This document shows, piece by piece, positions 1 to 40,076 of a DNA stretch of 40,076 nucleotides; the first letter of the stretch is position 1; each line of letters opens with the position of its first letter. This DNA is from Rhodoluna limnophila (GTDB lineage: Bacteria; Actinomycetota; Actinomycetes; Actinomycetales; Microbacteriaceae): contig CAMAXJ010000007.1 of NCBI GenBank assembly GCA_945862155.1, positions 1-40,076 on the forward strand, in the 5' to 3' direction. The notes beneath the pieces were generated by a model. That model searched no databases, had not been told where the DNA came from, and saw nothing but the letters and a program-made list of their open reading frames with translations. The position numbers were made by a program, and so were the translations under genes.

Positions 1-833
1 AGAACATCTGCTGCTATTTCGAAGCCCCGGTAAGCAGGGAGGCAGTGCAAAACGATTGCCTCTGGCTTTGCAAGACTCATCAGCTCGCTATCGAGAGTGA
101 ACCCGGCAAAGTCCTTCAACTTCTGGTTTTTCTCCGCCTCTTGACCCATCGATATCCAAGTATCAGTGGCAACGACTTCGCTATCGACTAAGGCGTGCTT
201 CGGGTTGGTATATACATCGATGGAACCACCAGTTTGAATAGCTATCTCCTCGGCCCTGCGGTAAATCTTCGGATTCGGCTGGTAGCCAGCTGGTCCAGCT
301 ATCCGGATTTTCATACCCGCTGTGACTCCAGCCAACATGTACGAATGACACATGTTGTTTGAGGCATCTCCGATGTAGGAAAGCACTTTACCCTTCAGTG
401 AACCTAATCGCTCTTGAATAGTCATCAAATCCGCTAACAATTGGCAAGGGTGAAACTCATCACTCAAGCTATTTATTACTGGCACCTTGGAATTAGCTGC
501 CATCTGCTCAAGACCGCTTTGGGCAAAAGTTCGCCAAACAATCATGGCGACTTGTCGCTCTAACACCTTCGCAGTATCGGCTACCGACTCCTTGAGCCCA
601 AGTTGACTTGAACCGGGGTCCATAATCAAAGGCGATCCACCTAGATCAGAAACGCCAACTGCAAATGAAACCCTTGTTCTAGTAGAGGTCTTGTCGAAAA
701 TTAGAGCAACTGTTTTAGGACCAGCAAAAGTTTTTTCCGAATATGGGCTGGCTTTGAGTTTTAGGGCAAGATCCAAGATTTCAGACTGCTCTTCGGGAGA
801 AATGTCATCATCACGCAAAAAATGACGGGTCAT
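1..833 (-). CDS. argF: Ornithine carbamoyltransferase (3' end cut off by window edge)
   Basis: Condenses carbamoyl phosphate with ornithine to citrulline in arginine synthesis, in the cytosol as a trimer. I translated it from the ATG at 831-833; 277 codons are visible before the edge. The carbamoyl-phosphate motif STRTR, the DEFHPCQ motif, a variant of the Asn-Asn-Met-x-His-Ser motif, TDTWISMGQE and the C-terminal HCLPAYRG motif (ornithine side) are all present in order, so only about 30-35 residues are missing. An AGGAGA ribosome site lies just before the ATG. It follows argB by 22 bases and closes the visible arg operon; argD, normally between them in actinobacteria, is not here. Confidence 0.96.
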   Translation of the reverse strand, partial: MTRHFLRDDDISPEEQSEILDLALKLKASPYSEKTFAGPKTVALIFDKTSTRTRVSFAVGVSDLGGSPLIMDPGSSQLGLKESVADTAKVLERQVAMIVWRTFAQSGLEQMAANSKVPVINSLSDEFHPCQLLADLMTIQERLGSLKGKVLSYIGDASNNMCHSYMLAGVTAGMKIRIAGPAGYQPNPKIYRRAEEIAIQTGGSIDVYTNPKHALVDSEVVATDTWISMGQEAEKNQKLKDFAGFTLDSELMSLAKPEAIVLHCLPAYRGFEIAADV

Positions 834-855
834 AGCAAATCTCCTCTCGAAGTTT

Positions 856-1746
856 CTAAGGTAGCACCAAGGTGCCAACACCGCTGGAAGTGAAGATCTC
901 AAGCAGAATGCTGTGAGGGGCGCGTCCATCGATGATGTGAGCCCTGGGCACTCCCCCAGCAAGGGCATTGAGGCAGGCCTGCATCTTCGGAATCATTCCC
1001 GATTCAAGTTGTGGCAACAAGTCAGTTAGCTCTGCCACATGAATTTCGGAGATCAACGAGTCCTTGTTGGGCCAATTGCTATAAAGGCCTGCAACATCTG
1101 TAAGAAGAAGTAGTTTTTCAGCTCCTAAAGCAACTGCAAGCGAAGCCGCCGCTAAATCTGCATTTACGTTCAGAAGTGACCCGTCAGCTCCAGGAGCCAC
1201 GGTCGAGATAATTGGCACCACCCCAGCAGCCAAAGCTTCAAGAACAATGCGCGGATTTACTTGGGTGACTTCCCCCACTAAACCAATATCAAGGGCATGT
1301 CCAGCTTGATCTGTCTTGGTTTGCTCGGCCCTAAACAAACTGGAGTCTTCTCCAGACAAAACGACAGTTTTTGCACCTGCATTCTCAACGAGGGTGGCAA
1401 GCTGCGCGGAAATCTGATTTCTCAACACATCCTTGACAACTTGCATAACCTCAGGGGATGTGACCCTAAGACCTGACCGAAACTCCGTTTCGATTCCAAG
1501 CTCTGCAAGCCTGGCTGTGATCTGCGGTCCTCCACCGTGCACTACTACAGGTTTGATTCCAACAAATCTCAGGTACGCCATGTCCTCGGCAAATGCTTTG
1601 GTCAGTTGCTCGTCGACCATCGCATTGCCACCAAATTTTATGACGACGACTTTTCCGTGGAAATCTTGAAGCCAAGGTAACGACTCGATAAGTGCTTCGG
1701 CCTTTATACGTGCCAGAGCTGCATCCTGAACTTGATTTTGGCTCAT
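856..1746 (-). CDS. argB: Acetylglutamate kinase
   Basis: Phosphorylates N-acetylglutamate, the second step of arginine synthesis and usually the feedback-controlled one. 296 residues, normal for the family. IKFGGNAM (residues 36-43) and HGGGPQ (70-75) are the nucleotide and phosphate-binding glycine motifs of the amino-acid kinase fold. An extra N-terminal helix of about 28 residues precedes the kinase core; this helix is typical of the hexameric, arginine-inhibited type, so feedback inhibition is inferred. Its ATG shares one base with the argJ stop (TAATG), which implies translational coupling. Confidence 0.97.
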
Positions 1747-2894
1747 TAGCTTGAATACTCGCTGTTCTCGATTACGTACTCTTTGGTCAAATCGTTTGTC
1801 AAAATAGTTGCTCTGTGATCCCCTGCATTCAAGCCAATGCGGACAAATACTTCGCGCGCTGCAAGATTGACCAGCGACCGGTCTTGATCAGGGCCGCCCT
1901 TTGATGAAACACGAACGCCATTTATCTCAACGTCAATATCGTACGGGTCATACTCTGCAGTTGTTGTTCCAATTGCCGCAAGAATTCTTCCCCAATTTGG
2001 ATCGTTGCCATAGATGGCTGTTTTAAACAAATTGTTTCTAGCAATTGCTCTTCCAACCTCTAGCGCGTCAGCTTCGGACACAGCACCGTGCACTTCAATC
2101 GCGATTTCGTGAGCTGCGCCTTCGGCGTCCTTCATCAACTGCCTGGCCAAATCCATGCAGACATCAACTAACAGGCTCTGAAACTCTTCAGCCTCAGCTT
2201 TGATTCCACTTGCCCCAGAAGACAAAAGAATCACCGTGTCATTAGTAGAAGTGCAACCATCGGAATCTAGTCGGTCAAAAGAAACAGAAGTTGCCGCGCG
2301 CAAATGTTCATCGATGTTTGAAACCTCTGCGTCGGTTGTGATAACTACCAGCATGGTTGCAAGAGCTGGAGCTAACATCCCCGCACCCTTTGCCATTCCA
2401 CCAATTTTCCAACCGGCACTAGATGTGACAGCTGCAAGCTTTGGGACAGAATCTGTTGTCATAATCGCATGGGCGGAGTCGGTGCCTCCATCGGTGGACA
2501 AACTATTGCAAGCCGCAGAAATCGCCGGGTAAAGCTTGTCGGTGTCAATCTGAACGCCAATGAGCCCTGTTGAACAAACCAGCACATCCTGAGCGGAACA
2601 ATCGAGAGCTTCCGCCACTAGCTCAGCGGATTTGTGAGTTGCTTGAAAACCCTGAGCCCCGGTGTAGCAGTTAGCTCCGCCACTGTTTAGTAAAACCGCT
2701 CTACAAGCGCCGTCTTTGATGGCTTCCATGGACCAGAGCACTGGGTTCGCCTTTGCTCTGTTGCTGGTAAATACTGCAGCAGCATCATCTTTTGGCCCCA
2801 TGTTCTTGATGACGGTCACATCGAGTTTGCCGCTTGATTTCAAACCGGCCGCAACCGAGCCTGACATAAAGCCCTCTGCAAATGTGACGCTCAC
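1746..2894 (-). CDS. argJ: Bifunctional ornithine acetyltransferase / N-acetylglutamate synthase
   Basis: Transfers the acetyl group from acetylornithine to glutamate (and in bifunctional forms makes acetylglutamate from acetyl-CoA), recycling acetyl groups in the arginine pathway. 382 residues. The self-cleavage/nucleophile site is visible as KGAGM...ATML, with Thr180 the expected nucleophile that becomes the N terminus of the beta chain. The start is GTG, overlapping the argC stop by four bases (GTGA). Whether it is mono- or bifunctional cannot be told from sequence alone. Confidence 0.95.
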
Positions 2895-3934
2895 GATTTA
2901 AGACCAATTCCTTCAAGGCCAAGGCTTTCCTCGAATCCTAGAGCCAGGTTCAAAGATTGAATTGCTGCGCCAGCAGTTCCCTTCACTAGGTTATCAATTG
3001 CACAAACGATGACCACTCGTCCGGAGTGTTCATCCAACGAAATGCCGATTGCTGCATTGTTTGATCCGGCAAGATCTCCGGTGTTTGGAAACTCCCCTTC
3101 GGGAAGAACTTGGATGAACTTCTCGTCCCCATAAGCATCTAAGCAAACCTGGCGAAGTGAACTAAGTGTGGTACCGGGCTTAGCCTTTGCGGTATTTACC
3201 GCAAGGATTCCCCTAAACATCGGAACTAATACCGGAGTAAATGAAACTGAAACCTTTTGGCCGGAGGCATTAGCTAGGTTCTGCTCAATTTCTGGAGTGT
3301 GTCTGTGAACTCCTCCAACACCGTAAGCGTGTGAAGAGCCTTCGCCCTCAGTGACAGCTAGAGGAGCAGGTGATCTTCCAGCCCCGGAAGTTCCAACCGA
3401 GAGAATCGAAACTATGTCAGCTGGCTCAATTAATCCAGCAGTAAGTGCAGGCGCCAACGCGAGTGTAATTGCTGTTACGTTGCAACCTGGAACTGCTACT
3501 CGGTTTACATTCTTTAAGCGACCGCGCTGTTTGCCACCGTCAGCAAGGGTAAGTTCAGGAAGTCCATAGCTCCATGTGCCGGCGTGCTTGGTTCCGTAGA
3601 ACTTTTCCCAGTCGGCTGCATTCTCGAGCCTAAAATCGGCACCGCAGTCGAGAATCAACTTGGTGTCCCCTAGCCAACTAGCAACCTCTGCGCTTTTGGA
3701 ATGTGGCATCGCAAGAAAAACGACATCGTGGCCCTGCAAGTTCGTTGCGTTGTTTTCCACAAAGACTAAATCCGCGTGAGCCAAGTTTTCAGGATGCAAA
3801 GAAGAGACACTTTGTCCAACGTTGCTATTGGCCGTCACGGTTTTAAGTGTCAACTCAGGGTGATTCACGACCAAGCGCATTAGCTCGCCGCCCACGTAGC
3901 CGCTGGCTCCGGCGATTGCAACAGATAAAGCCAT
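2891..3934 (-). CDS. argC: N-acetyl-gamma-glutamyl-phosphate reductase
   Basis: NADPH-dependent reduction of acetylglutamyl phosphate to the semialdehyde, third step of arginine synthesis. 347 residues. The N-terminal Rossmann motif GASGYVGGEL is at 9-18, the catalytic Cys is Cys151 in VPGCN, and GAGRSPA and RHTPEIEQ follow as in the family. The ATG has a strong AAGGGAG site. Only 25 bases separate it from pheT, the same pheST-argC neighbourhood seen in mycobacteria. No arginine operator could be recognised in that short gap, so the promoter is probably farther upstream. Confidence 0.96.
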   Translation of the reverse strand: MALSVAIAGASGYVGGELMRLVVNHPELTLKTVTANSNVGQSVSSLHPENLAHADLVFVENNATNLQGHDVVFLAMPHSKSAEVASWLGDTKLILDCGADFRLENAADWEKFYGTKHAGTWSYGLPELTLADGGKQRGRLKNVNRVAVPGCNVTAITLALAPALTAGLIEPADIVSILSVGTSGAGRSPAPLAVTEGEGSSHAYGVGGVHRHTPEIEQNLANASGQKVSVSFTPVLVPMFRGILAVNTAKAKPGTTLSSLRQVCLDAYGDEKFIQVLPEGEFPNTGDLAGSNNAAIGISLDEHSGRVVIVCAIDNLVKGTAGAAIQSLNLALGFEESLGLEGIGLKS

Positions 3935-3959
3935 CTCCGACTCCCTTCGGCTTTTTGGT

Positions 3960-6458
3960 TTAGGAACGAATTTCTGCGCTAAATTTTTGCTTTGCTACCG
4001 CAACTCCGGCATCGCGAGCTTCGCTCGCTTCTGCCTGGGTCAAGGTTCGATCCATTGCTCGGAATCTAAGTGCAAAGGTAAGAGACTTTGAACCCTCGGG
4101 CACATTTGAACCTCGATAGTCATCGGTGAGCAAAATTTCTTCGAGTAGTTCACCGGCTCCTTCTCGAACAGCAGCCAAAACTTCCGCCGCTGGAGTTTCG
4201 ATTTTTACGACCAAAGAAAGATCCTGCGTGGCAGCTGGAAGGGTTCCAAGCGGCTTTGCAGTCACAGACAAAGGGGCTACCGCAAACAAAGCATCTAAGT
4301 TGATCTCAAAAACACCAACTGTTCGAGGAAGATCGTGAGATTTGCTAACTGAAGGACTCAGCTCTCCGACTACTCCAACTACAACTTTTCCGACCATCAG
4401 TTCAGCTGAGCGTCCAGAATGAAATCCTTTTGGCTTGGCCTGACGAAGATCTAGTTCTACTCCAACAGCTGCACCAACAACTCGCGCTGCCCCAAGGGCA
4501 TCCTCTACGCCTACCGCGATCGACTTTGACCCAGGCTGAGAACCAAGTCTCGAACCCAGAAACAAACCTGCAAGGTGCTTTGGCTGACTCGGAATTCCCT
4601 GTTCAAGATTCGCAATTTGTTCTGCAGTAGGTCTTGCACTGGTATCCGGAAATACTGGTGGCTTAGAGATTGAAGAGACAAAAACTGAGCCGTGTTCAAC
4701 AATTGCCAAGTCAGTAAGACCGCGTGAAAGGTTTCTGGCAGCAGTTTCAATAAGGCCTGGAATAAGGGACATCCGAAGTGCTCCGGCTTCTTCCTGAATC
4801 GGGTTTGCCAGAACTACAGCTTTGGTTGCATCAGCAAAGAGATTATTTGAGTCGGATGAAACAAATGGGTAGCTCAGTATTTCAGTACAACCGGCTGCCG
4901 CCAATGAATTCAGAGCGCTTCTTCTAAAGTTCTGCTCTCTGGTTAAACCGCGACCCGGAGGCGCAACCGGTAGCAATGAAGGAATGCGGTCGTAGCCGGT
5001 GATGCGAGCAATTTCTTCCACTAGGTCTGTCTTGTGCAGAAGGTCCGGTCTCCAGCTAGGGGCAGCGACCTTTAGTCCCGTCTTTTCAGCGCTGACTACC
5101 GCTCCGATCTCGCGTAGTACTTTTTCAATTTCATCCTGTTTGTAATCAACGCCCATCAATTCGCTAGCGAAACCGGTGGGTAGGGAAATTTCAGTAGCAG
5201 GTTCAAAATCTGAGTATGTTGAGCCAAGGGATCCAGCTTTTCCACCAGCGTGAAGCTCTAGTAGCTGAATGACTCTCGCTGCTGCCAGTTCTCCAATTCT
5301 TGGGTCAACGCCACGCTCGTAGCGCTTTGAGGCCTCAGAAAATAACTTGTGCCTTCTTGCAGTTCTGGCTACAGAGATTCCATCGAAGTGGGCAGTTTCA
5401 ATCAAGACATTCTTGGTAGTTTCTGACACTTCTGAAGTGAAGCCACCCATCACTCCAGCCAGGCCAATTGGACCGGACTCATCGGTGATAAGCAGGTCTT
5501 CTTCGCTCAGCTTTCGCTCTTGGCCATCGAGAGTCTTGAGGGTCTCACCCTTTTTTGCACGACGAATGATTAGGCCACCTTTGACTTTGTCAAGATCATA
5601 GGCGTGGACTGGTTGACCTAGTTCAAGCATGACGTAGTTTGTGATATCTACGGCAAGAGAAATTGAGCGCATACCGGCAAGTTTTAGTCTGGCGCGCATC
5701 CAGGTTGGAGTTGGCTTGGAAGCGTCAATTCCAGTTACTGTTCTGAGTACAAAACTCTGGGAAGTCTTACGTCCACGAATTGGAGCAGCGTCTTGAATAG
5801 ATAAACCAAAGCCTTCGCCGTTAACAGCCTTAGCGTTTTGAGCTGGATCGCGGAACTTAACTCCGGTTGCGTGCGAATACTCTCTAGCAACACCTCGGAT
5901 TGAAAGGCAGTAGCCGCGGTCTGGAAGAACATTGATCTCTGCTGCACTATCAAACAAACCCAAAAGCTCAATGGCATCGGCGCCAACCTTTGGATCCAAG
6001 CCCATTGATGCCAGGCGCAAGATGCCATCGTGATCGTCGGAAAGATTGAGTTCTTTGCCGGAAGCGATCATTCCGTCACTGGTGTGACCATAGGTTGAAC
6101 GTGCAGAAATTACGAAGTTTCCAGGTAGCACTGCTCCTGGCAAGCTCACAACCACTTTGTCTCCGACTTCGAAGTTTGCAGCTCCGCAGACAATTCCTCG
6201 AATCGATGCTCCGCCATCTGCGGCTTTGGCTCCATCAGGTGCTACCTGGACCTGACACCAGCGAATGGTCTTACCATTTGCCTGAGGCTCTGCTACAAAT
6301 TCCAAAACCTGTCCAACCACGAGCGGTCCCGTCAGATCAAAGTTGTGAACAGCCTCCTCTTCAAAACCAACTCGAACAAGTTGATCCATAACAGTTGTAG
6401 CGGTGGCATCCGAAGGAAGATCAACATACTCCCCAAGCCAACTAAGTGGGACTCTCAT
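3960..6458 (-). CDS. pheT: Phenylalanine-tRNA ligase beta subunit
   Basis: Large subunit of the alpha2-beta2 phenylalanyl-tRNA synthetase; it binds tRNA and edits mischarged tyrosine. 832 residues, full length. An N-terminal OB-type tRNA-binding domain (about 40-150) is followed by the B3/B4 editing region, the B5 domain, the catalytic-like core, and a C-terminal anticodon-binding FDX-ACB domain (about 740-832). It begins immediately after the pheS TAG with no gap, so the subunits are almost surely coupled in translation. Confidence 0.97.
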   Translation of the reverse strand: MRVPLSWLGEYVDLPSDATATTVMDQLVRVGFEEEAVHNFDLTGPLVVGQVLEFVAEPQANGKTIRWCQVQVAPDGAKAADGGASIRGIVCGAANFEVGDKVVVSLPGAVLPGNFVISARSTYGHTSDGMIASGKELNLSDDHDGILRLASMGLDPKVGADAIELLGLFDSAAEINVLPDRGYCLSIRGVAREYSHATGVKFRDPAQNAKAVNGEGFGLSIQDAAPIRGRKTSQSFVLRTVTGIDASKPTPTWMRARLKLAGMRSISLAVDITNYVMLELGQPVHAYDLDKVKGGLIIRRAKKGETLKTLDGQERKLSEEDLLITDESGPIGLAGVMGGFTSEVSETTKNVLIETAHFDGISVARTARRHKLFSEASKRYERGVDPRIGELAAARVIQLLELHAGGKAGSLGSTYSDFEPATEISLPTGFASELMGVDYKQDEIEKVLREIGAVVSAEKTGLKVAAPSWRPDLLHKTDLVEEIARITGYDRIPSLLPVAPPGRGLTREQNFRRSALNSLAAAGCTEILSYPFVSSDSNNLFADATKAVVLANPIQEEAGALRMSLIPGLIETAARNLSRGLTDLAIVEHGSVFVSSISKPPVFPDTSARPTAEQIANLEQGIPSQPKHLAGLFLGSRLGSQPGSKSIAVGVEDALGAARVVGAAVGVELDLRQAKPKGFHSGRSAELMVGKVVVGVVGELSPSVSKSHDLPRTVGVFEINLDALFAVAPLSVTAKPLGTLPAATQDLSLVVKIETPAAEVLAAVREGAGELLEEILLTDDYRGSNVPEGSKSLTFALRFRAMDRTLTQAEASEARDAGVAVAKQKFSAEIRS

Positions 6459-7517
<1,059 letters not shown>

Positions 7518-8312
7518 TTAGCTGTTCTGGGCGAAGGCTGACGCGTACATGCAAACGCTGGCAGCGGTTGCCAAATTCAAAGATTCAGCTGCTCCAAAGA
7601 TGGGTACCTGCACCAGCTTGTCAGCCAGGGCGGATACTTCTGGCTCCAGACCCCACGCTTCGTTGCCAAATAACCAAAGGGTTGGCTTAGCTAATTCAGT
7701 AGAATCGATGGTGGCAAGAGATGCCCCAGCCACATCAGCTCCTAGAACGGCTAGTCCAGCCTGCTTGAACTTCTCGAGTGAAGATGGGATGTCAGCATCT
7801 ATAACAAACGGAAGATGAAACATCGAACCGGTGGTTGATCTAACAACCTTTGGATTATAGATATCGACACTACCCTTGCTGAAAATCGCTGCATCAGCAC
7901 CAGCCGCATCGGCTGCGCGCAATACGGTTCCAGCATTTCCTGGGTCGCGAATTTGAGCAAGAAAAGCAACTAGCTTCGGTTTTGATAAAAGCACGTCATC
8001 AATTGATACGTGGAACTGTTGGCAAACTGCAACGACGCCTTGGGGGGTTGTGGTGTCGCTAAGTTCCTTGAGCACGCTTTCAGAAACTATGTTTACGCTT
8101 ACCCGCGAGTCACGAGCGCGCGAAATCAACTCTGAGTACTTTTCTTCAAAGCTTTCAGTCGCAAACAGCTTCTCAATTAGCTTCGGTCGCTCCAAGGCTT
8201 CTTTTAGCCCTTGGGGTCCTTCAAGCAGAAAGAGCCCGGTCTCTGACCGGGCCTCTTTCTTGGTGAGCTTTGCGACCCCTTTTATTTCCGCTTGGGAGGG
8301 ATCTTGAATCAC
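7518..8312 (-). CDS. TrmH/SpoU-family RNA 2'-O-methyltransferase
   Basis: Predicted S-adenosylmethionine-dependent ribose methyltransferase acting on rRNA, less likely tRNA. 264 residues: an N-terminal substrate-binding domain (about 8-80), then the knotted SPOUT domain with its three motifs: DPGNAGTVLRAAD (123-135, the catalytic Asn/Arg side), LFGNEAWGL, and VPIFGAAESLNLATA. The start is GTG, five bases after the rplT stop, with no clear ribosome site, so translation probably depends on coupling to rplT. A strong terminator-like hairpin lies inside its first 30 codons. The target nucleotide cannot be assigned; the TsnR/RlmB-like group is the best guess. Confidence 0.87.
   Translation of the reverse strand: MIQDPSQAEIKGVAKLTKKEARSETGLFLLEGPQGLKEALERPKLIEKLFATESFEEKYSELISRARDSRVSVNIVSESVLKELSDTTTPQGVVAVCQQFHVSIDDVLLSKPKLVAFLAQIRDPGNAGTVLRAADAAGADAAIFSKGSVDIYNPKVVRSTTGSMFHLPFVIDADIPSSLEKFKQAGLAVLGADVAGASLATIDSTELAKPTLWLFGNEAWGLEPEVSALADKLVQVPIFGAAESLNLATAASVCMYASAFAQNS
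8229..8258 (-). terminator. Terminator-like hairpin inside the 5' part of the methyltransferase gene
   Basis: A 13-base-pair stem (AAAGAG + CCCGGTC, loop of three, GACCGGG + CTCTTT) with one bulged C. On the minus strand it is followed by CTGCTT, so the U tract is short and broken. It lies 60-90 bases downstream of the rplT stop but within codons of the next gene. It could attenuate transcription from the infC operon into the methyltransferase-pheST-arg genes. Termination itself is inferred. Confidence 0.5.
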
Positions 8313-8317
8313 TTTGG

Positions 8318-8701
8318 TTAGCTCGCCTTAGGTGCTGATGTGTCCTTAGGCAGCGCCGCCTTTGCAGTTGCAACCAATGACGCGAAAGTAGCTGGCTCGT
8401 TTACTGCTAGGTCTGACAAAATTCTGCGGTCAACCTGAACGCCTGCAAGACCCAGTCCCTGAATGAAACGGTTGTATGTCATTCCGTTTGCGCGGGATGC
8501 AGCATTGATGCGCTGGATCCACAGTCTGCGGAAATCACCCTTGCGAGCTCTGCGGTCGTTGAATGCATAGACAAGTGAGTGCAGCATCTGCTGCTTTGCC
8601 ATGCGGTATAGACGGGAACGCTGTCCGCGGTATCCCTTTGCGCGCTCTAGTACAACGCGACGCTTCTTCAGCGAGTTGACTGCGCCTTTTACTCTTGCCA
8701 T
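8318..8701 (-). CDS. rplT: 50S ribosomal protein L20
   Basis: Binds 23S rRNA early in large-subunit assembly. The lysine/arginine-rich start [15 protein letters not shown] and the run [13 protein letters not shown] are characteristic. 127 residues, slightly longer than the usual 117-120 because of a short alanine/lysine tail. It is the third gene of the infC-rpmI-rplT operon. In other bacteria L20 or IF3 represses this operon; no L20-binding leader could be recognised here. Confidence 0.98.
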
Positions 8702-8728
8702 TTTTCTATACTCCTAAAATCAATCGGG

Positions 8729-8923
8729 TTATTTGCCGAGCTGCTTCTTGATGGTCTTAAAGTCGGCAGCTGAAACTACCTGGTCAGCGTTCAAACGACG
8801 CTTACGTCTAGATGACATGTGCTCTAGGTTGTGGCGCATGTTGATCTGCTGCTTCATGAGCTTGCCACTACCTGTGAAGCGGAAACGCTTCTTGGCGCCC
8901 GAGTGGGTCTTCTGCTTTGGCAT
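8729..8923 (-). CDS. rpmI: 50S ribosomal protein L35
   Basis: Small basic large-subunit protein. 64 residues, the standard length, beginning [14 protein letters not shown] and containing the SSRRKRRLN motif. Its ATG follows the infC TAA with no gap (TAAATG), suggesting translational coupling. Confidence 0.98.
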
Positions 8924-9550
8924 TTACTTCTCTCCTGTTTCTATGGCAGCCTTTTCGACTACAACTTCGGTGGTTTCAGCTTTGGCTTCAGCTTTTGCAG
9001 CCTTGTCCGCAGCTTTCTTGGCATCAGCTTTCGCCTCAGCTTTGTTTCTAAGTGGACCAATGACCATGACCATGTTTCGGCCGTCGATCGACGGTGTCGA
9101 TTCAACGGCGCCAAACTCGGCCACCTCTTCAGCCAACTTCTGTAGCAACTTGATACCCATCTCCGGACGAGATTGCTCTCTTCCTCGGAAGACCACCATC
9201 ACCTTCACCTTGTCGCCGGCTTTCAGAAACTTCTCAATCTGAGCTTTCTTAGTGCCGTAATCATGACCGTCGATTTTCAAACCGAAGCGAACTGTTTTTA
9301 GAACAGTGTTTACCTGGTTCTTGCGAGCTTCACGAATTTTCTGGGCAGCTTCATACTTGAATTTGCCGAAATCCATTAGCTTCGCAACCGGAGGGCTGGA
9401 TTGTGGTGAAACCTCTACGAGGTCCAAGTCTGCATCTTGCGCCATGCGCAAAGCATCCTCGATTTTTACAACTCCAACCTGTTCACCCAAGGCTCCAACG
9501 AGGCGAACCTCTGGGACACGGATGCGGTCATTGATGCGGGGATCGCTGAT
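8924..9550 (-). CDS. infC: Translation initiation factor IF-3, ATC start
   Basis: Binds the 30S subunit, prevents 50S joining and checks the start codon/initiator tRNA. The open frame with conventional starts would begin at a TTG (9488-9490), but conserved IF3 sequence continues upstream as [19 protein letters not shown]. The only suitable start is the ATC at 9548-9550, six bases after a perfect AAGGAG. This gives 208 residues: N domain to about 80, linker helix, C domain with [12 protein letters not shown], then a lysine/alanine/glutamate-rich tail. Rare AUU/AUC starts on infC are known and allow IF3 to repress its own synthesis. It heads the rpmI-rplT operon and diverges from the DUF1844 gene. 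Confidence 0.92.
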
Positions 9551-9556
9551 CTGGTT

Positions 9557-9562
9557 CTCCTT
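9557..9562 (-). promoter_or_regulatory. Ribosome binding site that fixes the infC ATC start
   Basis: AAGGAG on the minus strand, six bases before ATC 9548-9550. No ATG, GTG or TTG occurs in frame at a sensible distance from it. Confidence 0.85.
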
Positions 9563-9640
9563 ATCGATGTGCCTTTGGCCACACCAAGAACGCTAAAGCG
9601 CACAGGGAAATGCAGATGCGAAAAAAGCTTTACCCGGCAA

Positions 9641-9669
9641 CCTATAAAATCGGTGGACGCGGGTGGGAA
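9641..9669 (-). promoter_or_regulatory. Possible infC promoter
   Basis: TTCCCA and TATAGG (each 4 of 6 to consensus) are separated by 17 bases and would give a leader of about 85 bases. This is a weak match; it lies in the 198-base divergent region 9551-9748 where infC and the DUF1844 gene must both have promoters. Confidence 0.3.
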
Positions 9670-9748
9670 ACTAATCCACTTCTGACCGAGACCATAAGAC
9701 CTCGGAGCCATGGGATAGCCTAGCATCAAAGCCACCAAAGGAGAATAG

Positions 9749-10087
9749 TTGTCTGAATACGACAAGATTCAAGACCAGATCACCGAGATCTCAGACTTGC
9801 CAGCCGTTGAGGTCATTGGCCGCTACGCGGTTGACCTACTCAGCGTGGCTGCCGTTCAGTGCGGACTGGCTGCCGATGGACGCAAGGGCGACCTCGATGA
9901 AGCCAGGAAGCTAATCACCGCTGTGGCTGGTTTGATAACTGCCGCGGCCCCAGACCTAGGCGATCACCACGCCAGACCGCTTCGCGATGCCCTGCGCCAG
10001 GTTCAGCTTGCCTTCCGCGAGGCAAGCGTCATCAAGGACGCTCCTGGCCAAGGCCCGGGAGAGAAATACACCGGTCCGATCAACTAA
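9749..10087 (+). CDS. DUF1844 family protein
   Basis: Small conserved actinobacterial protein of unknown function, 112 residues. Recognised by the DLPAVEVIGRYAVDLLSVAAVQCGL segment being followed by DLDEARKLI, the APDLGDHHARPLRDALR region and the C-terminal PGQGPGEKYTGP motif. The start is TTG with AAGGAG six bases upstream. It is regularly found next to infC and divergent from it, as here. Its stop overlaps the sseB stop tail to tail. No catalytic motif is apparent. Confidence 0.88.
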   Translation: MSEYDKIQDQITEISDLPAVEVIGRYAVDLLSVAAVQCGLAADGRKGDLDEARKLITAVAGLITAAAPDLGDHHARPLRDALRQVQLAFREASVIKDAPGQGPGEKYTGPIN

Positions 10088-10854
10088 CTTCGTAGCTTGA
10101 TTGCTACCGAATCAACCGCGAAGGCAAAGTCTTCAGATTCGGACCAGTTACTACTTATACGGTCGATTAGCTCCCTAACTACAGAAGGCTCAGCCTTGGG
10201 CTCAAGTTGAAGTATGACCTGCAGTTCTGCACCTACAAGCCTGGACTGGGGATCAGCCGTTGAGGCCTCAATGTTCAAAACTAAAGGCTCCCCCGCAATT
10301 GAATCCTGCAACACCTTCAGCACTGCGCCATTGCGCTCAGGTGGAAGCCAAGGTAGCGACTGAGCAATTTTTGCAATTGCTGGCCGCCTAACTACGAACT
10401 CAGTTTCGCTGCCTGGATCCAGCACAACTCGAGTGCTCATCTGGGATGCCGCAGCTAGTGCGATTCGAATGGCATCGGTAGGAACAGGCCGAGAGGCTTT
10501 GTTCCAGCGGCTCATTGCCTCAACAGATGAGAAAACAACCAAAGAGTCCTGATCATCGGGAGATTTCACTGTGACTATTGACAGCTCAGCACTCTTATCA
10601 ACCTTCTGACCGTGAGCGCCAATTTCAGACTCACCAAGATTTGCCAGAAGTGGTACTAAAAGTCTTAAAACTCGAATCTGATCAACAACAGCCTCTGCGC
10701 CAACTTTGCCGGCTCGAAACCTTGTTATTGCTTCAATAAGTTCTGGTGGTGCATTGCCGTCGTCGTCGGCAAATGAATTTTGATCGAAGCTTCGACCCTC
10801 CCAGGGGGTTCCAGCTGAATCAGTGAATCGATTCGGATTGATGTGATCGTTCAC
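10084..10854 (-). CDS. SseB family protein
   Basis: 256 residues. The middle part (about 60-150, with [15 protein letters not shown] and [15 protein letters not shown]) matches the SseB N-terminal domain, a fold of unclear function in actinobacteria. The acidic N-terminal 35 residues look disordered. The start is GTG, overlapping the priA stop as GTGA, so it is coupled to priA. The C-terminal part resembles nothing I can name. No signal peptide or membrane segment is visible. Confidence 0.75.
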
Positions 10855-11582
10855 TTACCCGTTAGCTCCAGTGCCTGCACCAGGCTGAAACGCTTTGCGT
10901 AAAGAGCCTTGCCAAGTATGGCCCCCTCAAGCCCGCTTGAAACTAGTTGGCATAGCTTAGAAATGTCCTCTAGAGATGAGATACCGCCGCTTGCAACAAC
11001 TGGGCGGTTAGTTTTTGAAAGAACTTGTCGCAAAAGCTCAAGGTTTGGACCTTGCAGCATTCCATCTTTGGCAACGTCGGTCACTATGTAGCGAGCGCAT
11101 CCCGCCTGCTCCAGCTGCTCGAGAATTTCCTCAAGGTCGCCGACTTCTTTGCTGGAGCCGCGCCCAATAAGAGTCGATCCTCGAACATCTAGCCCAACTG
11201 CAATTTGGTCTCCAAACTCCGAGATGGCACCGAGTACCCAATCCATGTTCGCAAGAGCCGGAGTTGCAAGATTTACCCGAGTTGCACCGGTTGCAAGTGC
11301 TGCCTCCAAGGATTGCTGATCGACTATTCCTCCCGAAAGCTGAATCTTCGCACCTTTGCAGCCAGCTACAACTTCTTGAATGATTAAGCGATTGTTGCCG
11401 CGTTCAAAAGCGGCATCTAAATCCACAAGGTGAATCCATTCCGACCCCGCGTTAATCCAAGTTTGGGCAGCATCGATTGGCGAACCGAATGATTCTTCAG
11501 TGTCGCTCACACCCTGGGTTAGGCGAACAGCCATGCCTGATGAGACATCAACAGCAGGAAGTAGTTCTAGATACTTTGACAA
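10851..11582 (-). CDS. priA: Phosphoribosyl isomerase A (HisA/TrpF family), likely TrpF-specialised
   Basis: A (beta/alpha)8 barrel. Actinobacterial PriA does both the histidine (ProFAR) and tryptophan (phosphoribosylanthranilate) isomerisations. 243 residues; Asp12, Arg20, Asp132 and Asp169 occupy expected active-site places, with [21 protein letters not shown] and ASGGISS intact. In the substrate loop the usual G-R-G-W reads G-R-G-S: Arg141 is kept but the Trp equivalent to M. tuberculosis Trp145 is Ser143. That Trp is conserved in HisA enzymes, so loss of the histidine reaction with retained TrpF function is inferred, in line with the degenerate hisH next door. Start is TTG with an AAAGG site; an out-of-frame ATG upstream stops at once. 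Confidence 0.9.
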
Positions 11583-11594
11583 CTCATGGCCTTT

Positions 11595-12215
11595 CTATAG
11601 TGTCCCAAGCCAATTGCGCAACAATGCTATTCCAGCATCGCCAGATCTTTCTGGGTAAAAGCCAATTCCAGTTAGGGGTCCGTTTTCAACAGCCGCTATG
11701 AAGGATTGCCCTTGGTTCAGGAAGCTAACCATAGGTGCAACGAACGGTGGGTCTACTTGCAAGCTGAACTCGAGCACCGCTTCAATTTGATCGAAGAAAA
11801 ACGCGTCGTTTTCTATGCCTTGGAAAAGCATTGAGTTCTTCGCTACCTGTACTTTTGCCTTGGCAAGGCTTTGAGATTCGAGCACTTGAATCACCCCGGG
11901 CCATTGTGCCAAACCCTGAGCTATTTCATTGTCCTTAGCTGAAGTTTCAAACATCGCGTGCAGGCCAGCTCCAATACCTAGCACGGCCTTACCGCCAGCT
12001 AGCCTGGTATCAACTAATTCCGCAGCTTTAGATTTATCAAGCACTGACATAAAGGATGAAAGTTTGATCGCGCCATAGATTACAAATCCATCGGCATCTA
12101 GGATTTCTGATCTCTGGTTAGTCGCTATGGCTTTAGAGCCTGCAGCTTCTAGGGCCGCGATAATTGACGACAGATCTATGGTTCCAATATCTAGAACCGC
12201 AACATTTCGATTCAA
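11595..12215 (-). CDS. hisH: HisH homologue lacking catalytic Cys and His
   Basis: HisH normally supplies ammonia from glutamine to HisF. 206 residues, normal length and unbroken frame. The C-terminal half is clearly HisH: SFIAAVENGPL and PERSGDAG...LLRNWLGTL. But the nucleophile elbow, normally GxCxGMQ-like, reads GIGAGLH with Gly82 in place of Cys; the QFHPE motif reads GFYPE with Tyr187 in place of His and only Glu189 kept; and the PGVGAF and VHSY motifs are gone. Glutaminase activity should be impossible. The start is TTG. It lies 12 bases upstream of priA; hisB and hisC, expected upstream, are missing. It is either a decaying relic or a repurposed non-catalytic protein. Confidence 0.82.
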   Translation of the reverse strand: MNRNVAVLDIGTIDLSSIIAALEAAGSKAIATNQRSEILDADGFVIYGAIKLSSFMSVLDKSKAAELVDTRLAGGKAVLGIGAGLHAMFETSAKDNEIAQGLAQWPGVIQVLESQSLAKAKVQVAKNSMLFQGIENDAFFFDQIEAVLEFSLQVDPPFVAPMVSFLNQGQSFIAAVENGPLTGIGFYPERSGDAGIALLRNWLGTL

Positions 12216-12272
12216 TGGCTGACCTTAGATGAGCCAATGGTGGATTCAAAGACACAGAATGCTGTTTGGCTC

Positions 12273-12294
12273 GCCACTACTCAAGATTAGTGGC
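12273..12294. repeat. Inverted repeat between LysM gene and hisH
   Basis: Perfect 7-base arms GCCACTA / TAGTGGC with an 8-base loop, directly next to the LysM terminator. It has no U tract on the minus strand; read on the plus strand it is followed after four bases by six A, not T. Role unknown. Confidence 0.4.
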
Positions 12295-12298
12295 TAGC

Positions 12299-12320
12299 AA
12301 AAAAGCACCTGCTGGGGCTT
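12299..12320 (-). terminator. Probable intrinsic terminator of the LysM gene
   Basis: On the minus strand the stop codon runs into AAGCCCC-AGCA-GGTGCTT followed by T6 in all. The stem has six pairs and one C-U mismatch, so it is modest, but position and T tract fit. Confidence 0.5.
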
Positions 12321-12648
12321 ATGGGAGAGCTAGCTTGTCCCCGGTCGAAAGAGTCGCACTTGATAAGTTGTTCAGCAAAATCACTTCCGCAATCCAATCT
12401 TGCTGAGACTTTCCATCGGAATATGTCTCGGCAAGCCCCCAGAGGGTGTCGCCAGGCATGACCGACACGTAATTGAAGGCGTTGGAACCAATCACGGTCT
12501 CGTCGGTAGCAACGGCACTCTGGTTGAACACCATTCCGGCTAGAACCAGAGCCGAGGCGCTGATCACGAATAAGGTGCGGACAAGCCTGGCGCGGCGCTT
12601 AGGGCTCATTGGGTGGAACTGGACTGTTGTAGCTGTCATCGAGGTCAT
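12319..12648 (-). CDS. Membrane-anchored LysM protein, candidate DNA-damage-induced division inhibitor
   Basis: 109 residues: a basic cytoplasmic stretch (PKRRARLVR, 16-24), one membrane segment (about 25-41), then a C-terminal extracytoplasmic LysM domain (60-108) with VMPGDTLWGLAETYSDG. LysM binds peptidoglycan. A small LysM membrane protein divergent from lexA is the arrangement of Bacillus YneA and of mycobacterial Rv2719c/ChiZ, which are SOS-induced and slow division; that role is inferred here. The leader holds a near-perfect LexA box, and the promoter matches both the sigma70 consensus and the RecA-NDp-type motif. Start ATG with AAGG upstream. There is no hydrolase domain, so cell-wall cleavage is unlikely. 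Confidence 0.85.
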   Translation of the reverse strand: MTSMTATTVQFHPMSPKRRARLVRTLFVISASALVLAGMVFNQSAVATDETVIGSNAFNYVSVMPGDTLWGLAETYSDGKSQQDWIAEVILLNNLSSATLSTGDKLALP

Positions 12649-12670
12649 TTGGAGCCTTTCCTTGAGTTAT

Positions 12671-12686
12671 TCGAACAAATGTTCTA
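12671..12686. promoter_or_regulatory. LexA box (SOS operator) before the LysM gene
   Basis: TCGAAC-AAAT-GTTCTA, matching the Gram-positive/actinobacterial consensus TCGAAC-N4-GTTCGA with two mismatches in the last bases. It lies 22 bases before the LysM ATG and just downstream of that gene's -10, a position suited to repression by LexA. Confidence 0.85.
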
Positions 12687-12695
12687 CTTAGAACA

Positions 12696-12726
12696 AGATT
12701 ACAAGGAACCACCGACATTTTGTCAA
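12696..12726 (-). promoter_or_regulatory. Composite LysM promoter (sigma70 plus RecA-NDp-like motif)
   Basis: TTGACA (12721-12726) and TGTAAT (12698-12703) are separated by 17 bases, close to an ideal housekeeping promoter. Embedded in it is ATGTCGGTG, eight bases, then TAATCT (12696-12718), which matches the mycobacterial LexA-independent damage motif tTGTCRgtg-N8-TAnnnT at every strongly conserved base. Confidence 0.7.
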
Positions 12727-12742
12727 GTATTTGGCAAATTTT

Positions 12743-12758
12743 TCGAAAATGTGTTTGA
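12743..12758. promoter_or_regulatory. Degenerate LexA box before lexA
   Basis: TCGAAA-ATGT-GTTTGA, two mismatches to TCGAAC-N4-GTTCGA, 64 bases before the lexA ATG. It overlaps the -35 area of a lexA promoter whose -10 is probably TAGAAT at 12773-12778. This fits autorepression of lexA. Confidence 0.6.
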
Positions 12759-12822
12759 TATTGGGTCAAATTTAGAATAAAGTTTCGATAACAGCCCAAA
12801 AGGGCCTATTTGAAAGGGTGAA

Positions 12823-13494
12823 ATGGACGCCAAAAAGCCTACTCGCCGGGCCTCAAGCCTGAGCGCCATGCAGGAGCGCATTCTGCAGGCAATTCAGAGA
12901 TCCAAGCTCGATAAGGGTTATGCCCCGAGCATGAGGGAAATCGGGGACGAAGTAGGCCTGTCCTCTCCCTCTTCGGTCACGCACCAGCTGAACCAATTAG
13001 AACTAGCCGGATACATCAGCCGCGACCCTAAGCGTCCCCGCACCATCGACGTGTTGATCGAAGTTGCCGGACTCGAGGCTGACCCAGGTGCAGACGTCGA
13101 AAACGTCACGCCAATTGGTGATGCTGCGATGGTTCCAATGGTTGGTCGAATTGCAGCCGGTGGACCAATTACTGCTGAGCAAAATATTGAAGAGATCTTC
13201 CCATTGCCAAGACAGCTAGTTGGAAAAGGTGACCTTTTCCTTCTAAAGGTTGTTGGTGAGTCAATGATTGATGCAGCCATTTGCGATGGTGACTGGGTTG
13301 TTGTTCGTCAGCAGCAAACTGCTGAAAACGGAGACATCGTTGCAGCCCTTCTTGAAGAAGAAGCGACCGTCAAAACTTTCAAGCAACGAGACGGTCACAC
13401 CTGGCTGCTGCCTAGAAACTCTAGCTTCGAGCCGATCCTTGGCGATCACGCTGTGATTCTTGGAAAAGTAGTAGCGGTCCTAAGAAGCATCTAA
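12823..13494 (+). CDS. lexA: LexA, SOS repressor and self-cleaving peptidase
   Basis: Represses DNA-damage genes and cleaves itself when RecA filaments form. 223 residues: winged helix-turn-helix (about 13-75, with [22 protein letters not shown]), linker, and S24 peptidase domain. The cleavage site is Ala112-Gly113 in RIAAGGPI, the nucleophile Ser147 in GESM and the base Lys184 in ATVKTF; all are intact. Start ATG after GAAAGGGTG. Its last 15 bases overlap the 3' end of hflX on the other strand. Operator-like sites upstream suggest autoregulation. Confidence 0.97.
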
Positions 13495-14949
13495 GACAAA
13501 GCTCTCAAGCTCACTAGCAAGCCCTGGCTTCACTAGCGTCTCAAGATAAGTACCGGTTTCACGATGCTCCAGCTTGGCGACTTTGCCTTCGGAATGGATT
13601 CTGGAGACAAGATCGCCACGCGAGTATGGAACCAAGACCTTCACAAAAAGCTCTGGCTTAGGAAGCAAGAATTCTATTCTTTCTAGAAGCTCTGCGATAC
13701 CTTCTCCAGTTGTTGCAGAAACCAGTAGGCAGCCTGGCTCCATACCCCGAAGTGCGAGCTTTTCAGTCTCATCAATCAAGTCGCACTTATTGAATACCAC
13801 TAGCTCCAAGATGTCCGTGGCTTCTACCTCAGTCAGAACATCGCGAACAGTTTGAATTTGGCTAGCAGGATCAGGGTGCGATGCATCAACGACGTGAACC
13901 ACTAGGTCGCTGTAAGAAATCTCCTCAATTGTTGAACGGAATGCTTCAACCAATTGGTGAGGCAGATTTCTGACAAAACCTACCGTGTCAGAGAGCGTGT
14001 ACTCCCTGCCCTCTGAAGTCTCAGTTCGCCTGACGGTGGGATCCAAAGTTGCAAATAGGGCGTTTTCAACCAGCACTCCAGCGCTGGTGATTCGGTTCAA
14101 TAAAGAGGACTTTCCGGCGTTGGTATACCCCGCAATCGCAACTGATGGAACTTGATTCTTAGCTCGCGACGAGCGTTTAGTGTCACGAGCTGGTGCCATT
14201 TCCTTGATTTGCTTGCGAAGCTTTGCCATCCGGGTATTGATGCGTCTTCGATCCAGCTCAATCTTGGTTTCACCTGGTCCACGAGATCCAATACCGACAC
14301 CACCACCGACTTGACCACCGGCCTGACGCGACATGGATTCACCCCAACCACGAAGGCGAGGAAGTAGGTATTCAAGCTGAGCCAGTTCGACCTGGGCTTT
14401 TCCCTCACGGGATTTCGCGTGCTGAGCAAAAATGTCGAGAATGATTGCAGTGCGATCAACCACCTTTACTTTCACAATGTCTTCTAGATTTCGACGCTGG
14501 CTCGGGGCAAGCTCCGTGTCGGCGATGACGGTGTCTGCTTCACAGGCTGCAACTACCGCTTTGAGTTCCTGAGCTTTTCCCTTACCGAGGTAACTTGCAG
14601 CATCAGGAAAGTCCCTCCGCTGTAGCAAACCATCGAGTACTTCAGCGCCCGCTGTCTCAGCTAACGCCGCTAGTTCACGCATGGAGTTTTCGGCGTCCTG
14701 CAAAGTGCCTTTACCCCACACGCCAATCAATACAACCTTCTCTAGTCGTAGCTGGCGGTACTCAACATCGGTGATGTCCTGCAGCTCGGTTGATAAACCT
14801 GCAACACGCTTGAGAGCACCTCGTTCAGCCAGCTCAAGCTGGTCGCCATCGAAACTGGAGTTATCAGCTGCGCCAAATTGCTTCGCTCGCTCGTCGCGAC
14901 GAAGGATTCGATCAATCATCGACGTTGCGCGCTCTGGCTCTTGCTCCAT
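13480..14949 (-). CDS. hflX: HflX family ribosome-associated GTPase
   Basis: Binds and splits stalled or stressed 70S/50S ribosomes. 489 residues. The N-terminal HflX domain (about 70-260) ends in the glycine-rich [21 protein letters not shown] signature, followed by a coiled helix and the GTPase domain: P loop GYTNAGKSS (about 275-283), DTVGF and NKCD. The gene stands alone in its orientation between lexA and the methyltransferase gene, with a 40-base divergent gap holding its promoter; I cannot pick hexamers with confidence. Confidence 0.95.
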
Positions 14950-14989
14950 GCTTCAACACTAGTAATCAGAATTGGGATAGATTGACTTC

Positions 14990-15601
14990 ATGTCTGAGGA
15001 CCACTACTTTTCCAAGGAACCCAGCAGTCCCCTAAAACCTAAATCAATCCAGATTCCCGTTGCCGGGGAGTTGGCTGATGTGACTACCGCGTCAGGAACA
15101 TTCAGTCCTACGCAGTTAGATTTTGGAACCGAAGTTCTTATCGAACAAATGGATCTTGCCCCGGTTTCTGGAAATCTGCTAGATCTGGGCTGCGGCTGGG
15201 GTCCGATTGCTCTGAATCTGGGCAAGCTTCGCCCAAACGCTAAAGTCTGGGCGGTGGATGTGAACACCCGTTCAGTTGAATTAACCCAGGCAAACGCCAA
15301 GAGTCTAGGAATTTCTAACATCACCACATTGCTTCCTGAGCAAGTGCCCACTGAAATGCGCTTTAGCGGCATCTGGTCTAACCCACCTATTCGAATCGGT
15401 AAGAAAGAACTTCACGAGTTGCTTTTGCTGTGGCTTCCTCGGCTTGAAACTGGAGGCGAGGCTTATCTGGTTGTCCAGAAAAACTTGGGTTCAGATTCCT
15501 TGCAGAAGTGGCTAAACGAAGAACTAGCTACAGGTTTCGAAGTTTCCAGGTATACGTCGATAAAGACTTATAGAGTTCTCAAAATCAAGAAGAACTCCTA
15601 G
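14990..15601 (+). CDS. RsmC-like class I methyltransferase
   Basis: 203-residue S-adenosylmethionine-dependent methyltransferase of the MTS family. The cofactor motif DLGCGWGP is at 65-72 and the catalytic NPP motif, here NPPIRIGK, at 131-138; this motif marks amino-group methylation of bases in RNA. It resembles the C-terminal catalytic half of RsmC (16S G1207) without the N-terminal half, the common single-domain form in Gram-positives. Target is inferred. It is transcribed divergently from hflX and its TAG overlaps the dapF TAG tail to tail (CTAG). Confidence 0.85.
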
Positions 15602-16479
15602 ACAGTAGCGAGATCGATCTCGCCGTCAAAGCTGAGCTCAGCTGGTCCACTAATTCCTACGTGTTCGCCATCTTCGGTAGCAAACATTCTCACTCCTACT
15701 ACTCCACCAGGCACACTCACCTGCCATTGATTCGGAGCATCGGCTCCTGCCCAGTACCTAGTGGCTAGTGCGGCAGCTGCAATTCCAGTTCCGCACGAGA
15801 GGGTCTCCCCCACACCGCGCTCAAATACCCGCATCGAAATGTGCCCGACTCCGTGTTGCACCATTGGCTCTTTTGGTACCACGAATTCAACGTTGGCACC
15901 TGATTCTGGAACTGGTTTAATTACAGGCGCATCAATAAGTCGAAGAGCGGAAAGCTCAGCATCGCTAGCAAGGGCAACAACAGCGTGAGGGTTACCAACA
16001 TCAATTCCTTGAGCTGGCCTGGCCACCTTCAGGCCAGATGCTTCTACTTCAGATTCCCCATCCAAACGCCAACGTCCGAGATCAACAGCAAAACCATTGG
16101 AAGATTTGGTGATGTCTTTTACTCCATCACGAGTTCCAACCGGAAGGGTCGCTCCATCCGTGATTGTTGCCAGACCGCGCTCAATCAAATACCTTGCGAA
16201 TACTCGAATACCGTTTCCACACATTTCAGCTGCGGAACCATCGGCGTTGTAGTAATCCATAAACCAAATGGCATTTGGCTCCTCAGTCAAAATCACCTTG
16301 CCTTCAGGGAGGTTTGCTGACTTGACCACTCGAATCAAACCATCTGCACCGATGCCGAAGTGACGGTTGCAAATCCTGGCTATCTGTCCCTTGTTTAGCG
16401 ACAGCGTGCCTTCTGCGTCTAGAACCAGCACAAAGTCATTGCCAGTGCCGTGGCCTTTGGTGAACGCAATTTTGGACAT
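15598..16479 (-). CDS. dapF: Diaminopimelate epimerase
   Basis: Converts LL- to meso-diaminopimelate for lysine and peptidoglycan. 293 residues in two symmetric halves, each giving one catalytic cysteine: Cys87 in MCGNG and Cys229 in SCGTG. The N-terminal [11 protein letters not shown] motif is typical. Nine bases follow before the miaA stop upstream, so it is the last gene of recX-miaB-miaA-dapF. Confidence 0.97.
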
Positions 16480-16488
16480 GTATAAAGC

Positions 16489-17433
16489 CTAGGACCGATT
16501 GCCCAAGATGCCATCGATGTCAATAAGCTCAACTGCCTTTGCCAGAAGCTCTGTATCCAACGCTTCAAGCCATTGAATGCGGTCATCTCGCTTGAACCAA
16601 CTCACTTGCCTTCTGGCGTAGCGCTGCGTCAGCTGAACCGTCGAAGCAATAGCTTCTTCGCGGGTTAGTTCGCCATCTATCTCACCCAATGCCTGCGCAT
16701 AGCCAATGGCAACTGAAGCTGTCTTGCTGTCCCTAAAGCCAGCTGGAATCAGTGATGACACTTCCTCCACTAGTCCCTCAGCCCACATTTTCAATACGCG
16801 CTTTTCAAGCCTTGGGAGAAGTTGCTCTCGTTCCATTCGGAGACCAAATTCAAGCACCGGTTGCCAAGATTCAATCTCGTCGGGCAAAGAAGCTGCAAAC
16901 GGTTCGCCAGTTATCATCACAATCTCTAACGCTCTGACTGTCCGTCTTCCGTTCTCAGGGATAATCCGGCTTGCTGCGATTTGGTCGAGCTCGGCAAGTT
17001 TTTTGTGCATATGAAGCGGGCCGTGCTCGATGAGTTCGGCTTCAAGCTGTGCCCTCAGTTCTTGGTCTCTATCGGGAAACTCAAAGTTGTTCAGGCAAGA
17101 TGCCACATACAACATCGATCCACCAACAAGGATTGGAATAATCCCGGATTCCTGGAGCTGAAGAATCTTCGCTCGGGCAAGCCTCTGATATTCAGCTGCT
17201 GTGGATTCTTGAGTTATCTCAAGCACGTCAATTAGGTGATGTGTGATGCCTCGGCGCTCGACAACCGGCAGCTTTGCTGTTCCAATGTCCATGCCCCTGT
17301 ATAGCTGCATAGCGTCAGCATTTACGATTTCAGCTTTATGTCCAACGCTGTTGATGTGCTCAGCGATACCAAGCGCCAGCTCACTTTTTCCTGTGCCAGT
17401 GGCGCCCACCACGGCAATTAGCTGTGAGCTCAT
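16489..17433 (-). CDS. miaA: tRNA dimethylallyltransferase
   Basis: Adds the isopentenyl group to A37 of tRNAs reading UNN codons. 314 residues. P loop GATGTGKS at 10-17, then the NADAMQLYRGMDIGTAK substrate motif and the downstream arginine/tyrosine-rich QRYARRQVSWFKRD region. Its ATG follows the miaB stop without a gap, so the two enzymes acting one after the other on A37 are coupled. Confidence 0.97.
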   Translation of the reverse strand: MSSQLIAVVGATGTGKSELALGIAEHINSVGHKAEIVNADAMQLYRGMDIGTAKLPVVERRGITHHLIDVLEITQESTAAEYQRLARAKILQLQESGIIPILVGGSMLYVASCLNNFEFPDRDQELRAQLEAELIEHGPLHMHKKLAELDQIAASRIIPENGRRTVRALEIVMITGEPFAASLPDEIESWQPVLEFGLRMEREQLLPRLEKRVLKMWAEGLVEEVSSLIPAGFRDSKTASVAIGYAQALGEIDGELTREEAIASTVQLTQRYARRQVSWFKRDDRIQWLEALDTELLAKAVELIDIDGILGNRS

Positions 17434-18903
17434 TTACTTGACGCGAAGGGTAGGGTATCCAAGATTTACACTCGAGACACTCGCTGAATCCGTCGCGCAA
17501 GAAGAAGCGCAGCCTCTCTCGAAAGCATCCCCAGCGCGTGTTGGACGCACTGAATAGCCAGCTGCTGGTTGATCCGCAAACAAGAAATATGGCTTGGCGT
17601 CTGTGACGGTGACTGTGACCAGATCCCCGGGTCGAGGGTCTGTGTGTCCCGTAGGGGTTTCGAAGTGCACCAGGCGGTTATCCCTTGCCCTGCCGGTAAG
17701 TCTTTGGGTTTGGGAGTCCTTGCGACCCTCGTAGTTTGCGACCAGTACTTCGACGCTTTTACCGAGTTGTTTTTTGTTTTCTTGCCAAGCAATCTCGTTT
17801 ACGTGAGAGATCAATCTTTCGTAGCGGTCTTGAACCACCTCTTTAGGAATCTGGTTAGCCATTTCACCGGCAGGAGTTCCTGGACGAATCGAATACTGGT
17901 AGGTGTAGGCCATCGAAAATGCTGATTCAGTGGCAACCCTCATGGTGTCCTGGAAATCCTGTTCGGTCTCCCCAGGAAATCCAACAATTATGTCGGTGGT
18001 AATTGCCGCGTTGGGAATAGCTTTTCTTACCCGATCAAGAATCCCCAGGTATTTATCGCTTCGGTAGCTTCGCTTCATGTTCTTCAAAACTTCGTTGGAG
18101 CCTGATTGCAGCGGCATGTGAAGGTGTGGCATCACGTTGGGAGTTTCCACCATCGCGTCAATCACGTCATCAGTGAAAGCGGCAGGGTGAGGTGACATGA
18201 AACGGACCCGCTCTAGGCCATCAATATTGCCGCAGGCCCTCAATAGCTTCGCAAAAGCGCCGCGTTCGCCGAACTCAACTCCATAGGTGTTTACGTTCTG
18301 GCCCAACAGGGTTATCTCAATCACACCGTCTTCCACCAGTGCCTTGATTTCGCTCAGAATCTCGCCTGGCCGGCGGTCCTTTTCCTTACCTCGAAGCTGC
18401 GGAACAATGCAAAATGTGCAGGAGTTATTGCACCCAACAGAAATCGAGACCAAGCCGGCATAAACAGAATCACGCTTGGTCGGCAGATTGGATGGGAAAG
18501 TCTCCAGCGCCTCGATAATCTCAACCTGAGCCTCGCGGTTGTGCCTAGCACGCTCTAGCAGAGTAGGTAGGGAGCCCATGTTGTGCGTTCCGAAAACCAC
18601 ATCAACCCAAGGGGCCTTTTTAATGATGGTGTCGCGATCTTTCTGAGCTAAACACCCACCTACCGCAATCTGAAAATTGGGGTTGGCTTCTTTTTTGGCA
18701 AGCATGGTGCCGAGGTTTCCATAGAGCTTATTGTCGGCATTTTCACGAACAGCACATGTGTTGAAAACAACCACGTCTGTTTCTCCTGGCACACCAGGAA
18801 GGTATCCCGCATCTTCGAGAAGCCCGGAGAGTCGCTCGGAGTCATGAGAGTTCATTTGGCAGCCATAAGTTCGAACTTCGTAGCTGCGGGTTTGGGTAAG
18901 CAT
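17434..18903 (-). CDS. miaB: tRNA-2-methylthio-N6-dimethylallyladenosine synthase
   Basis: Radical-SAM enzyme that thiomethylates i6A37 made by MiaA. 489 residues. N-terminal MTTase domain with cluster cysteines 15, 50 and 84; radical-SAM CxxxCxxC at 158, 162 and 165 (GCNNSCTFC); then a TRAM RNA-binding domain to about 450. The last roughly 35 residues (ERGCASSC onward) are an unconserved-looking tail. The ATG shares one base with the recX TGA. Confidence 0.97.
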
Positions 18904-19397
18904 CAGGATTCTGATTTTACCGCGTGGGCCTCTGCTTCCCTAATGGCGGCAAAAACTACTCCTGAGCCAAAGCCTCTTCGCTGCAAGAAGCCAACTAAAC
19001 GTCGATTTCTAACCTCTGGAGCCAACTTGGCCAATTGGCCCAACCTTTTTATTGCAACCTCAGTTGCAACCGCCAACTCGTCCTCATCCGATATCTCGGA
19101 TGCAACCTGGTTGATTAGGTCCTGATCTAGTCCCTTGTCAGCCAGTTTCCTCTTGACCATCGAGCGAGCTAGACCTTGGGTTCGTCTGGAAGCGTCGACT
19201 AGCTGCTGGGCGTACGCCGAGTCATCGATTAGCTCAACTTCTGTGAACCTTTGAATGACGTGATTGGCAATTGCCGCAGGAATCTCATGCTTTTCTAGAG
19301 CCTCAGCCAACTCGGACGAGGACTTGGGTCCTCGCTCGAGTAGCTTCAGAACTATGTTTCGAGCACGTTCCTCGAGGTTATCTACCGACGAGAGCAT
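18903..19397 (-). CDS. recX: RecX, RecA regulator
   Basis: Modulates RecA filament growth. 164 residues, mostly helical, made of RecX-type three-helix repeats; recognisable by [15 protein letters not shown]...[21 protein letters not shown] and the end [21 protein letters not shown]. It lies two bases after the recA stop, so it is co-transcribed with recA and should share its damage control. Confidence 0.92.
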
Positions 19398-19399
19398 TA

Positions 19400-20467
19400 T
19401 TAGCTCGCGCTAGCTGCCTTTTTAGGTGCTGCCGGTACTTCTTCAACTGGAAGATCAGCAACCGCTCTTGGAACACCAACACCAAGCTTGGTTTTGATCT
19501 TCTTCTCAATGTCATTTGCAACTTCAGGGTTTTCAAGCAGGAAGTTTCTGGAGTTTTCTTTACCCTGTCCTAGCTGGTCGCCTTCGTAGGTGTACCAGGC
19601 ACCAGATTTCTTTACAATCTCGTGCTCAACACCGAAGTCCAGCAAGCTTCCCTCGCGGGAGATTCCAACACCGTAAATGATGTCGAACTCAGCCTGCTTG
19701 AAAGGAGAAGCCATCTTGTTCTTGACAACCTTGACGCGAGTTCTGTTTCCAACAGCCTCGGTTCCGTCCTTTAGAGTCTCAATGCGACGAATATCGAGTC
19801 GAACCGAAGCGTAGAACTTCAGCGCCTTTCCTCCAGCGGTGGTTTCTGGGCTTCCGAAGAAGACACCGATCTTTTCGCGAAGCTGGTTGATAAAGATCAT
19901 GGTGGTGTTTGTGTTGCTTAGGGCACCGGTTAGTTTGCGAAGCGCCTGTGACATAAGTCTGGCCTGAAGACCCATGTGTGAGTCTCCCATCTCGCCTTCG
20001 ATTTCTGCCCTTGGAACCAGTGCAGCAACCGAGTCAACGATGATCACGTCGATTGAGCCTGAGCGAATCAGCATGTCCGCAATTTCCAGAGCCTGCTCAC
20101 CTGTGTCTGGCTGGCTTACCAGTAGAGCATCGATGTCAACGCCGAGCGCCTTGGCATATTCCGGGTCCAAGGCGTGCTCGGCGTCGATGAACGCAGCAAT
20201 TCCTCCAGCGCGCTGGGCATTGGCAATTGCGTGCAGGGCAAGGGTGGTCTTACCAGAAGACTCTGGTCCGTAAATCTCAACTATTCTTCCGCGAGGTAGT
20301 CCTCCGGTACCAAGGGCTGCATCCAGTGCGATGGAGCCGGTCGAAATGACCTCTACCGGTGCTCGCTCATCGGAACCCAGGCGCATAACTGAGCCTTTTC
20401 CGAACTGGCGGTCAATCTGGGCTAGAGCTGTGTCTAGTGCTTTTTCGCGATCTGAAGCTGATGGCAT
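19400..20467 (-). CDS. recA: RecA recombinase
   Basis: DNA strand exchange and LexA co-protease. I start it at the ATG 20465-20467 ([11 protein letters not shown]), preceded by AGAGGA, giving 355 residues; an open frame reaches back to a GTG at 20524 but that extra part overlies promoter-like sequence. Walker A GPESSGKT is at 67-74, followed by the Walker B region [15 protein letters not shown] and the L1/L2 loops ([30 protein letters not shown]). No intein is present. An alanine/proline-rich tail closes the protein. Confidence 0.97.
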
Positions 20468-20501
20468 CTTCTGGTTCCTCTTTCGATTCGTGATGCTTCC
20501 G

Positions 20502-20524
20502 ACAATACTTTTGGCTACCGACAC
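20502..20524 (-). promoter_or_regulatory. RecA-NDp-like (PafBC-type) promoter of recA
   Basis: GTGTCGGTA, eight bases, TATTGT: fits tTGTCRgtg-N8-TAnnnT, the LexA-independent DNA-damage motif known from mycobacteria. The -10 edge is 34 bases before the chosen recA ATG, giving a sensible leader of about 28 bases. Confidence 0.6.
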
Positions 20525-20595
20525 TTATGGGCTCAAAACACCAATCTGTGTATAACTCTGAGCTTTCAACTGCCTTAGAGCAACCATAGCAGGAT

Positions 20596-20611
20596 TCGAA
20601 CAAGATTTCGA
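20596..20611. promoter_or_regulatory. LexA box upstream of recA
   Basis: TCGAAC-AAGA-TTTCGA, one mismatch to TCGAAC-N4-GTTCGA, between the DUF3046 stop and recA, 128 bases before the recA ATG. It implies a second, more distal LexA-controlled recA promoter, whose hexamers I could not place. Confidence 0.8.
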
Positions 20612-20619
20612 GTGTTCAT

Positions 20620-20853
20620 TTACTCGGCGTGTTGTTTTTTAGCTTTTTTGTCCAGTCCGGTCCAACGCTCCTGAGGCACCTGCTGGGCCCTGCAGATAGC
20701 CAGCCAAATCTGCCTAGGATCTTCGCCTTGAGCCAATAAAACCGAGGCAGTCTTATCCCCCAGCTCTAAAAGGGCTAAATCTCGAATCAGGACTTCAGAC
20801 TGGGGCTTGCCAAACTCATCGGCCATCAGCTCATGGAACTGGCTAAGGCGCAA
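20620..20853 (-). CDS. DUF3046 family protein
   Basis: 77-residue conserved actinobacterial protein of unknown function, habitually just upstream of recA. It begins RLSQFHELMADEFG as family members do (RLTEFHE-like) and contains RDLALLELGDKTASVLLAQGEDPRQIWLAIC. The start is TTG with no clear ribosome site, 18 bases after clgR, so it may be coupled to clgR translation. Confidence 0.82.
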   Translation of the reverse strand: MRLSQFHELMADEFGKPQSEVLIRDLALLELGDKTASVLLAQGEDPRQIWLAICRAQQVPQERWTGLDKKAKKQHAE

Positions 20854-20871
20854 TTGGGGCTATTTCTCGGG

Positions 20872-21237
20872 CTAAATACGGCCGCTGAGCAGGTCTTTTT
20901 CAAGCTGCTCGTTGAAATCCTGGACAAAGCCGATCGGGACGGTCAAATCCGACACTTCTCGAGCTCCGGTGGCCTGAGCCATGAATTCTTCAGGCAAAAC
21001 GCCTTCAACTAGGGCAATACGGTCCGAAACCTCACGCAGAACTACCGACAGCGGCACCTCAAGGGCCTCAGCTACTGCCGAGAGGATCTCTGAAGAAGCC
21101 TCTTTCTGGCCTCTCTCCAGCTCGCTCAGGTAGCCTAGGGCCACGCTGGCGCGGGCCGCTACCTGGCGGAGAGTCTGACCCTTCATAAGCCTAAAATCGC
21201 GGAGTACGTCTCCAATTTCTGTTCTTACCAATGTCAT
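20872..21237 (-). CDS. clgR: ClgR-like helix-turn-helix activator
   Basis: XRE-type regulator; in mycobacteria, corynebacteria and Streptomyces ClgR activates clp protease genes. I start at the ATG 21235-21237 with AAGGAGG before it (121 residues) rather than a longer frame. The HTH spans about 8-65 with TLRQVAARASVALGYLSELERG and KEASSEILSAVAEALEVPLS, very close to the ClgR family. The C-terminal 40 residues are acidic and variable. The cinA-pgsA-ftsK neighbourhood matches M. tuberculosis clgR. A damage-type promoter motif lies just upstream. Confidence 0.88.
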   Translation of the reverse strand: MTLVRTEIGDVLRDFRLMKGQTLRQVAARASVALGYLSELERGQKEASSEILSAVAEALEVPLSVVLREVSDRIALVEGVLPEEFMAQATGAREVSDLTVPIGFVQDFNEQLEKDLLSGRI

Positions 21238-21259
21238 TTGACCCTCCTTCCGAAGCTCT

Positions 21260-21282
21260 ACTGTATCTCCGACTACCGACAA
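21260..21282 (-). promoter_or_regulatory. RecA-NDp-like (PafBC-type) promoter of clgR
   Basis: TTGTCGGTA, eight bases, TACAGT: 8 of 9 in the first box of tTGTCRgtg-N8-TAnnnT and a full match in the second. It lies in the 50-base gap between cinA and clgR; the -10 edge is 22 bases before the clgR ATG. Confidence 0.6.
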
Positions 21283-21287
21283 CTCGA

Positions 21288-21791
21288 TTATTCCGCAATT
21301 TCTTCCCAAAGGTGACCAAGTCCCAGCAAAACCGCAGAATTCTGTATTTTTGCCCTATCTCCAGCCAGTTGGTGGGCAAATACATTGCTTGAAACCGAGT
21401 CTTCTGGGCCCTTAGACACGCAGATGTAGACCTCCCCGACTGCTTTGCCGTCCTGTTCGCTTGGGCCTGCCACCCCGGTGGTTGAAACCGCCACAATTTG
21501 AGCCAAATCCAAACCAAGCTTCGAGGCAATCTTCACTCTTAACCCCTCTGCCATTTGAGCGGCGACCTCGGGGTCAACTGCACCCTGGTTTTCAAGAAGC
21601 GCCTTGGATACCCCGAGGAGTTCATGCTTCAAAGAAGTTTCGTAGGCAACTATTCCGGTGAGCAAAACTTCAGATGCTCCATCAACTTTCGAAAACTCTG
21701 CGGTTAGTAATCCACCGGTTAGAGACTCTGCCACCACAAGTTTTTTGCCCTGAGATCGAAGTCGATCAAGAATCTGCTCAGCAGTGCTCAC
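21288..21791 (-). CDS. CinA C-terminal domain protein (NMN amidohydrolase type)
   Basis: 167 residues, only the CinA-C/PncC domain, which deamidates nicotinamide mononucleotide in pyridine nucleotide salvage. VVAESLTGG near the start, GIVAYETSLKHELLGV, VSTTGVAGPSEQDGK and VGEVYICV are the family motifs. The N-terminal molybdopterin-like CinA domain is absent, as is common. The start is GTG overlapping the pgsA stop (GTGA). Confidence 0.92.
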   Translation of the reverse strand: MSTAEQILDRLRSQGKKLVVAESLTGGLLTAEFSKVDGASEVLLTGIVAYETSLKHELLGVSKALLENQGAVDPEVAAQMAEGLRVKIASKLGLDLAQIVAVSTTGVAGPSEQDGKAVGEVYICVSKGPEDSVSSNVFAHQLAGDRAKIQNSAVLLGLGHLWEEIAE

Positions 21792-22321
21792 TTCTTGATC
21801 GCCGCCACAAAAAACTGAACACCAGAAATCAAAGTTGAAGCAAGAGCAACCAGCATCAACCCTTCTTCAACAAAACTCCAGAACGGCACCCAAACCTCCA
21901 ATGGAGCAAGCACCGCACCTACTGCAATACCTTGCAGCACAGTTTTCAGTTTTCCAGAACCAGCTGCCGCAATTACTTTGTTTTTTACAACCATCACTCG
22001 ATACAAAGTCACGGCAATTTCTCGCGCCAGAATCAAAATGGTAATCCACCAGTCGATCTCCCCGAGATAGCTGAGGGTTACCAGCGCACTTCCCAAAAGC
22101 GCCTTGTCGGCGATTGGGTCAAGAATTTTGCCAAGATTAGTGACTTTGCCGGTTCTTCTAGCAACCGCACCATCGATGCCATCGGTTGAAATAGCAAACA
22201 CAAAGACAAAAGTTGCTAGCCAGTGCTGCCAAGAGTTTGGATCCGGAGAAATCAGAAGCAGATAAACAAACAGTGGTGCAAGAGCTATTCGGGCTACGGT
22301 GATTGAGTTTGGTAGGTTCAC
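21788..22321 (-). CDS. pgsA: CDP-alcohol phosphatidyltransferase (phosphatidylglycerophosphate synthase type)
   Basis: Membrane enzyme joining CDP-diacylglycerol to glycerol-3-phosphate. I start at GTG 22319-22321 ([12 protein letters not shown]), which overlaps the ftsK stop as GTGA, the coupling used all along this operon; another GTG at 22342 would add seven residues. 177 residues with about four to five membrane segments. The CDP-alcohol motif D-x2-DG-x2-AR-x8-G-x3-D-x3-D is complete at 47-72. Another CDP-alcohol substrate cannot be excluded. Confidence 0.9.
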
Positions 22322-24825
22322 GGTCTGCCCGTCAGCTGCCACGCATCCTCATCGCCGTCGTCATCACCCTCGGTGCGGATAACACCAGAATCTACCGCCA
22401 TAGTTTGCGGGACATCCCCTCGAAGCTGACCCAAGACTGTCGCTAGCTCGTCAGGCTTTACCAGCACATCCCTGGCCTTCGAGCCTTCAGATGGCCCAAC
22501 GATGTTTCTAGATTCCAAAAGATCCATAAGGCGACCGGCCTTAGCAAAGCCCACCCGAAGCTTTCTTTGCAGCATCGAGGTCGAACCAAATTGCGAATTC
22601 ACAATCAACTCAGTTGCCTGAAGCAGCACTTCCAGATCGTCGCCGATGTCGGCATCGACAACCTTGGCAGTCACTGTCGCTGCAACATCGCTTCGGTATT
22701 CAGGTTCCATCTGTTGCTTTACGTGAGACACCACGGCATGAAGCTCGGCTTCTCCAACCCAAGCACCTTGAACACGGATTGGCTTGTTGGTTCCCATCGG
22801 GGAAAACAGTGCATCTCCTTGACCCACTAGCTTTTCGGCTCCCGGCTGATCCAAGATCACGCGAGAGTCAGTCAGGGAAGAAACTGAGAAAGCAAGCCGG
22901 GAAGGAACATTGGCCTTAATCAAACCGGTCACAACATCAACCGATGGGCGCTGGGTGGCAAGAACCAAGTGAATACCTGAGGCACGAGCTAGCTGAGTGA
23001 TTCGAACAATTGAATCCTCCACGTCTCGCGGTGCCACAATCATCAAATCCGCAAGCTCGTCTACAACTACCAACAGATACGGGTAGGGCTGAAGCTTTCT
23101 GGTTGAACCCTCAGGCACCGAAAGCTCTCCTGCGACGACGGCCCGATTGAAATCATCGATGTGTTTGAAGCCAAAGGATGCGAGATCGTCGTATCGCATA
23201 TCCATTTCCTTCACTACCCACTGCAGTGCCTCTGCCGCTTTCTTTGGGTTAGTGATGATTGGAGTAATCAAATGTGGAACACCCTGATAGGCAGCAAGCT
23301 CCACTCGCTTCGGGTCAATCAATACCAGCCTTACCTCGGCAGGTTTTGCACGCATCAAGATCGAAGTAATCATGGCGTTCACGAAGCTTGATTTACCAGC
23401 ACCAGTTGCTCCAGCGACCAAAAGGTGTGGCATCTTTGCCAAGTTGGCAACTACGAAGCCACCTTCAACATCTTTACCGATGCCAATGGTTAGCGGGTGC
23501 TGAGACAACTTGGCATTTTGAGACCTTAGAACATCCCCTAGCGAAACGGTCTCACGATCGGTATTTGGAATTTCAATACCAATGGCGCTCTTGCCTGGGA
23601 TTGGCGCCAAAATGCGAACCTCGTTGGAAGCTACTGCGTAAGAGATGTTGCTTGCCAAGCGGGTTACTGCCTCAACCTTTACCCCTGCTGCTAGTTCGAC
23701 TTCGTACCTTGTCACAGTGGGTCCCCTGGAAAAACCGGTCACAGTAGCTTCAATATCAAACTCGTTGAATACCGCGCTGATGGATGCAACAACCTCATCC
23801 GTTACTTCAGAGCGAAGTTTTGGAACTGTTCCAGCACCCAGCAAAGACTGATCCGGAAGCTTATAGGTTCGATTGGTTCTTCCAACTTGAGCTACCGGCT
23901 GCTCATCCGGTTCAGCGTCAAACAAAGCCTCGGGTTCAATTGGAATTTCCTGAACAATCGGGATCTCCCGAGTTCTTGGGGTTGGGTTATCAAATAAGTC
24001 CTCAACCAAATCGGTTCCATCTTGCTGCACTACTAATGCCGAATCGAATGAGCCCTCGTCTTTTTTGCCCCTGCGCCACCAAGGCGCCTTGGTGCCATCA
24101 AAGGCATCGGGGATTTCTTCGCCTTCTTCTAATTCGTGCGAGCCTTTTAGGGAAGAGCCGAATAAGCACTCATAGAGCTCACCCAAACGCTGACCTATTT
24201 TGTTTGGCGCAGTTTTGGTCATGATCAAAATCGAAGCAAACCCAATCAGGGCCAAAACCGGAACCGCACCCCAGATAGTAATTGTTGAGATAAAGGGAAT
24301 AGATACCAGCCAACCAAAAAGACCTCCGGCCGCGGCAAGCGCCATAACCCCATCGGTTGGCTGAGGCTGAGAGCTAAACAGATGGAAAAAGCCTGAAACA
24401 GTAATCAGCATCAGGAACAAACCCACGCCGATTCGAGAGTTGTCTTGCACCGTGGAGGGGTGACGAGCTAGGAAGATGGCGAAAATGATCATAATTACTG
24501 GAAGGCCAAATGACACCGGGCCAAACAAAAGCCCAAAGCTCCAGGCATTCAAGGTCTGAGCCCAGCTTTCTTGGATCAGGAACCAGCCAAAGGTGATACC
24601 TAAAATGCCAAGAATTGCCATGAAGAATGGGAAACCATCGCGACGGTCTTCCTTGGAAATCTGATCTGGAGAAAGTGCTCTGGCGGCTCCACCGAATCCG
24701 TGAGCTAAAGCCAAGTAAAAACGAACCAGCAGATTCGCGCGCGATGAAGCCTCAGCCTTGGGCTTTAGAACCTGAGTCTTGGCTGGGGCGCGTTTTCTCG
24801 CGGGAGGCGATTTTCTGGTTGCCAT
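22318..24825 (-). CDS. ftsK: FtsK/SpoIIIE DNA translocase
   Basis: Pumps chromosome termini through the closing septum. 835 residues: a basic N-terminal tail ([15 protein letters not shown]), a cluster of membrane helices (about 65-215), a variable acidic linker to about 330, then the motor. Walker A is GATGAGKSS (about 470), Walker [11 protein letters not shown], and the C-terminal winged-helix gamma domain (about 745-815, with [26 protein letters not shown]) reads orienting sequences. Start ATG with a GGAG close to it. It heads the pgsA-cinA-clgR group. Confidence 0.97.
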
Positions 24826-24875
24826 GGCTCCAAAACTACTAGCGGGCGGCCCAAAACCCGCGGAACCTAGGGCGG

Positions 24876-26552
24876 CTAGCCGTGAATGACCACCGGAATG
24901 ATCATGGGCTTACGGCGATGAGCCTTAGAGACCCAGCCACCAACACTTCGGCGAATTACTTGCTGAAGTGAATGAGTGTCCCTTATTCCTTCCCTAGCTG
25001 CCTGCAGCAGGGCCTTTTCAATCTGAGGTTTAACATCGTCAAAGACGTGATCTTCCTCGGCGAATGCCCGGGCCCTAATTTCAGGACCGGCGGTAATCAA
25101 TCCAGAATTTGGATCCACCACAACGAAAACCGAAATGAATCCCTCTTCGCTCAACACTCGGCGATCTTTCAAATCTTCTTCGGTGATAGTTCCAACGGTC
25201 TTGCCATCAACGTAGAGCAAACCGCACTCCACTTCGCCAACCACCTTGGCTACACCATCGCTCAAATCAATTACGAAACCATCCTCGGCCAAGATGATGT
25301 TGTCTTTGCTGATCCCTGTTTGCTCGGCAACCCGAGCGTTGGCAACTAGGTGACGGTACTCACCGTGCACTGGCAGAACGTTTTTGGGCTTCAAGATGTT
25401 GTATACATACATAAGCTCTCCGGCTGCGGCATGACCGGATACGTGAACCTTGGCGTTGCCTTTGTGGATTACGTTTGCTCCGAGCTTGGTAAGCCCATCA
25501 ATGACTCGGTAAACAGCGTTCTCGTTTCCAGGAATGAGCGAGCTTGCCAGAATCACAGTGTCGCCCTCAGCGATTTCAATTTCATGTTCCAACTTGGCCA
25601 TCCGCGATAGCCCAGCCATTGGTTCTCCCTGGCTACCGGTTGACATAAACACCAGCTGAGAATGTTCGTATTTGTTTGAATCCTTCAGGTCAACGATTGA
25701 ATCATCGGGGACTTTCAAAAAGCCCAGCTCAGCCGCAATCTGCATGTTGCGAACCATAGAGCGACCAACCAGCACAACCTTGCGGTTGTTGCTAACAGCT
25801 GCATCGATTACTTGTTGTACTCGGTGTACGTGAGAGGCAAAGGAGGCAACAACCACGCGCTTAGTAGCGCGGCCGATGATGTCTTGCAGCACGGGACCGA
25901 TGTCCTTTTCCAGGGGAGTAAATCCAGGAACATCAGCATTGGTCGAGTCGCACAAAAACAGATCAAGACCTGCCTCACCGATTCTGGAAAAAGCTCGAAG
26001 ATCGGTAATTCGGCCATCTAGTGGAATCTGATCCATCTTGAAATCACCCGTGTGCAGTATGGTTCCAGCCTTGGATTTAATCAGCACCGCTAGTGCATCA
26101 GGAATCGAGTGATTCACGGCGATGAATTCGAGCTCGAAATCTCCCATAACCTCAATATCGCCCTCTCGAACGGTGTGAGTGTAGGCAGGCAATCGGTGCT
26201 CTTTGAGCTTGGCCTCAATAAAGGCAAGAGTCAAAGATGAACCGATGATTGGGATATCTGCTCTCATTCGAAGCAGGTAAGGCACTCCCCCAATGTGGTC
26301 TTCGTGGCCGTGGGTAAGAAAAATACCCACGATATCGCTCAGTCGATTCTTCAGGTAGCCAAAATCAGGCAAGATCACATCGACCCCTGGCTGATGCTCT
26401 TCAGGAAACAAGACACCGCAGTCAACAATCAGAATCTTGCCGTTGATTTCAAACACGGTCATGTTTCGACCGATTTCACCAATTCCACCGAGTGGAATGA
26501 TTCGCATTACGTCTTTTTTGAGCGGAGCTGGATGAGGCAGGGTTAGGACCAC
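24876..26552 (-). CDS. rnj: Ribonuclease J
   Basis: Metallo-beta-lactamase-fold RNase with 5'-3' exonuclease and endonuclease activity, central to mRNA decay and rRNA maturation in actinobacteria. 558 residues. Zinc motif HGHEDH at 81-86; beta-CASP region includes [20 protein letters not shown] and [10 protein letters not shown]; a C-terminal domain ends the protein. I take the GTG at 26550-26552; the ribosome site is weak, so the exact start is uncertain. dapA lies 18 bases upstream, a common pairing. Confidence 0.95.
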
Positions 26553-26570
26553 AGTCTTCTTTCTTTGACG

Positions 26571-27551
26571 CTACCTAGTTGTGCCAGCCACCTTCGGCAG
26601 CGCACCGCCAGCGGCAGCATTTCTATCTGGTCTAAAGTTTGCAAAGGACAAGCCCGGAACTATTCCGACCTTTTCAATTCCATCTTCAATTCTTGCGGCT
26701 TCGTCGTCTTCTGGACCAACAAGTGGCAAACGAACACGAGGTGAACTGATTTGACCCAATCCGTGAAGCACGTACTTAGCCGCAACAGTTCCTGGAACAT
26801 TTGTCATGATGGCGCGCTGCAGAGGTTCTAGAGCGTTGTGCACATTGAGCGCATGGTGAAAGTCGTTTCGGTTTGTGGCATCAACTAATTCGCGGTAGGC
26901 GGCTGGAGCGACATTGGCCGTGACACCGATAAGACCGGTTGCGCCAATTGCAATATGAGGCAAAACATTCGAGTCATCCCCGGAGAAATACATCAAGTCT
27001 GTTTCAGTCATGATTCGCGAAGCTTGAGCCAGATCCCCAACTGCGTCTTTGACCGCAACAATGTTCGGGTGCTTGGCAGCTCTGTGAAAAGTCTGCTGAG
27101 AAATTGCTACGCCGGTGCGTCCTGGGATGTCGTACAAAATCACCGGAAGATCAGTTGCGTCAGCAATCAATCTAAAGTGAGTCAAGATTCCAGCTTGGGT
27201 TGGCTTGTTGTAGTAAGGAGTCACAATCATCACGCCATCAGCACCAGCTTTTTCACTCTGCTTATAAAGCTGCATGGCGTGAGCGGTTTCGTTAGATCCA
27301 CCGCCGGTAATGATTTTGGCTCTTCCAGCAGCAACCGATTTTCCAACTTCGACGAGTTTGATTTTCTCCGCGTCGGTAAGTGTTGAAGTTTCACCTGTAG
27401 TGCCAGTGACAACAACACCGTCGGCGCCATTGGAGATTACGTAATCGATGTGCTTTTCTGTTGAAGCCCAGTCGACTTCACCCTCAGGTGTCATAGGCGT
27501 GACAAGGGCGACCAAGACTTGGCCGAAGATGTCCTTGTTTGTGTTTGCCAT
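26571..27551 (-). CDS. dapA: 4-Hydroxy-tetrahydrodipicolinate synthase
   Basis: Condenses pyruvate with aspartate semialdehyde, the entry to diaminopimelate and lysine. 326 residues, slightly long because of a C-terminal tail. TTGE at 51-54, YYNKP (113-117), Tyr140 and the Schiff-base Lys168 in AVKDAVGD are present. It lies between thyX and rnj; dapB is 1.3 kb upstream and dapF 11 kb away in the same orientation. Confidence 0.96.
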   Translation of the reverse strand: MANTNKDIFGQVLVALVTPMTPEGEVDWASTEKHIDYVISNGADGVVVTGTTGETSTLTDAEKIKLVEVGKSVAAGRAKIITGGGSNETAHAMQLYKQSEKAGADGVMIVTPYYNKPTQAGILTHFRLIADATDLPVILYDIPGRTGVAISQQTFHRAAKHPNIVAVKDAVGDLAQASRIMTETDLMYFSGDDSNVLPHIAIGATGLIGVTANVAPAAYRELVDATNRNDFHHALNVHNALEPLQRAIMTNVPGTVAAKYVLHGLGQISSPRVRLPLVGPEDDEAARIEDGIEKVGIVPGLSFANFRPDRNAAAGGALPKVAGTTR

Positions 27552-27576
27552 GCCTAAACCCTAGCCCAAGGGCAAG

Positions 27577-28308
27577 TTATGGTGCTACTCGTCCGTTTTG
27601 GTTGAAAGTCTCGTAGCTGTATGGCATTAGCTTTGCCCACTCGTCTTCCATCTTCTCGGCACACATCTCGATCTCGCGCTGTGGGTAAGACGGGAAATGA
27701 GTACCCTCGCGCTTAGTTCGAAGGCTAAGAAAATTCATCAAGGCACGAGCATTCATGGTGACGTACATGCTCGAGTAGATGTTCAGAGGCAAAACAATGC
27801 GAGCTACTTCTCTAGCTACCCCAGCTTCAAGCATGCGCTGGTAGGAATCGAACGCCGTAATTGACGCAGTGCGAGATTCTTGCTCAACAAGAGCAATCTG
27901 CTCGGCAGAGCCGGGGTGAAATTCGTAGTGACCGGTCTTTCCGGTTTGAACCAGGTTACGATCAGGGCCTGGAATATAGAAAACCGGTGAAAGCTCCTTG
28001 TAGCGACCCGATTCCTCGTTATAGCTTGCAATTCGGTGACGCATGAATTCTCTAAATACAAAAATGGGTGCCTGGACATAGAAGGTCATTGAGTTGTGCT
28101 CGAACGGAGATCCGTGACGATCGCGCATCAGGTAGTTGATTAGACCTCGATCACGCTTGTCAGTCTCAGCGTCTTGGTTTGCAGTAGCGGCCTCTAGCGA
28201 CTGCTCACCCTGAGTGGATACTCGGGCAGCAAAAAGCACGTCCTGGTCGCTAGCGTTTGCTCGAACTAGTTCGACCGTGACATCGGATCTAAAAATTACG
28301 TCAGACAT
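27577..28308 (-). CDS. thyX: Flavin-dependent thymidylate synthase
   Basis: Makes dTMP from dUMP using FAD, NADPH and methylene-tetrahydrofolate. I start at ATG 28306-28308 (MSDVIFRSDVTVELV), where family members begin, giving 243 residues; a TTG 39 bases upstream would lengthen it without conserved sequence. The ThyX signature RHRIASYNEESGR is at 90-102. No dihydrofolate reductase gene is next to it, as expected for a ThyX-using cell, although a thyA elsewhere cannot be excluded. Confidence 0.95.
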   Translation of the reverse strand: MSDVIFRSDVTVELVRANASDQDVLFAARVSTQGEQSLEAATANQDAETDKRDRGLINYLMRDRHGSPFEHNSMTFYVQAPIFVFREFMRHRIASYNEESGRYKELSPVFYIPGPDRNLVQTGKTGHYEFHPGSAEQIALVEQESRTASITAFDSYQRMLEAGVAREVARIVLPLNIYSSMYVTMNARALMNFLSLRTKREGTHFPSYPQREIEMCAEKMEDEWAKLMPYSYETFNQNGRVAP

Positions 28309-28369
28309 TCCCACTAGCTTAGCTACTGGCTTTGAACCAAAAAACAAGCCTCGCCGAGTCCTTGGGTAT

Positions 28370-28822
28370 CTAGGTAATCGGACCCTTGCGGGTCAATGTG
28401 ATTGCCTGCCTCATGGCCTTCCTGGCTCTTGACCTATCCCCTGCAGCGTCATAGGCCAAACCAAGAGCGAACCAAGCTTTCCAATTGTTTTGATCCGCCT
28501 CTACGTCTTGGCGAAACTGTTCGAAAACTTCTTGAGCAGATTCTTTTGTTGATCTTCCGCTGGGCTTAAGTTCAAAGGGAAACTGTGGCCAGGCGTTTTG
28601 CTTTTTTAGTTCTTCGCCTAGCTTTTCAATCCGGAGGCCAAAGCGCAGCTCCATATAGATTCCCCAAAAAGCAACCGCAGGTAAAAACAGCATCAAGGAT
28701 CCGATTGCGATGCCAATAGGCTCTCCAGAACCAACAAGTGCAAAAGATCGATCCGCCACCAGGACCAAGTACATCAGAACAAGCGCGCTCATAACCAGAG
28801 CACCGAATTTAGCTGAGGTCAA
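28370..28822 (-). CDS. Membrane protein with C-terminal TPR-like helices
   Basis: 150 residues. Two membrane segments (about 8-26 and 35-57), then a cytoplasmic or external linker, and a C-terminal tetratricopeptide-like pair of helices (NNWKAWFALGLAYDAAGDRSRARKAMRQA, about 110-140). The TTG start directly follows the dapB TAG, so it appears coupled to dapB. Similar small TPR proteins follow dapB in relatives, from memory. Function unknown; TPR suggests protein contacts. Confidence 0.7.
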   Translation of the reverse strand: MTSAKFGALVMSALVLMYLVLVADRSFALVGSGEPIGIAIGSLMLFLPAVAFWGIYMELRFGLRIEKLGEELKKQNAWPQFPFELKPSGRSTKESAQEVFEQFRQDVEADQNNWKAWFALGLAYDAAGDRSRARKAMRQAITLTRKGPIT

Positions 28823-29542
28823 CTACTTTTCCTCGAGCAGGTTCATTAGTCCAACGGTTAGACCAGTGTGGCTTGGGCTTTTTCGCATTGCCAGCAGCAA
28901 TCCCTGCACGTAGACCTCGTGCGAGTCAACTACGTGCTTGAAGTACAGACTTTCATTAGGCCCGGCCATCAGAACTTCCTGTTCGGCGTGGGCATCCTCG
29001 ATTCTCAAACTTGTGATGGGCACCCCGTTGAAAACCGGGGCCGAATTTCCTTCGGTCACGGGCTTAGCATCGCGACCTTTTCTAGCAGCTGAAATTTCCT
29101 GCGCTGTGAAAAGCGCGGTTCCGGAGGGGGCGTCGAGTTTTTTGGTGTGGTGGGTTTCAATAATCTCTATCGCGTCAAAGTACATTGCAGCCTCGGCCGC
29201 AAACTTGGTTGCCAAGACCGAACCAATCGAGAAGTTTGGAATGACAACAACAGTGGCACTTTTACCAACCATTTTGTCTCTAAGAACATCGAGCTTGTCC
29301 TTGCTCCAACCGCTGGTGCCAACCAATATCTTGATGTTGTTCTGGATTGCAAAATCTACAATTGCCACGGATGCGTCGGGCTTAGTCAAATCGACCAGTA
29401 GGTCGGCGCCAATTGCCTCAGCTGGAGAGTTGTGCGAACTCAATGCCGAGTGCAGCTCCAGGTCTGGGTTTTGCTCAATCAAGGAAAGTGCGAGCTGGCC
29501 CATTCGACCTGATGCGCCGATAACCGAGATTTTGATTGCCAT
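28823..29542 (-). CDS. dapB: 4-Hydroxy-tetrahydrodipicolinate reductase
   Basis: NAD(P)H-dependent second step of the diaminopimelate branch. 239 residues. Rossmann motif GASGRMG at 9-15; the catalytic HHTKKLDAPSGTA with His131-132, Lys135 and the substrate loop at 131-143. It stands between the M16 peptidase and the TPR gene. Confidence 0.97.
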   Translation of the reverse strand: MAIKISVIGASGRMGQLALSLIEQNPDLELHSALSSHNSPAEAIGADLLVDLTKPDASVAIVDFAIQNNIKILVGTSGWSKDKLDVLRDKMVGKSATVVVIPNFSIGSVLATKFAAEAAMYFDAIEIIETHHTKKLDAPSGTALFTAQEISAARKGRDAKPVTEGNSAPVFNGVPITSLRIEDAHAEQEVLMAGPNESLYFKHVVDSHEVYVQGLLLAMRKSPSHTGLTVGLMNLLEEK

Positions 29543-29565
29543 GCTACAAACCTACCCAGTACCGC

Positions 29566-30903
29566 CTAGCGGACGAAACTTTCAAACATGGTTTCGCTCA
29601 CATCGCCAACGGCAACTATTGAACGCGGCAGGCCGATTAGGTCCTGCGCTAAGGCCTGAACTTGAGAAAGTTCAACGGCTTCGAATCTTTCGATGGTTTC
29701 ATCCAGGTCCATAAACTCCCCTGCCACTATCTCCGCACTTGCTAGTCGGGACATTCTGGACTGGTTGGTCTCGAACTTCAAAGCCAATGAGCCTGAGATA
29801 TTTCCTCTGGCAAGTGCTAACTCTTCTGAAGTGATTCCGGCTTGAGCTACTTTGTCGAGCTCAGCAATCATTAGCTCGGTGACTTCCTTAGCCTTGGCTG
29901 GCGAGCACCCGGCGTAAAGACCAAATGTTGCGGCATCGGAGTAGCCCTGATTGAAAGAGTAAACCGAGTAAGCAAGTCCGCGCTTTTCGCGAATTTCTTG
30001 GAACAACCTCGAACTCATTCCACCACCAAGGACGGTGTTTAGAACACCCATGGCATAGCGCCTTGGGTCATCGACATACAAACCTTCTGAACCAACCATG
30101 ATATTCACCTGAGAAATTGGTCGGTGAATAACAGTTAGCTTGCTGCCACGAGAAATCTTTGCAGGATTCAAAAGTCTTCTTGGCACCGGCTTTGCTTGAA
30201 GCCCAAGATCCCACCCAGCAGTTGAAAGTCCTTGCTCCACTAGTTTGATTAGCTCCTGGTGGTCAACGCTTCCAGCTGCCGCCACAACCAAATCCTGTGG
30301 ACGGTAATTGTTTTGGTAATGCTCCCAAACTGCAGCGCGTGAAACAGCAGTAATGGTTTCAATGGTGCCACCTATTGGTCGACCCAGTGGATGATCTCCT
30401 AGAACTGCAGTCGAAAAAGCTTCGTGCACAACATCTTGTGGGTCATCGTCGTTCATCGCCAGTTCCTCGAGAATTACTGGTCGTTCGTTTTCAAACTCTG
30501 TCTCGTCAATCAGGCTCGAGGTGAGCATATCGGCGATTACTTCAACAGCAATCGGCAGAGCCTTATCTTGAACCTTGGCGTAATAGGAAGTGTGCTCTTT
30601 TCCCGTAGAGGCGTTTGAAGATCCTCCTACCGAGTCAAAGGCGACAGCTATGTCCATCGCGCTTCGGGTTTTGGTGCCCTTGAACAGCAAGTGCTCCAGA
30701 AAGTGAGTCGAACCAAAATGATTATTGGTTTCGTCTCTTGAGCCAACCGCAACAGAAAAAGAGACCGAAACAGATTGGCTACCGGGAACGTGCTCTGACA
30801 AAATGCGAACACCGCTTGGTAGGACGCTTCTGCGAACAGAAGAGCCCCCCGAAGCGGTGAACGAAAGATCAGATTGTTCTAACGGGAGAATAACCTCGGT
30901 CAT
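29566..30903 (-). CDS. M16 family zinc metallopeptidase
   Basis: Pitrilysin/processing-peptidase family. 445 residues in two homologous halves. The inverted zinc motif HFLEH is at 67-71, with the third ligand in the ENERPVILEEL region; the second half carries the RGLAYSVYS segment. Located directly after pnp (11 bases), as PepR is in mycobacteria. Natural substrates are unknown. No signal peptide, so it is cytosolic. Confidence 0.93.
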   Translation of the reverse strand: MTEVILPLEQSDLSFTASGGSSVRRSVLPSGVRILSEHVPGSQSVSVSFSVAVGSRDETNNHFGSTHFLEHLLFKGTKTRSAMDIAVAFDSVGGSSNASTGKEHTSYYAKVQDKALPIAVEVIADMLTSSLIDETEFENERPVILEELAMNDDDPQDVVHEAFSTAVLGDHPLGRPIGGTIETITAVSRAAVWEHYQNNYRPQDLVVAAAGSVDHQELIKLVEQGLSTAGWDLGLQAKPVPRRLLNPAKISRGSKLTVIHRPISQVNIMVGSEGLYVDDPRRYAMGVLNTVLGGGMSSRLFQEIREKRGLAYSVYSFNQGYSDAATFGLYAGCSPAKAKEVTELMIAELDKVAQAGITSEELALARGNISGSLALKFETNQSRMSRLASAEIVAGEFMDLDETIERFEAVELSQVQALAQDLIGLPRSIVAVGDVSETMFESFVR

Positions 30904-30914
30904 AAAGAGTTGGC

Positions 30915-33119
30915 TTACGCTTCCTCTACGTCAACCGGTGAAAGCGATAGCTTTCCACGGTCATCGATCTTGGAGATTTCAACTTGAATACGCTGACCAA
31001 CCTCAAGAACGTCTTCGACGTTCTCAACGCGCTTGCCGCCAGCCATCTTCTTGAGCTCCGAGATGTGTAGCAGACCATCGCGGCCAGGAACTAGCGAAAT
31101 AAACGCACCGAAGGTGGCCAACTTCACTACTGTTCCCAAGAAACGCTCACCGATCTCTGGAACGTGTGGGTTGGCAATCGCGTTTATAGCAGCCTTGGCA
31201 GCCTCAGCGGATGGTCCGTCCACGGCACCGATGTAAACGGTTCCGTCGTCTTCAATCGAAATGTCTGCTCCAGTGTCGTCCTGGATCTGGTTGATCATCT
31301 TGCCCTTCGGGCCGATAACTTCACCGATCTTATCCAGTGGAATTCTCACTGAGATAACGCGAGGCGCTGTTGGCGCCATCTCGTCTGGCTCTGAGATTGC
31401 CTGGTTCATTACTCCCAGGATGTGAAGTCTTGCTTCCTTAGCCTGAAGTAGTGCTCCATCCAATACAGAAGCAGGAATTCCATCGAGCTTGGTATCCAGC
31501 TGGATAGCTGTCACAAATTCGCTTGTTCCGGCAACCTTGAAGTCCATGTCTCCAAGTGCATCTTCTGCACCAAGGATGTCGGTTAGAGCCGCGTAGCGGG
31601 TCTTTCCGTCAACTACGTCGGAGATAAGACCCATCGCAATACCTGCAACCGGTGCGCGAAGTGGCACACCAGCGTTTAGCATCGCCAAAGTTGAAGCACA
31701 AACAGAACCCATCGAGGTTGAACCGTTTGAGCCAAGGGCTTCGGATACCTGACGGATTGCATATGGGAATTCATCTCTTTCAGGAAGCACTGGTACCAGC
31801 GCACGCTCCGCTAGAGCTCCGTGTCCGATTTCGCGGCGCTTTGGAGTTCCAACTCGACCGGTTTCACCGGTTGAGTAAGGAGGGAAGTTGTAGTTGTGCA
31901 TGTAGCGCTTTTTGGTCACTGGTGAAAGTGAGTCAATCTGCTGCTCCATCTTCAACATGTTCAGTGTTGTGACACCAAGGATCTGGGTCTCTCCACGCTG
32001 GAAGATTGCAGAACCGTGAACGCGTGGGATAACTGATACTTCGGCATCCACCTGACGGATGTCCCTAAGGCCTCGTCCATCGATACGGATTCCTTCTTCA
32101 AGAACGCGACGACGCATAACCTTCTTGGTCACAGACTTGTAAGCGGCGCTAAACATTGCCATCTCTTCTTCAGAGACGCTAGCTGCCATCTTTTCCTTGA
32201 CCTGGGCTTTGTAGGCATCGTCCTGGTCCTGACGAGACTGCTTGTCAGCTACCTGGTAAATGCGAGCAAGCTCTGTTTCAGTTTCCTTCTCAACCTTTGA
32301 GTAGAACTCATCGGTGTAAGGCAAGAACACTGGGTACACGCCGCTTTCGCGTGATGCAACAGCAGCAAGCTTTTGCTGAGCCAAAATCAATGCCTTGATA
32401 AAAGGCTTTGATGCCTCAAGACCTTGAGAAACAACCTCTTCATTAGGAGCGGTAGCGCCTTCGTTCTTGATTAGGTCCCAAGCGTTCTCGGAAGCTTCGG
32501 CTTCAACCATCATGATTGCGATGTCTTCTTTACCGTTTTCAACGATTAGACGACCGGCAACAACCATGTTGAATACCGCACGCGCAAGCTGAGAGTACTT
32601 AGGGAATGCAACCCACTGGCCATCGATAAGTGCAACACGCACTCCACCGATAGGACCGGAGAATGGCAAACCAGCAATCTGGGTCGACATAGAAGCCGCG
32701 TTGATTGCGATGACGTCGTATAGCTCGTCTGGCTCAATAGCCATAACGGTCACAACGACCTGAATTTCGTTTCTTAGACCATCAACGAATGATGGGCGAA
32801 GTGGACGGTCAATTAGTCGACAAGCCAAGATGGCTTCGGTCGATGGGCGACCCTCGCGGCGGAAGAACGATCCTGGGATACGTCCCGCGGCGTACATCCT
32901 TTCCTCAACGTCAATAGTTAGTGGAAAGAAGTCAAACTGGTCTTTTGGCTGCTTGCTCGCGCTGGTTGCTGAGAACAGCATGGTTTCGCCATCTAGATAG
33001 ACAGCTGCCGAACCCTGCGCTTGCTGCGCTAGGCGTCCTGCTTCGAAGCGAATGGTTCGCTTTCCGTACTTGCCGTTGTCAATGATTGCTTCGGCTGATT
33101 TAATTTCTGGACCTTCCAT
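30915..33119 (-). CDS. pnp: Polyribonucleotide nucleotidyltransferase (PNPase)
   Basis: Phosphorolytic 3'-5' RNase and RNA tailing enzyme. 734 residues: two RNase-PH domains joined by a helical domain, then KH (about 590-650, [16 protein letters not shown]) and S1 (about 665-732) RNA-binding domains. The second RNase-PH domain keeps the [24 protein letters not shown] region and the acidic catalytic stretch [12 protein letters not shown]. Start ATG with a strong GAGGAGG. In actinobacteria it is also annotated as guanosine pentaphosphate synthetase (gpsI). A long hairpin stands in its leader. Confidence 0.97.
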
Positions 33120-33141
33120 GGTCCCTCCTCTTTGTTTATAA

Positions 33142-33180
33142 GCGCGTTAGTTTTTTACTCAACTGTTGAGAAAAACGCGC
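33142..33180 (-). promoter_or_regulatory. Long stem-loop in the pnp leader
   Basis: Arms GCGCGTT (33142-33148) and AACGCGC (33174-33180) enclose a T-rich/A-rich pairing and an inner CTCAA-CTG-TTGAG hairpin. It lies 22 bases before the pnp ATG. By position it resembles the RNase III-cleaved leader hairpin through which PNPase controls its own mRNA in E. coli; that role here is inference. Confidence 0.55.
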
Positions 33181-33244
33181 AGGGCGAGGATGAGGCGAGA
33201 GATTTTTTGCCACTAAGACTTAGTAGCTGCCTGGTCGTCAGTAG

Positions 33245-33267
33245 AAAAACTTGGGGAACTTCCCAAG
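33245..33267 (-). terminator. Intrinsic terminator after rpsO
   Basis: On the minus strand CTTGGG-AAGTTC-CCCAAG is followed at once by T5: a perfect 6-pair stem with a T tract, 106 bases after the rpsO stop. It separates rpsO from pnp, so pnp should have a promoter of its own or rely on read-through. Confidence 0.65.
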
Positions 33268-33372
33268 ATCCACCACCGAGGACCAGCAAACCTATCCTCA
33301 TCGCTCATTTACGAGCCTAACAGGGTAAGGCAAATAAGCCTAGGAAACTAGGTGAATAGTGTGATTTTTGCT

Positions 33373-33642
33373 TTAGCGGCGGATGCCGAGACGCTCAATA
33401 AGCGCACGGTAGCGGTTGATGTCTACCTTCTGGAGGTATCCAAGAAGACGACGACGCTGACCAACCATAAGCAATAGACCACGACGTGAGTGGTGATCGT
33501 GCTTGTGCTCTTTTAGGTGCTCGGTTAGGTCCTTGATGCGCTGGGACAAAACTGCAACCTGAACCTCGGGAGAACCGGTGTCACCTGGGTGAGTTGCGTA
33601 CTGAGCGATAACATCGTTTTTTACTTTTGCTTCTAGTGACAC
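33373..33642 (-). CDS. rpsO: 30S ribosomal protein S15
   Basis: Primary 16S rRNA binding protein. I start at GTG 33640-33642 after AAGGA, giving the standard 89 residues ([29 protein letters not shown]); a longer frame adds 25 residues with no S15 similarity and overlies the promoter. The [21 protein letters not shown] motif is typical. Confidence 0.97.
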
Positions 33643-33693
33643 TTTTATTTCCTTCGATTCGCTGCGCGGCGCAAAAAACCTTTTGTCTTTTGC

Positions 33694-33722
33694 TCTATAG
33701 ATCCGCGGCCGATACACGGCAA
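33694..33722 (-). promoter_or_regulatory. rpsO promoter
   Basis: TTGCCG and TATAGA separated by 17 bases, about 50 bases before the GTG of rpsO. It implies a leader of about 45 bases and separate transcription of rpsO from the ribF group. Confidence 0.6.
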
Positions 33723-33767
33723 CTTTGAAAGCTTACCCCAGCATCGGTATCTAGCGCCAGCCCTGAA

Positions 33768-34286
33768 TTAGGCCTCAGAAGCGTACTTATTGCCCTGTTC
33801 GCGAGATTTAGAAGGAAGTAGGCACAAAATCAACAAAAACACCTGAACACCGAAAGCTATCAACAGGGTCGGCACGAAGTAGGCAACCATGGTCGCAAGC
33901 ACCTCAACCTCGGGGGCGGTTGTGGAATTTAGGTACCCAACAACGCCAATGATTCCCATCAGCAAAGGAACAACTGGAAGTAGGTACAAAAACAACCACT
34001 TCCCTGACCAGCCAGAATCCTGCATTCGCCTTGAAGTGACGCTAAGAGTGGGAATCAGCAAAATCAGTGCAGCAATGCTCGAAAACGGCGTCGGCTGGTT
34101 GATTGCCTCAATCAGGTCATCGGTTTCAATCGGTGGCCAAATGCTGGACTCAATCGTGGATAGGACTATGCCAATCAAAGCTGTTGCGAGAATGTAGAAC
34201 CAGTACTCGCGCCTAGTGGCAGTTCCCTTGAACTTTCTAAAGTTCACAAACACTGATTTCACAGCGCCGACAAAGGTCATTTTCAT
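33768..34286 (-). CDS. DUF805 family membrane protein
   Basis: 172 residues. The N terminus FRKFKGTATRREYWFYI and SRRMQDSGWSGKW are DUF805 hallmarks. Four predicted membrane segments (about 29-48, 67-85, 96-118, 130-157). The ATG directly follows the ribF TAA. Function unknown; no catalytic residues are recognised. Confidence 0.85.
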   Translation of the reverse strand: MKMTFVGAVKSVFVNFRKFKGTATRREYWFYILATALIGIVLSTIESSIWPPIETDDLIEAINQPTPFSSIAALILLIPTLSVTSRRMQDSGWSGKWLFLYLLPVVPLLMGIIGVVGYLNSTTAPEVEVLATMVAYFVPTLLIAFGVQVFLLILCLLPSKSREQGNKYASEA

Positions 34287-35216
34287 TTACAGTCCTAACT
34301 GGCTTCTAACTGTATCTAAATCTAGATTGATTTGCTTAACAAGAGCATCAACTCCGTCAAACTTGGCGGCGGGTCGCACAAAATCAACAAACTCCAGTGA
34401 AACAACCTTGTCGTACAAATCCAGCTCAGTTTCATCCAGCACATGAGATTCGACAAGCCTTGGAACGGCCTGGAAGGTTTCGTTTATACCCACCGAGTGC
34501 GCAGCCGGGTACCTTATGTCTTCGGCAATCAGCCAGCCTGCATAAACACCATCAAGTGGTAGATAGCCCTCGGCATCTCTTGCGATGTTGGCGGTGGGAA
34601 AACCAATGGTGCGACCAATCTTTAGTCCGTGCTCGACTATCCCGCGCACCTGATGAACTCGTCCTATCATCTTGTTTACCAACTTGACGTTTCCTAAATC
34701 TAGGAGGTCGCGGACCAGGGTTGTTGAAACCACTTCCCCATCGACATGAACCCGCTTGAGCTCAATAACTTCGAAACCGTGCGTCTCGCCAAGGGCTTTG
34801 AGCGATCCAAAGTTTCCGGAACCTTGATTACCGAATCTAAATCCTTCACCAACCAGAACCAACTTTGCGTTTAGCCCATCAACAAGAATCTGTTTCACAA
34901 ATTGCTCAGGGGTTAGATCTGCAAGTTCTTGGTTGAACTCCAGCTGGAGCATTGTGGCCACACCGAACCCGGCAATCAATTCAGCTTTTTGACCAGAGCC
35001 CAGAATCGGCAGCTTCGCGCGTTCGGGGCGCAACAGGTGATCTGGATGACGATCAAAAGTGACAACTGTTGGTATCAAATTCTGATTTGCAGCAGCATCA
35101 ACTACTTCGGCAAACAGCGCTTGGTGACCTAAATGAATGCAATCAAACTTGCCGATAGTCACGGCAGTTGGGCCAAGCCCTGCTGGTATCTCGGATAACG
35201 AAGTTAGGATCTGCAA
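34287..35216 (-). CDS. ribF: Bifunctional riboflavin kinase / FAD synthetase
   Basis: Converts riboflavin to FMN and FAD. I start at TTG 35214-35216 (QILTSLSEIPAGLGPTAVTIG) with AAGGGAG seven bases upstream, giving 309 residues; the longer frame reads through the neighbouring membrane-protein gene. The N-terminal nucleotidyltransferase motif is TIGKFDCIHLGH (20-31), with Cys where Gly is usual. The C-terminal kinase has GRTIGFPTANI and GVYAGW. One base separates it from the upstream stop. Confidence 0.94.
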   Translation of the reverse strand: MQILTSLSEIPAGLGPTAVTIGKFDCIHLGHQALFAEVVDAAANQNLIPTVVTFDRHPDHLLRPERAKLPILGSGQKAELIAGFGVATMLQLEFNQELADLTPEQFVKQILVDGLNAKLVLVGEGFRFGNQGSGNFGSLKALGETHGFEVIELKRVHVDGEVVSTTLVRDLLDLGNVKLVNKMIGRVHQVRGIVEHGLKIGRTIGFPTANIARDAEGYLPLDGVYAGWLIAEDIRYPAAHSVGINETFQAVPRLVESHVLDETELDLYDKVVSLEFVDFVRPAAKFDGVDALVKQINLDLDTVRSQLGL

Positions 35217-35217
35217 C

Positions 35218-35631
35218 CTAAATCTCCCTTTTTGTTTTTCTGATCCAAAGCAATCCAAGTATTGGCAATACCAGCGGGATGTAGCCGTAGCCAGAACCGA
35301 AGCCCGACCAAACACTCTGGTGAGCAAATAGCTCTGGCGCAAGGAAAGATAGTGTCCCAACTGTAGCTACACCAGCGAGCTCGAAAACTACTGAGGCTAG
35401 AGCAACTTGCCGCCAGCTTTTTCCAGCCTTAGCCAATGAGACTGTCGCCAAAATGTATACCAACGCACTCACCAGCGATAGCGAGTAAGCAAGCGGAGCC
35501 TGTTCGAATTTGGTGATTATCTGGAAGCTAGCGCGGGCGGTAGATGAAACTGCGAAGACAGCATAAAAGACAATAAGTAATCGGCCAACGCCAAGAGAGC
35601 GCTTGGGGCTGGAAACGGGTGCCTTAGTCAT
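35218..35631 (-). CDS. Conserved small membrane protein
   Basis: 137 residues with four membrane segments (about 16-35, 48-66, 75-95, 112-130) and a basic first 17 residues. It resembles an uncharacterised integral membrane protein found beside truB and ribF in Microbacteriaceae (from memory; segments such as APLAYSLS and SVWSGFGSGYGYIPLVLPILGL). No known function. Confidence 0.72.
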   Translation of the reverse strand: MTKAPVSSPKRSLGVGRLLIVFYAVFAVSSTARASFQIITKFEQAPLAYSLSLVSALVYILATVSLAKAGKSWRQVALASVVFELAGVATVGTLSFLAPELFAHQSVWSGFGSGYGYIPLVLPILGLLWIRKTKREI

Positions 35632-35666
35632 TTTGTTGTAAGCCGTGCTTTCTTGTTTGTTGTTGG

Positions 35667-36032
35667 CTAGTAGCTGCCAGTCCAGATCTGATTCATGCGA
35701 ACCAGCATGACTGCAACCGTTAGTGCGGCCACCCCGAGAATAACTGTCGACCAGCGATTTCTTTCAACCAGTGCCCAAAAACCGGCACCAACAGGCACCA
35801 TGATTGCAACCAGCAAGTATGCATAGAATTCCACGGTGTCCACGGCAGCCTCGGCTCCCCCGACAACAGCGATGGTTGTGTAAACGATCTGGCCAATAAG
35901 TCCTAAAAGAACTACCCCAAGAGCGCCAACACTCCAAAGACTAGGGAGTTTTCCGATTAGGCCAAGGCCCAGGCAGAACAATCCAGCAGCCACGGCAAAC
36001 CACAGCTGCGCTAGATAAAACACTTCAATCAT
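35667..36032 (-). CDS. Conserved small membrane protein
   Basis: 121 residues with four membrane segments (about 5-26, 34-56, 68-88, 96-113). Its ATG overlaps the truB TGA by four bases (ATGA), so it is coupled to truB. It resembles hypothetical proteins at the same place in related genomes. It may act with the next membrane protein 35 bases downstream, which has a similar size and topology; that is a guess. Confidence 0.7.
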   Translation of the reverse strand: MIEVFYLAQLWFAVAAGLFCLGLGLIGKLPSLWSVGALGVVLLGLIGQIVYTTIAVVGGAEAAVDTVEFYAYLLVAIMVPVGAGFWALVERNRWSTVILGVAALTVAVMLVRMNQIWTGSY

Positions 36033-36919
36033 TTTTGCTCTCCTTGAAAGACCACAACTGATTTTAAGCCTGAACCGACCGGCTCCAGAACCGCGACAAG
36101 ATCGCCTGAACCTGAAATCCCAGCAATCAAGCCAGATTGTCCTTGACCATCAGAAAGTCTTTTGCCGTGAATCAAATCAATCACCTGCTCATTGCTGAGA
36201 TTGATGACTGGAAACAAATCGCTGGCAGCTTCTGCAAGTGGGGTAAGAGAAAGATTCTCAAGGTCGCTTATTTGATTTGCCTTCGCAACATCAAATAAAC
36301 CAACCCGAGTTCGCCTAAGTGCAGTGATGTGTCCGCCAACACCCAAGGCCCGGCCTAAATCTCGAGCAAGAGCGCGAATGTATGTGCCGGAGGAACAATC
36401 GACCCTAACTTCCAGGTCAATAAATCCCTCTGGTGTTTTAGTACTTGAAACAAGCTCGAAGGCGCTAACTGTGACTTCACGGGATTTCAGTTCAACTTCT
36501 TCCCCTGAGCGAACTAAATCGTAGGCTCTTTTGCCATCTACCTTGATCGCACTTACTGAGGATGGGATCTGCTGAATTACTCCCGTTAGTTTCTGAATTT
36601 CTTGCTGGATTTGAGGGGTTTCTACTGCAGCTAATGCTGCCTGGCCGGCGGTTTCTAGAACTTCAGACTGCGAATCGTCGGAGACTGTGGAAACGCCAAG
36701 TCGAATAGTTGCCAGGTAAGTCTTATCAGCGCCAACCAAAAAAGTAAGTAATTTGGTACCTGATTCAATGCCTAGAACAAGCAGCCCGGTTGCAAGAGGA
36801 TCTAAGGTTCCGGCGTGACCGACTTTTTTTGTACCAACGGCTTTTCTCACCTTCGCCACGACATCATGACTGGTCCAGTCGGTTGGTTTGTCGATTAGAA
36901 CAAGACCCGAGGCAACCAA
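36029..36919 (-). CDS. truB: tRNA pseudouridine(55) synthase
   Basis: Makes pseudouridine 55 in the T loop of tRNAs. 296 residues. Catalytic Asp40 lies in GHAGTLDPLATGLL, after the start SGLVLIDKPTDWTSHDVV. The ADKTYLATIRLG and CSSGTYIRALARDLG motifs follow. The start is TTG with AGGA, two bases after the rbfA stop. No ATG is available in frame near it. Confidence 0.95.
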   Translation of the reverse strand: MVASGLVLIDKPTDWTSHDVVAKVRKAVGTKKVGHAGTLDPLATGLLVLGIESGTKLLTFLVGADKTYLATIRLGVSTVSDDSQSEVLETAGQAALAAVETPQIQQEIQKLTGVIQQIPSSVSAIKVDGKRAYDLVRSGEEVELKSREVTVSAFELVSSTKTPEGFIDLEVRVDCSSGTYIRALARDLGRALGVGGHITALRRTRVGLFDVAKANQISDLENLSLTPLAEAASDLFPVINLSNEQVIDLIHGKRLSDGQGQSGLIAGISGSGDLVAVLEPVGSGLKSVVVFQGEQK

Positions 36920-36921
36920 GA

Positions 36922-37359
36922 CTATTCCTGGACTTCGATTTGCTTTGATTCCTTATATGGATTGGCATCGCCTGCTGGCTTCGCACCTGCAGCAAGCTTG
37001 GCTACCTGCTCATCCCTGGCTCGAGCGGTTGCCAGAAGATCATTTAGTTGAGCTGCGTTTTCTGGGAGCTCATCGGCGATGAATTCAAGGGTAGGGGTCA
37101 AACGAATAGAAAGGTTGTGTCCCACCTCTCCCCTGATGCGCCCCGTATTGCGCAAAATAATTTCATTGGAACGAACTCGGTCTTCATCTGAACCAAACAC
37201 AGTGTAGAAAATCTGCGCGTGGGAAAGATCAGGAGTTACCTTCACTTCAGTAAGCGTCACAAAACCCAGGTCTGGATCCTTGACCGCTTTTTCAAGCGCC
37301 TCGGCTACCAACACCTTGATTCGCTCGGCTAACTTTCGAGCTCTGGCAACATCAACCAT
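36922..37359 (-). CDS. rbfA: 30S ribosome-binding factor A
   Basis: Late 30S maturation factor. 145 residues with the KH-type core (about 1-110, RARKLAERIKVLVAEAL and VTLTEVKVTPDLSHAQIFYTV) and a C-terminal extension. It sits in the standard infB-rbfA-truB order, two bases after infB. Confidence 0.96.
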   Translation of the reverse strand: MVDVARARKLAERIKVLVAEALEKAVKDPDLGFVTLTEVKVTPDLSHAQIFYTVFGSDEDRVRSNEIILRNTGRIRGEVGHNLSIRLTPTLEFIADELPENAAQLNDLLATARARDEQVAKLAAGAKPAGDANPYKESKQIEVQE

Positions 37360-37361
37360 GA

Positions 37362-39971
37362 TTAGACCCTTGGCTTCTCACGCATCTCGAAAGTCTGGAT
37401 GATATCTTCAAGCTCTAGCTCGTTGAATCCAGCAAGTCCAATTCCACACTCAAAGTCTGTCTTGACTTCGCTGGCGTCATCCTTGAATCTCTTCAGGGAG
37501 TCAACCTTTAGGTTGTCCGCGATTACTACACCTGCGCGTAGAACACGCGCAAGAGAGTTTCGCTTGATGGAACCTGAGCGCACAATCGACCCGGCAATGG
37601 TTCCAACCTTGGAGGATTTGAACAGTTCGCGAACCTCGGCGGTACCAAGCTGGAACTCTTCGTACTCTGGCTTGAGCATTCCCTTGAGGGCCTTTTCGAT
37701 ATCTTCCAAAGCGGCGTAGATAACGGAGTAGAAGCGTATGTCCACGCCTTCGCGGTCCGCGCGATCCTTAGCCTTGTTATCTGGCTTGACGTTGAAACCA
37801 ATGATGATCGCGTTGTCCACGGTTGCAAGGTTCACATCCGACTCGGTCACAGCACCAACACCGCGGTGAATAATACGTAGCTGGACAGAATCGTCCACCT
37901 CGATCTTCAACAGCGAGTCTTCAAGGGCTTCAACAGCACCAGATACGTCACCCTTGATAACCAAGTTGAGAGCCTCAACCTTGCCATCTTCGAGGGCCTT
38001 GGTGAAGTCCTCGAGACTAACGCGCTTACGAGTTTTGGCAAGCAGTGCGTTTCTGTCGGCCGCTTCGCGCTTTTCAGCAATCTGACGTGCCTGGCGCTCA
38101 TCGTCGGTGACCACAAATGTGTCACCGGCGCGAGGAACGCTCTGGAGTCCAAGAACCTGAACCGGTCTTGAAGGTGTGGCTGACTCAACTGGTTCGCCGT
38201 CTTCGTTGAACATCGCACGGACTCGACCGTGAGCACTACCGGCAACAATTGAGTCACCAACATTCAACGTTCCAGACTGAATCAAAACGGTTGCAACAGC
38301 TCCACGGCCCTTGTCAAGGTTGGCTTCAATTGCAACACCTCGAGCATCCTTGTCTGGGTTTGCTCGCATGTCCAAAGCAGCATCTGCTGTTAGAAGTACA
38401 GCATCTAGTAGCTCGGTGATCCCTTGACGCTTCAATGCTGATACGGGCACGAACATTACGTCTCCACCGTATTCTTCAGCAACCAAGTTGAACTCGGTTA
38501 GCTGCTGCTTGACTTTGTCTGGGTTAGCGCCTTCCTTGTCAATCTTGTTGATGGCGACCACGATTGGAACACCGGCGGACTGAGCGTGATTTAGAGCCTC
38601 AATAGTTTGAGGCATCACGCCGTCATCGGCGGCAACAACCAAGATTGCGATGTCGGTGACTTGAGCACCACGAGCACGCATAGCAGTGAAGGCCTCGTGA
38701 CCTGGTGTGTCAATAAAGGTAATGGCGCGGTCTTGACCTTCGTGGGTGGTGTGAACCTGGTAGGCACCGATGTGCTGGGTGATTCCACCAGCTTCACCTG
38801 CTTGAACGTTGGCGTTTCTGATCGAGTCCAAAAGCGCAGTCTTTCCGTGATCAACGTGACCCATGACTGTCACTACCGGTGGACGAGGTAGTAAGTCTTC
38901 TTCGTCGTCTTCGTAGTCGGTTGAAATATCCAATCCGAAGCCTTCGAACAGCTCGCGCTCTTCGTCTTCAGGAGAAACCACTTCAATCTTGTAACCAAGC
39001 TCTTCTCCAAGAATCTGGAAGGTCTCGCCATCCAAGGACGCAGTTGCAGTTGCCATCTGACCAAGTGCGAATAGCACTGTGATCAGCTGACCGGCATTGG
39101 CATCAATCTTGTCTGCGAAGTCTTGAATCGATGCACCGCGGCGCAAACGAATAACTGTTGTTCCATCGCCACGTGGCACAACTGCGCCACCAAGACTTGG
39201 AATACTTCTTTGTTCGAATTCTTCTCTCTTGGTGCGCTTGGACTTGCGGGCTCTTCCGCCTCCGCGTGCTCCACCCTTACCAAACGCTCCAGCAGTTCCT
39301 CCGCCAACACCGCGACCGCGACCGCCGGCTGGTCCTCTACCTGGGAATCCTCCAGCTGGAGCACCGCCACCAAGACCTGGTTTTGCTCCACCAAATCCTG
39401 GACGAGCTCCGCCTGCACCGGTTGGTCTTGCTCCTGGTCTGGAAGATCCAGTTTCGGGTCTTGCATCTGGCCTTGACGTACCTGGTCTTGATGCACCAGG
39501 GCGTGCCATACCTTGAGCGGAGTTAAATGGATTGTTTCCAGGTCTTGCCATTGGACGAGGAATACCCATCCCTTGACTTGAAGCAAATGGATTGTTTCCC
39601 GGTCTTGCAACACCCGGCACCGGCGATGCAGCTGGTGGTGGCTTCGGGGCATCAGTTATTGAACTTGGAGCAAGTCTTGAAGTTTTCTTTTTTGGAGGCT
39701 CAGTGGCCTCAGGTGTTTGCGCAACCTCGGCTGCAACTTCAGGTTCGACTACAGTGCTCTTTTTGGCAGCGGCTTTTGGCTTGGCAACTTTCTTAGTCTT
39801 TTCAGCAGGCTTGGCATCAGGGAAGGCAGCTCGAAGTTTTTTGGCAATCGGAGGTGCGATTGTTGAAGATCCGCTCTTGACGTATTCGCCAAGCTCTTCT
39901 AGTTTTGCCAGAGCTACTTTGGTATCGATACCAAGTTCTTTGGCTACGTCGTAAACACGTGGTAGCGCCAC
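37362..39971 (-). CDS. infB: Translation initiation factor IF-2
   Basis: GTPase that brings initiator tRNA to the 30S subunit. 869 residues. The N-terminal IF2N helix bundle ([23 protein letters not shown]) is followed by a long lysine/alanine then proline/glycine/arginine-rich linker (about 55-255) with two copies of RPGNNPF-(A/N)-S-x-QGM near 122 and 145. A second IF2N domain precedes the G domain: GHVDHGKT (about 369), [12 protein letters not shown]. Domains II-IV complete it. The start is GTG with AGGAG. The linker is low complexity and creates spurious long frames on the other strand. Confidence 0.97.
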
Positions 39972-40076
39972 TTACTTCTCCTGTCTGGGCCTTCCCAAAC
40001 AGGGCAGGCCGTTAAAGCTGTTGGGTACTCATTTCGAGATACTCATTAGATTTCCAACATCTTTTCTGCCTGTTTC
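39972..40076 (-). other. infB leader and possible 3' end of the next gene
   Basis: 105 bases upstream of infB. In actinobacteria a YlxR gene and nusA usually precede infB. Two minus-strand frames entering from the window edge stop here (one after 9 codons ending EKMLEI, one after 15 ending MSISK); either could be the tail of that gene, and I cannot choose. Confidence 0.4.
39978..40002 (-). promoter_or_regulatory. Hairpin touching the infB ribosome binding site
   Basis: Arms CTGTCTGGG (39981-39989) and CCCAAACAG (39994-40002) with a 4-base loop; on the minus-strand RNA it is a 9-pair stem including one G-U pair. The AGGAG of infB (39978-39982) shares two bases with the stem foot. There is no T tract, so it is not a terminator; translational control is possible. 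Confidence 0.45.

Follow-up and report, generated by a model that had tools for sequence, protein, structure and literature searches.

The window analysed here, a 40,076-nucleotide stretch of the Rhodoluna limnophila contig CAMAXJ010000007.1, carries beside lexA a small LysM gene whose promoter joins a RecA-NDp (PafBC-type) motif to a LexA operator on one predicted transcript start. We regard it as likely that this gene is an actinobacterial damage-responsive division brake of the YneA/ChiZ type, read from a single composite promoter on which LexA would be the gate and PafBC the accelerator, in series. Such a conserved dual-input promoter on a probable division brake is known in kind, and the part worth testing is the composite layout that the brake has in common with a mutasome-type cassette.

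The lexA-divergent LysM gene and its product

The two genes and the elements between them are the following.

12319..12648, minus strand: LysM gene, 109 aa, with an N-terminal membrane helix and a C-terminal LysM domain
12671..12686, unstranded: LexA operator TCGAACAAATGTTCTA, beginning 9 nt past the -10 and overlapping the predicted transcript start
12696..12701, minus strand: TAATCT, conserved -10 (TANNNT), 8 nt from the -26 core
12696-12717, minus strand: RecA-NDp motif, ATGTCGGTG-N8-TAATCT
12698..12703, minus strand: TGTAAT, the -10 of the initial annotation, 17 nt from TTGACA
12710..12717, minus strand: TGTCGGTG, PafBC-type -26 core and left half of the RecA-NDp motif, by column conservation
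12721..12726, minus strand: TTGACA, -35-like hexamer, 19 nt from the conserved -10
12743..12758, unstranded: second LexA-box-like site TCGAAAATGTGTTTGA, two mismatches, overlapping the predicted lexA promoter
12755..12783, plus strand: predicted lexA promoter TTGATA-17-TAAAGT, weak (1 found, 0.7 expected in shuffles)
12823..13494, plus strand: lexA (TIGR00498, 224 bits)

The LysM gene is thus transcribed divergently from lexA, as initially annotated, and the named relatives of this lexA are mostly Microbacteriaceae, the nearest being that of a Rhodoluna sp. at 87%. A profile search places a divergently transcribed LysM ORF beside lexA at 126 of the 130 lexA loci, a set that includes some duplicates, and in three of the four loci without one lexA lies close to a contig end. 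Among the class loci the proportion is 46 of 50, in a set to which the promoter pattern itself had contributed four loci. Judged by its divergence from lexA, the LysM gene corresponds in position to Rv2719c/ChiZ of Mycobacterium tuberculosis, with which it shares a LysM membrane protein and SOS boxes plus a PafBC motif facing the gene; the likeness is one of position and not of sequence alignment, and the window adds TTGACA at 19 nt and a downstream ORF that we take, by eye, to resemble hisH.

The protein consists of one helix and one LysM domain, as judged from the Pfam score of PF01476 (27.3 bits against a cut-off of 20.9, the sole Pfam domain above cut-off), a hydrophobic stretch with a mean hydropathy of 2.07, a modelled helix at residues 16-41 and a LysM fold in the domain at about residues 58-109. 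The AlphaFold model has a mean pLDDT of 75.8 and a pTM of 0.45, with pLDDT close to 90 in the C-terminal LysM part, and its PDB fold matches are LysM domains (Z of at most 7.6 over 46 residues, rmsd 1.2), all of them below Z 8, a level that the tool treats as common. A hydrophobic stretch recurs in 125 of 125 members of the LysM family. The protein resembles YneA of Bacillus subtilis in being small, with one N-terminal helix and one LysM domain, and in being encoded by a putative SOS gene beside lexA, yet it falls under the curated cut-off of the YneA equivalog model (NCBIfam NF010723), with 49.0 bits (E 4.4e-13) against 60; it also differs in its candidate second control of the PafBC type. 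Domain order and position are the basis on which the initial assignment to the YneA/Rv2719c type is upheld.

From these features the small LysM membrane protein probably pauses cell division. It is unlikely, in our estimate, that the same control serves a different job, that of a damage-induced wall-binding or wall-cutting factor. Structural support is limited to the LysM fold, with the best PDB chains belonging to hydrolases and other proteins at Z 7.6 or less, and the missed YneA cut-off points the same way, as does ChiZ, which passages of a review (PMC3989709) describe as a wall hydrolase and as a negative regulator of division induced by DNA damage. Against such a role stand the lack of any Pfam domain above cut-off other than LysM, the YneA-like build (109 aa, a single helix, a single LysM), the position beside lexA, and the match of all 75 relatives scanned to the YneA model at E<=0.001. 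As a division inhibitor, the helix-anchored protein would set its LysM domain on the septal wall and halt septum synthesis until repair, acting on the septal synthase as YneA does, which is reported in part of PMC13396833 to stop septal synthesis via FtsW and LysM. The same passages on ChiZ state that its LysM domain does not appear necessary for function (PMC3989709), and since it is apparently dispensable there, unlike in YneA, the LysM step of this scheme is uncertain.

Promoter anatomy and conservation in relatives

The initial annotation had described a promoter of the form TTGACA-N17-TGTAAT, a RecA-NDp-type motif embedded in it and a LexA box just downstream. All the strings it quoted occur at the minus-strand places it gave (TTGACA at 12726-12721, TGTAAT at 12703-12698). 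The embedded motif matches exactly, at its 8-nt spacing, the reported consensus tTGTCRgtg - 8 nt - TAnnnT (given in part of PMC5656591), apart from its first base, which is A and not the weak t, and the LexA box TCGAACAAATGTTCTA overlaps the promoter. What has to be corrected is the N17-TGTAAT register, because relatives keep TAWWCT at 18-19 nt. The LysM promoters of 35 loci, from the genus and its close relatives, were aligned by their LexA box, and 30 showed TTGAC, 18 or 19 nt and TAnnnT (22 with 19 nt and 8 with 18 nt), and TAWWCT was the -10 in 29 of these 30 anchored promoters, TA and the last T having served as anchors. TGTAAT in the 17-nt register was rejected as the functional -10, being found among the 35 genus promoters only in the window and its sister L017. 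By this alignment, the working -10 is TAATCT/TATTCT. A formal sigma-70 scan of the window does not list the LysM promoter, since it requires A at the second -10 position, which TGTAAT lacks.

The -26 element lies in the spacer between these hexamers. In 20 distinct promoters with a 19-nt spacer, picked by TTGAC and TAnnnT and blind to the spacer sequence, TTGACA is present in all 20 (TTGAC being the search anchor, with only the final A unanchored). The successive columns of TGTCGGTG are conserved in 20, 18, 19, 18, 17, 16, 14 and 16 of the 20, and the spacer columns that follow fall mostly to 8-12, with two at 15 and 17, so that the -26 element appears to be under selection. A LexA box with at most two mismatches begins 7-10 nt past the -10 in all 30 TTGAC-N18/19-TAnnnT promoters of the genus set, and the exact RecA-NDp motif is found at the LysM promoter in 12 of the 35 loci, the others being degenerate or without a motif. 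LexA boxes with at most two mismatches number 5 in the 40 kb against 1.58 expected, and a LexA box alone is therefore weak evidence without its position. The exact motif TGTCRGTG-N8-TANNNT occurs four times in the 1.17-Mb genome (63 contigs) to which the window belongs, against none for the reversed pattern, and the window has a single case in which a LexA core follows the motif at 4-16 nt, with 0.00 expected from 100 shuffles. At the sequence level, LexA box and RecA-NDp motif are conserved beyond chance and PafBC is encoded in the genome, in line with the initial suggestion of two DNA damage inputs on one small promoter.

The stacked arrangement was followed through the relatives by varying the spacer of the core TGTCRG-N10-TA from 4 to 16 and counting, for each length, the loci that have a LexA box close behind. 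Spacing 10 forms the peak in 16 of 35 genus-set loci, in 3 of 16 loci of other families of the order and in 27 of 41 loci of other orders (23 of 37 without four loci found by the pattern itself); every other spacing at the lexA-LysM locus has four cases or fewer and the other strand has none. Left out of the class count were L146-L150, of the same family, and L177, L179, L187 and L190, in which no LysM was found. The stacked form is absent from the lexA-LysM locus in all 75 other named Microbacteriaceae loci (L072 being genus locus L025 again). With the spacing-10 peak extending across genus, order and class, the layout reads as widespread and probably old; most of the sampled Microbacteriaceae have apparently lost or altered it, and the lineage of the window has it. 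After removal of the duplicate L072 (125 of 126 loci kept), a RecA-NDp motif with at most one mismatch faces LysM in 82 of 125 loci, many of them with an unstacked element, and faces lexA in 1 of 125.

These counts bear on a simpler reading, that the gene answers to LexA only and that the motif in the spacer is a coincidence. The LexA boxes are indeed the more constant element across LysM promoters, and eight genus loci keep TTGAC-N18-TAATCT and the LexA box with TGTCGG absent. Such a coincidence would have to account for TGTCGGTG columns at 14-20 of 20 against the 8-12 that prevail later in the spacer, for the spacing-specific enrichment of the TGTCRG-N10-TA stack, for the orientation bias of the motif and for the known repair genes that lie behind it in the genome of the window, and we consider this reading very improbable. 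The eight loci (L030, L031, L035, L036, L042, L047, L048 and L050), which may represent one clade, have a spacer of 18 and not 19 nt, as if the promoter had been retuned upon loss of the -26 element.

Loss of the motif does not follow loss of PafBC, since the small-genome relatives L083 and L098 lack it at this locus despite two WYL matches each; a third, L089, with two WYL matches as well, has TGTCGG one nt too near the -10. In one order-level family, G038 (no WYL protein) and G055 (one) are without the motif at lexA-LysM. G095 is without PafC, and its locus L187 is without motif and LysM but stops at the contig end; such cases are too few to count. Because PafC is nearly universal (150 of 158 genomes of the class), presence and absence give little test of the relation. 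In one class-level family (L157, L161-L162, L165-L167 and L171), TGTCAGTG-N8-TA[CG]AA precedes two tandem LexA-like boxes at the LysM promoter.

Most named Microbacteriaceae have a further element, AATGTCRGWGG-N4-TG-N-T-N4-T, which lies near the start of lexA and faces LysM. It has 61 distinct copies, was seen in L066-L145 (in L105, for example, about 85 nt upstream of the start of lexA homology) and in some loci precedes a short palindrome, as seen by eye. The element ATGTCRGWGG was rejected as the same promoter, for the 8-nt spacing and T....T are kept and TA is not; it may be a diverged PafBC promoter or a lexA leader element. Single-mismatch LexA boxes elsewhere in the genome were also discarded as candidates, the reversed control giving 31+30 against 7+8 real sites, which by eye lie inside ORFs with the exceptions of lexA/LysM, the DUF6504 cassette and recA.

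PafBC and the genes behind RecA-NDp motifs

The genome encodes both PafB and PafC, as a pafB-pafC tandem preceded by an FKBP-like ORF and followed by a TatC-like one (both recognized by eye). PafC matches HTH_PafC with 60.4 bits, and the two proteins match the corresponding parts of PDB 6sj9 and 7p5x. With at most one mismatch, the RecA-NDp motif occurs 34 times in the genome against 22 for the reversed control, a modest total excess. The difference lies in where the matches fall: among 30 of the 34 that were examined as loci, 10 lie outside frames of at least 110 codons with an upstream start codon, against 0 of 22 in the control (Fisher p 0.0019), and 8 against 0 of 22 lie outside any such frame (p 0.0078). 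Fourteen matches were counted by eye as promoter-like, including those of hsdM, at 88 nt, and metK. Genes starting 6-47 nt past a motif with at most one mismatch are those for LysM, dnaB, pcrA/uvrD, recA, a ClgR-like protein, clpX, ftsH, radA, recG, a UvrD-type helicase, metK, a secreted protein and DUF6504, and the remaining matches lie inside genes. Of the genes behind the motif, metK, hsdM and that for the secreted protein are not repair genes. Several of these promoters are so close to the start codon that leaderless or near-leaderless transcripts can be presumed. Two neighbouring loci in the window illustrate the pattern.

20502..20523, minus strand: RecA-NDp-type motif of recA, one mismatch, P1-like, 34 nt before the start codon
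20596-20611: LexA box of recA, about 70 nt farther upstream than the motif
21260..21281, minus strand: RecA-NDp-type motif of the ClgR-like gene, one mismatch, 22 nt before the start codon

The ClgR-like protein scores 99 bits, under its cut-off of 170. Mycobacterial recA has two promoters, P1 (PafBC) and P2 (LexA), and recA of this Microbacteriaceae genome shows the same split layout, with two damage inputs on one gene. The LysM and DUF6504 genes differ from it in that both inputs would meet on one start site.

An exact motif lies 88 nt before the type I restriction-modification hsdM-like gene (L006; C25:9559-9580), hinting that a restriction system may be under damage control. Another (L004; C14:7634-7655) is separated by 6 nt from the start codon of a protein of 311 aa that looks secreted and for which Pfam gives no match at E 0.001; given this distance, the transcript would be leaderless.

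Recurrence of the stack and the proposed order of the inputs

The stack of motif, -10 and LexA operator 7-10 nt on is not unique to LysM. In the genome of the window it is found again before the DUF6504 gene (C10:6444-6490, L008/L204), as TGTCGGTC-N8-TACACT with a LexA box 9 nt on, a gap equal to that of LysM, and here TTGACA is lacking. The next ORF has PHP and DNA polymerase III alpha domains, from which we infer a DnaE2. In the genus, 30 of the 43 genomes with the DUF6504 protein were sampled, some of them near-duplicates, and at all 30 loci a LexA box with one mismatch or none lies 8-9 nt past the -10, behind a RecA-NDp motif that is exact in 11, with one mismatch in 13, two in 4 and three in 2. 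A DnaE2-type gene after DUF6504 was seen in the genome of the window and, by likeness, in L270, where the order is DUF6504, a second ORF and the DnaE2-like ORF. The cassette recalls the mycobacterial imuA'-imuB/dnaE2 mutasome, the genes of which answer to the LexA and PafBC systems according to part of PMC10421592; it differs in having DUF6504 followed by a DnaE2-type polymerase, behind a stacked promoter without TTGACA.

Across the class, 49 of 296 genomes carry the exact RecA-NDp motif with a LexA core within 4-16 nt, and no genome carries the reversed pattern. Thirty of the 52 matches were examined, and a downstream gene was identified in all of these but L287. Of the 29 genes, six encode LysM proteins (that of the window and five from small genomes), six are DUF6504-like, sixteen are HEPN_SAV_6107-like and one is dnaB, the proteins being identified by Pfam in 10 cases and by eye, from likeness, in the rest.

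The two-input idea, which the initial annotation had presented as if new, was already on record for the counterpart gene. Passages of PMC8151990 report that in M. tuberculosis a PafBC motif near lexA faces away from lexA and that, together with three SOS boxes, it regulates the neighbouring operon and not lexA; the main text prints this operon as Rv2019c, Rv2018c and Rv2017c, apparently misprints, the title of the supplement giving rv2719c. Several genes carrying both RecA-NDp and an SOS box, and the extension of RecA-NDp to other Actinobacteria, are mentioned in part of PMC8223512. For Streptomyces, the corresponding passages of PMC9380542 state that the known regulators of division have no clear homologues there and that conservation of the PafBC motif was not apparent. 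In the portions of the open-access literature searched, we found no description of a fixed composite geometry on a division brake and a mutasome cassette. Descriptions of dual SOS/PafBC control in mycobacteria concern single genes. The streamlined genome of this freshwater bacterium appears to place both inputs on one start site, with nearly equal spacing, at two outputs that a cell should be slow to activate: arrest of division and, probably, error-prone synthesis.

Binding by both regulators, induction, the input logic and division arrest are what we infer from this arrangement, as follows. In the undamaged cell, LexA on the operator over the transcript start would block LysM transcription. 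Upon damage, ssDNA would lead to RecA filaments and LexA cleavage, and the gate would open; the same ssDNA would activate PafBC, which would join sigma-A polymerase at the -26 element TGTCGGTG and drive the TAATCT -10. In part of PMC11804915, PafBC is indeed described as activated by ssDNA, with PafB on the -26 motif and no binding to promoter DNA without polymerase. Since LexA would block the start, RecA would remove LexA and ssDNA-bound PafBC would recruit polymerase, the two inputs would be arranged in series at a single start site. The TTGACA hexamer, at its suboptimal 19 nt, may allow weak basal reading once LexA leaves, without PafBC.

The inputs could instead be joined by OR logic, the LexA-free TTGACA/TAATCT promoter firing alone and the PafBC-polymerase complex being able to clear LexA, so that the two would respond in parallel to different damage. 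The retention of TTGACA at the LysM promoter, although it is absent from that of DUF6504, would suit this logic. On the other hand, the operator covers the start of the very promoter that PafBC would use, and TTGACA sits 19 nt from the -10, a spacer that is poor for sigma-A alone. The mycobacterial data cut both ways: passages of an eLife 2023 article (PMC10421592) report that under UV and mitomycin C the two systems are partly redundant and that fluoroquinolones act via PafBC only, but also that mutagenesis is co-dependent on both, and in M. smegmatis biofilms, according to part of PMC12702967, expression of dnaE2 remains widespread when pafBC is missing and is chiefly recA-dependent. We place OR logic on the unlikely side and retain the serial arrangement.

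A stricter version of the serial arrangement can be put forward tentatively, and with more doubt than trust: that a composite promoter of fixed geometry, with the PafBC -26 element, a -10 at 8 nt and the LexA operator on the start site, is ancestral to the Actinomycetia and serves them as a coincidence detector, with brake and mutasome needing both LexA cleavage and ssDNA-loaded PafBC. Division arrest and mutation would then follow only when both sensors agree, and recA, with its two promoters, would answer to either. The dnaE2 expression without pafBC in biofilms (PMC12702967) disfavours such a strict need for both inputs. The conserved geometry makes the logic directly testable and supplies a pattern by which genes of the dual regulon can be sought throughout the class. 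Finally, clpX and ftsH have RecA-NDp-like motifs, each with one mismatch, 7-8 nt before their start codons (L205 and L211; C10:31261 and C30:6459), and the ClpX and FtsH proteases could remove the division brake after repair.
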